In this document: positions 1-64,000 of the stretch, one piece after another
How positions within the stretch are numbered: the first letter of the stretch is position 1
Layout: every line of letters starts with the position of its first letter
DNA from: Halobacteriales archaeon QS_4_70_19
GTDB lineage: Archaea; Halobacteriota; Halobacteria; Halobacteriales; Haloarculaceae
DNA: 64,000 nucleotides
Assembly (NCBI GenBank): GCA_003020985.1
Contig: PXRM01000026.1
Location: forward strand, 1-64,000
Direction: 5' to 3'
Notes under the pieces: generated by a model
The model's database searches: none
Told to the model about the DNA's origin: nothing
The model's input: only the letters and a program-made list of their open reading frames with translations
Translations under genes and position numbers: made by a program

Positions 1-639
1 ACCTGGAACGAGCGGTTCCGCACGCGCGACTCCAAAGAACGTAACCTCAAGCAGGCCCTCGGCGAGATCGACCGCATGGCCTCCGCGCTGGGCCTGCCGG
101 ACAACGTCAGAGAGACCGCCTCGGTCATCTACCGGCGCGCACTCGACGAGAACCTCCTGCCCGGCCGCTCCATCGAGGGGGTCTCCACGAGTGCGCTGTA
201 CGCCGCCGCCCGGCAGGCGAACGTCCCGCGCTCGCTCGACGAGGTGGCGCGGGTCTGCCGTGTCGAGAAGGAGGAGTTCAAGCGCGCCTACCGCTACATC
301 GTCAAGGAGCTGAACCTCGCCATCGAGCCGGCCGACCCGACGGAGTACCTGCCGCGGTTCGCCTCCGAACTCGACGCGAGCGACGAGACCGAGCGGAAGG
401 CCGCCGAACTGATCGAGGTCGCCAGCGAGGAGAACCTCCTCTCGGGGAAGTCCCCCGTCGGCATCGCCGCGGCCTCGCTGTACGCCGGGTCGCTCCTGAC
501 CAGCGAGGGACTCACCCAGAGCGAGGTCGGCGAGGTGGCCGACATCTCCGAGGTCACCATCCGGAACCGGTACAAGGACCTGCTGGAGGCAGCCGGCATC
601 ATGGGACCGGACGCCGCCGTCGAGTCCGCGGGCGCCTGA
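1..639 (+). CDS. tfb: Transcription initiation factor IIB (TFB), C-terminal part (5' end outside window)
   Basis: The frame is open from base 1, so the gene begins upstream; the N-terminal zinc ribbon is missing. The visible protein starts with the conserved linker (TWNERFRTRDSKERNL) and holds both cyclin-like repeats: the first around GLPDNVRETASVIYRRAL, the second around ASEENLLSGKSPVGIAAASL, followed by the BRE-reading helix-turn-helix (SEVGEVADISEVTIRNRY). TFB binds the TBP-TATA complex and recruits RNA polymerase. Haloarchaea carry several tfb paralogues, and which one this is cannot be told from the fragment. Family assignment is very secure. Confidence 0.97.
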   Translation, partial: TWNERFRTRDSKERNLKQALGEIDRMASALGLPDNVRETASVIYRRALDENLLPGRSIEGVSTSALYAAARQANVPRSLDEVARVCRVEKEEFKRAYRYIVKELNLAIEPADPTEYLPRFASELDASDETERKAAELIEVASEENLLSGKSPVGIAAASLYAGSLLTSEGLTQSEVGEVADISEVTIRNRYKDLLEAAGIMGPDAAVESAGA

Positions 640-681
640 CGGCCGTCCATCGCCGCCGTCCGCCCCCGTCCTCCCCTCGGG

Positions 682-858
682 TCAGGTCGTGAACCCGCCC
701 TCCTCGTCGTGCTCCTCCAGCACCCACTCCAGCTCCTCGATTGCCCGGAGGATGGCCACCTCGGCCTCGTCCTCCAGGGCCGACGACGGTGGGTCGTGGT
801 CGTCGTACTCGGCCTCCAGTTCGGCGATCCGCTCGCGAATAGCCGCCTCGTCGCGCAT
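682..858 (-). CDS. Small acidic hypothetical protein (58 aa)
   Basis: Starts at the ATG read MRDEAAIRERIAELEAEYDD; longer in-frame starts upstream run through low-quality Arg/Pro/Val sequence and were not used. The product is strongly acidic and predicted to be mostly alpha-helical, with two Glu-rich helices (IAELEAEYDD and EVAILRAIEELEWVLEEHDEE), as in many small haloarchaeal cytoplasmic proteins. No recognised domain or catalytic motif. It converges on the tfb gene. Real coding is likely from composition and helix pattern; function unknown. Confidence 0.6.
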   Translation of the reverse strand: MRDEAAIRERIAELEAEYDDHDPPSSALEDEAEVAILRAIEELEWVLEEHDEEGGFTT

Positions 859-1083
859 GTCCGGTGGGACTCCCGGGTGGGGCTTGACGGTATCGGTGGC
901 CACGGAGACACCGACACCTCGTCGACTGCGGAACGACCGATAGCGGAGCGACGGCCGACCGGCGACGGGAATCCACACGGTGGAGGACGACACTCCGATT
1001 CAGAAATGTGCCGAGTTATGAATATGATTCGGAACGTATCCAGGTATGAGTAGGGTAATCGTGAAATATGGGTTATAGCCCGG

Positions 1084-2184
1084 CTAGTCGTCCGCGACCA
1101 CGTACCGCGGCACCCGGGCGGACCGGTCGGACCCCTCGTGGAACGGCAGGTCGACCACCTCGGCGGGTACCTCGTCACCGTCGACGCGGACGGTGACCTC
1201 GTCGGCCGCCAGCCCGAAGTCGACGTACGCCATGGCGGCGGGACACTCCAGCGTCGGGGCGTCGACCGCGCGCGTGACCTCGCCGGCCGCCGCGTCGCCG
1301 TCGAAGACGGCCGCGCCCGCGTCCGGCACCGCCGCCGGTAGCAGGCCGACGAGCCGCTGGGAGGGCCGGCCCTGGTTCTCCACCTTCGAGACGACCTCCT
1401 GCCCGACGTAGCAGCCCTTGTCGAAGTCGAGCGCGTTCCGGACGCCGGCGACGTTCGGGATGTACCCCTCCAGTTCCGTGTCGAACAGCGGCGTCCCGGC
1501 CTCGAGCGCGAGCGTCTCGCAGACGCCGTAGCCGAAGGGGACGGCGTTGAGCCCCCGCGTGAGCAGCGTGTCGAACACCTCGCCGGCGGCGTCGGCGGCA
1601 CAGACGACCTCGAACCCCTCCTCCCCGAGGAGGCCGTCCGTGCGGACGACCGTGACGCCGGCGTCGCCCAGCGACCCGCGGACGAACGAGAGCGCCGGGT
1701 CCGGCGATCCGGACCCGTGGAGGACGGAGGCGACCTTCTCCGTCGAGGTGGGGCCGTGGACGCCGAAGACGCCGAAGTCGGCCGAGGCGTTCCGAATCTC
1801 GACGTCCTGGATGAACGTCTTCCCGGACCAGTCCTCGACCAGCGGGTCGGCGCGGCCGGGCGGCGTGAACACCAGTAGCCGCTCGCCGGCGTTGTAGACG
1901 TACATGTCCGTCGTGATGGCGCCCTGCGGATCGAGCAACAGCGCGTAGCAGCCCGTGCCGTCGGACTCGGGGACTCGATTGGAGACGGCGTCGTCGACGA
2001 AGTCGTGCCGGTCGTCACCGGTCACCGCGACGACGCCGTACCCCATCTCGACGACGCCGACGCCGTTCCGGACGGCCCTGGCAGTGCGCTCGGGCCGGCG
2101 GTACTCGTCCACGACGCGACGGCCGTCCGCGAGCTCGCGGAAGGTGGCGCCGTGAGCCTCGTGCTTCTCCGCGACGACAGTCAT
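1084..2184 (-). CDS. GcvT/YgfZ-like folate-binding aminomethyltransferase-family protein (366 aa)
   Basis: Shows the GcvT-like fold. The N-terminal half has the aminomethyltransferase-type opening (GVVEMGYGVVAVTGDDRHDFVDDAVSN is split in the protein at residues about 43-68). The diagnostic YgfZ/GcvT motif KGCYVGQEVVSKVENQG lies near residue 255, followed by a C-terminal beta-barrel domain. YgfZ-type members bind folate and help maintain Fe-S enzymes; true GcvT carries out glycine cleavage. The K-G-C-Y-x-G-Q-E signature favours the YgfZ side, but no glycine-cleavage partners (gcvP, gcvH) are adjacent to settle it. Full length for the family. Confidence 0.85.
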   Translation of the reverse strand: MTVVAEKHEAHGATFRELADGRRVVDEYRRPERTARAVRNGVGVVEMGYGVVAVTGDDRHDFVDDAVSNRVPESDGTGCYALLLDPQGAITTDMYVYNAGERLLVFTPPGRADPLVEDWSGKTFIQDVEIRNASADFGVFGVHGPTSTEKVASVLHGSGSPDPALSFVRGSLGDAGVTVVRTDGLLGEEGFEVVCAADAAGEVFDTLLTRGLNAVPFGYGVCETLALEAGTPLFDTELEGYIPNVAGVRNALDFDKGCYVGQEVVSKVENQGRPSQRLVGLLPAAVPDAGAAVFDGDAAAGEVTRAVDAPTLECPAAMAYVDFGLAADEVTVRVDGDEVPAEVVDLPFHEGSDRSARVPRYVVADD

Positions 2185-2273
2185 GCCCGCCGGTAGTGCG
2201 GGTCACGGGATAACTCCGACGCCACGCTGACAGGGAACGGAGAGAGCGGGACGGCGGGACGGGAGCCGGACTC

Positions 2274-2355
2274 ATACGGATTACGCTACGTCATTTCCAC
2301 ATCGACCGTCCGCACTCAGGCGGTCGTCGTGGGAAACAGTTAGCGTAATCCGTAT
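2274..2355. repeat. 82-bp element bounded by perfect 15-bp inverted repeats
   Basis: The arm ATACGGATTACGCTA at 2274-2288 is matched perfectly and inverted by TAGCGTAATCCGTAT at 2341-2355. The 52-base interior contains a weaker nested palindrome (CGACCG ... CGGTCG). The right arm touches the stop codon of the small zinc-ribbon gene (2355-2357). It could be a strong hairpin acting as a 3' end or processing structure between two same-strand genes, or a tiny MITE. No clear target-site duplication is visible. Confidence 0.7.
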
Positions 2356-2495
2356 CAGATGTCGTAGCGGGCGATGTCCGTCGAGTCGCACGCCGGGCAG
2401 CCGGCCGCGTCGGGGTCGACGGTCGTGCCACAGCGGCGACACTCGTGGAAACCGGGGGAGGTTCCGCGGAGGGCCGCGACGACTCGTGCGAGCAT
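2355..2495 (-). CDS. Very small zinc-ribbon protein (46 aa)
   Basis: A short gene starting MLARVVAALRGTSPGFHE and ending at the TGA in the right arm of the adjacent inverted repeat. It carries one four-cysteine zinc ribbon, CRRCG at about residues 18-22 and CPACD at 33-37. Such rubredoxin-like 40-60 aa zinc-finger proteins are abundant in haloarchaea and mostly uncharacterised; roles in nucleic-acid or protein binding have been proposed. The reading frame, the paired CxxC knuckles and the absence of a competing frame support it. Confidence 0.75.
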   Translation of the reverse strand: MLARVVAALRGTSPGFHECRRCGTTVDPDAAGCPACDSTDIARYDI

Positions 2496-2885
2496 ATCTC
2501 CGCCGAAACACCGGAGACGTAAATAGCCTGCCGGACCGCTTCGGAAGTGGAAACCGCAGGACTGCGGCGGGGTGATCTGGCGAGGTCAGCCGGACGTCTG
2601 ACGCTGCTCCCGGCGCAGGGCGCCGGAGGCGGGTGATTCTGCCGGATACCGCGAGAGCCGACGAGGGCCGTGGCTCCGATGCCACCCCCGGAGACAACTT
2701 CGGATGTGGTCGGATTATGGAACTGTGCTTCGAATCACGTGTATATAGAATAATTATATGTCTTATATGTGTAGTTCATCGGATACGTACCGTCCCGGAG
2801 GTCGCCTCCCAACCCGACTTCGTGGTCATCCGTACCCGCGACGCATCGGGACGGACGGGTCGCGGGGACCAGGCCGTCGGTCCCG
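2496..2885. other. Intergenic region with an AT-rich block
   Basis: About 390 bases without a convincing gene. An abrupt AT-rich stretch lies at about 2715-2785 inside otherwise very GC-rich DNA. It is too far (over 200 bases) from the zinc-ribbon start at 2495 to be its core promoter if that transcript is leaderless. Nothing else recognisable. Confidence 0.5.
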
Positions 2886-3185
2886 TCAGAGCGGCAGCCG
2901 TTCGAGCACCCGGTCGACGAACGACGGCTCGGTCTCCTCGGCCTCGCCGGGGTCGGGGACGACACGCTCGTCCGGGAAAATGAGGGTCCGGCTCCCGCTG
3001 TCGTCGACGCGGATGAGCCCGGCCTCCTTCAGTGCCCCGAGCGCCGTCTCGATGGCGTCGATGTCGAGGTCGGTCCCCGACCGGAGTTCGAAGACCGTCA
3101 TCCCCTCCTCGTGACGGTCGACGAGGGCATCGAGGACCCCGACCTCGGCCTCGTCGCGGTCCCGATACTCCGGCTTCGCCTGCAT
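2886..3185 (-). CDS. Haloarchaeal winged-helix-like protein (99 aa; DUF6432-like)
   Basis: Begins MQAKPEYRDRDEAEVGVLDA, with a helix-turn-helix-like core (VLDALVDRHEEGMTVFELRS ... IETALGALKEAGLIRVDD) and a beta wing (SRTLIFPDERVV). This matches a conserved haloarchaeal family of small winged-helix proteins, probably DNA-binding regulators. The start is fixed by a TATA element centred about 27 bases upstream (3209-3215), which predicts a leaderless transcript; a longer upstream frame has no such support. Target genes unknown. Confidence 0.8.
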   Translation of the reverse strand: MQAKPEYRDRDEAEVGVLDALVDRHEEGMTVFELRSGTDLDIDAIETALGALKEAGLIRVDDSGSRTLIFPDERVVPDPGEAEETEPSFVDRVLERLPL

Positions 3186-3208
3186 ACCCGGTGGTAGCAC
3201 CCGCCCGG

Positions 3209-3215
3209 ATATAAA
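3209..3215 (-). promoter_or_regulatory. TATA box for the winged-helix gene
   Basis: Minus-strand TTTATAT in GC-rich surroundings, centred about 27 bases before the ATG at 3185, the usual archaeal spacing for a leaderless mRNA. Confidence 0.65.
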
Positions 3216-3461
3216 TCCGCGCGGCGACCGCTCGACCGGAGCCCCGCGGGCGGTGGTCACGCCGGTCAATCCCGGCCGTTCCGGGAGTTGCGCGGGCCCA
3301 CGGAACCGGGGGCGATTCCGCCCGGGGCGACGGGCTGGTGGCGTCGCGACGACGAGGTGACGCATACGCCGGCGCCCGCGTCAGACGGACGTCTGACGCC
3401 CGCACGTCGGGGGTCACACCCTGCAGTACGGTTAAGTTCGCGTCCGAGCCAGGGTCGGACA

Positions 3462-4394
3462 ATGGGGCTGAAGTGTTCGCTCTTCGGGCACGCCTTCGAC
3501 GAGCGGGATACCGTCCGGGAGCGCGAGTCCAAGGGGAACGAGATCGTCACCGTCGTGAAGGACGTCGAGCGGTGCACGGAGTGTGACGCGACGCGCGTCA
3601 TCTCGACGAACAAGGAGGTCGTCTCGGCGCCGGGTGCCACCGCGGACGGCGGTGTCAGCTCCGGCCCGGAGCTGCGGACGCCGGGCGCTGCCGGGGACGA
3701 CTCGTTCGAGACGCCCGCGGACCTGGAGGCCGGCGCCGGGGCCGCCACTGGACCGGACGGAGCTGCCGAGGAGGGCGGCTTCGGCGGGTTCGTCGACCGC
3801 AGCGACGCCGAGGGAGCGACCGACGGCCCCGCGGACGACGGCGGTGTCGAACTGCTCGACGCGGGCACGGAGTCGTCCGGGGCGGACGCGCCGACCGCCG
3901 GTCCGGCGACCACCGAAGCGACCGGGCCAGAGGCCGACGCCGGGGCGACTGGACCGGCTGCCGACGCCGGGGCGACCGACCCCGTCGACCCGGAGGCCCC
4001 CGAGACCGACGAGGCGGCGGCCCCCGAGACCGACGACGCGGAGATCCTCACTGACGAGCCCGAGTCCGACCGCGCGCCGGGCCAGTGGCCGGGTGACGAG
4101 GCGAACGAGGCCTGGGAGCCGCAGCCGCTGACTGGGGACGAGGTTGAGGAGGCCGACGCCAACGAAGCCGACACTGAACCGACCGACACCGGCACCGAGG
4201 GCGAGACGCCGGACACCGAGGCCGAGCCGGCCCCGAACATCGAGCCCGAACCCGCCGCGACCGCCTCCTTCACCGTTCCCGAGGGACACTACCGCTGTCC
4301 GGAGTGCGGACACGCCATTCCCGCCGAGTCCTCGTTCCGGCGCGGCGACGCCTGCCCCGAGTGCGTCCACGGCTACCTCCAGGCGAGCGAGTGA
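3462..4394 (+). CDS. Acidic protein with N- and C-terminal zinc fingers and a long disordered middle (310 aa)
   Basis: Start ATG at 3462 gives MGLKCSLFGHAFDE; the N-terminus has a Cys motif (CTECDATR) and the C-terminus a zinc ribbon (YRCPECGHAIPAESSF ... CPECVHGYL). Between them lie about 200 residues very rich in Asp, Glu, Ala, Thr and Pro with near-repeats such as GPEADAGATGPAADAGATDP, a typical disordered haloarchaeal linker. The family is known in haloarchaea but has no assigned function. A longer upstream frame begins in Pro/Arg-rich sequence and was rejected. Confidence 0.8.
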   Translation: MGLKCSLFGHAFDERDTVRERESKGNEIVTVVKDVERCTECDATRVISTNKEVVSAPGATADGGVSSGPELRTPGAAGDDSFETPADLEAGAGAATGPDGAAEEGGFGGFVDRSDAEGATDGPADDGGVELLDAGTESSGADAPTAGPATTEATGPEADAGATGPAADAGATDPVDPEAPETDEAAAPETDDAEILTDEPESDRAPGQWPGDEANEAWEPQPLTGDEVEEADANEADTEPTDTGTEGETPDTEAEPAPNIEPEPAATASFTVPEGHYRCPECGHAIPAESSFRRGDACPECVHGYLQASE

Positions 4395-4512
4395 CCCCGG
4401 ACTGCCCTCCGCTCCCGGTTCACCCCCGAACCGCCTCGCCAGCGGCGCCGCCGCCAGTCGTCTGACGGAACAGGCCGAAATCGGTAAACCGTAGCTCCGC
4501 AAACCGACGCAC

Positions 4513-4905
4513 ATGGAGGAGTACAAGATGCGCCGGGGCGAGTATCTCGAAGAGCGCGTCCCGAATCTGAAGGGGACGATCGAGGACTACTTCGGGCCCG
4601 TCACGGGGACGGAGGAGTTCAATGGCAGCGACCTGTACGTCGTGGACGACCCCGACAACCCCGTCTTCGAGCGGGTCGTCGCTGGCGCGGTGTCGTACTC
4701 GGGGAAGAAGGACAAGCTCGCGGTTGATTTCGTCGAGCGCGAGCTGGAGGCCCTGATGGAGACGGGCGACGTGGACGCCGCGGGCGACGCCAACGCGGCG
4801 AAGAACGACTTCCTGCTCGAGTGCACCGGCCGCGACGCGAAGTCCCGTCGCGAGTCGATGAAGCGCGCCGTCGAGGACGACGCCGAGACGCCGGACGACG
4901 TCTGA
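4513..4905 (+). CDS. Conserved haloarchaeal protein, DUF5611 family (130 aa)
   Basis: Begins MEEYKMRRGEYLEERVPNL and contains the family hallmarks DNPVFERVVAGAVSYSGKKD and a C-terminal FLLECTGRDAKSRRESMKR segment. Length fits the family. The function is unknown; the conserved basic patch near the C-terminus is unusual in an otherwise acidic protein. It sits alone upstream of the purine gene, with its own TATA-like GGTAAACC about 30 bases before the ATG. Confidence 0.85.
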   Translation: MEEYKMRRGEYLEERVPNLKGTIEDYFGPVTGTEEFNGSDLYVVDDPDNPVFERVVAGAVSYSGKKDKLAVDFVERELEALMETGDVDAAGDANAAKNDFLLECTGRDAKSRRESMKRAVEDDAETPDDV

Positions 4906-5059
4906 ACCGCGCCGCCGACTCCTCTCACCGCTACCTCCCGAGCGACAGCGCCCGGAACCGGGGCCACCAGCCCTCGGCGGCGGGCGTGTTCCGTGGGAGC
5001 GACCCGCTCGCATCGAGCGGACCGCAATCACTAACGGCTGGCCACCCCCGCACTCGCAC

Positions 5060-6700
5060 ATGCAACTGGCCGGAATGGCGTCCAACCGCGGGCGCAACCT
5101 GCTGCACGTCGCCGACCGCGCGCCGGGTGGCGCGGAGTTCGCCGTCGTCCTCGCCAACGAGGAGGGCGCCCCCGTCCTGGAGGCGGCCTCCGAGCGGGGC
5201 ATCCCGACGGAGGTCGTCGTCCGCGAGGCGGGAGAATCGCGCGAGGCCCACGAGGAGCGCGTCCTCGACCGACTGGCCGGCTACGAGTTCGACCTGCTCT
5301 GCCTGGACGGCTACATGCGCGTCCTCACGGCGGGGTTCCTCGACGAGGTCCCGACGGCGCTCAACGTCCACCCGTCGCTGCTTCCGGCGTTCCCCGGGAT
5401 GGACGCCCACGAGCAGGTGCTCGACGCCGGCGTCTCCGTCACGGGCTGTACCGTCCACGTCGTCGACGAGACGGTCGACGGCGGCCCCATCGTCACCCAG
5501 GAGCCCGTCCCCGTCTACGACGACGACGACGCGGCGACCCTGAAAGAGCGGGTCCTCTACGAGGCGGAGTTCGCCGCCTACCCCCGCGCCGTCGAGTGGT
5601 TCGTCGAGGACCGCGTCGAGGTCGACCACGACGAGGGTGTCGTCCGCGTCGACGGTGACACCGCCGCGCGCGACGACGGCGAGCCGTTCCCGCGTCGGCG
5701 CCTCGTCTCGAACGACCGCGCCGCCGACCTCCGCTACGGGGAGAACCCCCACCAGGCGGCCGCGCTGTACGCCGACACCACCTGCGAGGAGGCCAACGTC
5801 GTCGACGCCCCGCAGCTGAACGAGGGCGCGAAGGCCCTCTCGTACAACAACTACAACGACGCCGACGCGGCGCTGGACCTGGTCAAGGAGTTCGACGAGC
5901 CAGCGGCCGCGGTCATCAAGCACACCAACCCCGCCGGCTGCGCCACGGCGGGGACGCTCGCCGACGCCTACGCCGACGCGCTCTCGACGGACCCGCAGAG
6001 CGCCTTCGGCGGCATCGTCGCCCTCAACCGGGAGTGTGGTGCCGCCACCGCGGAGCAGATCATCGACTCGTTCAAGGAGATCGTCGTCGCGCCGGGCTAC
6101 ACGGACAGCGCGCTCGACGTCCTCTTCGAGAAGGACGACCTGCGCGTGCTGAACGTTGGGTCCGGCCGACCGGGCAAGGCCGGCCGGGACGTGGGCGACG
6201 AGAGGACGCTCTCGACGCGGAGCGAGCGCCACACCGAGAAGCCGCTCGTCGGCGGCCGACTCGTCCAGGACCGGGACCTGCAGGACGTCGGCGCCGACGA
6301 CCTGGAGGTCGTCACCGAGCGCGACCCCACGGACGCCGAGGCGGAGACGATGCTGTTCGCGTGGCGGACGCTCAAGCACGTCAAGTCCAACGGCATCCTG
6401 TTCGCGAAGGGGACCGGGACGGTCGGCGTCGGGATGGGGCAGGTCTCCCGGGTCGACGCGGTCCGCCTCGCCGCCATGAAGGCCGACGAGCACGCCGAGG
6501 GCAAGGACGCCGACGGCGCCGTGATGGCCTCGGACGCGTTCTTCCCGTTCCCGGACGGCATCGAGGCGGCCGCCGACGCGGGCATCGAGGCCGTCATCCA
6601 GCCCGGCGGCTCGGTCAACGACGAGGACGTCATCGACGCGGCCGACGAACACGGCATGGCGATGGCGTTCACCGGGCAGCGGTCCTTCCGGCACGACTGA
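5060..6700 (+). CDS. purH: PurN-PurH fusion: GAR formyltransferase + AICAR formyltransferase (546 aa)
   Basis: Two purine-synthesis folate enzymes in one chain. Residues 1 to about 190 are PurN-like, with the catalytic triad visible as N102 and H104 (LNVHPSLLPAFPG) and D140 (TVDGGPIVTQ). Residues about 205-546 are the AICAR transformylase part of PurH, with RYGENPHQ, the catalytic Lys-His of VIKHTNPAGCA and SNGILFAKGTGTVG. The usual N-terminal IMP cyclohydrolase (MGS-like) domain of bacterial PurH is absent, as in other haloarchaea, so a separate IMP cyclohydrolase is expected elsewhere. The start MQLAGMASNRGRN agrees with the PurN N-terminus. Confidence 0.95.
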   Translation: MQLAGMASNRGRNLLHVADRAPGGAEFAVVLANEEGAPVLEAASERGIPTEVVVREAGESREAHEERVLDRLAGYEFDLLCLDGYMRVLTAGFLDEVPTALNVHPSLLPAFPGMDAHEQVLDAGVSVTGCTVHVVDETVDGGPIVTQEPVPVYDDDDAATLKERVLYEAEFAAYPRAVEWFVEDRVEVDHDEGVVRVDGDTAARDDGEPFPRRRLVSNDRAADLRYGENPHQAAALYADTTCEEANVVDAPQLNEGAKALSYNNYNDADAALDLVKEFDEPAAAVIKHTNPAGCATAGTLADAYADALSTDPQSAFGGIVALNRECGAATAEQIIDSFKEIVVAPGYTDSALDVLFEKDDLRVLNVGSGRPGKAGRDVGDERTLSTRSERHTEKPLVGGRLVQDRDLQDVGADDLEVVTERDPTDAEAETMLFAWRTLKHVKSNGILFAKGTGTVGVGMGQVSRVDAVRLAAMKADEHAEGKDADGAVMASDAFFPFPDGIEAAADAGIEAVIQPGGSVNDEDVIDAADEHGMAMAFTGQRSFRHD

Positions 6701-6879
6701 CACGGACCGCTCTCCGACGGTCGTTTTCGGCACAGGTGAAAAACGTTCCCCGAATACGAGTAATTACCTCATAGAGGGTCACGTATCGTGAGAATACCGG
6801 AGATATTTGTCCTCTGACACCGAGAAGCAGAAAACGACCTCTCGATTACCCGTTCCCGAGCCGCCCGGGGTCGGTCGCA

Positions 6880-8259
6880 CTACGGTCGCCGAGCCAGCAG
6901 CGCCGCGGCGACGAGTGCGAGCATCGAGACGGCGACGCCGAACCCGGGCTGCCCGGTCGTCGCGGTTCCCGTCGGCCCCCGCGAGGTGGTCGGCGTGGCC
7001 GACTCGATGGCAGTCGCCGTCGGTGACGGCGTCGCGCGGTCGGCCGCCGTGGCGGTCGGCGTGGGAGTCGGCGTGGGGGTCGCCCCGACGGTGGGCGTTA
7101 CCGCGGGCGCGACCGTTGGCGTCGGTGCACCCGTGGGGGTGGTGGGGCCCGGCGTCGGTGTGGCGGTCGGCGTCGACACGTCGCGGACCACCAACTCGCC
7201 GGTGTCGGTCCGGCCGTCGGGCCCGGAGACGGTCAGGTCGTACTCCCCGGGCGGGAGCGCGTCCGACTCCGGCCGCTCGTTGATGTCGGCGGTCTCGACC
7301 GTTGCGTCGGGACCTGGGTCAAACAGGGCGGTGGCCGATGCGCTCCCGGCCGAATCGGTCCCCAGCCGGAGTTCGACGAGGTCGTTCTCGCGGGTCGTCG
7401 ACAGGCCGACCCCGGCGTCGAAGTCCGCCCCATCGATCTCGACCCGGGCCGCTGGCTCGCACCGCGACCGGATCCCGACGGTCGCGGTGTCGCCCCGGTC
7501 GACCGTCAGCGTCGACTCGTCGAGGCTGACATCCGTCTCGCGGTTCGTGGCGACCTGAATGCCGGCGGTGGTCTCCGCGCCGGTGGTGTTGCCCTCGACG
7601 GTGAACGCGTAGTCGCCGGTCCGGCAGGCGAAGGTGGCCGGGAAGTCGAAGACGACCCGGTCGTCCTCGACGGCGACGCGCGCCCCGTCGTCGGTGACGG
7701 TGCCGCCGGCGAGTGCGGCCAGCGTGTCGTCGTCGAGCCGGTCGCTGCGGAGGAGGACCGCGTCGTCGTCGCTGGTCTCGACCGAGAGGACGACCTGCTC
7801 GCCGCCGTCGTCGACCACGACCTGGCTCCGGACGAACGCGGACCGGAAGCTGCAGTCGAGCACCTCCCAGGCGGCGTCGGAGGCGTTGCCGGTCCCGGTC
7901 TCGTAGCCGGAGTCGTTGACGAGGACCGGGTTCCCGTCCCCGTCGCGGAGGGTGTAGTTCCCCAGGAGGCCGCTCGTCGGCACGACCGCCGTCGCGTTCC
8001 CGTCGAGTTCGATCTCGCGGGCCGGCTCTCCGACGCCGCCGATGTCCTCTCTGACGGCGCGGTAGGTCGCGTTGGCGCTCTCGGCGGGCGCGCCGAAGAA
8101 CGCCTTCTGGCCCTCGCAGTACGTCTCCCCGGAGGTCAGGGTGGCGTTCGCCGCGGCCCGGTCGTCATCGACCGCCCCCGCCGGCGCCGCGACCGCCAGC
8201 ACGGCCACCGTCCCCAGCATCGCCCCCAGCACCAGCACCGTCGCAGTCGTCCGTCGCAT
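6880..8259 (-). CDS. Secreted surface protein with PGF-CTERM anchor (459 aa)
   Basis: N-terminal Sec signal peptide (MRRTTATVLVLGAMLGTVAVLAV) followed by an extracellular beta-rich region (about residues 30-345) resembling haloarchaeal surface/BGTF-type domains, with several N-x-S/T sequons. A Thr-Pro-rich stalk (repeats of TPTPTPTPT, about 350-430) precedes the C-terminal sorting signal QPGFGVAVSMLALVAA plus a short Arg tail. PGF-CTERM proteins are processed by archaeosortase A and lipid-anchored. Expected location is the outer face of the membrane or S-layer; ligand unknown. Confidence 0.9.
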   Translation of the reverse strand: MRRTTATVLVLGAMLGTVAVLAVAAPAGAVDDDRAAANATLTSGETYCEGQKAFFGAPAESANATYRAVREDIGGVGEPAREIELDGNATAVVPTSGLLGNYTLRDGDGNPVLVNDSGYETGTGNASDAAWEVLDCSFRSAFVRSQVVVDDGGEQVVLSVETSDDDAVLLRSDRLDDDTLAALAGGTVTDDGARVAVEDDRVVFDFPATFACRTGDYAFTVEGNTTGAETTAGIQVATNRETDVSLDESTLTVDRGDTATVGIRSRCEPAARVEIDGADFDAGVGLSTTRENDLVELRLGTDSAGSASATALFDPGPDATVETADINERPESDALPPGEYDLTVSGPDGRTDTGELVVRDVSTPTATPTPGPTTPTGAPTPTVAPAVTPTVGATPTPTPTPTATAADRATPSPTATAIESATPTTSRGPTGTATTGQPGFGVAVSMLALVAAALLARRP

Positions 8260-8392
8260 ACCCCCGCGTCACCACCCGGCGCAAAAAATCCCCTGCAGTC
8301 TGATGTAAGACTCCCGTAGCGACGGCGGGCGCCCGCCAGGCACTGTCACACCGGCGACAGGCTGACGGCCCCCTCCCGCGTCACCCCCGGGT

Positions 8393-8953
8393 ATGGAGCC
8401 GGTGAACGCCGACGACGTGGAGTGGACCGAGACCGAGGAGGGGGCGACCCACTTCCGCCGGAAGCGGCTGGCCGCCGCGGCCGGCGGCGAGGCGCTGGGG
8501 GCGAGCCTGTACGAGCTGCCGCCTGGGGCCCGGTCGTGGCCGCTCCACTACCACACCGGCAACGAGGAGGCGATGTACGTCCTCGCCGGGGAGGGACGAC
8601 TCCGGACGGCGGTCGACGACACCGCCGCCGACGGCCACCCCGTCGAGGCGGGCGACTACGTCGCCTGGCCCGCGGACGAGCGCGGCGCCCACCAGCTGGT
8701 AAACACGGGCGAGTCGCCGCTGCGCTTCCTCGCCATCTCGACGATGAACGACCCGGACGTGGCCGTGTACCCGGAGTCGGGGACCGTCGGCACCTTCGTC
8801 GGCCGGCCGCCGGGCGGCGAGGGCGACGAGTCACCGACGTTCTACCGCGAGGACGACGCGGTGGACTACTGGGTGCCGGACGGGCCGGGCGGGCCGGCGG
8901 CCGCCGGCGCCGACCCGGACGGGACACCGGCGGACGACGCCCCGGGTGAGTAG
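8393..8953 (+). CDS. Cupin-domain protein (186 aa)
   Basis: A single cupin barrel: motif 1 PLHYHTGNEEAMYVLAGEG gives the metal ligands H-x-H and E, and the second half reads VEAGDYVAWPADERGAHQL. The C-terminal about 60 residues are Gly/Pro/Asp-rich, with FYREDDAVDYW before a disordered tail. Fits the cupin family of dioxygenases, isomerases or sugar-sensing proteins; no substrate can be inferred. The next gene also encodes a cupin, on the same strand 32 bases downstream, so co-transcription is likely. Confidence 0.85.
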   Translation: MEPVNADDVEWTETEEGATHFRRKRLAAAAGGEALGASLYELPPGARSWPLHYHTGNEEAMYVLAGEGRLRTAVDDTAADGHPVEAGDYVAWPADERGAHQLVNTGESPLRFLAISTMNDPDVAVYPESGTVGTFVGRPPGGEGDESPTFYREDDAVDYWVPDGPGGPAAAGADPDGTPADDAPGE

Positions 8954-8985
8954 GCTTTAGTCACCGCTCCCCGCAGGGGTCGGTT

Positions 8986-9498
8986 ATGGAACACGTGCGC
9001 GTGGACGAGGTCGACTCGTGGACGAGTCCGGCGAGCGCGAAGCGCCCGCTGTCGCGGGCGCTCGGCGCCGAGGACGTGACCATCAACCACTACGAACTCG
9101 CGCCGGGCGAGAGCTTCGCCTTCGGCTACCATAGCCACGAGGGCCAGGAGGAGGTGTTCTACGTGCTGGAGGGGACGGCGACCTTCACGACGGGAAAGCC
9201 ACGCCGCGACGCCGAAGCGTCGAGCGGCGACGCCGCGGGCGAGAACGGGGAGGTCCGCGTCGCCGCGGGCGAGGCCGTCCGATTCGCGCCGGGCGAGTGG
9301 CAGCAGGGGGTCAACGGGACCGACGAGCGCGTGGTGGCACTCGCCATCGGCGCCCCGGCGGAGATGGGCGAGACGACCATCCTCCGCGAGTGTGCGGACT
9401 GCGGCGAGCGGACGGAGCAGGCCGTTCAGCCGGCCGACGAGAACGCGCTGGTGACCGTCTGCGAGGACTGCGGCGCCGAGACGGCTCGGTTCGACTGA
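8986..9498 (+). CDS. Cupin protein with C-terminal zinc ribbon (170 aa)
   Basis: The cupin core has motif FGYHSHEGQEEVFYVLEG and later PGEWQQGVNG. A loop between the cupin motifs is expanded by about 25 polar residues. The C-terminus adds a two-knuckle zinc ribbon, CADCGER and CEDCGAE. A cupin plus zinc ribbon is a recurrent haloarchaeal architecture without proven function. It shares the fold but little sequence with the preceding cupin, so this is probably not a recent tandem duplication. Confidence 0.85.
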   Translation: MEHVRVDEVDSWTSPASAKRPLSRALGAEDVTINHYELAPGESFAFGYHSHEGQEEVFYVLEGTATFTTGKPRRDAEASSGDAAGENGEVRVAAGEAVRFAPGEWQQGVNGTDERVVALAIGAPAEMGETTILRECADCGERTEQAVQPADENALVTVCEDCGAETARFD

Positions 9499-9541
9499 CG
9501 GCGGCACAACCCACTCGTCGCTGGAGCCCGTACTGCCGGCT

Positions 9542-9940
9542 ATGATCGACACGCGCGGCGGAGCCCACGACCGGGCCTGGCTCGTCTACGACGACGACTG
9601 CGGTTTCTGTTCGTGGTGGGCGGCTCTCGCCGCCCGGCATACGGACCTCGGCATCGTCGGGTTCTCGACGCTCACGGACGCAGAGCGCGAGCGCCTCCCC
9701 GAGGAGTACGAGACGTGTGCCCATCTGCTGACCGACGACGGGGTGCTGTCCTGTGGCGAGGCCATCGAGGCCGTCCTCGACCGGATGGGGGTACTCCCGC
9801 GGCCGCTGCGGCTGTTCCTCAACCGGACCGCGGACTACGGGCCGCTACGCGAGCGGGCGTACCGCGCGGCGGCCGACCGACGGGACTGGTGGGGGCGGTT
9901 CGTCTCCGACGAGCCGCCGGCCCGGCGCGAGCCCCAGTGA
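9542..9940 (+). CDS. DCC-family thiol-disulfide oxidoreductase-like protein (132 aa)
   Basis: The family-defining motif VYDDDCGFCSWWAA near the N-terminus contains the Asp-Cys and the CxxC pair (CGFC). This is followed by the family's helical second half, with CAHLLTDDGVLSCGEAIEAV and LPRPLRLFLNR. DUF393/DCC proteins have a thioredoxin-like fold and are presumed redox proteins. Last of three same-strand genes with short gaps (cupin, cupin, DCC). Confidence 0.88.
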   Translation: MIDTRGGAHDRAWLVYDDDCGFCSWWAALAARHTDLGIVGFSTLTDAERERLPEEYETCAHLLTDDGVLSCGEAIEAVLDRMGVLPRPLRLFLNRTADYGPLRERAYRAAADRRDWWGRFVSDEPPARREPQ

Positions 9941-10022
9941 GCCGGCGCGGACCGGCGCCGTCCGTGCGCGAGCGCCCGGCGCCGGGGAAGACGTATACCG
10001 CTGGCCCCGCCCCCATCACCCG

Positions 10023-10679
10023 ATGGCAGACACGGTACTCGTCGCGGGTGTCGGCCCGCGGATCGGCGAGGCGACCGTCCGGACGTTCCACGCCGCCGGC
10101 TACGATATCGGTATGTTCGCGCGGTCGGGGGCGTTCATCGAGGACCTGGCCGCCGACCTCGGCGATGGCGCCGTCGCCGTCGAGACGGATATCACCGACG
10201 AGGCCGCCGTCGCCGCCGGGGTCGGGACGGTGCGCGAGGCGCTCGGTCCGGTCGGCACGCTGGTGCTGAACGCGAGCGCCGGGGGCGGGCGCCCCCTCGC
10301 GGACGCCAGCGTCGACCGGCTCCGGTCGCTGTTCGACGTCCGGGTGGCCGGGTCGCTCGCGTGCGTGCAGGCGGCCGCGGACGACCTCCGCGAGACGGAG
10401 GGGACGGTCCTCTTCAGCGGCACCACCTTCGCGGACGGGGAGGCCCCCGGGCAGATCGAGTGGGGCGCGGTCGCCCCCGCGGCGCGTGGGCTGGCCCGGA
10501 CGCTCGCGGACGCGCTGGAGGCGGTGCAGGTGACCTACGTCGCCATCGGTGCGCCCGTCCGGCCGGACGCCGGCGGGGAGCGGGCACTGCCGGCCGCGAC
10601 GGTCGCCGAGACGTACCTCGATCTCGTCGAGCGGGAGGACGCGGTGACGCGCGAACTGGATCTGTACCGGCGGGACTGA
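10023..10679 (+). CDS. Short-chain dehydrogenase/reductase family protein (218 aa)
   Basis: Start ATG at 10023 (MADTVLVAGVGPRIGEATVR) places the Rossmann glycine motif at residues about 8-14. NAG-type core VLNASAGGG is recognisable, but the catalytic Tyr-x-x-x-Lys is not evident where expected; the region reads WGAVAPAARGLART. This suggests a divergent SDR, perhaps a non-catalytic or atypical member. Short for the family (usually about 250). The upstream extension of the frame overlaps the DCC gene and was rejected. Confidence 0.8.
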   Translation: MADTVLVAGVGPRIGEATVRTFHAAGYDIGMFARSGAFIEDLAADLGDGAVAVETDITDEAAVAAGVGTVREALGPVGTLVLNASAGGGRPLADASVDRLRSLFDVRVAGSLACVQAAADDLRETEGTVLFSGTTFADGEAPGQIEWGAVAPAARGLARTLADALEAVQVTYVAIGAPVRPDAGGERALPAATVAETYLDLVEREDAVTRELDLYRRD

Positions 10680-10743
10680 CGCCCGGCCGATATCCGTCGT
10701 CCCGTGCCCGTGACGCCGGCAACAGGACCCTGCATCCGCGCGC

Positions 10744-10919
10744 CGGAGGCGCGCGGTTCACCCGGCCGGAGCGAGCCTTCTTTCTGAACGTTTTCTCAGT
10801 CGCGCGAACGCTCCGCGTTCTGATTGCCCGCGGGATCGCTCCGCGATCCCACGACGCCGAGTGGTTCGTACAGACGGCCGCAGGCCGGCCGACAAGCGAA
10901 CCCGGGGCGGGGAAAAGCT
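10744..10919. repeat. Multi-hairpin 3' element A (TTTCTGAACGTTTT class)
   Basis: Directly downstream of the minus-strand acyl-CoA dehydrogenase. Contains perfect small hairpins GAACGCTCCGCGTTC (10806-10820) and GGGATCGCTCCGCGATCCC (10831-10849), plus the motif CGGAGCGAGCC followed closely by TTTCTGAACGTTTT at 10781-10794. The same motif pair and hairpin style recur at 41341-41482, also just after the stop of a minus-strand gene. Possibly a transcript 3'-end element or a dispersed repeat. Confidence 0.6.
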
Positions 10920-12083
10920 CTATTCGAACGCCGGAATCCCCGTCAGGTCGTGCCCCAGGATGAGCGAGTGGATGTCGTGGGTCCCCTCGTAGGTGTAGAC
11001 GGTCTCTACGTTCGCCATGTGGCGCATCGGCGAGTAGTCCGCGGTGATACCGTTGCCGCCGAGCATCTCGCGGGCGATGCGCGACTGGTTGCGAGCCATG
11101 CGGACGTTGTTGCGCTTGGCCATCGACACCTGCTCCGGGCGGAGGTCGCCGCGCTCTTTCAGTTCGGTGAGGCGGTAGGCGAGCAGCTGGGCGGTGGTGA
11201 TCCGGGTGGCCATCTCGGCGAGCTTCTCCTGCTGGATCTGGAACCCCCCGATGGGCTTGCCGAACTGCTCGCGGTCGGTGGCGTACTGGCGGGCGGTCTC
11301 GAAGCAGTCGCGGGCCGCGCCGACGGCTCCCCAGGCGATGCCAAAGCGGGCCTGCGTGAGGCAGGAGAGCGGGCCCTTCATCCCCTCGACGTCCGGCAGG
11401 ACGTTCGCCTCCGGGACGTAGACGTTCGACAGTTCGATCTGGCCGGTGATCGACGCGCGCAGCGAGAGCTTCTCGTCGATCTTCGGGGTCTCGACGCCGT
11501 CGCGGTCCGTCTCAACGAGGAAGCCACGGACCGGGTCGTCCGGCGACGACCGGTCGCGGGCCCACACGAGCGCCACGTCCGCGATGGGGGAGTTCGTGAT
11601 CCAGGTCTTGGTCCCGTTGAGGACGTACCCCTCGTCGTCGGCCTCCGCGTAGGTCTCCATCCGCGAGGGGTTCGACCCGTGGTTCGGCTCGGTGAGGCCG
11701 AAGCAGCCGATCTTCTCGCCCTCGCCCATCGCCTCCAGCCACTCGTCCTTCTGGGCCTCGCTGCCGTACGTGTGGATGGGGTACATCACGAGCGAGCCCT
11801 GCACGGAGGCCATCGACCGGAGCCCACTGTCCCCGGCCTCCAGCTCCTGCATCAGGACGCCGTAGGCGTGTTCGGAGAGGTCAGGGAGCCCGTAGCCCGA
11901 GAGGTTCGGGCCGTAGAAGCCCAGCTCCCCCATCTCCGGGATGAGGTCCTTCGGGAACGTCCCCTCGATCCAGTGGTCGGCGACGACCGGTTCGACCTCG
12001 TCCTCCACGAAGTCGCGGGCGGTGTCCCGGACCATCCGCTCCTCCTCGGTGAGGTCCGCCTCCAGATCCACGTAATCGAGCAT
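10920..12083 (-). CDS. Acyl-CoA dehydrogenase, glutaryl-CoA dehydrogenase type (387 aa)
   Basis: The start MLDYVDLEADLTEEERM is chosen because upstream sequence belongs to an unrelated repeat. The FAD-binding segments GCFGLTEPNHGSNPSRMET and KTWITNSPIADVALVWARD, and the C-terminal YTYEGTHDIHSLILGH, are very close to glutaryl-CoA dehydrogenases; the catalytic base is the Glu of YEGTHD at about residue 366. The likely reaction is oxidation, and in true GCDH decarboxylation, of glutaryl-CoA to crotonyl-CoA with an ETF as acceptor. No lysine- or glutarate-catabolic neighbours are seen, so a broader acyl-CoA role is possible. Confidence 0.9.
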   Translation of the reverse strand: MLDYVDLEADLTEEERMVRDTARDFVEDEVEPVVADHWIEGTFPKDLIPEMGELGFYGPNLSGYGLPDLSEHAYGVLMQELEAGDSGLRSMASVQGSLVMYPIHTYGSEAQKDEWLEAMGEGEKIGCFGLTEPNHGSNPSRMETYAEADDEGYVLNGTKTWITNSPIADVALVWARDRSSPDDPVRGFLVETDRDGVETPKIDEKLSLRASITGQIELSNVYVPEANVLPDVEGMKGPLSCLTQARFGIAWGAVGAARDCFETARQYATDREQFGKPIGGFQIQQEKLAEMATRITTAQLLAYRLTELKERGDLRPEQVSMAKRNNVRMARNQSRIAREMLGGNGITADYSPMRHMANVETVYTYEGTHDIHSLILGHDLTGIPAFE

Positions 12084-12130
12084 ACCCGAATCAGGGGCAG
12101 CGCAGGCAAAAACGTGCGGGTCGACCCTCT

Positions 12131-12265
12131 GACATCCTCCCACGGCTAAAGCCGTGGGGTTTCCGGTCACAGACCGGGCAGGCCACGGCGGGAGGTTCCC
12201 CACTCGTCCGCGGTGGGGTTGCCGCCGGCTATCGACTTCATCCCACCCGTGAATGGGTGGGCTTT
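12131..12265 (-). mobile_element. Orphan IS200/IS605 (IS1341/TnpB-type) end with four hairpins
   Basis: Read on the minus strand it ends CCGTGGGAGGATGTCA, the usual right end of haloarchaeal TnpB elements. Hairpins: CCCACGGC/GCCGTGGG (12139-12158), CCGGT/ACCGG (12163-12177), CCCCAC/GTGGGG (12198-12218) and CCCACCC/GGGTGGG (12242-12261). No tnpB or tnpA coding sequence is attached. Best read as a solo end or remnant that may still encode an omega-RNA-like transcript. Confidence 0.6.
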
Positions 12266-12393
12266 CGCCTCGCTACCGCTGTAATCGACGGGGTGCTCAT
12301 ACCTGCCCGGTGGGTCGCGCCGGGCCACTCCGCCCCGCGCCCGGACGATGTCGACGAGCGTCCCCGGGCACTCCGTCAGAAACCCGGAGGTCT

Positions 12394-12954
12394 ATGGCCA
12401 CAGGTCCGTCACCTCCCGCCGTGGCCCGCTTCCTCCGCCCGTCGATTCGGACCGGGTTCGTCGCCGGCGTGCTGCTGCTCGTCTGTGGCGGGGCCGCGTG
12501 GCTGACCGGTCTGCCGGCGCTGTTCCCCAGCCTCGGCCCGACGGCGTACGTCCTCGTCGAGCGGCCAGGGGCCCCGGAGAGCCGCTCGCGGCGCGTCCTC
12601 GGCGGACACACCATCGGCGTCGTCGCGGGGCTGGTCTGCTACTGGGTGGTCGCCGGGAGCGGGACCCTCACCGCGCCGCCGCCGTCGGGGTCGCTCGCCG
12701 GCCTGCGCCTCGCGGCCGCCGGCGTCGCCAGCGTCGGACTGACGTCCGTGGGGATGCTGGCTACGGACCTGCGTCACGCTCCCGCGTGCGCGACGACGCT
12801 CATCGTCTCGCTGGGGCTGCTGTCGACGCTCCGCCGGGGCGTCCTCGTCATCGCGGCGGTCGCGGTCCTGGTCGCGGCCCACCACGCTGGCCGGCTGCTC
12901 ATCACCCGGGTCCACCCCGAGGACCTGTCGCTCGGCCCCTCTCGACGGTCGTGA
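12394..12954 (+). CDS. HPP-family integral membrane protein (186 aa)
   Basis: Four or more hydrophobic segments: about residues 18-40, 70-90, 105-125 and 140-165. The HPP-family signature region PSLGPTAYVLVERPGAPES is followed by RRVLGGHTIGVVAGL. Some HPP proteins have been linked to nitrite transport into plastids and bacteria; for this protein transport is only an inference. The start at 12394 (MATGPSPPAVARFLRPS) avoids the upstream transposon-end sequence that an earlier in-frame ATG would include. Confidence 0.85.
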   Translation: MATGPSPPAVARFLRPSIRTGFVAGVLLLVCGGAAWLTGLPALFPSLGPTAYVLVERPGAPESRSRRVLGGHTIGVVAGLVCYWVVAGSGTLTAPPPSGSLAGLRLAAAGVASVGLTSVGMLATDLRHAPACATTLIVSLGLLSTLRRGVLVIAAVAVLVAAHHAGRLLITRVHPEDLSLGPSRRS

Positions 12955-13127
12955 CGCCGCGCGATGGGCTCGATGCAGGCGAACTTCGGCCCGGCGGCGA
13001 GCACGGTCGCCATGACGGAGAACCCGTTCGAATCCGGGGTAATGGAGAAATATTCGTGTTGGAGTCAGTATATCGAGAACTACACGAATAAGTATCTCGT
13101 ATTCGAGTTATCGGTAGACTCCGACGG

Positions 13128-13922
13128 TTACGGCCCGCCGTCGCACGCGCTCACGAACACCTCGTCGTGGAGGCGGTCGCCGACGAGGTCCATCAGCCGC
13201 CGGAGGTTGACCGTGTCCTCGCGGTTGTAGGAGACGAGCGTCTCCAGGCTGCTGGCGTCGCCGCGCTCGTACTCGCGCCAGAGGCGCACGGCGTCCCGCC
13301 CGGAGACGTCCGGCCGGTCGCGGTCGATGCCCACGTCCTGCTCGATGCGCTTGAGGCCGCCGTCGAGCCCCAGCCGCTTGCAGGGGTACATGAGGTCGAG
13401 GTGGGCGGCGTCGTCCAGCGAGCAGCCAAGCGAGGTCTCGAGGAACGGCTGGTCGAAGCGTAGCCCGTTGAACGTCACGAGCAGCGGCGCGTCCAGCGCG
13501 TCCGCGAGACGCTCGCGGGTCAGCGGCTCGTGGTCCGGGCTCGTCCCGCCGCCGTCGACGAGGGTCCGGGTCTCCCCGTCGCGGTGGACGGAGACGGTGG
13601 TCACGTCGTCGCGGTGCTCGTCGAGCCCCGTCGTCTCGATGTCGAAGAAGGCGGCCTCGTCGCGGAAGTCCCCGTAGAGGCGCCAGCGCTCGCTGGCGGG
13701 GAACCGCTCGTCGAAGAAAAGCGCGTCGCCGTCGTCCAGTCGCTCGGGCGCCTCGTCGACGAACGCCTCGATACGGTCCGCGGTGGTGGCGCCGACGCCG
13801 CGACAGTCCCGCGCCACGGCCGGGTCGTAGTCGTCCCAGCGGGTCACGCCCGCCTGCCACAGCCGCCGCTCCGTGGCCTCGCCGACCCCACTGACCCCGA
13901 TGAACGAGTTCGTCAGTCGCAC
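13128..13922 (-). CDS. RNase H-fold 3'-5' exonuclease-like protein with helix-hairpin-helix (264 aa)
   Basis: The N-terminal about 60 residues (FIGVSGVGEATERRLWQAGV ... CRGVGATTADRIEAF) form two helix-hairpin-helix DNA-binding motifs. The rest is an RNase_H_2/YprB-like DEDDy exonuclease domain: D94 and E96 in FFDIETTGL, a second acidic site in TFNGLRFDQPF, and YNREDTVNL near the C-terminus. Such proteins are predicted single-strand nucleases; substrate unknown. A full set of acidic residues is present, so activity is plausible. Confidence 0.85.
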   Translation of the reverse strand: MRLTNSFIGVSGVGEATERRLWQAGVTRWDDYDPAVARDCRGVGATTADRIEAFVDEAPERLDDGDALFFDERFPASERWRLYGDFRDEAAFFDIETTGLDEHRDDVTTVSVHRDGETRTLVDGGGTSPDHEPLTRERLADALDAPLLVTFNGLRFDQPFLETSLGCSLDDAAHLDLMYPCKRLGLDGGLKRIEQDVGIDRDRPDVSGRDAVRLWREYERGDASSLETLVSYNREDTVNLRRLMDLVGDRLHDEVFVSACDGGP

Positions 13923-13987
13923 AGGGTGGGATAGTCACCCCCGGCGATATAAACGCTCCGTGCGTCGGTCCCCGGCGCCGTCCCGCC

Positions 13988-14605
13988 TCAGTCGGCGACG
14001 ACCTCGCCCACCGGGTCGTACTCCATCTCGGTGCGCACCTGCCGGGCGATGTCGGCCCCGAACTCCCGCTCGACGAGGTGGATGGCCAGGTCCAGCCCCG
14101 AGGTGACGCCGCCCGCCGAGACGACGTCGCCGTCGTCAACCACGCGCGCCTCGATCACGTCGGCGTACTCCCGGAGATCGTCGACGGCGCTCGCGTGCGT
14201 GATGGCGGGCCGGCCATCCAGAATGCCCGCCCGCGCGGCCAGCATCCCGCCGGTGCAGACGGTGGCGACGGTGGCGCCAGCGCCGTGGGCGTCGGCGATG
14301 GCGTCGGGAACGGCCCCGCGCTCGGCCTCCGCCCACGCGCCCGGTCGGTCGCGGTCGTTCCAGCCCCCGCCCGGGACAACGAGCAGGTCGACGGGCGCTG
14401 CGCCGGCCGGGTCGTCCGCCGTGGGGAGCGGCCCGTCCGGTTCCACGACCATGCCGTGGCTCGCGGTCACGCGCTCGGTCTCCGAGAGCGTGTACAGGCC
14501 GACCTCGCAGTCGGCGCCGGCGCGGGCGGCGTTCCCGAACACCTCGAACGGCCCCACCGCGTCCATCTCGTCGAACCCATCGTACAGCAGGACGGCGACG
14601 TGCAT
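13988..14605 (-). CDS. DJ-1/PfpI family protein, isocyanide-hydratase-like (205 aa)
   Basis: Start MHVAVLLYDGFDEMDAVGPF; the conserved Glu is E21 (GPFEVFG) and the nucleophile C117 in VATVCTGGMLAARAG, the nucleophile-elbow form found in isocyanide hydratases and AraC-type DJ-1 proteins. VPGGGWNDR and HASAVDDLREYADV complete the fold. Functions in this family include isocyanide hydration and chaperone or glyoxalase roles; which applies here is unknown. The much longer upstream open frame runs antisense through orc and is not coding. Confidence 0.9.
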   Translation of the reverse strand: MHVAVLLYDGFDEMDAVGPFEVFGNAARAGADCEVGLYTLSETERVTASHGMVVEPDGPLPTADDPAGAAPVDLLVVPGGGWNDRDRPGAWAEAERGAVPDAIADAHGAGATVATVCTGGMLAARAGILDGRPAITHASAVDDLREYADVIEARVVDDGDVVSAGGVTSGLDLAIHLVEREFGADIARQVRTEMEYDPVGEVVAD

Positions 14606-14699
14606 ACCGGCACGTCGGGCCCGGGCGGCTTGAGCGTACGCCCGGTGGGGCGTGGGCAGGGGTCCGGACGACCCCTCGCGTGCCCGACGAACGCGCCCC

Positions 14700-14758
14700 G
14701 CGACCGGGGACTGCTCGACCCGGAACTGGGCGCGACCGGGGACTGCTCGACCCGGAAC
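14700..14758. repeat. Two perfect 27-bp direct repeats upstream of orc
   Basis: The 27-base unit starting GCGACCGGGGACTGCTCGAC occurs at 14700-14726 and again at 14732-14758, separated by 5 bases (period 32, about three helical turns). It lies in the divergent interval between the DJ-1-like gene and orc. Direct repeats beside an Orc1/Cdc6 gene invite comparison with origin or operator sites, but the sequence does not obviously match the haloarchaeal origin-recognition-box consensus and no AT-rich unwinding element adjoins it. Confidence 0.7.
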
Positions 14759-14836
14759 CGGGGGGCGCGTGTGCCCCGTGTCGCACGCTTGTCGCAAAGG
14801 TTGAAGTGGCCGCCCGACCGTGGTGAAAGTGAAATT

Positions 14837-15958
14837 ATGGGCGGCGAGGACATGCTCGGCTGGGACGAGTCCGTCTTCCGCGACGAGCACGTCTTCGAGT
14901 TCGACTACCTCCCGGAGACGTTCAAGCATCGGGACAGCCAGATGGAGACGCTGAAGTACGCGCTGCGTCCCGCCGTCCGCGGCTCGCGCCCGCTGAACGT
15001 GATGATGCGCGGCCCGCCGGGCACCGGCAAGACGACCGCGGTCTGGAAGCTGTTCGACGAACTCTCCGGGATGCCGGACGTGCGCGCCGTGCGCGTGAAC
15101 TGCCAGGTGAACTCCACCCGCTACTCCGTGTTCTCGCAGCTGTTCGAGGGGATGTTCGACTACGAGCCGCCGACCTCGGGCATCTCGTTCAAGAAGCTGT
15201 TCGGCCAGATCACCGACCGCCTCGTCGAGGACGACGAGGTGCTGGTGGTGGCGCTGGACGACGTGAACTACCTGTTTTACGAGTCCGAGGCGAGCGAGAC
15301 GCTGTACTCGCTCATCCGCGCCCACGAGGAGCACTCCGGGGCGAAGATCGGCGTCATCGTCGTCTCCTCGGACCTCGAACTCGACGTCATCGACTCGCTG
15401 GACTCCCGCGTGCAGTCGGTTTTCCGGCCGGAGGAGGTCTACTTCCCCACCTACGACGAGCCCGAGATCGTCGACATCCTCCGCGAGCGCGTCGACCGGG
15501 GGTTCCGCGAGGGGGTCGTCGGCCCGCAGGTGCTCGACCGGGTGGCCGAACTGACAGCGGACGCCGGCGGCGACCTGCGCGTCGGCATCGACCTCCTCCG
15601 GCGCGCCGGGATGACCGCCGAGATGCGCGGCTCGACCACGGTCGAGCGCGAGGACGTCGACACCGCCTACGAGAAGGCCAAACACGTCCACCTCTCGCGG
15701 CATCTCCGGGGGCTCTCCGACTCCGAGCAGGACCTGCTCCGCGTCCTCGCGGACCACCAGGGCGAGCAGGCCGGCGCGGTGTACGAGGCGTTCGAGACCG
15801 ACACCGGGCTCGGGTACACGCGCTACTCGGAGATCGTCAACAAGCTGGAACAGCTCGGGCTGGTGGAGGCCGAGTACGCCGACGTGGAGGGGCGGGGCCG
15901 CTCGCGGGCGCTCTCGCTGGCCTACGACGCCGAGGCCGTGCTGGAGCGGCTGGAGTGA
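14837..15958 (+). CDS. orc: Orc1/Cdc6 family replication initiation protein (373 aa)
   Basis: AAA+ ATPase with Walker A GPPGTGKT at residues 59-66, Walker B VVALDDVNYL, sensor-type segments (VIVVSSDLELDVIDSLDSRV) and a C-terminal winged helix (ADHQGEQAGAVYEAFETDTG ... RYSEIVNKLEQLGLVE). Binds origins and loads the MCM helicase. The N-terminus is shorter than in some origin-linked Orc1 proteins. The start at 14837 (MGGEDMLGWDESVF) is the first plausible Met; upstream is repeat sequence. Followed by rps24e, which suggests one of the chromosomal non-ori orc copies, though this cannot be proven here. Confidence 0.95.
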   Translation: MGGEDMLGWDESVFRDEHVFEFDYLPETFKHRDSQMETLKYALRPAVRGSRPLNVMMRGPPGTGKTTAVWKLFDELSGMPDVRAVRVNCQVNSTRYSVFSQLFEGMFDYEPPTSGISFKKLFGQITDRLVEDDEVLVVALDDVNYLFYESEASETLYSLIRAHEEHSGAKIGVIVVSSDLELDVIDSLDSRVQSVFRPEEVYFPTYDEPEIVDILRERVDRGFREGVVGPQVLDRVAELTADAGGDLRVGIDLLRRAGMTAEMRGSTTVEREDVDTAYEKAKHVHLSRHLRGLSDSEQDLLRVLADHQGEQAGAVYEAFETDTGLGYTRYSEIVNKLEQLGLVEAEYADVEGRGRSRALSLAYDAEAVLERLE

Positions 15959-16025
15959 GTCGGGCCCACGACCACCCCGGGCGCCGGCGAGAACGGGCGG
16001 AACGGCCACGACAGTTCTCGAAATC

Positions 16026-16034
16026 CTTTTACGC
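16026..16034 (+). promoter_or_regulatory. Promoter element of rps24e
   Basis: CGAAATCCTTTTACG just upstream of the gene reads as purine-rich BRE plus TATA (CTTTTAC), about 32 bases before the ATG at 16064, which allows a leader of only a few bases. Confidence 0.55.
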
Positions 16035-16063
16035 GCCTCGGGACCACTTTCCGACAACGAACC

Positions 16064-16393
16064 ATGGATATCGACATCATCGGGGAGCAGACCAACCCCA
16101 TGCTACACCGGACCGACGTGCGCTTCCAGATCGTCCACGAGGACGCGAGCCCGTCGCGGCTCTCCGTGCGTGACTCGCTGGCCGCGAAGCTCAACAAGGA
16201 CTCCGACGAGGTCGTCGTCCACGAACTCGATACGAAGTTCGGGATGCGCAAGACCGTCGGTTACGCGAAGGTCTACGACAGCCCGGAGGACGCCTCCGAG
16301 ATCGAGCAGGCCTACATGCTCGACCGGAACAAGATCGGCGCCGAGGCCGAGGCAGACGCGGAGGACGCCGAGGCGGAGGCCGAGGAGGCGTAA
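16064..16393 (+). CDS. rps24e: 30S ribosomal protein S24e (109 aa)
   Basis: MDIDIIGEQTNPMLHRTDVR with the S24e core (SVRDSLAAKLNKDSDEVVVH, FGMRKTVGYAKVYD) and an acidic Ala/Glu-rich C-terminal tail typical of haloarchaea. Part of the small ribosomal subunit. Only 3 bases separate its stop from the rps27ae start, so the two are co-transcribed. Confidence 0.98.
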   Translation: MDIDIIGEQTNPMLHRTDVRFQIVHEDASPSRLSVRDSLAAKLNKDSDEVVVHELDTKFGMRKTVGYAKVYDSPEDASEIEQAYMLDRNKIGAEAEADAEDAEAEAEEA

Positions 16394-16396
16394 CCG

Positions 16397-16528
16397 ATGC
16401 GCTCGGAGTACTACGACGACGACGGCACCCACGCCAAGGAGCAGTGCCCCCGCTGCGGGGATGCCTTCCTGGCCGACCACGACGACCGCCAGCACTGCGG
16501 TCGCTGCTCGTACACCGAGTGGACGTAG
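16397..16528 (+). CDS. rps27ae: 30S ribosomal protein S27ae (43 aa)
   Basis: Short gene: [20 protein letters not shown] continuing [11 protein letters not shown], then [10 protein letters not shown]. The four-cysteine zinc finger (CPRC and CGRC, with a His before the second pair) is diagnostic of archaeal S27ae. Follows rps24e directly, the usual archaeal arrangement. Confidence 0.97.
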
Positions 16529-16638
16529 GGCGATTCCGGACACGGTTCTCCGCGTTCCGACCCCGTAGCGACGGCCGTCGCTGCGTGCCCGCGACCCGAC
16601 GCCCCTAAGCCGCCCGCCCGACTTCCCCCGACCAGGCA

Positions 16639-18312
16639 ATGCGCGTGCTCGGCATCGAGGGGACCGCATGGGCCGCCAGCGCGGCGCTCCACGACACCGC
16701 CACCGACGAGACCGCCATCGAGACGGACGCGTACCTTCCCGACAGCGGCGGCATCCATCCCCGCGAGGCCGCCGAACACATGCGCGAGGCCATCCCCGAG
16801 GTGGTGGCGACCGTCCTCGACCACGCGCGCGAGACGCACGACGGGGCCGCGACCGACGACCCGACCGCGGCCCCGCCCGTCGACGCCGTCGCGTTCTCGC
16901 GTGGCCCCGGCCTGGGGCCGTGCCTCCGCATCGTCGGCTCCGCGGCGCGGGCGCTGGCCGGGACGCTGGACGTGCCGCTCGTCGGCGTCAACCACATGGT
17001 CGCGCACCTGGAAATCGGCCGGCACCGCTCCGGGTTCGCCGACCCGGTCTGCCTGAACGCCAGCGGCGCGAACGCGCACGTGCTGGGCTACCGGGCGGGC
17101 CGCTACCGCGTGCTGGGCGAGACGCTCGATACGGGCGTGGGCAACGCCATCGACAAGTTCACGCGCCATCTGGGGTGGTCGCACCCCGGCGGTCCGAAGG
17201 TCGAGCAGCGCGCCCGCGACGGCGCGTACACCGACCTCCCGTACGTGGTGAAGGGGATGGATTTCTCCTTTTCGGGCATCACGTCCGCCGCGAAGGAAGC
17301 GGTCGACGACGGCGAACCCGTGGCGGACGTCTGCTTCGCGCTCCAGGAGCACGTCTTCGCGATGCTGACGGAGGTGGCCGAGCGCGCGCTCTCGCTGACC
17401 GGAAGCGACGAACTCGTCCTCGGCGGCGGCGTGGGCCAGAACGACCGCCTGCGGGAGATGCTCGCCGGGATGTGCGAGGCCCGCGGCACCGACTTCTTCG
17501 CGCCGGAGCCGCGCTTCCTCCGGGACAACGCCGGGATGATCGCCGTGCTGGGCGCGAAGATGGCCGCCGCCGGCGACACGCTCGACGTCGCGGACTCGGC
17601 GGTCGACCCCGACTTCCGCCCGGACGAGATACCCGTCACCTGGAGGGACGCGGACGCCGACACCCGCCGTCGGGCCGTCACCGTAGAGAGCGAGGTCCAA
17701 GGCGCCGAGGCCGTGGTCACGCTCGACCCGGGAGCGGGCCGGGTCACGAAGCGCCGGGTCCCGAAGAGCTACCGCCATCCAGAACTCGACGAGCGGCTCC
17801 GCGCCACGCGCACCCGGGCGGAGGCCCGCCTTACTCACGACGCCCGGGTGGCGGGCGTCCCGACGCCGCTCGTGCTCGACGTGGACCCCGCTGTGGTCAC
17901 TCTCACCTTCGAGCACGTCGGGACGCGGGACCTCCGCGCGGACGTGACCGAGGCCCGCGTCCGGGACGTGGCGGAACACCTGGCGCGGTGTCACGACGCG
18001 GGCCTGGTCCACGGCGACCCGACGACGCGGAACGTCCGGGTGGCCGAGGAGCCGACCGGCGCGGCGTCGGCGGCCGACGACCGGACCTACCTCATCGACT
18101 TCGGCCTCGGCTACTACACCGCCGACCCGGAGGACTTCGCGATGGACCTGCACGTCCTGGGGCAGGCGCTGGACGGGACGGCCGCCGACGCCGAGGCGCT
18201 CCGGACGGCCGCGCTGGACGCGTACCGGGCGACCGCGGCCCCGCTCGCGGTCGACACCGACGCCGTCCGCGGACAGCTGGGCGCCATCGAGGGCCGCGGC
18301 CGGTACCAGTGA
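16639..18312 (+). CDS. kae1-bud32: Kae1-Bud32 fusion: tRNA threonylcarbamoyltransferase / atypical protein kinase (557 aa)
   Basis: The N-terminal about 330 residues are Kae1/TsaD (MRVLGIEGTAWAAS; the metal ligands of NHMVAHLEIG; the ATP-site glycines of LVLGGGVGQNDRL). It transfers threonylcarbamoyl to A37 of ANN-decoding tRNAs. The C-terminal about 200 residues are Bud32, a small RIO-like kinase/ATPase (KRRVPKSYRHPELDERL, catalytic HGDPTTRNVRV, metal-binding LIDFGLGYY) that drives the KEOPS complex. The fusion is common in Euryarchaeota. It lies next to ribosomal genes, in keeping with translation-linked expression. Confidence 0.97.
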   Translation: MRVLGIEGTAWAASAALHDTATDETAIETDAYLPDSGGIHPREAAEHMREAIPEVVATVLDHARETHDGAATDDPTAAPPVDAVAFSRGPGLGPCLRIVGSAARALAGTLDVPLVGVNHMVAHLEIGRHRSGFADPVCLNASGANAHVLGYRAGRYRVLGETLDTGVGNAIDKFTRHLGWSHPGGPKVEQRARDGAYTDLPYVVKGMDFSFSGITSAAKEAVDDGEPVADVCFALQEHVFAMLTEVAERALSLTGSDELVLGGGVGQNDRLREMLAGMCEARGTDFFAPEPRFLRDNAGMIAVLGAKMAAAGDTLDVADSAVDPDFRPDEIPVTWRDADADTRRRAVTVESEVQGAEAVVTLDPGAGRVTKRRVPKSYRHPELDERLRATRTRAEARLTHDARVAGVPTPLVLDVDPAVVTLTFEHVGTRDLRADVTEARVRDVAEHLARCHDAGLVHGDPTTRNVRVAEEPTGAASAADDRTYLIDFGLGYYTADPEDFAMDLHVLGQALDGTAADAEALRTAALDAYRATAAPLAVDTDAVRGQLGAIEGRGRYQ

Positions 18313-18380
18313 GTCCGGACAGTCGCGGAACCGTGACACACCGTAACACACAGGTGTCCGGGCCGCCAAGTCTCCCCGGG

Positions 18381-18515
18381 ATGTACGGGGCCGACCGACT
18401 GCCGACGTCGCTCCCGGCGTCGGCCACGTCCCTGACCGTCGAGGTCCTGAGCCGGCTCGTGTTGCTGCTCGCGGCGATGCTGATCGTAGTGCTGGCCGCG
18501 GGCGTCGCGCGATGA
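18381..18515 (+). CDS. Possible small single-pass membrane protein (44 aa)
   Basis: A short frame beginning MYGADRLPTSLPASATSLTV and ending in one hydrophobic helix (LVLLLAAMLIVVLAAGVAR). It sits in the gap between kae1-bud32 and the DUF5808 gene, same strand. No homology signal is recognised; support is only the clean transmembrane segment. Could be spurious. Confidence 0.35.
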   Translation: MYGADRLPTSLPASATSLTVEVLSRLVLLLAAMLIVVLAAGVAR

Positions 18516-18622
18516 CCGGTCGGGGTATCGCCCGACGACCGCCGGGGTCCGGTTCCGACTCCCGGTCCGCCCTCGCACGCGCCACCAGAAACCCCTTTAG
18601 TCGGCCCGTCGTACCGGTTCGC

Positions 18623-18895
18623 ATGGCAGATATGCCCAAGTCCGGCGAACTGTTCGGCGTTCCGTACAATTTCGAGCGGCCCTCGCTCGGGCGGATGCTC
18701 TCCTCGTACTGGCAGCCCGGCGAGGGGATGCTGGTGGAGAAGCCGTTCGGCGTCGGGTACACGCTGAACCTGGCCAACTGGCGCGCGTGGATCGTCCTCG
18801 CCGTCGCCGGCGGGCTGTTCTACCTCGAGTCGCAGGACGACGAGGAGCCCGTCGAGGAGTCCGACGACCCCGTCGAGGTCGTGGTCGACGACTAA
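18623..18895 (+). CDS. DUF5808-family membrane protein (90 aa)
   Basis: MADMPKSGELFGVPYNFERP followed by GYTLNLANWRAWIVLAVAGG, a family pattern in which a short soluble part precedes one transmembrane helix, here residues about 57-74. The C-terminus is very acidic (ESQDDEEPVEESDDPVE). The start at 18623 is preceded by TTTAG about 29 bases upstream. Function unknown; membrane location likely. Confidence 0.78.
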   Translation: MADMPKSGELFGVPYNFERPSLGRMLSSYWQPGEGMLVEKPFGVGYTLNLANWRAWIVLAVAGGLFYLESQDDEEPVEESDDPVEVVVDD

Positions 18896-19011
18896 CTCGA
18901 ACTGTTCCTGCTCGGACCCCCCAGCGTGCCCGTCGAGCGCGCTGTGGGAGGCGGCTGACAGGCTCTGCCAGCCAGCAACTCGTCTACCGGCGGCGTCGAC
19001 GTGTCAGCGGG

Positions 19012-19233
19012 TCATTCGTCGGCGTCGGTTTCAGCGGGCCGCTCGAACTCGAGACGCCCGTCAAGAACGTGTGTTCGGTCGATGAGCCCCGGCTCGACGA
19101 GTTCGACGGTGTTCTCGACGACGAATCGACGGGCCGATTCCGGCCAACGGGTGACCGCGAGCCCGACGAATACGGTCCCGTCGGCGAGTTCGCCGAACCG
19201 GTGGACCTCGATGACCGCAGCCGACCGCCCGGT
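19012..19233 (-). pseudogene. C-terminal gene fragment, no start codon
   Basis: An open stretch on the minus strand reading VIEVHRFGELADGTVFVGLA ... ENTVELVEPGLIDRTHVLDG and ending TDADE-stop. The composition is protein-like, but it is bounded upstream by an in-frame TAG and has no ATG or GTG start. Family not recognised. It lies at the edge of the accessory island and overlaps the start of the broken plus-strand gene by about 20 bases. Confidence 0.35.
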
Positions 19234-20101
19234 CTATCCGCCCGTCGTCGACGAATCCCTCCACCTCACCGAGGCGTGGACCAGCGGCACCGCGTTCGCA
19301 CTCGCCACGAGAGACGGGACCGAACAGTGGTCGAACAGCAGCCTGCCACCGATGCGCTGGGCACCGGCGCTCCACGAGCACCGGCTGCTCGTGCTCACCC
19401 GGGCCGAAGGGAACGTCGTCCGCCTCCACGCCCTGGACACTGCGTCCGGCGAATAGCTCTGGAGTCGACAGGAGGGCATCACGCCGGCCCACCGGAAGGG
19501 CGACACGGGCAATCGTCCGGGCACCCGCATCAACGCCATCCTCGCGAAATCGTCGACCCGCTCGTTCGAGGTGAACGGACGACTCCTCGCAACCGGGCCG
19601 GACGCCGAGGCCACCGTGAGGGAACTCGCCAGCGGCTTCGCGGCCGTCGGGGACGACTTCTATCGCGTCGGCCATCGGCTCCACACGGGCGAGGACGCAA
19701 CCGATCTCGCCGAGGCAATCACTAACGCCGAGTTCCGCGAAGCCGACTCGCTGACCGACACGCTTCGCCGGCGGCTCGACACGGCGGGCCTTGACGCGGA
19801 CGGCGAGGTGATCGTGACGGGAGAGGCCGAGCGGACCAACCACGACCTCCGGACGGGCGTGCCAGCCGATTACGATGCGATGGCCGCCTGTGAGCCCGAG
19901 GAGGCGCTCTGGGTGGTTCGGAACCGTGATGCAGCCCACGACGTTCTCGGTGCCCTGAACGACCCGATAGAAGGGGAACAGCGGGTGGAGAAAACGTACA
20001 GCGAGAACTCACCGCCGCGGCAGTGGAAGATCGATACGGATGGGTTCACCGACGTGCTGACACTCGGGCGAGTGCGGAACCGAGTCGAGGAGACGATTTG
20101 A
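19211..20101 (+). pseudogene. Broken accessory gene: PQQ-propeller-like N-part, in-frame stop, then an unidentified C-part
   Basis: One reading frame interrupted by a TAG at 19454-19456. Before the stop the text resembles PQQ/WD-type beta-propeller blades (GTAFALATRDGTEQW; VVRLHALDTASGE); after it the frame goes on at once with LWSRQEG, exactly how a propeller repeat (ALDxxTGExLW) would read through. It then changes to RSFEVNGRLLATGPDAEATV and a 176-residue section from a GTG at 19571 ending VRNRVEETI. The C-part has normal haloarchaeal composition and could be expressed separately. It looks like plasmid- or element-borne material, but I cannot name the family. Decay versus a fusion of two fragments is unresolved. 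Confidence 0.5.
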
Positions 20102-20128
20102 GGTCGTGACGGGCTTATGATGCTGGAT

Positions 20129-20353
20129 TTATGAGGGTTTCCAGAAGTCGTGCTGAATAGAGAGCGCGAACCGGTCACGGGCGAATTGGTTGGTGGTTGG
20201 TAGAGACAGTCGCTTGGATAACTCAAAGATGGCCTTTGCCCTTTTGGGCATGTAATAGATAGTGAGCAGTTGGGCAGACCAACTCAGTGCTGAACTCACT
20301 CTCTGGGCCTTGTTTAGACGCTTCAGAATATACGGGTCAAAGAAACGCTGTTG
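20129..20353 (-). pseudogene. C-terminal fragment of an unknown gene (about 74 codons)
   Basis: An open minus-strand stretch without a start, from just after a TGA to the TAA at 20129-20131. It reads QQRFFDPYILKRLNKAQRVS, then MPKRAKAIFELSKRLSLPTT and finally FARDRFALSIQHDFWKPS. The text is protein-like and basic, and differs in character from the adjacent AT-rich genes. Probably the remains of an enzyme or mobile-element gene whose 5' part was replaced by the metzincin-like gene. Function not recognised. Confidence 0.4.
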
Positions 20354-21118
20354 TCAACCGTCTATTGGAGCGTTGTTGTCTACCGTCTTTAGGGTGCAGT
20401 CTGTCATATATGTACTCCACCTGCAGGGACTACCACAGCTGGAGGAGCAGAAATCTCTGGTGATTTTATTCTCTCTTTCGCACAGAGAATCGGGAACGTG
20501 TCCGCTTCCAGCTGAGCACGTATCTGATTCATAGGAACCGTCTGCGTCATTGTCCACCCTCATATATGAAGTTACCATTGGTGAAATATACCACACTTCT
20601 CTATCAGATGTCAGTTCATAATTTCCGTCATTGTGATCTGCACCAAATGCGTGCGCAGCCTCTTGAATTAGTATATTTTTCGTCACGATATTGGGATCGC
20701 TAGAGAGAGAGTGCGCCATATCGGCTGCAATCCCAGTTGATATAGTACGATAGCCGACATCAATGTTCGTCCTGAATCCACCGTATCCATACTCGACATC
20801 AAATCCATGCAAAATTAACCATACATCTCCGTCATTGAATGTATCAAACTCATTATCGTAGTACGCATCAGCGATATCATTTGCAAGACTTTCTTGCCAG
20901 TCTTGCTGGTCCTGAAAGCTGCAGCAGCATGCTGCACAGTTCTTCGGAGTCGATACGTCAAACCCGTGGCTGACCGGAGTATATGCTGTGAAAGTAGTAT
21001 CTGATGAGTAACGATTCAGTTGGTCGACCATCTCATTAATAGCGTCGGCTGCTCGACTTCTAGTGTTCGAATTTGCAATATTGTCGTGTACGGTTCCACA
21101 TATTCTTTGATGCGACAT
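20354..21118 (-). CDS. Cysteine-rich metzincin-like protein with variant zinc motif (254 aa)
   Basis: Residues 152-162 read QEAAHAFGADH, the metzincin zinc signature HExxHxxGxxH with Gln in place of the first His; a downstream Met (SPMVTSYM, residues 179-186) is placed like a Met-turn. Fourteen cysteines, including CAACCC at 61-66 and a cluster after residue 200 (CSSSCGSPC), suggest disulfides or metal binding, hence an extracytoplasmic protein, yet no signal peptide is visible at the N-terminus (MSHQRICGTVHDN). The DNA is much more AT-rich than the flanks, indicating recent transfer. Divergent from a Tat-exported protein. Either an inactive metalloprotease-fold binder or an enzyme with altered coordination. 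Confidence 0.7.
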   Translation of the reverse strand: MSHQRICGTVHDNIANSNTRSRAADAINEMVDQLNRYSSDTTFTAYTPVSHGFDVSTPKNCAACCCSFQDQQDWQESLANDIADAYYDNEFDTFNDGDVWLILHGFDVEYGYGGFRTNIDVGYRTISTGIAADMAHSLSSDPNIVTKNILIQEAAHAFGADHNDGNYELTSDREVWYISPMVTSYMRVDNDADGSYESDTCSAGSGHVPDSLCERENKITRDFCSSSCGSPCRWSTYMTDCTLKTVDNNAPIDG

Positions 21119-21193
21119 ATAACCTATATAGAGTTTCTACGTCAAAAATTTTTCGCCGTAACTACTAATAATGATAGAGCTGATCAAGAAAAT
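21119..21193. promoter_or_regulatory. Divergent AT-rich promoter region
   Basis: Seventy-five bases between the start codons of the metzincin-like gene and the Tat-exported protein. Contains TATATAG near 21124-21131 and an A/T run AAAAATTTTT at 21145-21154, either of which could serve as TATA elements. Shared control of the two transcripts is likely from geometry. Confidence 0.5.
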
Positions 21194-21808
21194 ATGGCTG
21201 AAATCAATAGAAGAGATGTCCTGAAAACTGGGGCTCTAGCTGCCGGACTCTCGGCAACAGACCTGTACACTATCGAGGCACAAGCGGAGTCTACAAATTA
21301 TACAGTCAATTTTGCAGAGATAGTCACTACACATACCGATCTTTCTGCGGCGCGAAGAGGCGGGATGGACAACATGACCCGTTATCGCACGACCACAGAC
21401 TCTCTTATATTCTATGACGCAGCCAGAGATGAAAATGTGAACAAATGTAAGCAAGAGGAGTCGGTCGTTGCGAAGGGGTATAACTTCTTATCGGTCCCAA
21501 GAGAAATTCTGAAAGGTGAACAAAGAGACCTCGTGACAGAGTACGGACCACAACTCACGGGTTCTGAAATAATCCACGCCGAGAAAGGCTATGAAGTCCC
21601 CTCATTAACGACGAAATACGACGGGGCTCAATTACAGCTCCAAAGTAGGGACCTGTCGATTTCAGTCGATCCCTCTGAGGCCGTGCAAGCCGATATTGGG
21701 AATAGAAGTGTACAAGTAAAAAATCACCGTGGAAGCAAACGCACGGAAGAGGTACAAATAACGCTAATTGCACGGAATTATGGCGAGGTCCAGGTGAAAA
21801 TGGGATAA
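21194..21808 (+). CDS. Tat-exported protein of unknown function (204 aa)
   Basis: Starts MAEINRRDVLKTGALAAGLS, a twin-arginine signal (NRRDVLK followed by a hydrophobic stretch) with a likely cleavage after AQA near residue 38. The mature part is polar and beta-rich (YTVNFAEIVTTHTDLSAARR ... VQITLIARNYGEVQVKMG) with one Cys. No known domain. AT-rich like its neighbours; its stop is 4 bases before the lipoprotein start, so the two form an operon facing the metzincin-like gene. Confidence 0.75.
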   Translation: MAEINRRDVLKTGALAAGLSATDLYTIEAQAESTNYTVNFAEIVTTHTDLSAARRGGMDNMTRYRTTTDSLIFYDAARDENVNKCKQEESVVAKGYNFLSVPREILKGEQRDLVTEYGPQLTGSEIIHAEKGYEVPSLTTKYDGAQLQLQSRDLSISVDPSEAVQADIGNRSVQVKNHRGSKRTEEVQITLIARNYGEVQVKMG

Positions 21809-21812
21809 ACAC

Positions 21813-22178
21813 ATGCTGATGAAGAATCCAATCATTTCCGTACTACTGGTATTCGCTGTTACATTCTCTGGATGCGGGGCGGTAGTTAATTCAGGGACAG
21901 TAAGCGGAGCGGTTATAATTGAAAACAATGACTCCGCCGAGTACAGTATCGAGATCGTCGTTGACGACACAAATGGGAGTACAATCAATTCTACATCGGT
22001 GACAATCGAGGGGAACAGCGAGCGACAACTGCGGCTAATACCTGAAACTGGAGAGTATCACGTTAGAGCAGAAATCGAGGACGGGGATGAGGAGGCAGAG
22101 ATTGCGAGACAGGCTGACGGAAGCGCGGTCACGGTTGAAATTACAGACGGCGAGATAGACCTATCAGAAGGCAGATAG
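21813..22178 (+). CDS. Lipoprotein (121 aa)
   Basis: MLMKNPIISVLLVFAVTFSG followed by Cys: a lipobox (FSGC) at the end of a hydrophobic signal, predicting lipid attachment at about C21. The mature domain is a small beta-sandwich-like sequence (YSIEIVVDDTNGSTINSTSV ... YHVRAEIEDGDEEAEI), resembling archaeal surface carbohydrate- or Ig-like folds. Second gene of the Tat/lipoprotein pair. The role is unknown; it may anchor or protect against the neighbouring secreted factors (inference). Confidence 0.72.
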   Translation: MLMKNPIISVLLVFAVTFSGCGAVVNSGTVSGAVIIENNDSAEYSIEIVVDDTNGSTINSTSVTIEGNSERQLRLIPETGEYHVRAEIEDGDEEAEIARQADGSAVTVEITDGEIDLSEGR

Positions 22179-22365
22179 TAAACAAACAGACCGATATCTG
22201 GCAAAATCTACAGCGGTAGGGAGGCCCGCTCACTCTGCCGAATCAGCTCATGACAGAGATCCTGAAACGGCTATCGCTCGTTGCGGGACGCATCCTCTAG
22301 ATTCAGCATACGACTCTTGACATCCCACCTGCGTCTCAACGGAACAGCCGGAACGCCTGGCTAGC

Positions 22366-22842
22366 TCACGTACACGGGAGAGCCTCGCGCCGGATCGCCT
22401 CTCGTCCACAGCGCTCACACCGATAGTACGTCTCGCCGGTCGGGTCCCCATACTGGTCGAACTCTGGATGCGGGCCAGAGATCGCAACCGACTGCCCGCC
22501 ATCCGCCACGGCCGGGAACGAATCCGGCCGGTCACCACGCCGAGCCTCCGGGAGCCGACCATCGGGAGTGGGAACCCTCCCGGCCTGAATCTCCAGTTTC
22601 ACCCGCCGGAGATGCTTGCAGCCGCCGTCGGGCTCGCGCTCCTGCCAGTCCGGGCAGCTACACTCCGCCGCCGCGATATCGACACGGTACGTGTTTCCGG
22701 ATTCGGACTGGACATCGTACACACCGCCGGTCCGCCGGAGCGAGACGGTCATCGGCTCCTCACGAGCCCTCCGTGCTCTTCGAGCGGCGGCGCTGTCCGA
22801 GTCCGCGATACCTGACTCTGGGGAATGAATCTCTTCAGCCAT
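22366..22842 (-). CDS. SWIM zinc-finger protein with C-terminal zinc ribbon (158 aa)
   Basis: Start MAEEIHSPESGIADSD; the SWIM motif CxCxnCxH is seen as CSCPDWQEREPDGGCKHLRR around residues 70-89. The C-terminus carries a second metal site (YYRCERCGREAIRREALPC). Typical haloarchaeal SWIM proteins occur in mobile or accessory regions and are presumed nucleic-acid or protein-interaction modules. A longer upstream frame would run through the GC-rich spacer and is not supported. Confidence 0.82.
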   Translation of the reverse strand: MAEEIHSPESGIADSDSAAARRARRAREEPMTVSLRRTGGVYDVQSESGNTYRVDIAAAECSCPDWQEREPDGGCKHLRRVKLEIQAGRVPTPDGRLPEARRGDRPDSFPAVADGGQSVAISGPHPEFDQYGDPTGETYYRCERCGREAIRREALPCT

Positions 22843-23226
22843 TACCAACACCGGGACGCGACCCGCTTTGGCTCGCGCCCCGCCCGTCGGGGCGCCCAGA
22901 AACCGCCCAATCGCGACGACGACCGATGACCGACAGACCGGCGCCGCCTCTTTCCGGACCGCCTCGCGGAGGACGAGCCGGAGCACTTCCAATCGGCCGA
23001 GCTGATAGAGAGACGAGCGCATACCTCCGTCTTCAGGCGGAGGGCGAGCGGACACATCGGCCACGAACCACGGGCGATGGCTACCGGATTTCCCACCACA
23101 ATCGTTTCCTCGTGGCCCCGTAACGGGGAGTGCCACGGACTCGGTGAGATGCCGGCCCCGAACCGCAAGGGGCAGCGACCAGCGGTGGTTCGCACGGCGA
23201 CGACACGGATTCCGATGGGGTCATCC

Positions 23227-23269
23227 GAGAGACTTCGTCTCTCGTGATCACGAAAATCGAAGATTTTCG
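23227..23269. repeat. Two adjacent perfect hairpins
   Basis: GAGAGACTTCGTCTCTC (23227-23243) and CGAAAATCGAAGATTTTCG (23251-23269), each a perfect stem with a 3-base loop, 7 bases apart. Their placement just upstream of the TnpB-type end suggests they belong to the same remnant. Confidence 0.55.
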
Positions 23270-23289
23270 GACGACCTCATTGACCGGGC

Positions 23290-23431
23290 CACAGCCCTAT
23301 ACAGGGGAGAAAACGAGAGGTCCCCCGGTATGCTGCCGGTTCCCCGTGAGTGCGGGTTGGAACCCCGAACGCCACGCTCGGCGGAAATCCGATGGTCGGA
23401 TTCAACGCCCTTCAGGGCGTGGAGGAGGTCA
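23290..23431 (+). mobile_element. Orphan TnpB-type (IS200/IS605 group) right end
   Basis: Ends with the hairpin ACGCCCTTCAGGGCGT (23405-23420) and then GGAGGAGGTCA (23421-23431), the layout of haloarchaeal IS1341/TnpB right ends. It matches the minus-strand end at 12131 (hairpin, then GGAGGATGTCA). Upstream GTTGGAACCCCGAACGCC also resembles the 3' region of such elements, where an omega-RNA is encoded. No intact tnpB. Confidence 0.5.
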
Positions 23432-23624
23432 ATTGACACCACTACACCCCGCAGCGGTGGTGGAGGCAGCGGCCAGGGCGGACGCGAGGAATGCGCGACG
23501 ACGCATAGCTGTCGAGTCCGCCGGCAGCAGTAAAAACGTTGAACGACCAGGGTCGTCCTCGGATTCGAGCACTACCGTGGATGCCGACGGAGCCGTTTTT
23601 CCCTCTCGACACGAAGCGGTGGGC

Positions 23625-24125
23625 GTGGAACTGCACGTCCGGTACGAGGGCGACGACGACCCCGAGAAGTGCACGGCCCGCCGGCTCGCGAGGTTCGACG
23701 AGGTGGCACTGCACGACTCGGCGCGAGCGACGCCGCGGGGTATCGTGCTCGACCCGCACGCCGAGCAGGCGCTCTCGCCCGAGGACCGGACGGCGAGCGA
23801 CCGGCTCGTCGCGCTGGACTGCTCCTGGGAAACCGCCGAGCGCGAGGCGTTCCGGCTTGACGGGCCCCACCGGGCGCTCCCCTTCCTCGTCGCGGCCAAC
23901 CCGGTCAACTACGGGACGCCGTTCCAGTTGAATACCGCCGAGGCGTTCGCGGGGGCACTCTGCATCCTGGGCCACCGCGAGCGGGCCGAGGGGCTCCTCT
24001 CGCATTTCTCATGGGGGCACACGTTCCTCGAACTGAACGAGGAACCGCTACGCCGGTACGCCGACTGCGCCGACTCGGCGGAGGTGGTCGCCGTACAGCA
24101 GGAGTACCTGGAGGCCGGTGAGTGA
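23625..24125 (+). CDS. tsr3: 16S rRNA aminocarboxypropyltransferase Tsr3 (166 aa)
   Basis: Tsr3/DUF367 adds the 3-amino-3-carboxypropyl group of SAM to a hypermodified small-subunit rRNA base. Visible hallmarks: [20 protein letters not shown] at the N-terminus, [47 protein letters not shown] and [14 protein letters not shown]. No ATG fits the N-terminus; the GTG at 23625 gives the family start and lies about 27 bases after a TTTTTCC TATA-like box, so a leaderless GTG start is chosen. A GTG two codons earlier (23619) is the alternative. Confidence 0.93.
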
Positions 24126-24279
24126 GCGTGGACGGCTTTGATTCGCGTGACGTCCGGAATACAGCTGCTATCCTCGATATAAATCCGAAAATTCATATAA
24201 TACAAGACTACTGTCGAGATTATATGGATGTGTCTGTTGTTGAAAGGAGAAAGCGAGCGCGGAGCCGGACGGGCGGCCG

Positions 24280-25320
24280 CTATCGCGGTCCGAATCCGAC
24301 CGGCGGGTCGAGCGGACTCCGCGGCAGGTCCGGCGCCGGGTCAGGGTCGTTGTAGCCGCCGGGGGCCACGTCGTTCGGGCCCGTCGGGTAGCACAGCGAC
24401 GCGAGCGCCTGGATCTGGTCGCGGCCCACGCCGAGTTCGAACTGGCCGCCACCGTACAGTGCGATGTCGTGTTCGGTGGCGTAGTCCAGCGTGTCGAACA
24501 GCGACCGTACGGTCCCGAATCGCGAGGGTTTGATGTTGAGCCACGAGGGCGCGAACGGCAGCGCCTCGACCGACTCGACACCCGTGATGGGGTAGTCCCA
24601 GGCGACGCGGTCCTCGTGGCCGTCGAGGACCGGTCGCGTCGCCTCGTTCAGGCGCGGGTCCTCGACGACGGCGTCCGGGAACGACTCGACGACGAGCCGG
24701 TAGCGGTCGGGGTCCGGCGTCGTGTCCACGTCCGTCCCCTCGTACAGTCCCTTCAGGTCCAGCACCCGGACGCGGCCGGTCGCTACGAGCCGGCCGACGA
24801 GGGCGGCGTCCCAGTCGTCGGTGGGGTCGAGCTTGAACTCCACCTCGGGGTTCAGGTCGAGCAGTCGCTCGATGCGGTCGAATCCCGCGTCGCCCAGCCG
24901 CGTGCTGACGACGAACCGGACGGGGTCGTACTCGCGGTCGAGCACCTCGCCGAGCGTCCGGCCGGCCTGCCTGCAGGCGAGGTCCAGCGCCGCGGACTCG
25001 ACCGCCCAGCGCCGGTAGTGGTGTGCCGTCTCGCGCTCCGGAGGCTCGGGGACCAGGGTCACGTCGTCGAGTGCGCGGGAGAACTCGTCGAGCGTCCACT
25101 CGCCCTCGAACGCGGCGAAGTCGGGGGCGGCCGCGGCCAGCGCGTCGTGGTCGGGCGCGTCGTAGGTCACGTCCTCGCCGCGGCCGGTGGCGCCCGCACC
25201 CGAGAGCGCGAACGTCGTCGAGACGCGGGTGAAGTCACTGGAGGTGTCACGTTCGTGGCGCGTCCGCTCGTGGCGCTCGACCGTGAGCGGGAGGTCCGCG
25301 ACGGCGTCGTAGAGGGACAT
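24280..25320 (-). CDS. Enolase-superfamily protein (346 aa)
   Basis: Matches the haloarchaeal enolase-like family: N-terminal capping part, then a barrel with KLDPTDDWDAALV, VLDLKGLYEGTDVD, VVEDPRLNE, the late segment SWLNIKPSRFGTVRSLF and YGGGQFELGVGRDQIQALAS. Acidic metal-ligand-like residues are spaced as in mandelate racemase/muconate lactonising enzymes, though the Lys-x-Lys of classical members is not clear. Reaction unknown; dipeptide epimerase or o-succinylbenzoate synthase-like roles are possible. The start MSLYDAVADLPLTV is clean. Confidence 0.82.
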   Translation of the reverse strand: MSLYDAVADLPLTVERHERTRHERDTSSDFTRVSTTFALSGAGATGRGEDVTYDAPDHDALAAAAPDFAAFEGEWTLDEFSRALDDVTLVPEPPERETAHHYRRWAVESAALDLACRQAGRTLGEVLDREYDPVRFVVSTRLGDAGFDRIERLLDLNPEVEFKLDPTDDWDAALVGRLVATGRVRVLDLKGLYEGTDVDTTPDPDRYRLVVESFPDAVVEDPRLNEATRPVLDGHEDRVAWDYPITGVESVEALPFAPSWLNIKPSRFGTVRSLFDTLDYATEHDIALYGGGQFELGVGRDQIQALASLCYPTGPNDVAPGGYNDPDPAPDLPRSPLDPPVGFGPR

Positions 25321-25386
25321 GCACCCGGAGACGCCCCGGGACGAAATAACAGTTCGTGGTGCCCGGAGTGCCGCCCGCCCTCCTGG

Positions 25387-25890
25387 TCAGGCGGGGTCGT
25401 TCGCCGCCGCCAGGGGGGCGCGGCCGGTACCCAGCAGCCAGCCGGCGTGCAGCAGGACGACGACGGCCAGCGCCGCGATGACGCCCGCCACGACGATCAG
25501 GCCGCCGACCGCCGCCGCACCGGACACATCGGCCCTGCCCGGCGCGCCGGCGGCCACGACCTGCAGGGCGGCCGGCACGGCGAGGACGCCCAGGCTCTCG
25601 ACGACCCGGAACGCGACGTGGGCCCGCCCGCGCCCGGTGAATCGGTCGAGGCCGTCCCGGAGGAGCTCCCAGCCGTCGGCCGGCAGGTGGGCCAGGAGGA
25701 CGAGCCACAGCAGCCCCAGCGCGGCCGCGGCGAGCAGCCAGACCGCCCCGAACCCCACCAGGGGCTGGAGCGTCGTCGCGTCGAGGACGACCCACGGGAC
25801 GGGCCCGAGCCCGACCGCCAGCGCGGCGAGCGCCGCCTCCACCCGGAGCAGCGGCGGGAGCGACGCGACCGCCGTGGGCGTCGTTCGCAT
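25387..25890 (-). CDS. Integral membrane protein of unknown function (167 aa)
   Basis: MRTTPTAVASLPPLLRVEAA followed by four hydrophobic segments (about residues 18-40, 46-68, 100-118 and 127-152), a polar loop with LPADGWELLRDGLDRFTGRG between the second and third, and a short tail. No recognised family. It lies 66 bases upstream of the enolase-like gene on the same strand, so could share its transcript. Confidence 0.68.
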   Translation of the reverse strand: MRTTPTAVASLPPLLRVEAALAALAVGLGPVPWVVLDATTLQPLVGFGAVWLLAAAALGLLWLVLLAHLPADGWELLRDGLDRFTGRGRAHVAFRVVESLGVLAVPAALQVVAAGAPGRADVSGAAAVGGLIVVAGVIAALAVVVLLHAGWLLGTGRAPLAAANDPA

Positions 25891-26061
25891 ACCTGCTCGT
25901 CACCGGAGAGCCGATGAGTGTCTTCCGGCGCCTTCTGTCGGCCCCGTCCCGCGGCCGCCCCCCGGTGCCCCGAGTTCGAGTCCCGGCTCGGCCCGGGCTC
26001 CCCGGCGTCTCGGCACCCTGGTTCCGCACATACGTTCGCCGGCAGCCGGCCGTGACTCCCG

Positions 26062-26068
26062 GTTTTTT
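26062..26068 (+). promoter_or_regulatory. TATA-like T-run for the phosphohexomutase gene
   Basis: GGTTTTTTG centred about 28 bases before the ATG at 26093, the spacing of a leaderless haloarchaeal promoter. Confidence 0.5.
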
Positions 26069-26092
26069 GTCCGCCGGCCGCGGGGTCCCGGT

Positions 26093-27502
26093 ATGGACGA
26101 CGCCGACGCCGGGTACGACGCCTCGGCCATCACGTTCGGGACGGACGGCTGGCGGACGACGCTGGACGAGTTCACCGACGCTCGCGTGCGGATGGTCGGG
26201 CAGGCCGTCGCCGACTACCTCGACGCCGAGGGGGAGACGGGGACGGTCGCGGTCGGCTACGACGCCCGCGAGACCTCGCGGGGGTTCGCGGAGGAGCTCT
26301 CGCGGACCCTCTGTGCGAACGGGCACGACGTCCTCGTCTCCGAGCGGGACTGCCCGACGCCGGCCGTGGCGTGGACGGTCACGGACCGCGACCTGGCGGG
26401 CGGGCTGATGGTCACCGCGAGCCACAACCCGCCGGAGTACAACGGCGTCAAGCTCCTCCCCGGGGACGGCGCACCCGCGCTGCCCGCGGTCACGGACCGG
26501 TTGGAGGCGACCCTCCGGGCGCCGGACCCGCGCCCCGAGGCGGAGTGGGGGGCCGTCGACGAGGCCGACCTCGTCGGGCCGTACGTCGACCACCTGCTGA
26601 GCTTTCTGGGCCTCGGTGACGGCGGCCTCTCGGGGCTGACGGTCGCGTACGACGCGATGCACGGGAGCGGACGGGGCGTGACCGACCGGGCGCTCGAACG
26701 CGCGGGCGCGGACGTGGTCCGCCTCCGGACCGACGCCGACCCCACCTTCGGCGGGACGCCGCCGGAACCCGCCGAGGCGCGGCTGGACGACCTCGTCGCG
26801 CGCGTCACCGGCGGCGACGCGGACCTCGGGGTGGCCAACGACGGCGACGCCGACCGCATCGGCGTCGTCGCCCCCGAGGAGGGGTACGTCGACGCGAACC
26901 TCCTGTTCGCGCTCGTCTACGACCACCTCCTCGACGCGCGCTCGGGCGGGGCGGTCCGCACGGTGTCGACCACCTTCCTCGTGGACCGCGTCGCGGCGGC
27001 CCACGACGAGTCCGTCGCGGAGACGGCGGTCGGGTTCAAGTGGGTCGCCGAGGCGATGGCCCAGACGGACGCCCTGCTGGGTGGCGAGGAGTCCGGCGGC
27101 TTCGGCGTCCGGGGCCACCTCCGCAACAAGGACGGCGTGCTGCTGGCGCTGCTGGCCGCGGCCGCCGCGGCCGACGAACCGCTGGACCACCGCCTCGGGC
27201 GCATCCGCGAGGACTACGGCGACATCCACCAGGATCGCGTCAGCGTCGACTGCCCGGACGACCGCAAGGAGGCAGTGGTCGCGGGGCTGGGCGAGACGCT
27301 CCCCGAGCAGGTCGCCGGCGTCGAGGTCGAGGCGGTCAACGACGTGGACGGGTTCAAGATCCTGCTCGCGGACGGGACCTGGCTGCTGATCCGCCCCTCC
27401 GGGACGGAACCGAAGATGCGGGTCTACGCCGAGGCCGGCGACCCCCAGCGGGTCGCGGGGCTGCTGACCGCCGGCCGGGAGCTGGTCGAACCGCTCGTCT
27501 GA
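26093..27502 (+). CDS. Phosphohexomutase (phosphoglucomutase/phosphomannomutase family, 469 aa)
   Basis: All four active-site loops are visible: phosphoserine S110 in MVTASHNPPEYNG, the Mg site DGDADR, the sugar-ring loop GEESGGFG, and the phosphate-binding loop IRPSGTEPKMRVYAEA at the C-terminus. Interconverts 1- and 6-phosphates of glucose, mannose or possibly glucosamine; substrate preference cannot be read from sequence. The N-terminus ITFGTDGWR is the family form, which fixes the start at 26093. Confidence 0.93.
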   Translation: MDDADAGYDASAITFGTDGWRTTLDEFTDARVRMVGQAVADYLDAEGETGTVAVGYDARETSRGFAEELSRTLCANGHDVLVSERDCPTPAVAWTVTDRDLAGGLMVTASHNPPEYNGVKLLPGDGAPALPAVTDRLEATLRAPDPRPEAEWGAVDEADLVGPYVDHLLSFLGLGDGGLSGLTVAYDAMHGSGRGVTDRALERAGADVVRLRTDADPTFGGTPPEPAEARLDDLVARVTGGDADLGVANDGDADRIGVVAPEEGYVDANLLFALVYDHLLDARSGGAVRTVSTTFLVDRVAAAHDESVAETAVGFKWVAEAMAQTDALLGGEESGGFGVRGHLRNKDGVLLALLAAAAAADEPLDHRLGRIREDYGDIHQDRVSVDCPDDRKEAVVAGLGETLPEQVAGVEVEAVNDVDGFKILLADGTWLLIRPSGTEPKMRVYAEAGDPQRVAGLLTAGRELVEPLV

Positions 27503-27546
27503 CCCCGCCTGGAGCCCGCTCCTGCTAGTTTGAGCTCTCAGGGAGC

Positions 27547-27661
27547 GGCGGTGTTCAGATAAGCCCCTGCGATGGCCGGGCAGTCGAGCGCGCGCGGGCT
27601 TTCAACACTCCAGTTTCCGGCGTGGTGGCGCCCACACTGACTCCCTTACCTGAACACTACC
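27547..27661. mobile_element. MITE-like element, 115 bp, imperfect 17-bp terminal inverted repeats
   Basis: The left end GGCGGTGTTCAGATAAG and the inverted right end (plus strand CTTACCTGAACACTACC) match at 14 of 17 positions. The flanks CAGGGAGC (27539-27546) and CGGGGAGC (27662-27669) match at 7 of 8 bases, looking like an aged 8-bp target duplication. No coding capacity. It sits in the 5' region of the following cupin gene. Confidence 0.55.
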
Positions 27662-27681
27662 CGGGGAGCGTCGGAGAGGGC

Positions 27682-28317
27682 ATGAGTACAGCCACCGGAC
27701 AGTCCCGAACGTACGACGTACAGCTCGCGGCCCTCGGCGCGCGGCTCGACGTCGCCCCCGAGGAGAGCGAGAGCGGCGTCGCGGTCGTCTACCACACGCT
27801 CGCGCCCCACGCGCTCGGCGCCCCGCTCCACCGCCACAGCCGCGAGGACGAGATCTCCCGCGTCGTCCGTGGTGAGCTGACCGTCATGCAGGACGGCGAG
27901 ATCACCACGGCCGCCCCCGGCGAGACGGTCGTCAAGCCCCGGGGCGTCCGGCACACCTTCCGGAACGCCGGCAACGAGCCGGTCGGGTTCGTTGAGGTCA
28001 TCGCGCCCGGCGAGTTCGCGGCCTGCTTCGGCGAGGCCGCCGACACCGTCCCGGCGGGCGGGCTGCCCGACCAGGCCGCGCTGGACCGGCTCACCGAGCT
28101 CGGCGTCGAGTACGGGATGGAATCGCGGATGGAGAGCATCTCCGAGCCGCTGCCCGAACACGGCTCAGCATCCGAGTGTCCGACCCGCTCCCCCTCCGCA
28201 CTCGGGCGGATCGATAATTCTCTCCCGGACAAGTCGATAATACCTTGCTTCTATTCAAGATATCCGATATATCTTCTCTCTTCCGGACTTTCGATATCGA
28301 AACCCACCATTTCGTAG
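27682..28317 (+). CDS. Cupin-domain protein with atypical C-terminal extension (211 aa)
   Basis: Cupin core at residues about 40-120: PLHRHSREDEISRVVRGELT gives the His-His-Glu metal site, and VVKPRGVRHTFRNAGNE the second motif, as in quercetin dioxygenase-like cupins. After a normal ending around SEPLPEHGSA the frame runs on into AT-rich sequence (DNSLPDKSIIPCFYSRYPIY) and crosses 67 bases into the convergent GNAT gene, so the last about 35 residues are probably an accidental extension after loss of the original stop. Start at 27682 (MSTATGQSRTYDVQ). Confidence 0.82.
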   Translation: MSTATGQSRTYDVQLAALGARLDVAPEESESGVAVVYHTLAPHALGAPLHRHSREDEISRVVRGELTVMQDGEITTAAPGETVVKPRGVRHTFRNAGNEPVGFVEVIAPGEFAACFGEAADTVPAGGLPDQAALDRLTELGVEYGMESRMESISEPLPEHGSASECPTRSPSALGRIDNSLPDKSIIPCFYSRYPIYLLSSGLSISKPTIS

Positions 28318-28691
28318 AACTCTACGACGTTCGCGTCGAACTCCGCGACGAGCCGCTCGCGCCGCGCGGCCGCCGCCGCGACCAGCGCGCTGCCGATTCC
28401 CTGGCCCTGCCGCCCCGGTCTGACGGCGACCGCCTCGACGCGTTCGCCGTCCAGCACCAGCGCGCCGAGCACGCGCCCGTCGGCCACGGCGACCAGCACG
28501 TCCCGCTCCCCGGCCATCGTGGCCTCGCGGTCCACCTGCAGGCCCGCCATGTCGACGATACTGAGCGCTGTCGCGCGCTCGCCCTCGCGGGCCGGGCCGA
28601 CGGTCACCTCCGGCGGCGGGTCGGCGGTCGACGGCGCGGCCGGTTCGCGGTCCTCGCCCCGCCCGTCGTTGTTCTCCCCCTCCATCGTCAC
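28251..28691 (-). CDS. GNAT-family N-acetyltransferase (146 aa)
   Basis: The acetyl-CoA loop is clear in EAVAVRPGRQGQGIGSALVA, with the preceding strand VLGALVLDGERV and the C-terminal FYEMVGFDIESPEERRYIGY. The N-terminal about 30 residues are acidic and disordered. Two possible starts (28691 or 28685, MEGENNDG). The 3' end overlaps the extended cupin frame. Substrate unknown. Confidence 0.85.
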   Translation of the reverse strand: MTMEGENNDGRGEDREPAAPSTADPPPEVTVGPAREGERATALSIVDMAGLQVDREATMAGERDVLVAVADGRVLGALVLDGERVEAVAVRPGRQGQGIGSALVAAAAARRERLVAEFDANVVEFYEMVGFDIESPEERRYIGYLE

Positions 28692-28695
28692 CGCC

Positions 28696-28934
28696 CTACG
28701 CGTCCACCTCGGCGCCGCGCTCGCGGAACGCCCCGTAGTGGTCGGCCGGGCGGTTGGCCTGTGCCTGGCACTTCGTGCAGTAGTAGTCCCGCATCAGGAG
28801 GAGGACGACCGCGTCGGTGTCGTCGTCCAGCGCGTCGAAGTCGAAGCGGTCCGGCCCGGCGCCGACGTCGGGGGCGGCGACCGGGGGGGCCGAATCGCCG
28901 ACCAGTTCGTGGCTGTCTCGGTCGTCTGGCTCAT
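28696..28934 (-). pseudogene. Truncated, frameshifted peroxiredoxin/redoxin-like gene
   Basis: From the ATG at 28934 the frame (MSQTTETATNW...) loses sense. One frame over it reads LVGDSAPPVAAPDVGAGPDR, FDALDDDTDAVVLLLMRDYY and CTKCQAQANRPADHYGAFRE and stops at GAEVDA. This is the start of a haloarchaeal thioredoxin-fold (AhpC/TSA-like) protein with its CxxC-type active site, but it lacks about two thirds of the domain. A one-base shift near codon 10 plus 3' truncation means no functional product. It lies directly upstream of the GNAT gene. Confidence 0.65.
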
Positions 28935-29010
28935 GTCACCGGGTTCGGGGTCGAGCGACTTCAACGGCCGGGCGGCCGTGTCCGGACCGCGCCGAACCGG
29001 AACGGCTCGT

Positions 29011-29226
29011 TCATGCGTGGCGCCCATCGCCACCCTTCACGAGACGCAGCACCTCGACCCGCTCGTGCTCGACGGGGGCATCCTCGGGGACCGGCGCCCC
29101 TTCGACCAGCACGGTCGCCTCGTGGGGGGAGAACGAGCACGCACGGAGGAGGTCGGCGTAGGTCGCGTCGCCCGGGAGATCGAGGTCGCGCTCGCCCTCG
29201 CCGACGACGTCGGCGGTCACCTGCAT
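29011..29226 (-). CDS. samp2: Ubiquitin-like small archaeal modifier protein, SAMP2-like, with extension after Gly-Gly (71 aa)
   Basis: MQVTADVVGEGERDLDLPGD ... SFSPHEATVLVEGAPVPEDA ... VEVLRLVKGG matches SAMP2/ThiS/MoaD-type beta-grasp proteins, which act in protein conjugation and tRNA thiolation through a C-terminal diglycine activated by UbaA. Here the diglycine is residues 65-66 but five more residues (DGRHA) follow before the stop, so the protein as read lacks a free Gly-Gly end. The conserved conjugation-site Lys before GG is present (K64). A loss of the original stop or a processed precursor are the two readings. Confidence 0.85.
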   Translation of the reverse strand: MQVTADVVGEGERDLDLPGDATYADLLRACSFSPHEATVLVEGAPVPEDAPVEHERVEVLRLVKGGDGRHA

Positions 29227-29470
29227 CCGCGCCGTCTTGGCTGCCGCCGTGTTTGAGCGTGACGCTCGGCGGCCGGTCCGGGGCGAGGTGCCGCCGGAGG
29301 CATCCGTGGTGAGACACGCGGCCGCCGGACACGCTGCGGCCGCGGCGATACCCGACAGCGGGACCCACCCGGCCGCCGACCGGCGGTTCCACGCCTCGCG
29401 GACCGTTCAGGGCCGGAGACCGCAAAGAGCAATCCTTAACGGGTGAGGCCCACCCACACACGAACGACAC

Positions 29471-30385
29471 ATGACCAAAGTGAGCGTCATCGGCGCCGCG
29501 GGAACCGTCGGCGCGGCGGCCGGCTACAACATCGCGCTTCGCGACATCGCGGACGAGCTCGTCCTCGTGGACATCCCGGACATGGAGGAGACCACCATCG
29601 GGCAGGCCGCGGACACGAACCACGGCGTCGCCTACGACTCCAACACGACCATCCGCCAGGGTGGCTACGAGGCGACCGAGGGCTCGGACGTGGTGGTCAT
29701 CACGGCCGGTATCCCGCGCGAGGAGGGCCAGACCCGCATCGACCTGGCGGGCGACAACGCGCCCATCATGGACGACATCGGCTCCTCGCTGGTCGAGTAC
29801 AACGACGACTTCGTCTCCATCACGACCTCGAACCCGGTGGACCTACTGAACCGCCACCTGTACGAGTCGGGCGACCGCGACCGGCACGAGGTCATCGGCT
29901 TCGGCGGCCGGCTCGATTCTGCGCGCTTTCGCTACGTCCTCTCCCGGCGGTTCGACACCCCCGTCGAGAACGTCGAGGCGACCATCCTCGGCGAGCACGG
30001 CGACGCGCAGGTCCCCGTCTTCTCGAAGGTCCGCGTCGACGGCCGCGACCCCGAGTTCTCCGCGGACGAGAGGGAGGAGATCCTCGGCGACCTGCAGGAG
30101 TCCGCGATGGACGTCATCTCGCGCAAGGGCGCGACCGAGTGGGGCCCCGCGACGGGCGTCGCCCACATGGTCGAGGCCGTCGTCCGCGACACGGGCGAGG
30201 TGCTCCCCGGCTCGCTCGTCCTCGACGGCGAGTTCGGCTACGAGGACACCGCCTTCGGCGTCCCCGTCCGCCTCGGCTCGAACGGCATCGAGGAGGTCGT
30301 CGAGTGGGACCTCGACGAGTACGAGCAGGAGCTGATGGACGAGGCCGCCGAGAAGCTCTCCGACCAGTACGAGAAGATCTCGTAA
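29471..30385 (+). CDS. mdh: Malate dehydrogenase (304 aa)
   Basis: L-lactate/malate dehydrogenase superfamily, haloarchaeal type: the NAD site [20 protein letters not shown], substrate-binding arginine region [49 protein letters not shown], and the catalytic His of [16 protein letters not shown]. Oxidises malate to oxaloacetate in the TCA cycle. The acidic surface is obvious. Length matches characterised halophilic enzymes. Confidence 0.96.
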
Positions 30386-30437
30386 GCAGCCGCCCGACGT
30401 CTCGCTCTCTCCGTACTCCCCGGCCACGCCGCCCGCG

Positions 30438-30683
30438 TCAGGGGATCAGCTGCTCGCCGTCGTCGTCGTAGACCGTGATGGCCTCGACCGGGCAGGCCCG
30501 CGCTGCGAACTTCGCGTCCAGCCCGGCGTCGTCGGGAATCTTCCGGACGAACGTGTCCGCCTCCGCCTCCTCCCCGTCGACCAGCACCGCCTTCCCGGCG
30601 GTCTCGTCCTTCTCGAACCCGTCCCACTCCGCGACGCACTGGAACATCCCGATGCAGGTGTCCCGGTCGTACTCGATGCGCAT
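30438..30683 (-). CDS. Small ferredoxin with three cluster cysteines (81 aa)
   Basis: MRIEYDRDTCIGMFQCVAEW ... FAARACPVEAITVYDDDGEQ. Three Cys (C10, C16, C64) in the single-cluster ferredoxin pattern, the C-terminal one in CP, suggest a 3Fe-4S cluster or a 4Fe-4S with one non-Cys ligand, as in other haloarchaeal ferredoxins of this kind. Cytoplasmic electron carrier; partner unknown. Convergent with mdh. The start at 30683 is the only sensible Met. Confidence 0.88.
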   Translation of the reverse strand: MRIEYDRDTCIGMFQCVAEWDGFEKDETAGKAVLVDGEEAEADTFVRKIPDDAGLDAKFAARACPVEAITVYDDDGEQLIP

Positions 30684-30800
30684 ACGGCGGCTTCGGCGGG
30701 TGGTGGCATAGGCGTGGCGACGACCGGGTCGGGGCGGCCGGCCGTCCCGCCGGGGATGCGCCGGCAAACCGTTTTCCTCTCCGCGACAGTAGTTCCACGT

Positions 30801-31379
30801 ATGCCCGCGACACTCGACAGTGAACGAGCGGCGGTCGTCGTCGTCGACATGCAGAACGGCTTCTGCAAGCCGGACGGCGCGCTGTACGCCCCCGGCAGCG
30901 AGGCGGTCGTCGAGCCGATCGTGGACCTCGTCGAGCGGGCCCGCGAGGCGGGGGTCCGGGTCGTCTACACCCGGGATGTCCACCCGCCGGGCCAGTTCGA
31001 CGGGAACCACTACTACGACGAGTTCGAGCGCTGGGGCGAGCACGTCGTCGAGGGGTCCTGGGAGGCCGAACTCGTCGACGAACTCGACGTGCGCGACGAG
31101 GACCTCGTCGTCGAGAAGCACACGTACAACGCGTTCCACGGGACGGAACTGGACGGCTGGCTCACCGCCCGCGGCATCGACGACCTCGCCATCTGTGGGA
31201 CGCTCGCGAACGTCTGTGTGCTCCACACCGCCGGCGCCGCGGGGCTGCGCGACTACCGGCCCGTCCTCGTCGAGGACGCCATCGGCTGCATCGAGGAGGA
31301 CCACCGGGAGTACGCGCTGGACCACGCCGACTGGCTGTTCGGCGAGGTGGAGACGAGCGCGGACGTGACGTTCGCGTGA
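30801..31379 (+). CDS. Isochorismatase-family cysteine hydrolase (nicotinamidase-like, 192 aa)
   Basis: Catalytic triad visible: D16 (VVVVDMQNGFC), K106 (VVEKHTYNAFHG) and C139 (CGTLANVCVLHTA). The cis-peptide region before the Cys and the ADWLFGEVETSADV end fit nicotinamidase-type members; a nicotinamidase metal site may be the H61-P-P stretch (RDVHPPGQFDGNHY). Converts nicotinamide to nicotinate if so (inference). Start ATG at 30801. The following GNAT gene overlaps its stop by 4 bases. Confidence 0.9.
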   Translation: MPATLDSERAAVVVVDMQNGFCKPDGALYAPGSEAVVEPIVDLVERAREAGVRVVYTRDVHPPGQFDGNHYYDEFERWGEHVVEGSWEAELVDELDVRDEDLVVEKHTYNAFHGTELDGWLTARGIDDLAICGTLANVCVLHTAGAAGLRDYRPVLVEDAIGCIEEDHREYALDHADWLFGEVETSADVTFA

Positions 31380-31933
31380 GCGGGGACGACAGCACCGAAA
31401 GCGGGGACGCCCGTGCAAGCACGGTCGCCCTCCGCCGGTTCGACCCCTCGCGCGACGACGCGGCCGCCCTCCACGCGCTCCACGAGCGGGCCCTGCGCGA
31501 CGCCGGGACCGACCCCGCCGACGTGCCCGGGACGGAGGACCTGGACGACGTGCCGGGGACGTACCTGGCCGGCGGCGAGTTCCTCGTCGGCCACGGGGAC
31601 GGCTCAGTCGTCGCGATGGGCGGCTTCCGACCCGCGAGCGACCTCCCGTCGGGCGGTCACGAGGGGTTCGAGCCGGGCGCGGCCGCCACCGACGACGCCG
31701 TCGAACTGTTCCGCATCGCGGTCGACCCCACCGTGCAGGGGCGGGGTCTGGGTGGCGACCTGCTCGCCGAACTGGAGCGGCGCGCCGCCGCGACCGGGTT
31801 CGCGTGGGCCGTCCTCACGACGGCGGCCCACCAGCGCGCCGGTGTCGAACTCTACCGTTCCCGGGGCTACCGGGAGGTCGGCCGGATGCAGCAGGGCGAG
31901 TACGAGCTCGTCCGGTTCGAGAAGCGGCTATAG
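31376..31933 (+). CDS. GNAT-family N-acetyltransferase (185 aa)
   Basis: GTG start overlapping the preceding TGA (GTGA), so translationally coupled to the isochorismatase. Acetyl-CoA loop FRIAVDPTVQGRGLGGDLLA, followed by AVLTTAAHQRAGVELYRSRG. Related in sequence and layout (central GGEFLVGHGDGSVVAMGGFR) to the next gene, so the two are probably tandem paralogues. Substrate unknown. Confidence 0.87.
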   Translation: MSGDDSTESGDARASTVALRRFDPSRDDAAALHALHERALRDAGTDPADVPGTEDLDDVPGTYLAGGEFLVGHGDGSVVAMGGFRPASDLPSGGHEGFEPGAAATDDAVELFRIAVDPTVQGRGLGGDLLAELERRAAATGFAWAVLTTAAHQRAGVELYRSRGYREVGRMQQGEYELVRFEKRL

Positions 31934-32059
31934 TGACGTATTATCGAATAATGAGTCGAACAACTCGGATATGTCATCGATTACCCAGTAACATCGTATT
32001 CGCGGAGAGCGTTGCCGCAGTCCAGTTCCCTCAATCCGCCGTGCCCGCGACCGTCGGGC

Positions 32060-32548
32060 GTGAGCGACGCTCTCCACTGCCGGCCCGTCCGTCCGGCCGA
32101 CGCCGAGCGGGTTCGAGCCGTCTACGAGCGCGCGATGCGGAACGCCGACGCCCTCCTGCCGGGCGCGGACCACTCCGACCTCGACGCGCCGACCGAGGCG
32201 TACGCGGACGGCGCCTTCCTCGTCGGCGAGGTCGGAACCGGGGCCGGGACCGAGGTGGTCGCGGTCGGTGGCGTGCGGCCGGTCGAGGACGGCGACGACG
32301 CGGCCGCGTTCGAGTTGAAACGGGTGGCCGTCCTGCCCGCGCACCAGGGGCAGGGGTACGGACGGGCCATGGTGCGGGCGCTGGAGGCGGCCGCGCGTGA
32401 CCGCGGCGCCGAGCGCTTCGTACTGGAGACCGGCGAGGACCAGCGCGCGGCGCAGGGACTCTACGAGTCGCTGGGCTACGAGTGCGTCGAGCGGGTGTCG
32501 TACGCGGGCGGCGAGGTGGTCGGGCTCGGGTACGCCCGCGAGCCCTGA
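32060..32548 (+). CDS. GNAT-family N-acetyltransferase, paralogue (162 aa)
   Basis: Acetyl-CoA loop RVAVLPAHQGQGYGRAMVRA and YESLGYECVERVSYAGGEVV. The same pattern as the previous GNAT (GAFLVGEV ... VVAVGGVRP) supports tandem duplication. The start is uncertain: GTG at 32060 (SDALHCRPVRPAD) gives the family N-terminus, while a TTG at 32012 would add 16 Pro/Ser-rich residues. The 77 bases between the GNATs include an AT-rich stretch (31934-32005) and may hold its own promoter. Confidence 0.84.
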   Translation: MSDALHCRPVRPADAERVRAVYERAMRNADALLPGADHSDLDAPTEAYADGAFLVGEVGTGAGTEVVAVGGVRPVEDGDDAAAFELKRVAVLPAHQGQGYGRAMVRALEAAARDRGAERFVLETGEDQRAAQGLYESLGYECVERVSYAGGEVVGLGYAREP

Positions 32549-33040
32549 CTATTCGGCCGCGTCGCCGGCGTCGGGGTCGCGCTCGGAGTTGAACAGCCGG
32601 TAGGCGCCAGTCCCCGCGGCGACGGGTTTCTGCCCCTCGCCCGGCACCTCGCTGACGACCTCGATGTAGGAGACGCCGACGCTCCCGCCGGCGCGGATGG
32701 GCTCGGCGGTCGCCACCAGGTCGCCCCCGGCCCGCCGGAGGTAGTTGACGTTGAGGGTGATGGTGGCGATGCCGTCGTTGACGGGGTCGACGAGGTACGG
32801 CCGGAGCGCGATGCCGCCGGTCGTGTCGACCAGTGTCGAGGCGACGCCGCCCTGGACGGTGGGGGGTTCGGTCGGGTTCGTGAGCTTCTCGTCGAACGGG
32901 ATGCGCCCGACCAGCCGGTCGGCGGTGAACTCCTCGACGGTGAAGCCGAGCCACGACAGGAACTGGTGCTGGTTCTCCAGATACTCCGTAATCATCGCCG
33001 CGGCGTCCTCCGGCATCTCGTGGGCTGGCTCGTCGGGCAT
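32549..33040 (-). CDS. PaaI-type hotdog thioesterase (163 aa)
   Basis: Hotdog fold of the PaaI family: LGFTVEEFTADRLVGRIPFD, PPTVQGGVASTLVDTTGGIA (the helix-capping segment, with Asp where family members have the catalytic acid), then ITLNVNYLRRAGGDLVATAE. Hydrolyses acyl-CoA thioesters, perhaps of aromatic acids. Its stop abuts the stop of the convergent GNAT gene. Start at 33040 (MPDEPAHEMPEDAAAM). Confidence 0.87.
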   Translation of the reverse strand: MPDEPAHEMPEDAAAMITEYLENQHQFLSWLGFTVEEFTADRLVGRIPFDEKLTNPTEPPTVQGGVASTLVDTTGGIALRPYLVDPVNDGIATITLNVNYLRRAGGDLVATAEPIRAGGSVGVSYIEVVSEVPGEGQKPVAAGTGAYRLFNSERDPDAGDAAE

Positions 33041-33221
33041 CGCGCCGTGGTTTGTGGGAGCGTGGCATGTAGCCTGTGGTTCGGTGGTGGCGCGGGCGGT
33101 GACCCCGGGACGATGCGAACGGCCGTACCTGGATATACGGCCCCTAACCGCTCCGATACCCGGGAACGGGGCCGTCGTGGGACGGAAGACCTTTACTCGC
33201 CGAACGGCGCCATCCGAGCAG

Positions 33222-33848
33222 ATGGCCACGGACACGGAGGCCCCGTCGCGGTCGCTCGCCGCCCGGCGGTGGCTGCTGGACTACGGCGTGTTCGTCCTGT
33301 TCGGGACGATCGCGGCCGCCGGCATCTACCTGTTCCTCTCGCGGGACGCCGAGTTCGCCCACCGGCTCCTGGAGGACGAGCGCTACTGGATGCTCGCGAT
33401 GTTCGCGCTGTTCGTGCTGGAGGGCGCCATGCTGCTGTACTTCGCCCCCAGCGAGAGCCTCGTCCCGGTGGCGCTGTTCGCCGTCGGTCGGTCGCCCGAG
33501 GACATCGCCGTCGTCGTCGGCATCGCCGTGCTGGGCGCGACCGTCGGCCAGTACCTCCTGTTCCTGCTGGCGAAGCGGGGCGGCCGCGAACGGCTGCTCG
33601 AACGCCCGTGGTTCCGGGTGAGCGAGGAGCGCCTGAACCGCTTCGACGGCTGGTTCGACCGCTGGGGGCCGCTGGTCGTCCCGGTGTCGAACTCGCTGCT
33701 GTTCACGCGTGGCATGCTCACCGTCCCGGCCGGCTTCGCGGAGATGGACGACCGGCAGTTCGTCGCTCTCTCGGCGCTCGGGACGCTCTCGTTCGAACTC
33801 GTCCTCGCGGGGCTGGCGCTGGGCGTCTTCGAGTTCCTCGGCATCTAA
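33222..33848 (+). CDS. DedA/VTT-domain membrane protein (208 aa)
   Basis: Five hydrophobic segments and the VTT/DedA pattern: YFAPSESLVPVALFAVGRSP, a re-entrant-loop-like stretch, GATVGQYLLFLLAKRGGRER, FDGWFDRWGPLVVPVSNSLL, FTRGMLTVPAGFAEMDD. DedA proteins are linked to lipid scrambling or undecaprenyl-phosphate recycling in bacteria; the archaeal role is uncertain. The stop codon overlaps that of the convergent flippase-like gene. Confidence 0.88.
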   Translation: MATDTEAPSRSLAARRWLLDYGVFVLFGTIAAAGIYLFLSRDAEFAHRLLEDERYWMLAMFALFVLEGAMLLYFAPSESLVPVALFAVGRSPEDIAVVVGIAVLGATVGQYLLFLLAKRGGRERLLERPWFRVSEERLNRFDGWFDRWGPLVVPVSNSLLFTRGMLTVPAGFAEMDDRQFVALSALGTLSFELVLAGLALGVFEFLGI

Positions 33849-34903
33849 CGGCGGCCCCCGGTCACCATCCGGCCGAGCGTCACCAGGCCGCCGAGCGCGA
33901 CCACGAACCCGTCCGAGACGAGCCGGTAGGCCAGGATGACGGCGCCGGCGGCCGCCACGTCCAGCCCGAGCGCCGTGACCAGCACCGTCCCCAGCGCGAG
34001 GTCGACGCCGCCGGCGCCCGCAGGGAGGGGGACGGCGTTGCCGAGGCTCGATAGCGGGACGGCCAGCAGTGCGAGCGCCGGGACCGCCGAGTGGCCGAGC
34101 GCGACCAGCGTTGCCGACAGCGCGAGCGCGGCGGCCACCCAGCCGGCCGTCGTCAGGGCGAACGCCAGCGCCAGCGCCGGCCGGTCCCGCCCCATCGACC
34201 GGAACGTCTCGCCCACGCCCGCGAGCGCACGGTCCACACGGGCCGGGGCGAGCACCGCCGCGACCCGGTCGGAGAGAGCACCCACGGTCCGTCGCCCCAG
34301 TGCGGCGAGCGCGTGGACCAGCCGCGTCGCCGGTCCCGGCCGCACGGCCACGAGCCCGCCCACGGCCAGGACGGCCGCGACCGCCAGCGTCAGCGCCGGG
34401 AGCAGCAGACGCGCCTCCGCCGCGACGCCGGGTGTCGCGACGGTGATGAGGGCGACGGCCGCCGCGACGACGGCCGCGGGGAATCCGACGAGCTTGCCGG
34501 CCGTCGCGGCGGCGAGGTCGCGCTCGTACGGCAGCGGGGTCAGCTGCCCCAGCGCGTACGCCATCACGGCGGGTCCGCCGAGGCGACCGCCGGGGAGCGT
34601 GAGCTTCGCGAAGTTGCCCGCGAGGTAGGCGAGCAGGAACCGCCCGGGTGGGGTGGGCGCGTCCGCGGCCCGGAACAGGGCGCGCTGGGCCTCGCTCCAG
34701 CAGGCGGTCGCCAGCAGGGTGGCGCCCGCACCTGCGGCGAGCCACCGTCGCTCCGCCCCCGCGAGGTCCGCGAGGACGCGCCGGGGCCCGACGGCGACCA
34801 GGAAGCCGGCCAGGAGGGCGAGGACGGCCACGACGACCACCAGCCGGCGGGCCCGCGGACTCTCCCGGAGGCTCGCCAGCCACCCGTTGCGCTCGGTCGA
34901 CAC
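33845..34903 (-). CDS. YbhN/lysylphosphatidylglycerol synthase-type flippase-like membrane protein (352 aa)
   Basis: Eight or so transmembrane segments with the UPF0104 hallmarks: AYLAGNFAKLTLPGGRLGGP (the conserved N-x-x-P-G-R-x-G-type loop), YERDLAAATAGKLVGFPAAV, and PLPAGAGGVDLALGTVLVTA with AVILAYRLVSDGFVVALGGL near the end. No soluble synthase domain, so a membrane transporter/flippase-like role is inferred. No ATG gives a family N-terminus; GTG at 34903 (STERNGWLASLRESPRARRL) is chosen. The end overlaps the DedA stop by 3-4 bases. Confidence 0.8.
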   Translation of the reverse strand: MSTERNGWLASLRESPRARRLVVVVAVLALLAGFLVAVGPRRVLADLAGAERRWLAAGAGATLLATACWSEAQRALFRAADAPTPPGRFLLAYLAGNFAKLTLPGGRLGGPAVMAYALGQLTPLPYERDLAAATAGKLVGFPAAVVAAAVALITVATPGVAAEARLLLPALTLAVAAVLAVGGLVAVRPGPATRLVHALAALGRRTVGALSDRVAAVLAPARVDRALAGVGETFRSMGRDRPALALAFALTTAGWVAAALALSATLVALGHSAVPALALLAVPLSSLGNAVPLPAGAGGVDLALGTVLVTALGLDVAAAGAVILAYRLVSDGFVVALGGLVTLGRMVTGGRR

Positions 34904-35009
34904 TGCCGGACGGTCGCCCGCCGGCGGTATCAGTCCACCGTCGACCTCCCGGTCGTCGCTCGTGGGAGTGCCCGACTGCCGACTCGCCCGCGCGACGTGG
35001 CGGTGACCG

Positions 35010-35312
35010 ATGGTGGAAGTGTACGTCCTCGGGCTGACGCTGCTGGGGGTCTGTGTCCTCGCGTCGGCCGTCCTCGTCCCGGTCGTCGTCCACGGGCTCG
35101 CCGCCGCCGCCCCGATCGTGAGCATCCTGGCCCGCCGGGGCGACGCCCGGGCGCTCCCGCCAGCCGTCGTGACGGCACTGTCGTGTCAGACGTTCCGGCA
35201 AGACGCTCGCCCCGACCGCGATGGTTCCCGAATCCTGAGAACGACCGAAAGGCGGTCTCAGCGGCCGGGAATCTGCTCCTCCGTCTTTTATCATGGCCCC
35301 CGCAGGAACTGA
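35010..35312 (+). CDS. Possible small membrane protein with degraded C-terminus (100 aa)
   Basis: The first 45 residues (MVEVYVLGLTLLGVCVLASA VLVPVVV when read on, then GLAAAAPIVSILARRGD) look like a genuine transmembrane segment. The rest is Arg/Ser-rich and non-haloarchaeal in composition, overlapping the promoter of the next gene. May be a true short protein truncated by frameshift, or spurious. Confidence 0.3.
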   Translation: MVEVYVLGLTLLGVCVLASAVLVPVVVHGLAAAAPIVSILARRGDARALPPAVVTALSCQTFRQDARPDRDGSRILRTTERRSQRPGICSSVFYHGPRRN

Positions 35313-35313
35313 T

Positions 35314-35802
35314 ATGACGACGAACATCGGTGCACCCGGCGACGGTATCGGACGACGCGAGTTCCTCGCTGCGACGGGGACGGTCGGTGTGACGGCTGCT
35401 GCGGGCTGTACGGCGCTGAGCGACCCGGGCGTGAAGGAGGTCGACCCCGGCGCGGGTCGCCAGCGGCTCGGGAGCGATCTCCCGACGACGGACCCGCCGG
35501 AGGTCGTCGACCTGGAGGAGCGCGGGAACGAGGTGACGCTGAAGGCGAAGGCGGCGGCCCACGAGGCTCACCCGCTGGAGAACATGGGGGGCCCGGTCCG
35601 ACTGCCGCAGGTGTGGGCCTGGCAGGCCGACGACGGTCCGGCCAGCGTGCCGGGCCCCATCCTCCGGACGACGGAGGGCTCCTCGGTCGAGGTGACGCCG
35701 GAGAACACGATGTCGATGCCCCACACCGTTCACTTCCACGGCTCGCAGACCGCCTGGAAGGACGACGGGGTGCCGACGACGACCGACCCGGAGCGCATCT
35801 AG
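35314..35802 (+). pseudogene. Truncated multicopper oxidase (N-terminal about 160 residues only)
   Basis: Tat/lipoprotein-type leader (GIGRREFLAATGTVGVTAAA then GC) and the first cupredoxin domain: VWAWQADDGPASVPGPILRT, then MPHTVHFHGSQTAWKDDGVP with the H-x-H of the copper cluster. It ends abruptly at TTTDPERI-TAG. Further text resembling the missing continuation (SRYNYVTHH) remains in frame for about 25 codons before another stop. An intact enzyme would need two more cupredoxin domains, so this is a decayed laccase/nitrite-reductase-like gene. A TATA-like TTTTAT at 35286 still sits about 26 bases before the ATG. Confidence 0.75.
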
Positions 35803-35986
35803 GTGGACTGTCCCGGGGGACTGGCTCCCCGGAGCCGGTACAACTACGTAACGCACCACATTATCGGGGAACGCCAGCATTAACTGGAATCGAGGCGGAT
35901 TAGTGACATAATTCGGGCATACGGGAACTGTCATGTCCGCGGGTGCCGGGCGAGCGTTGAAACGGCTCCGCGTGCTACCGGTTGGC

Positions 35987-36199
35987 ATGAGCGCCTCCGG
36001 ACTCTGTCAAATCTGCGAGCAGCGCGAGATCGAGGACGGCTGCGCCCGGTGCGGGCGCCTGATCTGCGAGCACCACCTCGAGGAGGGGGCGGGTCTCTGC
36101 GTCGAGTGCTACGCGGAGGTCGGCGGGAGCTGGGAGGACGACGACGGCACGGGCCAGGACGGTCCCGGCCCCGACGGCGTCGACACCTACGAGTTCTGA
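35987..36199 (+). CDS. Small zinc-finger protein, HIT-finger-like (70 aa)
   Basis: MSASGLCQICEQREIEDGCA then RCGRLICEHHLEEGAGLCVE CYAEVGG: two interleaved CxxC sites with a C-x-x-H-H, a double zinc finger resembling treble-clef/B-box or HIT types, then an acidic tail. Several homologous haloarchaeal proteins of this size exist without known function. Start at 35987; an in-frame upstream Met adds Arg-rich sequence and was not used. Confidence 0.75.
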   Translation: MSASGLCQICEQREIEDGCARCGRLICEHHLEEGAGLCVECYAEVGGSWEDDDGTGQDGPGPDGVDTYEF

Positions 36200-36262
36200 C
36201 CGGGCCGCTGGCCGGACCGTCCGAGCCTAGCGTTATCGGCCCCGCGCTGGAACCGGCTCTCG

Positions 36263-37276
36263 ATGCGCGTCGCAGCGTTCACCGACCTGACCGGACCGAA
36301 CGGGGTGACCATCGTCGAGCGACCGGACCCGGAGCCGGGACCGGGGGAGGCGGTCGTCGACGTCGAGGCCTGCGCGATAAACCGCCACGACCTCCGGATC
36401 CTCGAGGGCGACTCCGCGATGGTCGACACCGACGACCTGCCCTTCGTCAGCGGGCTGGACGTCGCCGGGACCGTCGCCGACGTCGGCGACGGCGTGACGG
36501 CGGTCGAGCCCGGCGACCGGGTCGTGCTCTGCCCGAACGAGACCTGCGGACAGTGCCGCTTCTGCCGCGAGGGCCCGGAGAACCAGTGCGAGCGGTACAG
36601 CCTGTTCCACGGGGGCCTCGCCGAGGCCGCGTGCGTCCGGGCCGACCGGCTGCTCCCGCTCCCGGAGTCCGTGGCCACGACGACGGCAGCCGCGCTTCCG
36701 ACCGCGTACATGACCGCCTACCGGATGCTCCAGCGGGCGCAGGCCGGGCCGGGGGACCTCGTCTTCGTCCCCGGCGCGACCGGCGGCGTCGGCGTCGCGA
36801 GCGTCCAGCTCGCGGCCGTCCTCGGGGCGCGGACCGTCGGCACCTCCTCGTCGGCCGCGAAGCTCGACCGGCCGGCCGACCTCGGGCTCGACCACGGGGT
36901 CCAGGGGACCGACCCGGACGAACTGCGCGAGTCGGTCGGGGCCGTCGGTACGCCGGACGCGATCCTGAACCACCTCGGCGGGCCCTACACGGAGCTCGGG
37001 CTCGACCTCGTGCGCCGGGGCGGCCGGATGGTGATCTGCGGGCGGACCGCCGGCAGCCGCTCCGAGTTCGATGTCCCGGACCTGTTCCTCGGCCACAGGC
37101 GGGTCATCGGGAGCACCATGGGGACGCAGGGCGACCTGGAGATGCTGGTGGACCTCGTGGCCACGGGCGACCTCGCCCCCGAGGTCGAGGACACCTACCC
37201 CCTCGCAGCGACTGGCGAGGCGTTCGCCGCGATGCAGGACCGGGGCGCCGTCGGGAAGCCCCTCGTCACGAACTGA
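36263..37276 (+). CDS. Zinc-type alcohol dehydrogenase/quinone oxidoreductase family protein (337 aa)
   Basis: MDR family. GroES-like N-domain with AINRHDLRILEG and GLDVAGTVADVGDGVTAVEP; a structural-zinc-type Cys cluster CPNETCGQCRFCREGPENQC; and a Rossmann domain with VFVPGATGGVGVASVQLAAV. Lacks the Cys usually found as catalytic zinc ligand at the AINR position, so the catalytic metal site may be incomplete; substrate unknown. NAD(P)-dependent. Confidence 0.9.
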   Translation: MRVAAFTDLTGPNGVTIVERPDPEPGPGEAVVDVEACAINRHDLRILEGDSAMVDTDDLPFVSGLDVAGTVADVGDGVTAVEPGDRVVLCPNETCGQCRFCREGPENQCERYSLFHGGLAEAACVRADRLLPLPESVATTTAAALPTAYMTAYRMLQRAQAGPGDLVFVPGATGGVGVASVQLAAVLGARTVGTSSSAAKLDRPADLGLDHGVQGTDPDELRESVGAVGTPDAILNHLGGPYTELGLDLVRRGGRMVICGRTAGSRSEFDVPDLFLGHRRVIGSTMGTQGDLEMLVDLVATGDLAPEVEDTYPLAATGEAFAAMQDRGAVGKPLVTN

Positions 37277-37294
37277 GTCGTGGGCGAACGCGTC

Positions 37295-38350
37295 TCACCC
37301 GAAGACAGCGTGCAGCGCCGTCAGCAGCCACCAGAGGCCGCCGACTGCCACGAGCCCGCCGAACACCTTCGTCAGGGCGACGTTCCAGTCCGCCGGTTCG
37401 ATCTCGTGTTTCGGGGTCTTGCTCCCGATGGCGTCGAGCTGCTCCTGGAACCGCGCGATCGCGTGGGCGTACCGGTAGATCGCCACCCCGCCGAGGAGGA
37501 CGACGGGTCCCAGCACCAGGCCGCCGGGTGCCGGGCTCTCCCGGCTCGAGACCGGGCCGTCGTCGTCATCGGGGTCGGCCGGCGGCGTCGGCCCGTCGAA
37601 CAGGTCCGACTCCGTCGGCGTCGGGGTCGGTGGCGTCCAGGCGCCGACGGCGATCTCGTCGAGGTACGCCCGCGACCGGAGTTCGACGTTCCAGGTCGCG
37701 TTCGTGGTGCCCGTCGCGGCGGTCACGTCCCACTCGTCCGGCGGCCGGGTGGTCGCCTCCTGCACGCCGACGCGGACCGTCCCGTTCGACTCGAACCGCA
37801 CGGTCAGGTCGAAGAAGCGGCCCGAGGGGGCGGTCAACTGCGTCCGGGTGGTGTCGCTCGTGCCCGCCGGCCGGACGACGACGGCCACGGACGCGTCGTT
37901 CTCGCGGTCGACGTTCGTCACTGCGACCGAGGCCGCCGGCACACCGGTCTCGTTCCGTGCGACGACGCGGACGGCGCCGTCCTCGCCGGGGTCGACGGTC
38001 GCGCGGAGGACGCCGCGGTGCCCGTCGAGGGTGGTCGCGGTGAGCGTCGCCGACCCGTTCGTCACGGCCAGCGAGCAGTCGCCGTTCGCGCCGATGGGGA
38101 GCAGCTCGCCGCCGGTCCAGTCGCCGGCGGTGTCGTTCGCGAGCCCGGCAGCGTAGTCGTACTCGCCGTCGAGGTAGTTCAGGTGGCCGCTCCCGTCGCG
38201 GAACTCGCAGCCGTCCGGTTGCGGGGCGACTGTCGAGGCCGGGGGGTCTCCGGTGGGGCCGGCGCTCACCGTCGCCGCGCTCGCCGCGACCAGCACGGCG
38301 ACGACCAGTGCGAACGCGAGGCTCGGAACGAGGGGGTCTCGGGCGTGCAT
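37295..38350 (-). CDS. Secreted/membrane-anchored protein of unknown function (351 aa)
   Basis: Signal peptide (MHARDPLVPSLAFALVVAVL VAASAATVSAG in two parts) and an extracellular beta-rich domain with N-glycosylation sequons (NDTAGDW, TNGSATL, TNATWNV). A Thr/Pro/Asp-rich linker (residues about 250-280) is followed by two C-terminal transmembrane helices (APGGLVLGPVVLLGGVAIY and VFGGLVAVGGLWWLLTAL) separated by a cytoplasmic loop. No known domain. Start at 38350 by the signal peptide. Confidence 0.8.
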   Translation of the reverse strand: MHARDPLVPSLAFALVVAVLVAASAATVSAGPTGDPPASTVAPQPDGCEFRDGSGHLNYLDGEYDYAAGLANDTAGDWTGGELLPIGANGDCSLAVTNGSATLTATTLDGHRGVLRATVDPGEDGAVRVVARNETGVPAASVAVTNVDRENDASVAVVVRPAGTSDTTRTQLTAPSGRFFDLTVRFESNGTVRVGVQEATTRPPDEWDVTAATGTTNATWNVELRSRAYLDEIAVGAWTPPTPTPTESDLFDGPTPPADPDDDDGPVSSRESPAPGGLVLGPVVLLGGVAIYRYAHAIARFQEQLDAIGSKTPKHEIEPADWNVALTKVFGGLVAVGGLWWLLTALHAVFG

Positions 38351-38422
38351 CTGTGGAGGGGGGTAGCTCGGGGACCGACGCGTGCTGCGCTCGATTCCTC
38401 GTGACACTCCCGGCGTCAAAAG

Positions 38423-39241
38423 CTATCGGTACTCGTTGAGCCGGCGCTGCAGCCGCCGGGCCGCGTCGCCCGCCGCGTCGAAGTAGGCGTCCGGGTCCCG
38501 CGCGTCCTCGCCGGCGAAGACGATGCCGCGCGAGGAGTTGACCAGCCCGACGCCGTCGGCCAGGCCGTACTCGACGGCGGCCTCCGCGTCCCCGCCCTGC
38601 GCGCCCACGCCCGGGACGAGGAAGGGGAGGTCCGGGACGACCTCGCGGACCGACTCCAGCTCGTCCGGCGTCGTGGCGCCGACGACGAGGAACACGTCGG
38701 CGGTCGCCGCCTCGTCCCACTCGGCGCAGCGCTGGGCGACGTACTCGTAGAGGCGCTTGTCGTTGCCGACGGCGAGGTTCTGGAAGTCCGCGCCGCCGTC
38801 GTTCGAGGTGCGCGCGAGGACGACCACGCCCGCGTCCGTGCGGAGGAACGGCTCCAGCGAGTCCCGCCCGAGGTACGGGTTGACGGTGATGGCGTCGGCG
38901 TCCAGCCCGTCGGAATCGAGCGCGCGGGCGTACTGGCGCGCGGTGTTGCCGATGTCCCCCCGTTTCGCGTCGAGCAGGACGGGGACGCCCTTCCCGTGGG
39001 CGTAGGCGACCGTCTCCCGGAGCGCGCGCCAGCCGTCCGGGTCCTCGTAGAACGCGGCGTTGGGCTTGTAGCAGGCGGCGTACTCGTGTGTGGCGTCGAT
39101 GATGCGGCGGTTGAACGCCCAGCGCGGCAGGTCGTGGTCGGCCACCGCGTCAGGGAGGCGGTCCGGGTCGGGGTCGAGTCCGACCGAGACGACGCTGTCG
39201 ACCGCCTCGATGCGGGCCCGGAGGTCCTCACGGAAGCTCAT
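38423..39241 (-). CDS. pyrF: Orotidine 5'-phosphate decarboxylase, PyrF type 2 (272 aa)
   Basis: Catalyses the last step of UMP synthesis. Seen: SVVSVGLDPDPDRLPDAV, the K-x-N of YKPNAAFYED, the catalytic D-x-K-R-x-D in LLDAKRGDIGNTA, and FLVPGVGAQGGDAEAA plus VNSSRGIVFAGED near the phosphate site. The length about 270 with LDAKRGDIG marks the type 2 (subfamily 2) enzymes used by haloarchaea. Start MSFREDLRARIEAV. Confidence 0.96.
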   Translation of the reverse strand: MSFREDLRARIEAVDSVVSVGLDPDPDRLPDAVADHDLPRWAFNRRIIDATHEYAACYKPNAAFYEDPDGWRALRETVAYAHGKGVPVLLDAKRGDIGNTARQYARALDSDGLDADAITVNPYLGRDSLEPFLRTDAGVVVLARTSNDGGADFQNLAVGNDKRLYEYVAQRCAEWDEAATADVFLVVGATTPDELESVREVVPDLPFLVPGVGAQGGDAEAAVEYGLADGVGLVNSSRGIVFAGEDARDPDAYFDAAGDAARRLQRRLNEYR

Positions 39242-39363
39242 GGCGTGGTGCTCGACTGGGGGCGGCAAGGGGGTTGCGTTCGTCGGACCGGGGCTGGCGG
39301 GCTACCGGCGGCACCGTTGTGCGGACGACAACCCTCAAACCGGCCACCCCCCAACGGGGGAGC

Positions 39364-40029
39364 GTGCTAGAGGCGGTCGGCTTCGACCTCGACGGGACGC
39401 TCCTCGTGGCCGGACGGTCCCGGGAGGCCCTGCTCCACGACGCCTGCGAGCGGGTGGGCGCACCGCGGCTCCCGCGGGCGGCCTACCTCCGGGTCCACCG
39501 CGACCAGCAGGACGTGGCCGACCGCGAGGCCGTCTTCGCCGCGCTGCTGGCGGCCGAGGGGGTGGACGACGTGGCCCCGGGCGCACTCGCGACGGCGTAC
39601 GACACCGTCGTGGCCGAGGCGACCGGGCCGCTGCCGGGGGCGGCCGCCCTCGTCGAGCGGCTGCGCGAGCGCTACCGCGTCGGTCTGCTGACCGACGGCC
39701 CCGTCGAGACGCAGCGCCGCAAACTCCACCGCAACGGGTGGGCGTCTCTGTTCGACGCCGTCGTCGTCACGGGGTCGCTGCCGGCACCGAAACCCGACGA
39801 ACGAGCGTTCGAGACGCTCTGCGAGACGCTCGATGTGCCGCCGGAACGGACGGCGTACGTCGGTGACGCCCCGGAGGCCGACGTGGCGGGCGCCGCCGCC
39901 GCCGGCCTCCGCCCGGTGCAGGTGCTGTACGAGGGCGGTCCCGACCCGCATCCGGCCGCGGCCGCGACGGTCGAGCGAGCGTCGCTCCCGGCGGCCCTGC
40001 CGGCCGTCCTCGACGGGCTCGGCGGCTAG
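39364..40029 (+). CDS. HAD-superfamily hydrolase (221 aa)
   Basis: All HAD motifs: I GFDLDGTLL (nucleophile and acid/base Asp), II LLTDGP, III KPDERAFETL, IV YVGDAPEADVAGAAAAG. The helical cap lies between motifs I and II, so C1-cap phosphatases such as phosphoglycolate phosphatase or 2-haloacid dehalogenases are the nearest. GTG start at 39364 gives the motif at residue about 7, the family norm; no ATG fits. Confidence 0.88.
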   Translation: MLEAVGFDLDGTLLVAGRSREALLHDACERVGAPRLPRAAYLRVHRDQQDVADREAVFAALLAAEGVDDVAPGALATAYDTVVAEATGPLPGAAALVERLRERYRVGLLTDGPVETQRRKLHRNGWASLFDAVVVTGSLPAPKPDERAFETLCETLDVPPERTAYVGDAPEADVAGAAAAGLRPVQVLYEGGPDPHPAAAATVERASLPAALPAVLDGLGG

Positions 40030-40153
40030 AGAGCTGCCGAACGACGGAGAGAACTCACGAGACCCCGGCCGTTCGACGACTGTCTGACACGCTCGCGTGA
40101 AACACTGGCAAACAGGCCATGGATTTAAGTCGGCGCGTGCCCGTACGCTAGTC

Positions 40154-40804
40154 ATGGCCGCGTACAGTCGGCCGGCCCTGCGGAATCTGTTCGACGACTC
40201 GCCCACCCCGCACATCGCCCATCCGCCGCGGACCCATCACCGAGACTACTACCTCGCAGCCGATGGGTCGTTCCGGCAGTCGGGCGACGGTGGGCTGGGC
40301 GTCCTCATCGAGACCCGGGACGGGGGCACCGTCGCGCGGCTGGCGATGCCCGACCGGGTCCCGGACAACAACGTCGCCGAGTACCGGGCGCTGCATCTCG
40401 GACTGGACGTGCTCGCCGAGCACGCCCACCCGGAGGCACGCGTCGGTGTCCTCGTCGACCACGACGACCTCGCGGCCAACGTCAACCGGGCGACGCTGGC
40501 CGCGAAGGGCGACCGCCCGCCGCATCCGTATCGGGTGCCGCGGGCGGCGCGCCACCACTGGCGGGGCATCCGCGCCCGCGTAGCGCGCTTCGCGGAGCTG
40601 CGTGCCGCGCGCATCGACTCCCGCGAGAACCCCGCCCACCCGCTCGCGAACACGCCCGAGCAGTACCGCGGCGTGCAGGTCCGTCCCGACCCCGACGACC
40701 TGCCCGGCGAGCCCGCGGACCTCCGCGAGGAGTCGGGTACTCGCGACCGCGGGAGCGAACAGGTCCCGCCGCCGTCACGGGCCGACCGACACGCCTCCGA
40801 CTAG
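40154..40804 (+). CDS. RNase H-like protein (216 aa)
   Basis: An RNase HI-like fold: YYLAADGSFRQSGDGGLGVL (first acidic residue), NNVAEYRALHLGLDVLAEH (the conserved Glu helix) and VGVLVDHDDLAANVNRATLA (third acid). The C-terminal about 80 residues are long and basic then disordered. Haloarchaea have several such proteins; RNA cleavage in RNA-DNA hybrids is the presumed activity. Start at 40154 (MAAYSRPALRNLFDD). Confidence 0.83.
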   Translation: MAAYSRPALRNLFDDSPTPHIAHPPRTHHRDYYLAADGSFRQSGDGGLGVLIETRDGGTVARLAMPDRVPDNNVAEYRALHLGLDVLAEHAHPEARVGVLVDHDDLAANVNRATLAAKGDRPPHPYRVPRAARHHWRGIRARVARFAELRAARIDSRENPAHPLANTPEQYRGVQVRPDPDDLPGEPADLREESGTRDRGSEQVPPPSRADRHASD

Positions 40805-40936
40805 GGCGGCCGACGCGGACGCCCCGCGGCCCCGGGGGGCCCGCGCCCTCTCTCACGCCTCGCTCGTCGCTCCCGAGCGGCGGGACCGGGCGAAACGGTT
40901 AGGGTCTCGCCGGGAGAACCACGGGACGGAACCGTA

Positions 40937-41254
40937 ATGACCGACCGAACCCGCCAGGCACCGGAGGGGTCCGAGTCCAGTTCCGCGTCCGACGCCGACT
41001 ACCCGCAGACGTGGATGGACGGGATCGACGAGGTGCTGGACGAGGCGATGACCCGCGACGAGGGCCTCGAACTCACCGCGGAGGACCTCCAGGTCGAGGT
41101 ACCGCTTCGCTTCGGCGAGAGCACCCCCCGAGCCGAGTGGGGGCTCGACGGCAGCGTCCGCATCGACGTGGAGGGCGAGCGCGGCCCGCTGGCCGAGTGG
41201 GTCCGACTCTGGGGCGCGCAGTTCCCCGAACGAAGAAACGGAGAGGATAAGTAG
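40937..41254 (+). CDS. Hypothetical acidic haloarchaeal protein (105 aa)
   Basis: MTDRTRQAPEGSESSSASDA ... ELTAEDLQVEVPLRFGESTP, then WGLDGSVRIDVEGERGPLAE W. A disordered Ser-rich start is followed by a compact acidic domain. Conserved-looking but no recognised family; possibly membrane-independent regulatory or structural. Confidence 0.68.
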   Translation: MTDRTRQAPEGSESSSASDADYPQTWMDGIDEVLDEAMTRDEGLELTAEDLQVEVPLRFGESTPRAEWGLDGSVRIDVEGERGPLAEWVRLWGAQFPERRNGEDK

Positions 41255-41340
41255 TACAAATGCAGAATATATAAGAAAAAACGTCCCATTCAGCCTAAGA
41301 TAAGAATATTGATGAATTATGAACGGGTTCTTTGTCGCAT

Positions 41341-41482
41341 ACCGCGCGACCGAAGGGAGCGCGGTTTTACCGCTGGCGAGCGGAGCGAGCCAGCGGCATT
41401 TTTCTGAACGTTTTTTCCGCCGAAAGGGGCCCGCAGGGCGGCGGAGCCGCCCGAGGACACCCGAGGCGGAAAAAAGCTCCTG
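41341..41482. repeat. Multi-hairpin 3' element B (TTTCTGAACGTTTT class)
   Basis: Abuts the stop of the minus-strand diiron-protein gene. Hairpins ACCGCGC/GCGCGGT (41341-41365), CCGCTGGC/GCCAGCGG around 41370-41396, and GGGCGGC/GCCGCCC further right. The shared motifs CGGAGCGAGCC and TTTCTGAACGTTTT (41401-41414) match element A at 10744-10919. Minus-strand end of both reads GAGCTTTTTCCGCC-like just after the stop codon. Confidence 0.6.
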
Positions 41483-42466
41483 TTAGTCGTCGCCCGCAGC
41501 CGGCGACGGCGTGGTGCCGCCCTCGCCGTCGTCGAGCTTGACGAGCTCCTCCACGTCGGGGATGTCGGCCTCGGCGTCCGTGATGATCTCGATGCGCCGG
41601 GTGAGCTTGTCGGAGGCGTACTCGACGAGCGCGGAGGGGTCGACGAAGCCCGAGTCGGAGTAGGAGACGACGCCGGCGATGTTGGGCATCTGCTCCTGGA
41701 GGACGTCCTGGACGACCTGCTCGTCGACCTCGCCGCCGGCGAGGTGCTGCTGGACCTTGTACATCCCGAAGCCGACGTGGCGCCCCTCGTCGGAGCGAAT
41801 GTAGCTGACACCCTCGATGAGGGCCTCCAGGTCGGGGAAGTCGGGGGCGTCGGCCGTCGTGATGTCGCCGCCGCTGTCGGAGAACCCGGATGCGAGGCCG
41901 TAGTAGCCCGTCTGGGCCAGTACGGACTCGACGGCGAGGTGGTAGTGACAGAACGCCCGGACGCGGTTCTCCGGCGTGTCGTTCTCGAGCAGCTCGTGCA
42001 TGGCCGCCTCGGTGTCGTCGAACAGCCGCTCGTAGGCCGGCATGAAGTACCGGTCGTCCGTGGGGTCGGTGACCTCGATGCCGTGGTGCTTGGCGACCGG
42101 GTTGATGACTTCCCGCCAGTAGCGGTCGAAGAAGGCCGTGTGCTTCGCCTCCTCGTAGATCTGGCTGGAGACGAACATCTGGTCGTCGATGTCGTCCATG
42201 GCGATGGCCAGCGGCGCGAGGTCCTCGGTCACGGCCTCCTCGCCCGCGCCGAACAGGGCGATGGACTGGCGGAGGTCGTCGAACCCGTCCTCGTCGATGA
42301 TCTCCTCGTCGGCGTCGATCATCCGCTGGCGGTCCTGCTCGATGAGCGACTGTTCGATGTCCTCGTACGGGTCCCAGTGGTTGTAGACGGCGTGCCTGAA
42401 GTAGCCGCCGACCCGCCCGTCGGGGTCCAGCCGGAGGTCTCGGTCGTCGTCGGCGTATCGGCTCAT
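41483..42466 (-). CDS. R2-like diiron carboxylate protein (ribonucleotide reductase beta / R2lox-like, 327 aa)
   Basis: Ferritin-like four-helix diiron core: first E-x-x-H in SSQIYEEAKHTAFFDRYWRE, a helix Glu in YHLAVESVLAQTGYYGLASG, and second E-x-x-H in SYIRSDEGRHVGFGMYKVQQ. Length and YEEAKH fit haloarchaeal proteins annotated as class I RNR small subunit or R2-like ligand-binding oxidase. No large-subunit gene is adjacent, which slightly favours an oxidase. The start at 42466 (MSRYADDDRDLRLDPDG) follows the family. Divergent from the helix-turn-helix gene. Confidence 0.87.
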   Translation of the reverse strand: MSRYADDDRDLRLDPDGRVGGYFRHAVYNHWDPYEDIEQSLIEQDRQRMIDADEEIIDEDGFDDLRQSIALFGAGEEAVTEDLAPLAIAMDDIDDQMFVSSQIYEEAKHTAFFDRYWREVINPVAKHHGIEVTDPTDDRYFMPAYERLFDDTEAAMHELLENDTPENRVRAFCHYHLAVESVLAQTGYYGLASGFSDSGGDITTADAPDFPDLEALIEGVSYIRSDEGRHVGFGMYKVQQHLAGGEVDEQVVQDVLQEQMPNIAGVVSYSDSGFVDPSALVEYASDKLTRRIEIITDAEADIPDVEELVKLDDGEGGTTPSPAAGDD

Positions 42467-42608
42467 GGTACACCCCGCACTGGGGGCTGTCACCGCCTGT
42501 CAGTAGCGCCGGCGATATGAGGGCTGCTTAAGTGGTCTCGCGGCCCCCCGGGGTCGACCCGAGCGGTCGGGGGCTCCGGCGCGGGAGACGGCGGCCTCCA
42601 GAGGAAGG

Positions 42609-42615
42609 CATAAAG
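42609..42615 (+). promoter_or_regulatory. TATA box of the HTH_10 gene
   Basis: CATAAAG centred 27 bases before the ATG at 42639, predicting a leaderless mRNA. Confidence 0.6.
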
Positions 42616-42638
42616 CCATCTCCCACGAGAGGCCGGGT

Positions 42639-43289
42639 ATGCGATACGCGACCGTCGTCATCACGCCGCAGGACGACGGCCTGAACCCCGCGGACGCGGT
42701 GCTCGTCGCGTCGTCGGCGGTCGAGCGGGACGTGGTCCACCAGGTGAACCTGCTGAACGACGGGACCATCGTGATGCTGTACGCGCTCCGGGGGGACATC
42801 GAGCAGGCGGTCGAGGCGTTACGGAACTGCGAGTCGGTCATCACGGTCGACGGCTCCGGGGACGGGGAGGGGCTCATCTACCTCCACATCGAACCCGACG
42901 AGATCTCCATGCAGCTGATGCAGATCATCCAGGACAACGAGGTGGTGCTGCAGACGCCGATGGAGTGCACCCGCGACGGCGGGCTCCGGGTCACCATCGT
43001 CGGCGACGACGCCACCATCCAGCGCGCCGTCAACGACGTCCCCGAGGGCGTCAGCGTCTCGCTGGAGGGGATCGGCGACTACCACCCCGAGGCCGACAAA
43101 CTGTACGGGACCCTGACCGACCGGCAGCGCGAGGTGCTCGAGACCGCCGTGGAGGAGGGCTACTACGAGGTCCCGCGGCGCGCCACCCACGAGGACATCG
43201 CCGAGGAGGTGGGACTCTCGGCGGGCACCGTCGGCGAGCATCTCCGGAAGGTGGAGGGGCGGGTGCTCTCCTCGCTCGTGACGCGGTGA
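42639..43289 (+). CDS. Bat-type helix-turn-helix (HTH_10) transcription regulator (216 aa)
   Basis: The C-terminal HTH_10 domain of the bacterio-opsin activator family: LTDRQREVLETAVEEGYYEV PRR followed by HEDIAEEVGLSAGTVGEHLR. The N-terminal about 150 residues form a regulatory domain (MRYATVVITPQDDGLNPADA) of the type found in several haloarchaeal regulators, possibly ligand-binding. Targets unknown; it is divergent from the diiron protein gene, which is a candidate. Confidence 0.88.
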   Translation: MRYATVVITPQDDGLNPADAVLVASSAVERDVVHQVNLLNDGTIVMLYALRGDIEQAVEALRNCESVITVDGSGDGEGLIYLHIEPDEISMQLMQIIQDNEVVLQTPMECTRDGGLRVTIVGDDATIQRAVNDVPEGVSVSLEGIGDYHPEADKLYGTLTDRQREVLETAVEEGYYEVPRRATHEDIAEEVGLSAGTVGEHLRKVEGRVLSSLVTR

Positions 43290-43339
43290 GCCCCGGCCGG
43301 AGGCGTACCCCTAAGTGATATCGCCCGGTAATCACACCG

Positions 43340-44113
43340 ATGGCACTCGAGAGGCTCACCGGCGAGGAGTTCGCCCACTACCAGCAGGAGGGGTACGTGG
43401 TGAAGCGCGGCCTGTTCGACGCGGAGACGGTCGAGCGGGTGCGCGAGCGCCTTCGCGAGTACACCCACGGCGACCGGTCGACGCAGGGGTTCACGACGCA
43501 GGTCGAACCCGGGGCCGAGGAGCAGGGGATCGACGAGTCCGACGCCGTCCGGAAGTTCGAGGGGCTCGGCCTGCTCGACGACGACGTGGTGTACGACCTC
43601 GCGACCGACGAGCGGTTGGTGTCCGTCGCCCGGGACCTGCTCGGGCCGGACGTGAAGCTGCTGCGCAGCGCGGCGATGTTCAAACCGCCACACGTCGGCA
43701 GCGAGAAGGGGCTCCATCAGGACTCGGCGTACTACCCCGTCCGCCCGTACGAGCAGGTGACGACGTGGATCGCGCTGGACGACGCCACGCCGGAGAACGG
43801 CTGCATGGAGGTCCTGCCGGGCGGCCACACCGAAGGGCTGCTGGACCACGAGACCCAGAACTACGAGACGGACATCGTCATCCCGGAGGACCTGGGCGAG
43901 ATGAAGCAGTTGCCGATGGAGACCGGTGACGTGCTCTTCCAGCACTCCCTGCTGCCCCACCGGACGGCCCCGAACACGACGGACCGGTGGCGTCGGGCGA
44001 TGATCTTCATGTACATGGACGCGCGCTCGCGGTTCACCGACTCCGAGGAGGAGCGGCCGCCCTGGGTGGACTCGGTCGACGTGGCCGGCGACTCCTACCC
44101 CGGGAGCGTGTAG
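43340..44113 (+). CDS. Phytanoyl-CoA dioxygenase (PhyH) family protein (257 aa)
   Basis: Fe(II)/2-oxoglutarate oxygenase: iron ligands H126, D128 (GLHQDSAYYP) and H207 (SLLPHRTAPN), and an Arg after it (RWRR) to bind 2-oxoglutarate. MEVLPGGHTEGLLDHE is family-typical. Hydroxylates an unknown substrate; ectoine hydroxylases are related, but no ect genes are nearby. A CCTAAG/GATATC-rich promoter region precedes it. Confidence 0.9.
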   Translation: MALERLTGEEFAHYQQEGYVVKRGLFDAETVERVRERLREYTHGDRSTQGFTTQVEPGAEEQGIDESDAVRKFEGLGLLDDDVVYDLATDERLVSVARDLLGPDVKLLRSAAMFKPPHVGSEKGLHQDSAYYPVRPYEQVTTWIALDDATPENGCMEVLPGGHTEGLLDHETQNYETDIVIPEDLGEMKQLPMETGDVLFQHSLLPHRTAPNTTDRWRRAMIFMYMDARSRFTDSEEERPPWVDSVDVAGDSYPGSV

Positions 44114-44150
44114 TCGGCCCCCGAGGCCGTTCACCGGGGCACGGGCCGGC

Positions 44151-44238
44151 GACGGGTTGATGACGGGTCGATGACGAGTCAATGACGGGTTGATGACGGG
44201 TCGATGACGAGTCAATGACGGGTCGATGACGAGTCGGC
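44151..44238. repeat. Eight tandem 11-bp repeats
   Basis: Units GACGGGTTGAT, GACGGGTCGAT, GACGAGTCAAT, GACGGGTTGAT, GACGGGTCGAT, GACGAGTCAAT, GACGGGTCGAT and GACGAGTCGGC. The three variants recur in order, giving a 33-bp higher-order period. Intergenic between the stops of two convergent genes. Close to one DNA helical turn per unit. Confidence 0.9.
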
Positions 44239-44264
44239 GTCCCGTCGAGCGCCCCCGGAGCCTG

Positions 44265-44435
44265 TCAGTCGTCGGCCGCGTCTCTCCGCGTCGCCACGGT
44301 GACGCCCCGGCCGGACTCGATGGCATCCAGCAGGCCGACCGACCGGCGGAACTCGCGCCACACGACGGGGTCGTCGGCCTGGTGCATCGCTCGCCGGTAC
44401 GAGTCACGAGCCCTTTCGATGGTGTGTCGCTCCAT
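44265..44435 (-). CDS. Small hypothetical protein (56 aa)
   Basis: MERHTIERARDSYRRAMHQA DDPVVWREFRRSVGLLDAIE then a short tail. A single helical protein with alternating Arg/Glu and a WREFRR segment, typical of small haloarchaeal proteins. Convergent with the PhyH gene across the 11-bp repeat tract. No family recognised. Confidence 0.6.
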   Translation of the reverse strand: MERHTIERARDSYRRAMHQADDPVVWREFRRSVGLLDAIESGRGVTVATRRDAADD

Positions 44436-44538
44436 ACCAGGGGAACGCCCGGCTCCGGCCAGCCGGTTCCGTCGAGCAGTTCGGTCCCTCATGTATCGTC
44501 GGAGTGGTCTGCGAGGAGACAGGTCCTTCGGCGATGAG

Positions 44539-44543
44539 TATAT
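44539..44543 (+). promoter_or_regulatory. TATA box setting the start of the DICT-domain gene
   Basis: GTATATC centred about 29 bases before the ATG at 44570. It argues for the start at 44570 over the in-frame ATGs at 44504 and 44534, the latter lying within or before the promoter. Confidence 0.6.
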
Positions 44544-44569
44544 CTCCCGGCGGCCCCTCGGTTCTAGCC

Positions 44570-46066
44570 ATGGAGTACGACACCCGGGAGGTGTTCCCGG
44601 CAGCGGCGCTGGCGCCCGGACGGACAGTGCTGGGCGTCGGCCCGTCACTCGTCGGGGAGCGGGGCGTCGGATACCGGTTCCTGCAGCGGGGACTGGCGGC
44701 CGCCGAGGGGGGAATCGCGGTCACGACGACCAAGAGCGCCGCCCAGGTCCGGGACGCCGTGGCTGCCGACGCGGCACAGCCGGACGCCCCGCTGGCCGTC
44801 ATCACCACGGACGGGAACGCCGGTGGCGGGGTCGGCGGGAACGGGACCGGGGCGACGGACGAGCTGTGCCGGAGCGTTTCCTCCCCTGCGGATCTGACGG
44901 GACTCGGAATCGCGATCACCGAGGCGATCGAGATCCTGGCTGAACGAGGGACCGACCGGTTCCGCCTCGTGATCGACTCGCTCTCGCCGCTCGCAGTCTA
45001 CAACGAGTTCCAGCGCGTCTACCGCTTCCTCCACGTCGTCCTGGGTCGGGTCTCGACGGTTGGCGGGACGGCTTTCTGCTACCTGCCCTCCAACACCGTC
45101 GAGGAGCGGACGGGCGCCGTGCGCGGGCTCGCCGACGGCGTGCTCGAGTTCCGCGAGGGGACGGACGGGCCGGAGTACCGGCTGCAGGGGCTCCCTGACG
45201 CCCCGGACGAGTGGCGTCCCGTCCCCGACGAGACGGCCACCGGTTCGGACGCTCCCCCCGCTGCGGACGAGCGCGGTGGCGACATCGTGGCTCCGTCGAC
45301 CGAACTCCCGGCGTCGCTCCACGAGCTGATCGAGCGGCTCGCCGCGGAGCGGCGGACGCTGACCGTCTACAACTACGACGGTGACACGGCGACGCTGGAG
45401 ACGCTGGAGACGTACTTCGACCGGCTGAACGTGGACGTTCGGACGGTCGAGACGGCGGTCGAGACGCCCCGGAACACGGCCATACTCCACCGGGGGAGCG
45501 AGCCGATCGACATGGCGCCGTTCGGGGCTCTCTCCCGGGCGGTCCGGGTCGAGGAGTCCGACACCGACGCCGACGCCTTCGGTCCCGCCGACCGGCCGAC
45601 GCTCCTCCGTCGGGCCGAGGGCGACAACTACAGTGTCGACGACGACGGGAAGCGGTATCTCGTCGACGTGAGCCGGCTGATAGAGCAACAGGCGCTCGAC
45701 GTCGGTCGCGGCACACTCCACGCCGGGTTCCAGCGGCTCGACCGCCTCACCGACCAGTACGGCACCCGGCGCGTCTACGAACGCCTCGCCGCCTCGCCGG
45801 TGACCGTCCACCTCTACGGCGAGCACGGGACCGTTCCCGACCCCGGCGACTACCACCTCCACACCGCGCCGGATGGCGAACTCACCGAGGCCTGGTTCGT
45901 CGCCTTCGACGGGGGCGGGGACGACGACCGGAAGGTGGCGCTGGTGTGCGAGGAGACCGCTCCGGGTCGGTATCGCGGCTTCTGGACCCGGCGCCCGGAA
46001 CTGGTCGACGAGACCATCGCCTACCTCCAGCAGACCTACCCCGTCCCTGCCGGTCCCGCCCAGTAG
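44570..46066 (+). CDS. Sensor-like protein: RecA/KaiC-like N-domain plus DICT domain (498 aa)
   Basis: The N-terminal about 200 residues resemble the degenerate RecA/KaiC-like domain of haloarchaeal HTR-like proteins (TVLGVGPSLVGERGVGYRFL, RFRLVIDSLSPLAVYNEFQR VYRFLHVVL), without a clear Walker A. Residues about 230-400 are a DICT domain (STELPASLHELIERLAAERR TLTVYNYDGDTATLE), a sensory domain linked to light and two-component signalling. The C-terminal third is alpha/beta with YHLHTAPDGELTEAWFV. Probable signal-transduction protein; partners unknown. Confidence 0.8.
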   Translation: MEYDTREVFPAAALAPGRTVLGVGPSLVGERGVGYRFLQRGLAAAEGGIAVTTTKSAAQVRDAVAADAAQPDAPLAVITTDGNAGGGVGGNGTGATDELCRSVSSPADLTGLGIAITEAIEILAERGTDRFRLVIDSLSPLAVYNEFQRVYRFLHVVLGRVSTVGGTAFCYLPSNTVEERTGAVRGLADGVLEFREGTDGPEYRLQGLPDAPDEWRPVPDETATGSDAPPAADERGGDIVAPSTELPASLHELIERLAAERRTLTVYNYDGDTATLETLETYFDRLNVDVRTVETAVETPRNTAILHRGSEPIDMAPFGALSRAVRVEESDTDADAFGPADRPTLLRRAEGDNYSVDDDGKRYLVDVSRLIEQQALDVGRGTLHAGFQRLDRLTDQYGTRRVYERLAASPVTVHLYGEHGTVPDPGDYHLHTAPDGELTEAWFVAFDGGGDDDRKVALVCEETAPGRYRGFWTRRPELVDETIAYLQQTYPVPAGPAQ

Positions 46067-46242
46067 TCACCGCACGCACGCCCCCGGCCGGCGACGGCCC
46101 GCTGCCGCGCGAGCCCACGTCCGTCAGCCGGTGCCACCGACCCTCGTGACGTCTCCGGCTCGACCGCACCAGCGACATCGACGCCAGCACCCCGATCATG
46201 ATATGGAATTCCACACTCTACTTTCTCCTTATCGTACCATAC

Positions 46243-46279
46243 AGTGGCAGAGAGTGGTTTTGAGTGGCAAAATTTATAT
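46243..46279 (+). promoter_or_regulatory. Operator-like direct repeat and TATA box for the phasin-like gene
   Basis: AGTGGCA at 46243-46249 and again at 46263-46269, 20 bases apart (two helical turns) with a third AGTGG between, directly abutting TTTATATC (46272-46279). The ATG at 46306 follows about 30 bases later. The repeat spacing suggests a dimeric regulator overlapping the BRE. Confidence 0.5.
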
Positions 46280-46305
46280 CCTCGAGGTGCGTACGTGAGC
46301 ATACA

Positions 46306-46926
46306 ATGGCAGACGACAACTCCCCGTTCGGCCTCGCGTTCGAGGCACAGCGCAGTGCGATCCAGGCGACCCAGGAGGCCGTCCACGTCGGCGTCGACGT
46401 CCAGCGTGACGTCAACGAGGCGTTCGTCGAGAGCATCGACCCGCTGATGGAGGTCCAGGACAGCTCCGCCGAGTTCGCCCGGAGCAGCGTCGACGCCGTC
46501 CTCGACGCCGCCGAGGCGGCCGTCCCCGGCGACTCGAACCTCGGTGACGTCCGCGAGAGCATCGACGAGCAGCTCGACGAGCTCGCGGACACCCGCGTGG
46601 ACCTCGCCGAGGGGGTCGAGGAGACCCTCCGCGACGGTGCCGACTCCGTCGACGAGCTCCTCACGGACCTCCTCGAGAGCGTCGACGAGCAGATCGAGTC
46701 CCTGCTGGAGTCCAGTGAGGACCTCGAGGACCAGACCGTCGAGACCCTGGAGGAGCTCCAGGCGAACGTCGAGGAGCTCCGGGACGAGATCGAGGAGCGC
46801 GGCGACGAGTTCGAGGAGCGTGTCACCGAGCAGCTCGACGGCTTCCAGGAGCGCTTCGAGGACAGCGCCGAGGACTTCCAGGAGACCGCGGAAGACGTCT
46901 CGGAGCGCGTTGACGTCGACGCGTAG
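46306..46926 (+). CDS. Acidic coiled-coil protein, phasin-like (206 aa)
   Basis: MADDNSPFGLAFEAQRSAIQ ATQEAVHVGVDVQRDVNEAF resembles the N-terminus of haloarchaeal PHA-granule/phasin-type proteins. The remainder is one long Glu/Asp/Leu heptad pattern (SVDELLTDLLESVDEQIESL LESSEDLEDQTVETLEELQA), strongly coiled-coil. Could coat polyhydroxyalkanoate granules or act as a structural protein; no pha synthase genes are in view. Start at 46306, set by the TATA box. Confidence 0.72.
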   Translation: MADDNSPFGLAFEAQRSAIQATQEAVHVGVDVQRDVNEAFVESIDPLMEVQDSSAEFARSSVDAVLDAAEAAVPGDSNLGDVRESIDEQLDELADTRVDLAEGVEETLRDGADSVDELLTDLLESVDEQIESLLESSEDLEDQTVETLEELQANVEELRDEIEERGDEFEERVTEQLDGFQERFEDSAEDFQETAEDVSERVDVDA

Positions 46927-47129
46927 GCCCCCGACGCTCCCCACCCGCAGACGCTCCTGACTCCCGACGGTCGGACGCTTCTCGCCCGATTCCTCCCGGC
47001 CGGCAGCACACACCTGCCGGCCCGTTCTCTCACCCGTAGCGGCCGCTATCGCGACGGTTCGACCGCCGACCATCCAGCGCCGTCACCCCCTGCCGACGAC
47101 CGACCCGTGGCGACGGCCCGCGACCGGGC

Positions 47130-47375
47130 TCAGGACTGGAACGGCTCCTCGTCCCGGTGGTTGTCGGGGTTCTCCTGCGCCTCGGCCGCGTTCCGGCGCT
47201 CCAGATCCTCGTTGCCGGTCATCTCCTCCTGCTCCTCCTGTCGGACGCGTTCGGCCTCCGCGAGTTCCTCCTCGTGTTCCGCTTCCTCTTTTTCCTCCTC
47301 GTGTTCCGCTTCCTCTTTTTCCTCCTCCTCCATCCCGGGGACCACGTCGCGGTCGTGCTGGTCGTTATCGGTCAT
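47130..47375 (-). CDS. Extremely Glu-rich small protein with a 9-residue internal duplication (81 aa)
   Basis: MTDNDQHDRDVVPGMEEEEK, then KEEAEHEEE twice, encoded by a 27-bp near-perfect tandem repeat (about 47265-47319). Ends RRNAAEAQENPDNHRDEEPF QS. Intrinsically disordered, very acidic. The protein could be a nucleic-acid mimic or an ion-binding solute-like protein (speculation). Convergent/downstream geometry leaves it isolated. Confidence 0.6.
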   Translation of the reverse strand: MTDNDQHDRDVVPGMEEEEKEEAEHEEEKEEAEHEEELAEAERVRQEEQEEMTGNEDLERRNAAEAQENPDNHRDEEPFQS

Positions 47376-47492
47376 GGCGTACCCAGGTTGCCGGAGCCGA
47401 GGGGAACGTGCTGACCCTGCAGCACGCAAGGCACTCAAGAGGAGGAAGAGCTTCCGCCCCGGATACCGAGTGGCGGGCTCGTGCCCGCCCGG

Positions 47493-48359
47493 TCACAGGG
47501 TCTCGGCATCGACCACGTCGTAGCCCAGGTCGCCGTCGCGGAGCGCGTCGGTGATCGCCGACAGCTCCGTGACGCTGGCGACGACGAGTACGTCGAGCCC
47601 GCGATGTGCTGCCTCCGCCACCGCGGCGGGGACGCCGAACCGGATGTCCGGGTCGAGGTCGGCCCGGGAGACGGCCGCGAGTGCCTCGCCGCCGGCCACC
47701 GCGAGCAGGTCCACGTCCGTCGTGCGCGCGGCGAGCGCGTCGGCGTCGACCGCACCGCTGCCCCCCTCGTGGACCCGCGGGACGCTGACGACGCGGACCT
47801 CGCCCCACTCGTAGTCGACGAGTCCCTCGAACTCCGTGACGCCGACGTCCTCGCCGACCCCGGCCGACGTGACGGCGACGCCGGTGGCGCTACCGGCGCT
47901 GCCGGGTGTCGCCCGGAGGACGCCGTCGCGCATCGACAGGGAGACGGGCTGTCCCTCCTCGATGGTGGCCGTCGCGAGCGCCGTGTCCACCTCCACCCGG
48001 CCGAGCACGTCCTCGGAGACGTGGCTGACGTAGTCCCGGAGCGCCTCCGTCCGGGACATCAGCCAGTCGACGCCCTCGTTGGTCACCTCGTAGCGCCCCC
48101 GGCCGTGCTTCTCGACGTATCCCTCCGCAACGAGCCCCTGGAGGTAGTCGCTGACGGCCTGGGCGGTGACGCCGATGGCGTCGGCGACCTCCTGCTGGCT
48201 CACCGCCGGCTGGCGCTGGGCGATCTCCACCAGGATCTGGTAGCGGGTCGCGTCGCGCTTGCTCCGGAGTACCCCCGCACGGTCGCCGGCGGTCGTCGGA
48301 CCGCTGTCCCCGGCCGGCGTCGATCCGTCGCCCGCCTCGTCGCCGCTCATGTCGGTCAT
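47493..48359 (-). CDS. MarR/ArsR-like winged-helix regulator with C-terminal ligand domain (288 aa)
   Basis: Winged helix at residues about 38-100: RYQILVEIAQRQPAVSQQEV ADAIGVTAQAVSDYLQGLVA, wing KHGRGRYEVTNEG. The remaining about 190 residues are an alpha/beta domain (GVAVTSAGVGEDVGVTEFEG ... SRADLDPDIRFGVPAAVAEA AHRGLDVLVVASVTELSAIT) of a type conserved in haloarchaeal and methanogen regulators, likely binding a small ligand. Two close starts (48359 MTDM and 48350 MSGD). Lies next to the cobalamin locus but divergent by gene order and not necessarily linked. Confidence 0.82.
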   Translation of the reverse strand: MTDMSGDEAGDGSTPAGDSGPTTAGDRAGVLRSKRDATRYQILVEIAQRQPAVSQQEVADAIGVTAQAVSDYLQGLVAEGYVEKHGRGRYEVTNEGVDWLMSRTEALRDYVSHVSEDVLGRVEVDTALATATIEEGQPVSLSMRDGVLRATPGSAGSATGVAVTSAGVGEDVGVTEFEGLVDYEWGEVRVVSVPRVHEGGSGAVDADALAARTTDVDLLAVAGGEALAAVSRADLDPDIRFGVPAAVAEAAHRGLDVLVVASVTELSAITDALRDGDLGYDVVDAETL

Positions 48360-48486
48360 GGAGGCAGCGCTGTGCAAGTAACTTTGGGAGTCGACACCCG
48401 AATCGCACGGCTCGCGCACTCGCGGCGGTACACTGCTTGTCTTCGGACAACCCGGGTTGTGTGGCGGTCGGGAGTAGTTGTAGAAG

Positions 48487-48804
48487 TCAGCCCTCGTTCG
48501 GCCAGAGCCGCCCGAGCGCGTCGAGCAGCCTGAAGAGGCCGGCGACGAGCGCGACCCCGGGCGGGTAGCCGAGGTGTCGGAGGGCAGCCACCCCCAGCAC
48601 GCCGCCGATACTCGGGACGGCGAGGAACGAGGCGGTGTCGCCCCCCGGCAGATCCGTGCCGTCGCTAACGAGTGCCCGCCGTCCGGCGTCGCCCCGCCGG
48701 TCGTGGTCGGGGGCCCGGTGGCGGTCGTCGACGCTGTGCCGCCACGCCCCCCCGTTCGCTGCGCCCTCGCTCACCTCCACGCGTGGACCCGCCCGCTGTT
48801 CCAT
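48487..48804 (-). CDS. Hypothetical protein with C-terminal membrane segment (105 aa)
   Basis: MEQRAGPRVEVSEGAANGGA then a polar, Arg/His/Asp-rich middle (DDRHRAPDHDRRGDAGRRAL), and a hydrophobic C-terminal half (SIGGVLGVAALRHLGYPPGV ALVAGLFRLLDALGRL). The last part is a plausible membrane helix pair. No family. The longer upstream frame runs into AT-rich intergenic DNA and is rejected. Confidence 0.5.
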   Translation of the reverse strand: MEQRAGPRVEVSEGAANGGAWRHSVDDRHRAPDHDRRGDAGRRALVSDGTDLPGGDTASFLAVPSIGGVLGVAALRHLGYPPGVALVAGLFRLLDALGRLWPNEG

Positions 48805-49183
48805 CGGCGGCAACCACTGGAACGTCCAGTGAACTCCTTCCGCTCCGTATATCCGGACACGTTTGCGCTCGTTACACCTGGTATTGACAGGATATTCGGC
48901 CGTGGAACGTGCGTAACCGGTGGCTGGGAACAGTTCGTCCTGTCCGTCGTCATCGACTCGGATAGTTACTATGTTATCGACATATATCGAAATTATGTGG
49001 TAGAAAGATGAGATAATATATCTATACCGGGCAAAGGCACCTTCTCGGCCCCTTCCCGTCCCAGTCCTCTCCGGCGAGGACCAGTCGAGATGACCGAGCC
49101 GACTGAACTGCCAGGATAGCACAAGCTAGCAGGCATTAACACAACCAAAATTGTTTTGTGCTCCACGCTGCTTTCATTACGCC
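48805..49183. promoter_or_regulatory. Upstream region of the cobalamin operon with an inverted repeat
   Basis: About 380 bases without a gene. Includes an AT-rich block (about 48955-49030), a copy of GGCCCCTTCCCGTCCCAG (49047-49064) matching the palindromic elements downstream, and inverted repeats near the cbiT start: AGCACAA (49118-49124) with TTGTGCT (49156-49162), and CACAA/TTGTG (49140-49160) around CCAAAATTGTT. The last could be an operator overlapping the promoter. No cobalamin riboswitch (B12 box) was recognised. Confidence 0.45.
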
Positions 49184-49783
49184 ATGCCGAGGGTAGCGCT
49201 TCCCCACGACGCGAAGGCGGGACCGACGAAACCGGAGGTTCGGGCGGTCACACTATCGAAACTGGCGCTCGACCCGGCGGACCACTTCGCCGAGGTCGGG
49301 TCCTGCACCGGCGCGGTGACCGTTGAGGCCGCGCGGCGCGCCGGTCGGGTAACGGCGCTGGAACGCAAGCCCGAGCGGCTGGCGACGACGCGGAAGAACC
49401 TGGCCGCGAACGGCGTCCCCGTCGCGGAGGCATCGGAGTCGGCGGTCGCCACCGACGGCGGCGCCGCGGCGGCCGACCCCGCGCCCGTCACACTCCGCGA
49501 GGCCGAGGCCCCCGCGGGGCTCCCGGACGACGCCGACGCGCTGTTCCTGGGCGGGAGCCGCAACTACGCGGCCGTCCTCGACCACGCCGTCGAGACTGGC
49601 GTCGGGACGGTCGTGATGAACGTCTCCCGGCTGGAGGTGGCGGGCGACGCCGTCCGGGCGTTCCGCGAGCGCGACCTCCTGGACGAGGTCTGCCAGTTCC
49701 AGGTGAGCCACGGCTACGAGCTGGCCGGCGCGACGAGCTTCGACGCGGACAACCCGGTCTACTGCATCGTGGGGAGCGCGTGA
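49184..49783 (+). CDS. cbiT: CbiT: cobalt-precorrin-6B C15-methyltransferase (decarboxylating) (199 aa)
   Basis: Class I SAM methyltransferase. The CbiT N-terminus LPHDAKAGPTKPEVRAVTLS is diagnostic, followed by the SAM motif FAEVGSCTGAVTVEAARRAG and ALERKPERLATTRKNL, GGSRNYAAVLDHAVE. Methylates C15 and decarboxylates the C12 acetate of cobalt-precorrin-6B/7. First gene of the cob operon; overlaps cbiL by 4 bases (GTGA). Confidence 0.95.
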   Translation: MPRVALPHDAKAGPTKPEVRAVTLSKLALDPADHFAEVGSCTGAVTVEAARRAGRVTALERKPERLATTRKNLAANGVPVAEASESAVATDGGAAAADPAPVTLREAEAPAGLPDDADALFLGGSRNYAAVLDHAVETGVGTVVMNVSRLEVAGDAVRAFRERDLLDEVCQFQVSHGYELAGATSFDADNPVYCIVGSA

Positions 49784-50640
49784 CCCTCTACGGTGTCGGC
49801 CTGGGCCCCGGCGACGCGGGCCTGGTCACGGTGCGGGGCCGCGAGGTGTTGCAGGAGGCCGAGGTGGTCTACTCGCCCGGCCGGCTCTCCCGGTCGGTCG
49901 CGACCGAACACGTCCCCGAGTCGCGCATCGGCGACCTCGACTTCCCGATGACGCGCGACGAGGAGGAACTGCGGGCGGCGTGGCGGGAGGCCGCCGCGGA
50001 GATCGCCCCGCCGGCCCGCGACGGGACCGTCGCGTTCGTCACGCTGGGCGACCCGAACGTCTACTCCACCTTCGGTCACCTCCGCCGGACGCTGGACGCG
50101 TTCCACCCGGACGTGGCCCTCGAGGTGGTACCGGGCGTGAGCGCGCTCACCGCGTTCGCCACCGCGCTCGGGGTCGAGGTCGCCGCGGGGTCGAGCATCG
50201 CGCTCCGCGAGGCCGCCCGCGGCGCCGCCCCGACCGGCCCGGACCGGATGGTCCTGTTCAAGGTGACCGACGCGCCCGCCACCCACGCCGGCCTGACGGA
50301 GGCGGGCTACGAGGTGACCTACGGCCGCCGGCTGTTCATGGAGCAGGGTGAGACGCTCGTCACGGACGACCCGACGGCCCTCGACGAGCGGGACTACTAC
50401 ACGCTCGCGTACGCCGAGCGCCCGGAGGCCCGCGTCGAGCAGGCCACCGACGCGGAGACGGTCTCCTCCATCGGGAAGGACCTCGAGGAGCTGATCCCCC
50501 TGACCCGCAGGCGGCCATCGACGAGGCGTCGGCCGCCCGCGCGACCGAGCGCGACCCCCGCGTGTACGACTACACGGCCGGCGACGACCAGGAGGGAATC
50601 CCCTTCGTCGGCGCCGGCCCGGGCGACCCGCGGCTGCTGA
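49780..50640 (+). CDS. cbiL: CbiL: (cobalt-)precorrin-2 C20-methyltransferase, C-terminus rewritten by a duplication (286 aa)
   Basis: Tetrapyrrole methylase: MTLYGVGLGPGDAGLVTVRG, substrate/SAM loops FVTLGDPNVYSTFGHLRR and VVPGVSALTAFATALGVEV. GTG start. The native sequence continues to about YYTLAYAERPEARVEQ (residue about 217). From 50445 the reading frame enters a 59-bp perfect copy of cbiF sequence (TDAETVSSIGKDLEELIPL), loses any normal end and runs out of frame through the start of cbiF to 50640. The catalytic body is intact, so activity may survive. Confidence 0.92.
   Translation: MTLYGVGLGPGDAGLVTVRGREVLQEAEVVYSPGRLSRSVATEHVPESRIGDLDFPMTRDEEELRAAWREAAAEIAPPARDGTVAFVTLGDPNVYSTFGHLRRTLDAFHPDVALEVVPGVSALTAFATALGVEVAAGSSIALREAARGAAPTGPDRMVLFKVTDAPATHAGLTEAGYEVTYGRRLFMEQGETLVTDDPTALDERDYYTLAYAERPEARVEQATDAETVSSIGKDLEELIPLTRRRPSTRRRPPARPSATPACTTTRPATTRRESPSSAPARATRGC
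50445..50503 (+). repeat. 59-bp direct repeat, copy 1 (at the cbiL/cbiF junction)
   Basis: Perfectly identical to 50729-50787, offset 284 bases. Copy 2 lies in frame inside cbiF and encodes conserved cbiF residues, so copy 1 is the invader. Read in the cbiF frame, the sequence just after copy 1 (DPQAAIDEASAARATERDPR) looks like the natural N-terminus of cbiF, so the original stop of cbiL and start of cbiF have been replaced. Confidence 0.95.
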
Positions 50641-51377
50641 CGGTCGCCGGCCGCGACCTGCTGGCGGAGGCGGACCTCGTGGTCCACGCCGGCTCGCTGG
50701 TCAACAGCGAACTCCTGGAGGCGTACTGCACCGACGCGGAGACGGTCTCCTCCATCGGGAAGGACCTCGAGGAGCTGATCCCCCTGATGCGGGACTCCTA
50801 CGAGGCCGGCGAGACGGTCGTCCGCCTCCACAGCGGCGACCCGGCGGTGTACGGCGCCGCCCTCGAACAGATGGACGCGCTGGAGCACGAGGGCGTCCCG
50901 ACCTACATCGTCCCCGGCGTCACCTCCGCGTTCGCCGCGGCGGCGACGCTGCGCACTCAGCTCACCCTCAACGGCGCGGCCAACCACGTCGCCTTCACCC
51001 GGCCACAGGGGAAGACCCTCGACGCCGAGGACGACCACATCGCGGACTTCGTCGGGATGGGCGACGTGACGACCTGCATCTACCTGGGGACCCACGCGGT
51101 CCCGGAGACGATGGACCGGCTCGTCGACGACGGCGTCGACCCCGAGACGCCCGTCGCAGTCGTCTACCACGCCTCCTGGCCCGACGAGGACGTCCTGACG
51201 GGGACGGTCGCGACCATCGGCGGCGAGATCGAGGCCGCCGGCTACCGGGCCTCGGCGATGGTGGTCATCGGCGACGCCGTCGGCGCCGGCGACTACGAGC
51301 GGTCCTACCTGTACGGCGGCTGGGCGAACCGTGGCGAGGACGGCGGAGACGGCGATGAGGAGGTGGAGGCCGACTGA
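50562..51377 (+). CDS. cbiF: CbiF: cobalt-precorrin-4 C11-methyltransferase (271 aa as annotated)
   Basis: GVPTYIVPGVTSAFAAAATL, HSGDPAVYGAALEQMDALEH, GDVTTCIYLGTHAV and the N-terminal FVGAGPGDPRLLTVAGRDLL mark CbiF. The first available start is GTG at 50562 (VYDYTAGDDQEG), inside what is normally the N-terminal extension; the usual start was lost in the duplication. The core is complete from FVGAGPGDP onwards, so the shortened form should still fold. C-terminus acidic. Confidence 0.93.
   Translation: MYDYTAGDDQEGIPFVGAGPGDPRLLTVAGRDLLAEADLVVHAGSLVNSELLEAYCTDAETVSSIGKDLEELIPLMRDSYEAGETVVRLHSGDPAVYGAALEQMDALEHEGVPTYIVPGVTSAFAAAATLRTQLTLNGAANHVAFTRPQGKTLDAEDDHIADFVGMGDVTTCIYLGTHAVPETMDRLVDDGVDPETPVAVVYHASWPDEDVLTGTVATIGGEIEAAGYRASAMVVIGDAVGAGDYERSYLYGGWANRGEDGGDGDEEVEAD
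50729..50787 (+). repeat. 59-bp direct repeat, copy 2 (within cbiF)
   Basis: The source copy: encodes TDAETVSSIGKDLEELIPLM in frame with conserved CbiF text. See copy 1 at 50445-50503. Confidence 0.95.
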
Positions 51378-51428
51378 TGCGGGGAGTCGGTTCTCGCTCG
51401 GTACGGCGACGACGGGAACGGGATAGTC

Positions 51429-51600
51429 TCGGAGCCCCCGCCCGCTCGACGGTCCGGGTCTCGCTGCGGTCCTCGTCGCTCACTCCGTTCGCTCCGGCGG
51501 TCCTTGCGTCGTCCGGGACCGGTCGAGCGGGCGGCCCCTTCCATTCCCACCTGAGTCGGGTGGTGCACCGAGCAGCGCGGGCGGAATCACGGTGAGTACG
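51429..51600. repeat. Palindromic intergenic element, copy 1 (cbiF-cbiG spacer)
   Basis: Starts TCTCGGAGCCCCCGCC; a long stem CCCGCTCGACGGTCCGG pairs with CCGGGACCGGTCGAGCGGG; then GGCCCCTTCCATTCCCAC at 51533-51550 and an end close to TCACGGTGAG. Interrupts an operon whose other genes overlap or abut. Matches the element at 55591-55790 in order and in pairing but not in stem sequence. Confidence 0.7.
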
Positions 51601-51602
51601 AC

Positions 51603-52598
51603 ATGAGCACGGACAGCAACAGCGGCACGGCGGACGACGCATCGGACGACAGCTCGGGCGGGCACTGCTCGACCCCGGACAGCGACGGCGAGGTGGCCGA
51701 GGAGATCGCCATCGTCGCCTTCGAGCGCAAGTGGGACACCGCCGAGGAGATCCGCGAGGGCATCGGCGACCGCTACGAGGCCATCGACCTGCTCGAGTAC
51801 CACGGCGACGTGTTCGCCGAGCACTGGGGCGAGTACGACTGCTTCGTCGGCCTGATGGCCAGCGGCATCGCGATGCGCAAGACCGCCGGCCTGCTCGACG
51901 ACAAGTGGGAGGACCCGGCGGTCGTCGTGGTCGACGAGGAACTGACGTGGGCCATCCCGCTGACGGGCGGTCACCACGGTGCTAACCAGGTGGCCGACGA
52001 CCTCGCGTCGATGGGTGCGGTGCCCGCGATGACCACCGCCAGCGAGGCGGCCGGCAAGCAGGGCGTCGAGGAGCGCGCGAGGGCGCTGGACGCCCACGTC
52101 GTCAACGGCGACTCGACGGTCGCGACGAACCTCGCCGTGCTGGACGAGGAGCTGGGACCGGTCGCCCGGCTGGACGGCCCTGCGGCGGTCGTGGCTGACG
52201 ACGACGTGACGGTCCTGAAGCGCAACTCGGACGACGGCGTCGTCCTCGGGACGGGGAGCGTCGCGGGGGCCGACGCCGAGCAGTTCGAGGCGGCCTGGCG
52301 CGAGGCGCTCGACGGGACGGACTACACCCTGGCCGACGTGGAGTTCGTCGCCACGGGCACCCGGAAGGCCGAGGAGGCGGGACTGCTCGAAGCGGCCGAG
52401 CAGTTGGCCCTCGGCGTTGTCGCCTTCGAGAAGGACACGCTGGAGGAGTTCGAGGGGCCGACGCCGTCGCGCTCGCGTGAACTCATCGGCTGGCCGGGTA
52501 TCGCGGAGGCGTCGGCCATCGCCGGTGGCCGCGAGCACGACCTGCTCGTCGAGAAGACCAGCCACGAGGACGCCGTCACGGTGGCGGTCGGCCGATGA
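51603..52598 (+). CDS. cbiG: CbiG: cobalt-precorrin-5A hydrolase (331 aa)
   Basis: FERKWDTAEEIREGIGDRYE at the N-terminus, GLMASGIAMRKTAGLLDDKW EDPAVVVVDEELTWAIPLTG GHHGANQVADDLASMGAVPA in the central domain, and FVATGTRKAEEAGLLEAAEQ in the C-terminal CbiG_C domain. Opens the lactone ring and releases acetaldehyde from cobalt-precorrin-5A. N-terminal about 30 residues are acidic and disordered. cbiH1 begins inside its stop (ATGA overlap). Confidence 0.94.
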   Translation: MSTDSNSGTADDASDDSSGGHCSTPDSDGEVAEEIAIVAFERKWDTAEEIREGIGDRYEAIDLLEYHGDVFAEHWGEYDCFVGLMASGIAMRKTAGLLDDKWEDPAVVVVDEELTWAIPLTGGHHGANQVADDLASMGAVPAMTTASEAAGKQGVEERARALDAHVVNGDSTVATNLAVLDEELGPVARLDGPAAVVADDDVTVLKRNSDDGVVLGTGSVAGADAEQFEAAWREALDGTDYTLADVEFVATGTRKAEEAGLLEAAEQLALGVVAFEKDTLEEFEGPTPSRSRELIGWPGIAEASAIAGGREHDLLVEKTSHEDAVTVAVGR

Positions 52599-53494
52599 GC
52601 GCCGACGCCGAGGACGGGGAGGGCGAGTTCGACCTCGACGGCGAGGTCGTCCCCGAGTCCGAGTACGGCACGCTGTACGTCGTCGGCATCGGCCCCGGCC
52701 TGCCCGACGAGATGACCCAGCGCGCCCGCGACGTGATCCGGACCGCGGACTGCGTGGTCGCGTCGAACCTCTACCAGGAGTTCCTCCGGAAGGACGGCAC
52801 CCTGCCGCCGGGGGACCGGACCGACGAGGACGGCGTCTTCGAGCGCCCGGACGGGTCGACCGGCGAACTCGTCCGGTCCTCGATGGGCAGGCAGGTGGAA
52901 CTGGCGAAGGAGGCGTTCGCCCGCGTGCGCCGCGGCGAGGACGTGGCCCACGTCTCCGGCGGCGACCCGAACGTGTACGGCAAGAGCGACCTCGTGTTCA
53001 CGATGGCCGAGGCCGAGGGCGCGACGGACGTGCCCATCGAGATCGTTCCGGGTGTCACGGCCGCCCTGGGGCTGGCTGGTAACCTCGGCGCGCCCCTCTC
53101 CAACGACTTCTGCACCGTCTCGCTGTCGGACAAGTGGCGGGGCTGGGCGGAGATCGAGGAGAAACTGCGGGCCGCCGCCATCGCCGGGTTCGTCGTCGTC
53201 CTCTACAACTGCTGGCGCGACTACGAGCGCGCCATCGACACCCTCCGGGAGGAGCGGGCCGACGACGTGCCCGTCGCCATCGTCAACGACGCCGGCCGCG
53301 GCGAGGCCGGGCGCAACCTGGAGGGCGAGACGTTCACCATCACGACGCTGGGCGAGGCCGACCAGCACGACGAGGAGGTCGGCGGGATGGGCACCTCCAT
53401 CCTCGTCGGCACCCACGAGACCGAGGTCTGGCGCAACGACCACCGCGAGTACCTCGTCACGCCCCGCGGCGGGCGCGACGTGGAGGACTTCTGA
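52595..53494 (+). CDS. cbiH1: CbiH-type cobalt-precorrin-3B C17-methyltransferase, copy 1 (299 aa)
   Basis: Tetrapyrrole methylase: LYVVGIGPGLPDEMTQRARD, HVSGGDPNVYGKSDLVFTMA, IVPGVTAALGLAGNLGAPLS and NDFCTVSLSDKWRGWAEIEE. Haloarchaea carry two adjacent CbiH-like genes; this is the one with an inserted loop around DRTDEDGVFERPDGSTGE. It may carry the ring-contraction step, the division of labour between H1 and H2 being unknown from sequence. 4-bp overlap with cbiG. Confidence 0.92.
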   Translation: MSADAEDGEGEFDLDGEVVPESEYGTLYVVGIGPGLPDEMTQRARDVIRTADCVVASNLYQEFLRKDGTLPPGDRTDEDGVFERPDGSTGELVRSSMGRQVELAKEAFARVRRGEDVAHVSGGDPNVYGKSDLVFTMAEAEGATDVPIEIVPGVTAALGLAGNLGAPLSNDFCTVSLSDKWRGWAEIEEKLRAAAIAGFVVVLYNCWRDYERAIDTLREERADDVPVAIVNDAGRGEAGRNLEGETFTITTLGEADQHDEEVGGMGTSILVGTHETEVWRNDHREYLVTPRGGRDVEDF

Positions 53495-53498
53495 GATC

Positions 53499-54506
53499 AT
53501 GAGCACCGAGAACACCGACACCACGACCGAGGCATCGACTGAAAGCGACTGCGGCGCGACGAGCGCCGCGTCGACAGAGAGCAAGTGCGGCGCATCCACC
53601 GACACGACCGACGAGACGGGGAGCAAGTGCGGCGCGTCCTCCTCGTCCTCGTCATCGTCGTCGGGCTGTGGCGCCTCGAAGTCCGAGACGACCGACGAGA
53701 ACGTGAGCGCGGCCGCCGCGGACTTCGAGGGCGAGCCGGGGCGGCTCGTCGCCGTCGGGCTGGGGCCGGGCCACGCCGAGGGGATGACCCAGCGCGCGAA
53801 GACCGCGCTCCTCGAAGCGGAGCACATCGTCGGCTACACCACCTACATCGACCTGCTGCCCGACGAGGTCGTCGAGCAGGCCGACGAGCTGTACGACACG
53901 CCGATGTGCGGCGAGGTCTCCCGCACCGAGGAGGCCGTCGACCGCACCCTCGCCGGGAACCACGTCGCCATCGTCGGCAGTGGCGACCCGAACGTCTACG
54001 CGCTGGGCGGGCTCGCGCTAGAGATCGTCGAGTCGAAGGGCACCACCCCCAGCGCCGTCGACTTCGAGGTCGTCCCCGGCGTTCCCGCCGCGCAGTCCTG
54101 CGCCGCGCGGGTCGGCGCCCCGCTGGTCAACGACACGGTCACCGTCTCGCTGTCGGACCACCTCACCCCCATGGCGGACATCGAGTCCCGGCTGGCGGCG
54201 GTCGCGCCGGAGGGGTTCACCATCGCCATCTACAACCCCTGGAGCCGGAAGCGCCGGGAGAACTGGGAGCGCTGCTGTGACATCCTGCTGGAGCACCGCA
54301 GCGCCGACGTGCCCGTCGGCGTGGTCCACGGCGCCGGCCGCGAGGACGAGCAGGTCGAGATCGTCGAGCTGGGCGAACTGAAGGCACTCGGCGAGACCGA
54401 CCTCGTCGACATGACCACGACCGTCCTCGTGGGCAACGAGGAGACGTACGTGCGGGACGGCCGGATGGTGACCCCCCGTGGCTACGAATCGAAGTACGAC
54501 TACTGA
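53499..54506 (+). CDS. cbiH2: CbiH-type C17-methyltransferase, copy 2, with cysteine-repeat N-terminus (335 aa)
   Basis: Methylase body from about residue 80: LVAVGLGPGHAEGMTQRAKT, AIVGSGDPNVYALGGLALEI, VVPGVPAAQSCAARVGAPLV and DTVTVSLSDHLTPMADIESR, more like classical CbiH than copy 1. The first about 70 residues are Ser/Thr/Glu-rich with four Cys-Gly-Ala units (DCGATS, KCGAST, KCGASS, GCGAS). The start at 53499 is set by position 4 bases after the cbiH1 stop. The Cys units may hold a metal (inference). Confidence 0.92.
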   Translation: MSTENTDTTTEASTESDCGATSAASTESKCGASTDTTDETGSKCGASSSSSSSSSGCGASKSETTDENVSAAAADFEGEPGRLVAVGLGPGHAEGMTQRAKTALLEAEHIVGYTTYIDLLPDEVVEQADELYDTPMCGEVSRTEEAVDRTLAGNHVAIVGSGDPNVYALGGLALEIVESKGTTPSAVDFEVVPGVPAAQSCAARVGAPLVNDTVTVSLSDHLTPMADIESRLAAVAPEGFTIAIYNPWSRKRRENWERCCDILLEHRSADVPVGVVHGAGREDEQVEIVELGELKALGETDLVDMTTTVLVGNEETYVRDGRMVTPRGYESKYDY

Positions 54507-54507
54507 G

Positions 54508-54756
54508 ATGCCCGACAGATACCGCGTCACCGTCGACAAGGGGGCGTGCGACGGCATCTTCGCCTGCCTCGTCCGGGACGACCGGCTGGTGGAGGCCGAC
54601 GACGGCCTCGCCGGCTTCGACCCCGACGAGGCCGAGGCCGTCGCGCGGACCGACGACGGCGTGACGGCGACGTTCGAGGACGACCGGCTCGACGAGGCCG
54701 AGGGTGCTGCGGCCGCCTGCCCGCCGAGCGCGATTTCCGTGGAGGTACTGGAATGA
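54508..54756 (+). CDS. Cobalamin-operon ferredoxin-like protein (82 aa)
   Basis: MPDRYRVTVDKGACDGIFAC LVRDDRLVEADD ... AAAACPPSAISVEVLE. Three cysteines (C14, C20, C71) in the single-cluster ferredoxin pattern (CDGxxxC ... CPPSAI). Starts one base after the cbiH2 TGA. Conserved in haloarchaeal cob operons; presumably supplies electrons for a reductive step in the pathway (such as cobalt reduction). Confidence 0.88.
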   Translation: MPDRYRVTVDKGACDGIFACLVRDDRLVEADDGLAGFDPDEAEAVARTDDGVTATFEDDRLDEAEGAAAACPPSAISVEVLE

Positions 54757-54829
54757 TGCGCGAGATTCGATACGAAATCGGCAATCCGGCGGATAGTCGA
54801 GAAATTCGGTGGGTCGCGGAGGTGTCCCG

Positions 54830-55528
54830 ATGAGCGACGCCCCGGCCTCCCCCGGCGACCACGACCCGCCGCGGGACCTGCTCTCGGCGCACCCCGAGAC
54901 GGCGTACTTCTGGGGCCGCGTTGCGGGCGACGGCGACCTCACGGGCGAGCGGGTCCGCGTGCGGGCGGCCGAGGAGTCGGTCGCCCGTCGGCTCGCCGCC
55001 ATCGCCGGCGACGACGGACGGCTCGCGGGCGAGCGCACGGTCGAGCGGCCCTACGCGCACGACGCCTCGCTGGCCCGCGTCGAGGACGAGTACACCGTGA
55101 AGGTGTTCGGCGGGGCCGCCGACCGCGCCGCCGCCGCGTTCGGCCTCCCCATCGACGGCACCGACGGCGGCTACCGGCTGGACGCGCTGGCCGACCACGA
55201 CCGGCAGCTCCTGCGCGGCCTCCTTGAGGCGGCGGGGACCGTCTGCTTCCGCGAGTCCGAGGGCGTCGTGGGTGTCTCCTTCGTCCACGAGGACCGCGCG
55301 CTGCTGGAGTGGGTCCAGGGCGCGCTCGCCGACACCGGCTTCGGCGCCGACGACCTCGCGGAGACCTCCTCGGGTGGCTACTGGTTCGGCGTCGCCGACG
55401 ACGACACGGCGGCGTTCGGCGAGTGGGTGTACGAGGGGAGCGACGACACCGGCCTGTACGCCGACGACCGCCGGACGAAGCTGCTCCGCAGCATCGAGCG
55501 CGCGGCCAGCGTCTCGGAGGCGGACTGA
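54830..55528 (+). CDS. LAGLIDADG-fold protein embedded in the cobalamin operon (232 aa)
   Basis: Two-repeat layout of LAGLIDADG homing endonucleases. First motif at residues 27-35 F-W-G-R-V-A-G-D-G (conserved G and catalytic-position D); second motif at 128-136 L-R-G-L-L-E-A-A-G, with Ala in place of the second catalytic Asp. Each is followed by the expected strand pattern (RVRVRAAEESVARRLAAI; CFRESEGVVGVSFVHEDRAL LEWVQGALADTGF), and the end GEWVYEGSDDTGLYADDRRT KLLRSIERA matches LAGLIDADG_3-type endings. Single-strand catalytic residue loss suggests a nickase, a DNA-binding regulator (as WhiA arose) or a domesticated remnant. No intein or intron around it. Its function in B12 synthesis is unknown. 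Confidence 0.72.
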   Translation: MSDAPASPGDHDPPRDLLSAHPETAYFWGRVAGDGDLTGERVRVRAAEESVARRLAAIAGDDGRLAGERTVERPYAHDASLARVEDEYTVKVFGGAADRAAAAFGLPIDGTDGGYRLDALADHDRQLLRGLLEAAGTVCFRESEGVVGVSFVHEDRALLEWVQGALADTGFGADDLAETSSGGYWFGVADDDTAAFGEWVYEGSDDTGLYADDRRTKLLRSIERAASVSEAD

Positions 55529-55590
55529 CCATGCCAGGTTCGAGACACACCGTTCCAGCGCGGGGTTGCGCCCGTCGTCACGAACCACGT

Positions 55591-55790
55591 CGGGTGGGAA
55601 TGGAAGGGGCTGGAGGCTTCCGAGATGGTCCCGACCGACGGCTCGCCAGCGGACGAAACCATCTCGGAAGCCCCCGCCGGTTCGGGGAAGGCGGGCGACG
55701 CAAGCACTGGACCGGAGCGAGCGCAGCGAGCGGAGGGAAGCGCGCGGCGAGCTCCCCGACCCGAACCGGCGGCCCCTTCCAGTCCCGCCC
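55591..55790. repeat. Palindromic intergenic element, copy 2 (before cbiX), about 200 bp nested inverted repeats
   Basis: Outer arms CGGGTGGGAATGGAAGGGGC (55591-55610) and GGCCCCTTCCAGTCCCGCCC (55771-55790) pair almost perfectly. Inside: GCTTCCGAGATGGT (55616-55629) with ACCATCTCGGAAGC (55658-55671), then GCCGGTTCGG (55676-55685) with CCGAACCGGC (55761-55770). The next gene starts right after TCACGGTGAG, as copy 1 ends. No coding potential. Confidence 0.75.
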
Positions 55791-55820
55791 GTCCCGAGCG
55801 TCCGCGGGGGGTGGGTCACG

Positions 55821-57071
55821 GTGAGCGACGCCCCGCCGACACAGGTCCCGACCGACGCACCGGACCTCCCGGACCGGCTGGACGACGAGGCAGTCCTCCT
55901 CGTGGGCCACGGTTCCCGGCGCGAGAAGTCGAACGAGCAGGTCCGCGAGCTGGCGGTCATGCTGGAGGAGCGACTCGGTCTCCCCGTGGACGCGGGGTTC
56001 CTGGAACTCGCCGAGCCGTCCATCCCGGAGGCGCTGGGGGGACTCGTGCCCAGTGTGTCCCGCGTGACGGTGGTCCAGCTGTCGCTGTTCGCCGCGAGCC
56101 ACGTCAAGAACGACGTGCCCCTCGCCGTGGAGCGGGTCCGCGCGGACCACCCGGAAGCGACGTTCCACGTCGGCGGCCACCTCGGCGTCCACCCCGCGCT
56201 GGTGGACCTGCTGGACGACCGCGCGGCCGCCGTGGAGGCGGAACTCGGCGTCGACCGCGCCGAGGACGAGGTGGCCGTGGCGCTCTGTGCGCGCGGCTCC
56301 TCGGACCCGGACGCGAACGCGGACGTGCACAAACTGGCGCGGCTGCTCCACGAGGGCCGAGCGTTCGCCCGCGTCGATCCGACCTTCATCGGCGTCACGG
56401 AGCCGACGCTGGACGAGACGCTCCACCGGCTGGCGAAGTCCCGCCCGGACGCCGTCGTCGTGCTGCCGTATATGCTCGGCGACGGGGTGCTGACGGGACG
56501 CATCCGCGACGGTGCCGACGAGTTCGACGCCGACTACCCGTACGTCGACGCGGCCGCGGGCGACCCCCTCGGCACGGACGACCGGCTGCTGGACGTGCTC
56601 GGCGACCGCTGGCAGGCCGCCCGCACGGACAGCGTCGAGATGTCCTGTGACACGTGCAAGTACAAGGTGGAACTCGACGGCTACGAGCGGGACGTGGGCG
56701 GCGCGCGCGCGACGCTGCGCGCGCTCACGCACCTCGAGACCCACGCCGACCGCGAGGACGTGGGCGACGACCCGCACGTCCACGACCACCCCGAGAAGCA
56801 CGTCGCCGTCTGCACGAACACGACCTGCGCCGCCGACGGCGCGCCCGCCGTCCTCGAACGGCTCCGGCAGGGGGTCCGCGACTCGGACGCCTGCGACGCG
56901 CGCGTCACCCGCACGTCCTGTCTGGGCCGCTGTGGCGACGGCCCCATCGTCGCCGTCTACCCGGACGGCGTCTGGTACGGCGACGTCGAGGCCGACGACG
57001 CCGAGCGGGTCGTCGGCGACCACCTCGACCGCGGCCGCATCGTGAGCGACCTCGTGGACGGCACGCTGTAG
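55821..57071 (+). CDS. cbiX: CbiX: sirohydrochlorin cobaltochelatase with C-terminal 2Fe-2S thioredoxin-like domain (416 aa)
   Basis: Tandem chelatase halves: LLVGHGSRREKSNEQVRELA and GHLGVHPALVDLLDD (first), LCARGSSDPDANADVHKLAR and VVVLPYMLGDGVLTGRI (second), with metal-coordinating His in HGSR. Inserts Co into sirohydrochlorin early in the pathway. After a Cys stretch (MSCDTCKYKVELDGYE) the C-terminus is a 2Fe-2S ferredoxin: CTNTTCAADGAPAVLERL and TRTSCLGRCGDGPIVAVYPD. GTG start at 55821; longer frame upstream is repeat-derived. Confidence 0.93.
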   Translation: MSDAPPTQVPTDAPDLPDRLDDEAVLLVGHGSRREKSNEQVRELAVMLEERLGLPVDAGFLELAEPSIPEALGGLVPSVSRVTVVQLSLFAASHVKNDVPLAVERVRADHPEATFHVGGHLGVHPALVDLLDDRAAAVEAELGVDRAEDEVAVALCARGSSDPDANADVHKLARLLHEGRAFARVDPTFIGVTEPTLDETLHRLAKSRPDAVVVLPYMLGDGVLTGRIRDGADEFDADYPYVDAAAGDPLGTDDRLLDVLGDRWQAARTDSVEMSCDTCKYKVELDGYERDVGGARATLRALTHLETHADREDVGDDPHVHDHPEKHVAVCTNTTCAADGAPAVLERLRQGVRDSDACDARVTRTSCLGRCGDGPIVAVYPDGVWYGDVEADDAERVVGDHLDRGRIVSDLVDGTL

Positions 57072-57111
57072 TATCGCTCGATGACCGACTACGATCACCC
57101 ATACACCACAC

Positions 57112-57489
57112 ATGACCTGTCACGAACTCGAAGCCCTGCGACTCGGCCTGATGAACGTCCTCGGAACGACCGACCGGAGCGCCCGCGAGCACGCCGAGAA
57201 GGAGCTGGCGGGGCACCTGGAGGGCCCCGTCGGCGCGCTCGCCGAGGCGGACGACCTCGCGGCCGTCGAGCGCCACCTCGACGCCGCGCTGGTCGACCTG
57301 GAGGAGGCGGTGGCTGCCGCGGACGAGAGCACCGACCGGTACGACTACCTCCGCGGCCGACTCGTGGCAGTGCGCGACGCCGAGCGCGCCGTCCGCCGGC
57401 TCACGAACCAGGGCGAGTCCGTCCTCGACGGGCTGGACGACGCCCACCACCTGCTCCACGAGGCGTTCCCCGTCGATGACGAGGACTGA
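57112..57489 (+). CDS. DUF3209-family protein (125 aa)
   Basis: MTCHELEALRLGLMNVLGTT DRSAREHAEKELAGHLEGPV GALAEADDL ... helical throughout. DUF3209 proteins are found almost only next to haloarchaeal cobalamin genes; no activity known. The last 14 bases overlap the start of the PQQ-propeller gene, so the two are coupled. Confidence 0.9.
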   Translation: MTCHELEALRLGLMNVLGTTDRSAREHAEKELAGHLEGPVGALAEADDLAAVERHLDAALVDLEEAVAAADESTDRYDYLRGRLVAVRDAERAVRRLTNQGESVLDGLDDAHHLLHEAFPVDDED

Positions 57490-58825
57490 GTCGCGGGGCG
57501 ACGAGCCCACGAGCGGCGCCGCCCGCCGCGAGCCCGCGACGGTCCCGCTGGGCGACGTGGACCCGGCCCGATCGCGCCACGCCGGCCGGCGGTCGGCCGT
57601 CGCGCTCGTCCCGGGCGATGGCGGGCCGCTTGCCGTCGTCGGCCTCGCCGACGGCACGCTCGTCGCGGTCGCACCGGATGGGACCGAACGCTGGCGACGG
57701 TCCGCCGAGGGTGCGGGCAGCCTCGTCACCCTCGTCTCCTTCGCCGACGGCGTCCTCGTCGGGGAGCGCGGTGCGGCCGGAGCGATCCGTCACCACGACG
57801 CCGCGACCGGCGAGCGGCGGTGGCGCCACGAGAGCGCCGACGAGGTCGGTGACCCCCAGCGCGACAGTCGCTTCTTCCTCCCGTTCGTCGCGAGCGCGGC
57901 CACCGCCAGCGTCGGCGACGCGCCCCGGGCGTACGTCGCCGCGCGCCGGTACGAGCGCTCGGACGACGAGGATTCGCCGCGCCACTTCGAGAGCGCCGTC
58001 TACGCCCTCGGCCCGGACGGGACCGTCGCGTGGCGGTACCGCGCGCAGGCCTCGCCCATCGCCGTCGACGCCGCGTCGGCTGCCGACGGCGACACTCCGG
58101 GTGCACACGTCGCCGTCGCGTACAACCGCTGTCCCGAGCCGGACCGCCACGACGCCGGCCTCGTCGTCCTCGACGCGGCCGACGGGGCCGAGCGGCTGCG
58201 CTGGGACCCCGGTGACGCGATGGCCGACCCCCCGGGCCAGCGCCGGGTCGGCGACGTGTCGCTGACGCCCGACGGCGCCGTGCTGGCGAGCCACGCCGAC
58301 TACCGCGGCTACGCGCTCGACCGGCGGGGCGAGGTGCGCTGGCGGGTCGACCTCGCGCGGCCCGTGGAGCGGTCGGTGGGCGACGGCTCCGATACCGTCT
58401 ACGCTTACCCGAACCACGTCCACGCGACCGCCCGTGGCGCGGTGTTCGTCACGGGGAACACCTACCCCGAGGAGGGGCGGGAGACCGAGGCCAGGCACCC
58501 GCGCGAGCACACCGCGGTCGGCGTCGACGAGTGCGGCGCGGAGCGGTGGAGCGACCCCGTCGGCGGGTTCGCCACCGGCGTCGGCACGGACGCGGGACGC
58601 GTGGCGGTCCCCGCGGCTCAGCACTTCCGCGACCGGGACGCCGCGACCCACGCGCTCCGGACGTTCGACCTCGCCGACGGCCCGAGCGCCGCGGTCGAGA
58701 CCGACGGCGTCGTCACGTGCGCCGCGACCCGTGACGGCCGCGTCGCGGCGGTGGAGGAACCCGTCGTCTACCACGACGAGGGCGTCGAGCACGGCGGCTA
58801 CCGGCTACGGCTGCTCGGTGTCTAG
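57476..58825 (+). CDS. PQQ-like beta-propeller protein of the cobalamin locus (449 aa)
   Basis: Seven or so blades with recurring ALGPDGTVAWRY / HHDAATGERRWRHESA-type text (GTLVAVAPDGTERWRRS, LDRRGEVRWRVDLARPV). No signal peptide, so cytoplasmic. Such proteins occur in haloarchaeal cob loci beside DUF3209; likely a scaffold or a sensor rather than a quinoprotein, since no PQQ-ligand residues stand out. It ends 86 bases before the convergent cbtA stop. Confidence 0.82.
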   Translation: MTRTESRGDEPTSGAARREPATVPLGDVDPARSRHAGRRSAVALVPGDGGPLAVVGLADGTLVAVAPDGTERWRRSAEGAGSLVTLVSFADGVLVGERGAAGAIRHHDAATGERRWRHESADEVGDPQRDSRFFLPFVASAATASVGDAPRAYVAARRYERSDDEDSPRHFESAVYALGPDGTVAWRYRAQASPIAVDAASAADGDTPGAHVAVAYNRCPEPDRHDAGLVVLDAADGAERLRWDPGDAMADPPGQRRVGDVSLTPDGAVLASHADYRGYALDRRGEVRWRVDLARPVERSVGDGSDTVYAYPNHVHATARGAVFVTGNTYPEEGRETEARHPREHTAVGVDECGAERWSDPVGGFATGVGTDAGRVAVPAAQHFRDRDAATHALRTFDLADGPSAAVETDGVVTCAATRDGRVAAVEEPVVYHDEGVEHGGYRLRLLGV

Positions 58826-58911
58826 CGGATATTCGCCGTATTATCGGCAGAAGTCTCCGTTTTCGCCCAGTTCTTCGGAGTAGTTGAGAAGTGCCGGAAA
58901 TATCCAGGCAC

Positions 58912-59682
58912 TCAGTCGGCCGCTGCGGCCGTCGGTGCCGCCGCGGCCGTGGCGTCGCGGTCGAGGCCACGCCGGTGGAGCCGGGCGAACGCCGTCGTCA
59001 GGACGAGCCAGAGTCCGACCTGCCCGGCGAGCACGACACCCCGGTAGGCCGCGACCAGCGGACCGGCCCCGCCGACGGGGGGCGAGAGGCCCGGGAGCGC
59101 GAGCAGCGCGGCGAGCGGGAGCGCCGCAGCGCCCGCAGCGACGAACCGGCCGCGGCCCGCGGTGGTCAGCCGCCCGTACAGCGCACCGCTCGCGAGACAG
59201 GCGGCCGCACCGGCCGCCAGCGCGAGCCCGTACCGGAGCCCGCGCGTCTCCAGCGGCGCGCCCTCGACGCCCGGGGGCTGTGGCGGGACTGCGAGCCACG
59301 GCGCACCCGACACCGTCAGCAGGCCGGCCGCGCCGAGCAGGTAGACGGACGCGTCGCCGCTCCCCGGGACGGCCGGCTCGAGGAAGTAGTAGGCGACGCC
59401 GAACCCGAGCCCCAGCAGGAGTCCCCAGCCGAGGCCGCCGAGCAGGTTCGTCACCGTCGACAGCGCCGCCGTCGACACGGAGAGCGGCCCCGCGCTGATT
59501 GCTTCGTGGGCGTGTGCGGCCTCGCCCGTGTGCTCGCCGTCCGCCGCGTGCTCGTCGTGGTGGCCCGCGCGCTCCTCGGCGACGGCGACCAGCGGCGACG
59601 CCACCAGCGCGACGAACAGCGCGAAGCCGACTCCCGCGACCGCGCCCGCCTTCAGCCCCCGGAGGGCGTAGGCGGCGAGCAT
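58912..59682 (-). CDS. cbtA: CbtA: cobalt transporter subunit (256 aa)
   Basis: MLAAYALRGLKAGAVAGVGF ALFVALVASPLVAVAEERA; a His-rich external loop (EERAGHHDEHAADGEHTGEA AHAHEA) between the first and second helices; five transmembrane segments in all. Forms the CbtAB cobalt importer predicted from B12-linked gene neighbourhoods. Its ATG overlaps the cbtB stop by one base. Confidence 0.92.
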   Translation of the reverse strand: MLAAYALRGLKAGAVAGVGFALFVALVASPLVAVAEERAGHHDEHAADGEHTGEAAHAHEAISAGPLSVSTAALSTVTNLLGGLGWGLLLGLGFGVAYYFLEPAVPGSGDASVYLLGAAGLLTVSGAPWLAVPPQPPGVEGAPLETRGLRYGLALAAGAAACLASGALYGRLTTAGRGRFVAAGAAALPLAALLALPGLSPPVGGAGPLVAAYRGVVLAGQVGLWLVLTTAFARLHRRGLDRDATAAAAPTAAAAD

Positions 59683-59888
59683 CAGTGACAGACGATGCCC
59701 GCCGCGTGGCGCGCGTCGTGGAGCGACTCGTGGACCGCCGGCTCGCCGGCGAACGCCAGCAGGAACAGCAGGCCGGCGACCAGTGCGGTCCCGAGTGCGA
59801 CCTGCGTGGCGGTGAGCGACGTCTGCGCGGCGGCGATCCGGTCCGCGACCGTCGGTGCCCGCGAGGCGGGCGTGGATGACTGCGACAT
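59682..59888 (-). CDS. cbtB: CbtB: cobalt transporter small subunit (68 aa)
   Basis: One transmembrane helix (ALGTALVAGLLFLLAFAG) and the C-terminal His motif HESLHDARHAAGIVCH characteristic of CbtB, which is thought to bind Co(II). Starts MSQSSTPASRAPTVADRIAA. Translationally coupled to cbtA. Confidence 0.94.
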   Translation of the reverse strand: MSQSSTPASRAPTVADRIAAAQTSLTATQVALGTALVAGLLFLLAFAGEPAVHESLHDARHAAGIVCH

Positions 59889-59899
59889 CGGAAACTACA

Positions 59900-59915
59900 G
59901 TTGCAAAAGAGCAAC
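59900..59915. promoter_or_regulatory. Operator-like inverted repeat before cbtB
   Basis: GTTGC (59900-59904) and GCAAC (59911-59915) with a 6-base A/T-rich centre, 11-27 bases before the cbtB ATG on the minus strand, near the TTTTAC TATA-like sequence. A cobalt- or cobalamin-responsive regulator site is possible. Confidence 0.45.
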
Positions 59916-59940
59916 TCAGCTTGTAAAACTTTCGAGCGAG

Positions 59941-62199
59941 CTACTCCCTGGTTGTCCCCGCGCCGCGTGCGGCGGCCGCGACGCGGTCGGCCGAGAGCGC
60001 CTCCAGGCCGACCACCGCCGCCCCGGTCGCGCCGGCCACCACGTCCACCAGGCCGCGCCCCTCGCCCGCGTCGACCACGAGCGTCCGGTCGGTCGCGTCG
60101 GCCAGCGCGCGGGCGGCCGAGCGGGTGGCGGCCGTGGGTCCCGGCCCGTCCTCCTCTCCGGCGACGTTCGCGCGGCCGTCTGTCACCAGCACGACCACGC
60201 CCGCGTCCGGGGCGGCCCGTTCCAGTACTTCGCTCGCCGTCCGGAGGCCGGCGGGGAGCGGCGTCCGGTCGGCGGTTGGGAGTTCCTTCAGGTGGCGCGC
60301 CGCGCGGCTCACGCTGTCCGTCGGCGGCAGCACCACGTCGGCGTCGTCGCCGGCGAAGGCGACCAGTCCCACCTCGTCGCGGGCCGCGTACGACTCCCGC
60401 AGCAGCTCCAGCAGCGTTCCCTTCGCGGCGCGCATCGCCGGCCGCATCGACGCGCTCGCGTCCACGACGAACAGGACGAGCGTCGTCGCGTCGCCGGCCC
60501 GCACGGAGGCCCGGAGGTCGCGTGACTCCAGGCTGTCGCGCCCGTTCGCGGCCGCCGCGCGGACGGACGCCGCCGCGTCGACCCGGTCGTCGGCTTCCGC
60601 CCGGCGGGTCCGGACGCGAGGGCCGGAGTCACCGCCGCGGCTCGCCGCTGCCGAGCCACCGCCACCTGCCTCGCTCACCTCGGGTGCCTCCGGCGCCGGC
60701 AGGTCGGGCGCCCGCGCCTCCCCCGCCTCGACCCTGGCCTGCCCGGGGAGCAGGGGAGTCCCAGGGGCAGCCTCGTCGGCATCCTCGCTCGCGTCCACGT
60801 CGTCCGGCTCACCCCCGTCGACCGTCCGCTCGCCGCCGGTGGGCGCAGGGCTCGACTCCGCGGTCGTGTCGTCGTCCGCGGTCGCGTCGTCCTTCGCCCC
60901 GTCCGCGTCGTCCGGTGCCGGTCCGGGTCCGTCCGCCTCCCCGTCGGACCCGTCGCCGGGCCCGGGTTCCGGTCCGCGGTCGTCGATCCCGTCGTCCCCG
61001 GCCGGGTCATCGGTCCCCTCGCCGTCCGGCTCCGTCGCGTCCGGCTCTCCCGGCTCGGATTCGTCCGCTCCCGGGTCGCCCGCCTCACCCTCGTTCTCGC
61101 CCTCGTCCGCCTCCGCGTCCCCGTCGAACCGCTCGTCGAGCAGGTCGTCGGGGTCCGGCGCGTCCTCGAACGGCCGGGACTGCAGCCGGTGGGGCAGCGC
61201 CAGTTCAGCCGCCCGCCGCACGTCCGGTTCGAGGACGCGCGGGCGGTCGTCCAGCGCGGCGAACGCCAGCGCCGCGCGGGCCGTGGCGATGTCCGCGCGG
61301 TGCCCATCGACGCCCGCGTCCCGGCAGAGCTCCGCGATCTCGGCGGCGAACTCGTCCGGGAGCCGGACCGTCCCGTCGGCCAGTCGTTCGCGGGCGCGCC
61401 GCAGGTCGGTCGCGCGGTCGGCCCACTCCGTGGTCGTGTCCTCCCGTGGCGGCTCCTCACCCTGGTCCCGCGCGAGCGCCCCGCGGAGCACGCGCACCCG
61501 GTCACCCGTGTCGTCGAGGCCCGCGACGGTCGCCCGGAGGTCGAACCGGTCGCGGAACTGCGGGCGGAGGTCCCCCTCCTCGGGGTTCATCGTCCCGACG
61601 AGCGTGAACGCGGCCGGGTGCTGGACGGAGACGCCGTCGCGCTCGACCCGGTTGACGCTGCCGGCCGCGGCGTCCAGCAGCACGTCGACGAGGTGGTCGC
61701 CGAGCAGGTTCACCTCGTCCACGTACAGCACGCCGCGGTTCGCGCGGGCCAGCAGCCCCGGGTCGAACGTCGCCTCCCCGTCCAGCGCGTCCGCCACCGA
61801 GAGCGTCCCCACGAGCCGGTCCCGGGTCGCACCGAGCGGGAGCGTCACCAGCGGCGTCCGCCGGGTCGCGGTCGGGGGGTCCGACCGCTCGCGGCAGTCG
61901 GGACACTGCGGCGGCGCGGCCCGCGCGTCGGGTGCGTCCGGGTCCGGGTGGCAGCCGAACGGGCAGTCCGCCACCACCTGCTGCTCGGGGAGCAGGGCCG
62001 CCAGCGCCCGGACGGCGGTCGACTTGGCGGTCCCCTTCTCCCCGCGGACCAGCAGCCCCGAGAGGGCGTCGCTCGCGCCGACCGCGAGTAAAGCCCGTTT
62101 GAGTTCCTCCTGTCCGACGATATCGGCGAACGACGGCCCTTCCTGCCTGCCCGGGGGGTCGCTCCCCGACAGGCTTTTGATGCGCGCGAAATCAACCAT
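59941..62199 (-). CDS. chlID: ChlID-type cobaltochelatase subunit: AAA+ ATPase plus VWA domain (752 aa)
   Basis: Fusion of the BchI/ChlI and ChlD parts: Walker A VRGEKGTAKS (residues 51-60), Walker B GVLYVDEVNLL, arginine-finger region, a zinc-like Cys motif FGCHPDPD...QCPDC, then a 200-residue Asp/Glu/Pro-rich linker (about 410-560) and a von Willebrand A domain with MIDAS LFVVDASASM and VVLVTDGRANVAGE. With CobN it makes the ATP-dependent late-type cobaltochelatase. Start at 62199 (MVDFARIKSLSGSDPPG); longer in-frame text crosses into cobN and is rejected. Confidence 0.94.
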   Translation of the reverse strand: MVDFARIKSLSGSDPPGRQEGPSFADIVGQEELKRALLAVGASDALSGLLVRGEKGTAKSTAVRALAALLPEQQVVADCPFGCHPDPDAPDARAAPPQCPDCRERSDPPTATRRTPLVTLPLGATRDRLVGTLSVADALDGEATFDPGLLARANRGVLYVDEVNLLGDHLVDVLLDAAAGSVNRVERDGVSVQHPAAFTLVGTMNPEEGDLRPQFRDRFDLRATVAGLDDTGDRVRVLRGALARDQGEEPPREDTTTEWADRATDLRRARERLADGTVRLPDEFAAEIAELCRDAGVDGHRADIATARAALAFAALDDRPRVLEPDVRRAAELALPHRLQSRPFEDAPDPDDLLDERFDGDAEADEGENEGEAGDPGADESEPGEPDATEPDGEGTDDPAGDDGIDDRGPEPGPGDGSDGEADGPGPAPDDADGAKDDATADDDTTAESSPAPTGGERTVDGGEPDDVDASEDADEAAPGTPLLPGQARVEAGEARAPDLPAPEAPEVSEAGGGGSAAASRGGDSGPRVRTRRAEADDRVDAAASVRAAAANGRDSLESRDLRASVRAGDATTLVLFVVDASASMRPAMRAAKGTLLELLRESYAARDEVGLVAFAGDDADVVLPPTDSVSRAARHLKELPTADRTPLPAGLRTASEVLERAAPDAGVVVLVTDGRANVAGEEDGPGPTAATRSAARALADATDRTLVVDAGEGRGLVDVVAGATGAAVVGLEALSADRVAAAARGAGTTRE

Positions 62200-62233
62200 A
62201 CTTGTCCGAACGAAACGGAGGTTTAACAGGATT
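62200..62233. promoter_or_regulatory. 34-bp divergent chlID/cobN intergenic region
   Basis: Contains GTTTAAC near 62222 as the only TATA-like text and no second one; too short for two independent leaderless promoters of the usual spacing, so one of the starts or promoters must lie inside the other gene. Confidence 0.4.
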
Positions 62234-64000
62234 ATGCCTACCATCGGTCTGTACACGGCGACGGAGAACGAGCTCGGCGCGGTCGGGGAGGCGGCCGAGG
62301 AGGTGGCCGCGGACCTCGTCGTCCGCTCCGAGAGCGACCTCGACGGGCCCGGAGACACGGACGCGTTCGTCGACGAACTGACGGAGGCGACGGCCGTGGT
62401 GCTGTGGCTCCACGGCGCGGAGGACTCCATGCCCGGCTACGGGCACGCCGTCGAGCGCCTGCGCGAGGCTGGCGTCCCGCTGGTCGTGAAGGCGACCGGC
62501 GACGCCTTCGCCGTCGAGGACACCACCGTCGACGGTGAGACGCGCGACCGGGTCTGCGACTACCTCGACCGCGGCGGGGCGGCCAACGTCGCCAACTGCG
62601 TCCGCTTCCTCGTGGACCGGTTCGGCGACGACGCCCGCGAGTACGACGACCCCGTCGCGCTCCCGACGGAGGGGGTCTACCACCCGGACCACCCCGGCGC
62701 GAGCTACGAGGATCTGGTGGCGACCCTGGCCCCCGACACGCCGACGGTGGGCGTCTGGTTCTACGAGTCCCACTGGACCCACGAGAACCTCCGCTACGTC
62801 GACGCGCAGGTCCGGGCCATCGAAGCCCAGGGGGCGGACGCGTTCCCCGTCTTCTGCAACCCCGCCGAGGACGACCCGGACCAGCACGACGCGGAGTGGG
62901 TCGTGGACGAGTGGCTCACGGACGACGCCGGCGACCCCATCGTGGACGCGATGCTCTCGTCGTTCATGTTCTCGCTCTCGATGGACGAGCGGGGCCGGAG
63001 CGCCGACGACGAGGGCTCCGGCGACGTGTTCCTCGACCGCCTCGGGGTGCCCGTCGTCCAGACGGTGACGACGATGCGCTCGCGGTCGCGGTACGAGTCG
63101 AGCGACACGGGCGTCATGGGCTTCGAACTCGCGCTCTCCGTGGCGCTCCCGGAGTTCGACGGCAACGTCATCACCCACCCGATCAGCGGGAAGGAGCGGA
63201 CCGACGACGAGGCCGACATCGGCACGGCACCGAAACAGCACTTCCCTATCGAGGACCGGGTGAGTCACGCCGCGAGCCTCGCCGTGAACTGGGCCGAACT
63301 CCGGCACACGCCCAACGATGACAAGCAGGTCGCCGTGGTGCTCCACAACTACCCGCCGAGCGACGACGGCATCGGCACCGCGTTCGGCCTGGACTCGCCG
63401 GCCAGCACGGTCAATCTGCTCGAGGAACTGGACGGGCGTGGGTACGACCTCGGTGCTACGAGAGCGGGAGACAGCCCGCTCCCCGAGAGCGGGCAGGCGC
63501 TCGTCGAGCGGCTCACCGCACAGCTCACCCTGGACGACCGCTGGGTCGCCCCCGAGGACGTGCGCGACCGCTCGGTCGACACGGTGGCGCCGGACACCTA
63601 CGACGAGTGGTTCGCCGACATGGACGCGGGCTTTCGCGAGAACGTCGTCGAGGAGTGGGGCGACCCGCCGGACCGCCCGTTCGCCATCCCCGGCGTCGAG
63701 TTCGGCAACGTGCTCGTGACGGTCCAGCCCCCCCGCGGCTTCGGGATGGACCCCTCGAAGGTGTACCACGACTCGGACCTCCAGCCGCCGCACGACTACG
63801 CGGCGTTCTACGGCTGGCTCCGGCACGAGTTCGACGCCGACGCCGTGGTCCACCTCGGCACGCACGGCTCGCTGGAGTGGCTCCCCGGCAAGACCGTCGG
63901 CCTGGATGGCGAGAGTGCCCCCGACGCGCTCGTGGCCGACCTGCCGAACGTCTACCCGTACATCGTCAACAACCCGGGCGAGGGGACCCAGGCGAAACGG
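62234..64000 (+). CDS. cobN: CobN: cobaltochelatase large subunit (N-terminal 589 residues; runs off the window)
   Basis: Open to the last base without a stop. CobN/magnesium-chelatase BchH-like signatures: FYESHWTHENLRYVDAQVRA, VITHPISGKERTDDEADIGT, FAIPGVEFGNVLVTVQPPRG FGMDPSKVYHD, VHLGTHGSLEWLPGKTVGLD, YPYIVNNPGEGTQAKR. Binds hydrogenobyrinate-type substrate for cobalt insertion together with ChlID. The start MPTIGLYTATENELGAVGEA is consistent with the family. Confidence 0.95.
   Translation, partial: MPTIGLYTATENELGAVGEAAEEVAADLVVRSESDLDGPGDTDAFVDELTEATAVVLWLHGAEDSMPGYGHAVERLREAGVPLVVKATGDAFAVEDTTVDGETRDRVCDYLDRGGAANVANCVRFLVDRFGDDAREYDDPVALPTEGVYHPDHPGASYEDLVATLAPDTPTVGVWFYESHWTHENLRYVDAQVRAIEAQGADAFPVFCNPAEDDPDQHDAEWVVDEWLTDDAGDPIVDAMLSSFMFSLSMDERGRSADDEGSGDVFLDRLGVPVVQTVTTMRSRSRYESSDTGVMGFELALSVALPEFDGNVITHPISGKERTDDEADIGTAPKQHFPIEDRVSHAASLAVNWAELRHTPNDDKQVAVVLHNYPPSDDGIGTAFGLDSPASTVNLLEELDGRGYDLGATRAGDSPLPESGQALVERLTAQLTLDDRWVAPEDVRDRSVDTVAPDTYDEWFADMDAGFRENVVEEWGDPPDRPFAIPGVEFGNVLVTVQPPRGFGMDPSKVYHDSDLQPPHDYAAFYGWLRHEFDADAVVHLGTHGSLEWLPGKTVGLDGESAPDALVADLPNVYPYIVNNPGEGTQAKR

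Follow-up and report, generated by a model that had tools for sequence, protein, structure and literature searches.

Among described proteins, those closest in fold to the one considered here are archaeal LAGLIDADG homing endonucleases such as I-Tsp061I and I-DmoI, which are two-repeat monomers of similar size and fold, and WhiA (DUF199), in which the LAGLIDADG fold serves a cellular role. To our knowledge, few LAGLIDADG proteins have given up cutting. WhiA carries a helix-turn-helix (HTH) domain after its LAGLIDADG part. According to PMC4850268, WhiA acts with the iron-sulphur protein WhiB. With respect to gene content, the nearest described system is the cobalamin (cob) cluster of Haloferax volcanii. 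In the available sections of its published account (Pfeiffer and Dyall-Smith 2021; PMC8305020), HVO_B0052, HVO_B0053, HVO_B0055 and HVO_B0056 are the only unassigned genes of this cluster and are called obvious candidates for two pathway gaps; the order given is cbiH2 (B0057), B0056, B0055, cbiX1 (B0054), B0053, B0052, and section 3.3 offers no fold for HVO_B0055. CbiD and CbiJ are likewise described as missing in Halonotius, in the available part of PMC6719526. A cob cluster on plasmid pTT27 of Thermus thermophilus HB8 resembles the locus analysed here in having a cbiG-like gene, cbiX and a DUF3209 gene in a row, and differs from it in having a CbiD gene and a CbiX without a 2Fe-2S match.

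Our subject is a LAGLIDADG-fold protein (hereafter LAG) encoded in a stretch of 64,000 nucleotides from Halobacteriales archaeon QS_4_70_19 (hereafter the window; Table 1). By the order of locus tags, LAG occupies the slot of HVO_B0055, an orthology assigned by position only, and gene order leads us to infer that HVO_B0052, HVO_B0053, HVO_B0055 and HVO_B0056 correspond to the PQQ-repeat, DUF3209, LAG and ferredoxin genes, respectively. The first-pass annotation of this DNA had called LAG an unrecognised factor of the B12 locus. This description does not hold as worded, since the slot has been in print since 2021 (available part of PMC8305020) and five of the eight plasmid records that carry LAG name its product "cobalamin biosynthesis protein". 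In a literature search largely without subscription journals, we found no paper linking the LAGLIDADG fold to cobalamin biosynthesis.

Table 1. Features of the window, in window coordinates
Feature	Position	Strand	Evidence or remark
MarR-like HTH protein with DUF7839	47493-48419	-	candidate reader of the cbiT palindrome
Conserved pseudo-palindrome upstream of cbiT	49135..49160	+	PWM score 43.1; the window's only match over 14 bits
cbiT, first gene of the operon	49184..49783	+	position as annotated cbiT in relatives; start codon inferred by inspection
cbiL	49780..50640	+	NCBIfam cobalt-factor II C20-methyltransferase 1.2e-132, residues 1-227; C-terminal part looks disturbed in the assembly
cbiF	50562..51377	+	NCBIfam cobM_cbiF 2.9e-72, 242.9 bits, below cut-off of 259.65
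cbiG	51603..52598	+	NCBIfam cobalt-precorrin 5A hydrolase 5.3e-141, over cut-off
cbiH1	52595..53494	+	NCBIfam cobJ_cbiH 2.1e-53, below cut-off
cbiH2 (cobJ/cbiH)	53499..54506	+	NCBIfam cobJ_cbiH 8.9e-90, over cut-off
Single-cluster ferredoxin (Fer4_15), directly upstream of LAG	54508..54756	+	Pfam E 4.8e-11
LAG, 232 aa	54830..55528	+	open ORF; catalytic acids unconserved; slot of HVO_B0055
cbiX1, sirohydrochlorin cobaltochelatase with C-terminal 2Fe-2S domain	55821..57071	+	Pfam CbiX 3.3e-49, 2Fe-2S_thioredx 4.2e-8; start codon inferred
DUF3209 protein, relative of TTHB059 (PDB 2ehw)	57112..57489	+	Pfam 4.1e-50; 2ehw E 2.2e-14
PQQ-repeat protein	57476..58825	+	Pfam PQQ_2 1.2e-8

Fold and catalytic positions of LAG

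Two LAGLIDADG motifs had been proposed from the letters of the sequence, and both are found at the claimed places (FWGRVAGDG, residues 27-35; LRGLLEAAG, residues 128-136). A Pfam search of LAG returned a single weak match, to LAGLIDADG_3 at residues 124-171 (E 0.0083; 16.8 bits, below the cut-off of 22.5 bits), and the same family was matched by 29 of the 40 aligned relatives at E up to 1, the best at 4.5e-5. Searches of the PDB with the LAG sequence and the LAG profile gave chance-like matches only (best E 0.34 and 0.12, respectively), and neither the PDB nor the Pfam searches yielded a sequence match to WhiA.

The AlphaFold2 model of LAG, computed from an alignment of 40 of 63 sequences (62 GTDB relatives and the window), has a mean pLDDT of 92.3 and a pTM of 0.89. 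It shows both of the alpha-beta-beta-alpha-beta-beta repeats: the first consists of helix 22-34, strand 41-46, helix 49-58, strands 63-74 and 82-93, and helix 96-104, and the second of helix 117-135, strands 136-141 and 146-153, helix 156-168, strand 184-188, and helix 190-200. When this model was compared with the PDB using Foldseek, 59 matches were obtained at E up to 0.001, and the titles of the best 50 of these 59 all denote LAGLIDADG endonucleases, inteins with such a domain, a maturase or WhiA. The top match is I-Tsp061I (2dch; E 2.1e-8; TM 0.57/0.64), and WhiA is matched through 3hyi (E 1.4e-6) and 8dy9 (E 1.7e-6). The fold assignment of the first-pass annotation is thus borne out by the predicted structure. 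LAG differs from WhiA in its organisms and gene context and in its C-terminal end, which is a single helix (212-231) in the model; a Pfam search found no HTH family in LAG. A further likeness lies in the iron-sulphur partner WhiB, given that the neighbour of LAG is a ferredoxin.

In the LAGLIDADG fold, acids at two motif-end positions do the cutting. The corresponding positions of LAG, 34 and 135, are the final residues of the two motif helices of the model. We gathered 100 family sequences, of which 88 remained once duplicates had been taken out. Asp occupies position 34 in 63 of the 88, the other 25 having Gly, Ser, Ala or Asn there. At position 135, 84 carry Cys, two carry Ala (the window and locus L003), and one each has Ser (L002) and Thr (L106). 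Consequently, the idea that a catalytic Asp had been replaced by Ala in the window survives in part: Ala is present at 135, but the family residue there is Cys, and Asp34 itself is not fixed. A D-to-A change shared by the orthologues is not supported, as Ala at 135 occurs in no sequences other than those of the window and L003, and Ala135 of the window is a local change from Cys. Since four of the 88 sequences, that of the window among them, have another residue (Ala, Ser or Thr) in place of Cys135, a metal site of two Cys residues cannot be essential.

Other positions are fixed. Among the columns inspected, Tyr26, Trp28, Gly29, His77, Arg129, Gly130, Glu133, Gly136, Cys139, Gly148, Ser150, Tyr201, Arg214 and Lys217 are identical in all 88 sequences. 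A LAGLIDADG fold with lost catalytic acids is therefore near certain for LAG, and we count the retained fold, the lost catalytic positions and the fixed residues elsewhere in favour of a non-cutting accessory role.

Gene context and distribution across haloarchaea

A scan of GTDB genome contigs found LAG relatives at 62 loci, with best segments 46 to 94% identical to the window protein, and their titles are haloarchaeal throughout, save one labelled merely Euryarchaeota archaeon. LAG has one match in its own genome. Together with the window, all 63 loci have the gene order cbiH2-LAG-cbiX1 on one strand, and in all 63 a single-cluster ferredoxin, recognised by an HMM built from four sequences, directly precedes LAG. 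In the window, the neighbours that had been claimed from sequence (a ferredoxin before LAG and cbiX after it, all on one strand) are confirmed by Pfam. The ferredoxin was likewise matched in all 30 short LAG loci taken from a survey of 242 genomes of the haloarchaeal class.

In this survey, LAG is present in 123 of 242 genomes and CbiG_N in 127, and all 123 fall within those 127, with LAG in none of the 115 sampled genomes without cbiG. As a rule it occupies a single place per genome, the exceptions being split matches and a lone weak second match. Of 294 genomes sampled from the phylum, 24 gave a LAG match, all of the same order, with one further weak second match in a long frame. Within the searches made, and as judged from sequence, LAG is found only in haloarchaea. 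Orthologues thus sit in cob operons of other haloarchaea, as the constant slot and the presence of LAG in 123 of 127 cbiG genomes show. Altogether, LAG is a dedicated B12-locus protein that belongs as a rule to the cobalt-early cobalamin cluster of haloarchaea, and it is very likely an accessory of this locus.

Several local features of these clusters were also recorded. On Haloarcula rara plasmid NZ_CP119786.1, the LAG-bearing cob cluster occurs twice (L023 and L024). In the window, 60 bases late in the cbiL frame (50443-50502) match CbiF residues 56-75 at 95%, and the frame then continues into CbiL-unlike sequence, which points to a local duplication or an assembly fault in this 82%-complete genome. 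The distance from the LAG stop to the GHGS motif near the CbiX start is 29-125 bases in 60 of 63 loci and 130, 262 and 376 bases in L002, L003 and the window, respectively, where a small imperfect inverted repeat intervenes (window 55612-55675, between LAG and cbiX1). A stretch of the spacer next to this repeat is also present at another place in L003, and other genera are almost gapless there.

The constant slot also bears on whether LAG could be a homing endonuclease that sits in the operon and is, or was until recently, active. It has the fold of one, and the resemblance to I-Tsp061I and I-DmoI ends there: the catalytic acids are not conserved in LAG, whose two motif helices do not regularly end in an acid across the family, and instead of an intron, an intein or a mobile free-standing context LAG has a fixed place between whole genes, usually once per genome (twice in Haloarcula rara) and in the same slot across genera. 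Among viral contigs, 15 stretches matched the sequence pattern and none was confirmed as LAG. In addition, dN/dS is 0.05-0.23 in 10 pairs, which indicates that the gene is kept under purifying selection. The earlier judgement that LAG is not a selfish element is therefore sustained, the selfish-element reading is rejected, and a LAG that still cuts DNA or did so recently is extremely improbable.

Cobalamin clusters without LAG

Four of the 127 cbiG genomes have no LAG: G001 and G007, which belong to one genus, G129, from another family, and G052. With a broader profile and E values up to 1, no LAG turned up in any of these or in G484, and failure of the search is rejected as the reason. In G001, G007 and G129, the cluster reads cbiT-L-F-G-H1-H2-cbiX, with cbiA, cbiC, cbiE, chlID and cobN nearby. 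The DUF3209 gene is absent from these three genomes, and neither the ferredoxin nor the PQQ gene occurs in the cluster regions analysed. The CbiX proteins of these genomes carry a His-rich tail at the C-terminus, and those of G007 and G129 have no Pfam match to the 2Fe-2S domain.

These three genomes keep all twelve cob genes that were checked, which speaks against LAG as a core enzyme. This matters for the candidacy proposed in print, under which LAG, with the ferredoxin, would carry out cobalt-precorrin-6A reduction (CbiJ) or the CbiD methylation. LAG does track the pathway, and the gaps themselves are seen in our survey: CbiJ (PF02571) is over cut-off in 0 of 242 haloarchaeal genomes, with one weak match, and in 3 of 14 control genomes, and CbiD (PF01888) is over cut-off in 0 of 242 and in 6 of 14 controls. 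However, G001, G007 and G129 lack CbiJ, CbiD, LAG and DUF3209, and their clusters contain neither a ferredoxin nor a PQQ gene; the gaps thus occur without LAG, unless other genes fill them in these genomes. LAG itself has no Pfam match to PF02571 or PF01888, and its mean distance between loci (0.37, over 55 loci) exceeds that of five neighbouring cob genes (0.20-0.23), making it more variable than the core enzymes. We know of no reductase or methyltransferase with a LAGLIDADG fold. A gap-filling enzyme is accordingly a rather improbable identity for LAG. The same genomes speak against the four genes as gap-fillers for the whole class, with a different solution in the LAG-less genomes being possible.

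What G001, G007 and G129 also share is the absence of a haem-copper oxidase (COX1), the one oxidase family covered by our search. COX1 is present in all 96 LAG genomes tested (17 of 17 and 79 of 79), out of the 123 that carry LAG. Across 100 cbiG genomes, the association of LAG with COX1 has a Fisher p of 2.5e-5 by genome and 6e-4 with the same-genus pair counted once; with genera as units it is 0.003, one genus standing on both sides. G484, from the genus of G001 and 72% complete, has cbiG and neither LAG nor COX1. Isolates of anaerobic haloarchaea are described as negative in the cytochrome oxidase test in the available part of PMC5437934, which does not mention cobalamin. We count the joint absence of LAG, ferredoxin, DUF3209 and PQQ from the cob clusters of two oxidase-less genera, a correlation, in favour of an oxygen link. 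The contrast rests on just two independent lineages without the oxidase and may reflect shared history; we therefore treat it as a lead.

Two observations weigh on the other side. G052 has COX1, the ferredoxin, DUF3209 and PQQ and lacks LAG, which means that aerobic life does not strictly depend on LAG. Judged by sequence comparison, the pairing of DUF3209 with CbiX extends beyond haloarchaea: the two are neighbours in Thermus thermophilus, and the solved DUF3209 relative TTHB059 (2ehw) is from Thermus. Thermus thermophilus is an aerobe, and its cbiG-cbiX-DUF3209 row, in an annotated stretch that lists neither LAG nor the ferredoxin (the gene table being incomplete), counts against an aerobic accessory. 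An oxygen link for LAG is, on balance, plausible, with about even chances.

The exceptions are informative in another respect. In G052, a second CbiX with a His-rich tail (L100, 9702-10643) lies exactly in the LAG slot, between the ferredoxin and cbiX1. In G021, a divergent LAG lies outside the cob cluster (L102, 3444-6453), between two cation-efflux (CDF) genes and with a rhodanese gene, all on one strand. Both exceptions hint at metals. A His-tailed CbiX is nevertheless ruled out as a strict substitute for LAG, because L031 has both. LAG and the ferredoxin are on different contigs in G021, and the HMM found no ferredoxin beside LAG in G014, so the pair can part. G014 also has two separate partial cob clusters (L105 and L108), and the LAG of the LAG-bearing one contains a low-complexity insert.

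The cbiT element and the proposed role of LAG

Upstream of cbiT, the 9-mer AAAACAATT occurs in 25 of 36 regions, as compared with at most 6 for the top 9-mer in 30 sets obtained by first-order resampling, a control that differs from exact shuffles. The consensus of this element is the pseudo-palindrome TAATACAACCAAAATTGTTTTA, of roughly 22 bp and with an asymmetric centre. A PWM built from 29 sites, the window site included, and tested partly on the same set, finds one strong site in most loci, usually with a score of 40 or more. Weaker second sites lie about 11-15 kb downstream in several loci, and some Haloarcula loci have a second strong site inside the cluster. The element may serve as operator for a B12 or cobalt regulon of haloarchaea.

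It had been suggested that LAG is perhaps a metal-site protein, which may hold, or a DNA-binding regulator of the cob genes. In the latter case, a non-cutting saddle would read the cbiT pseudo-palindrome, perhaps with the ferredoxin as redox input, by analogy with WhiA and WhiB. The precedent of WhiA speaks for this, as do the palindrome before cbiT, which is about right in size and has an asymmetric centre, the net charge of about +4 on the last LAG helix, and the changed centre of the element (CGAT or CGTA for CAAA or CACA) in the LAG-less clusters of G001, G007 and G129. However, G021 and G014 share the changed centre and have LAG. Moreover, all four LAG-less clusters (L098, L099, L100 and L101) keep the element, with scores of 23.7 (twice), 25.7 and 31.0, and L099 has a second copy (24.3) before a gene that we take, from its sequence, to encode a CbiM-like protein. 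Therefore, a different protein must read the element, at least in the LAG-less clusters, and LAG as its sole reader is ruled out. A better candidate is the MarR-like DUF7839 protein: of the 67 loci longer than 14 kb, 28 have its gene upstream of cbiT. The six sheet strands of the family, which would form the DNA saddle, sum to a net charge of about -5, with one slightly positive (charges computed with no control set, for the strands and the last helix alike), and LAG has no HTH family. The suggestion of a regulator is thus weakened by a palindrome kept without LAG and by negative saddle strands, and we consider it unlikely.

The reading that we prefer, tentatively and with slightly less than even confidence, is that LAG is an accessory that lets the cobalt-early pathway run under oxygen. 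In such a scheme, LAG would allow this classically anaerobic pathway to operate in oxygen-respiring cells. It might work with the ferredoxin around CbiX1, and its saddle might bind a cobalt-corrinoid intermediate, a metal or a partner protein in place of DNA; the invariant His77, Glu133 and Cys139 and the near-invariant Cys135 are candidate saddle residues. LAG and the ferredoxin could then hand over cobalt or an intermediate, or keep it reduced. The exact mechanism with the ferredoxin and CbiX1 is a guess. Gene deletion and growth with or without oxygen are feasible in Haloferax volcanii.

In its widest form, which we regard as doubtful, the proposal is that a homing-endonuclease fold was recruited with a ferredoxin for handling a metal or cobalt-corrinoid under oxygen, which would make LAG the first case of a LAGLIDADG saddle that works on a cofactor or partner protein. 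For the haloarchaea, the finding is a LAGLIDADG protein with lost cutting residues that is tied to B12 synthesis in 123 of the 242 genomes sampled. The genomes lacking both LAG and the oxidase suggest that closing the CbiD and CbiJ gaps is not a necessary task of the four unassigned genes of the cob cluster. They point instead to another role, linked to oxygen, which bears on a question left open in print.
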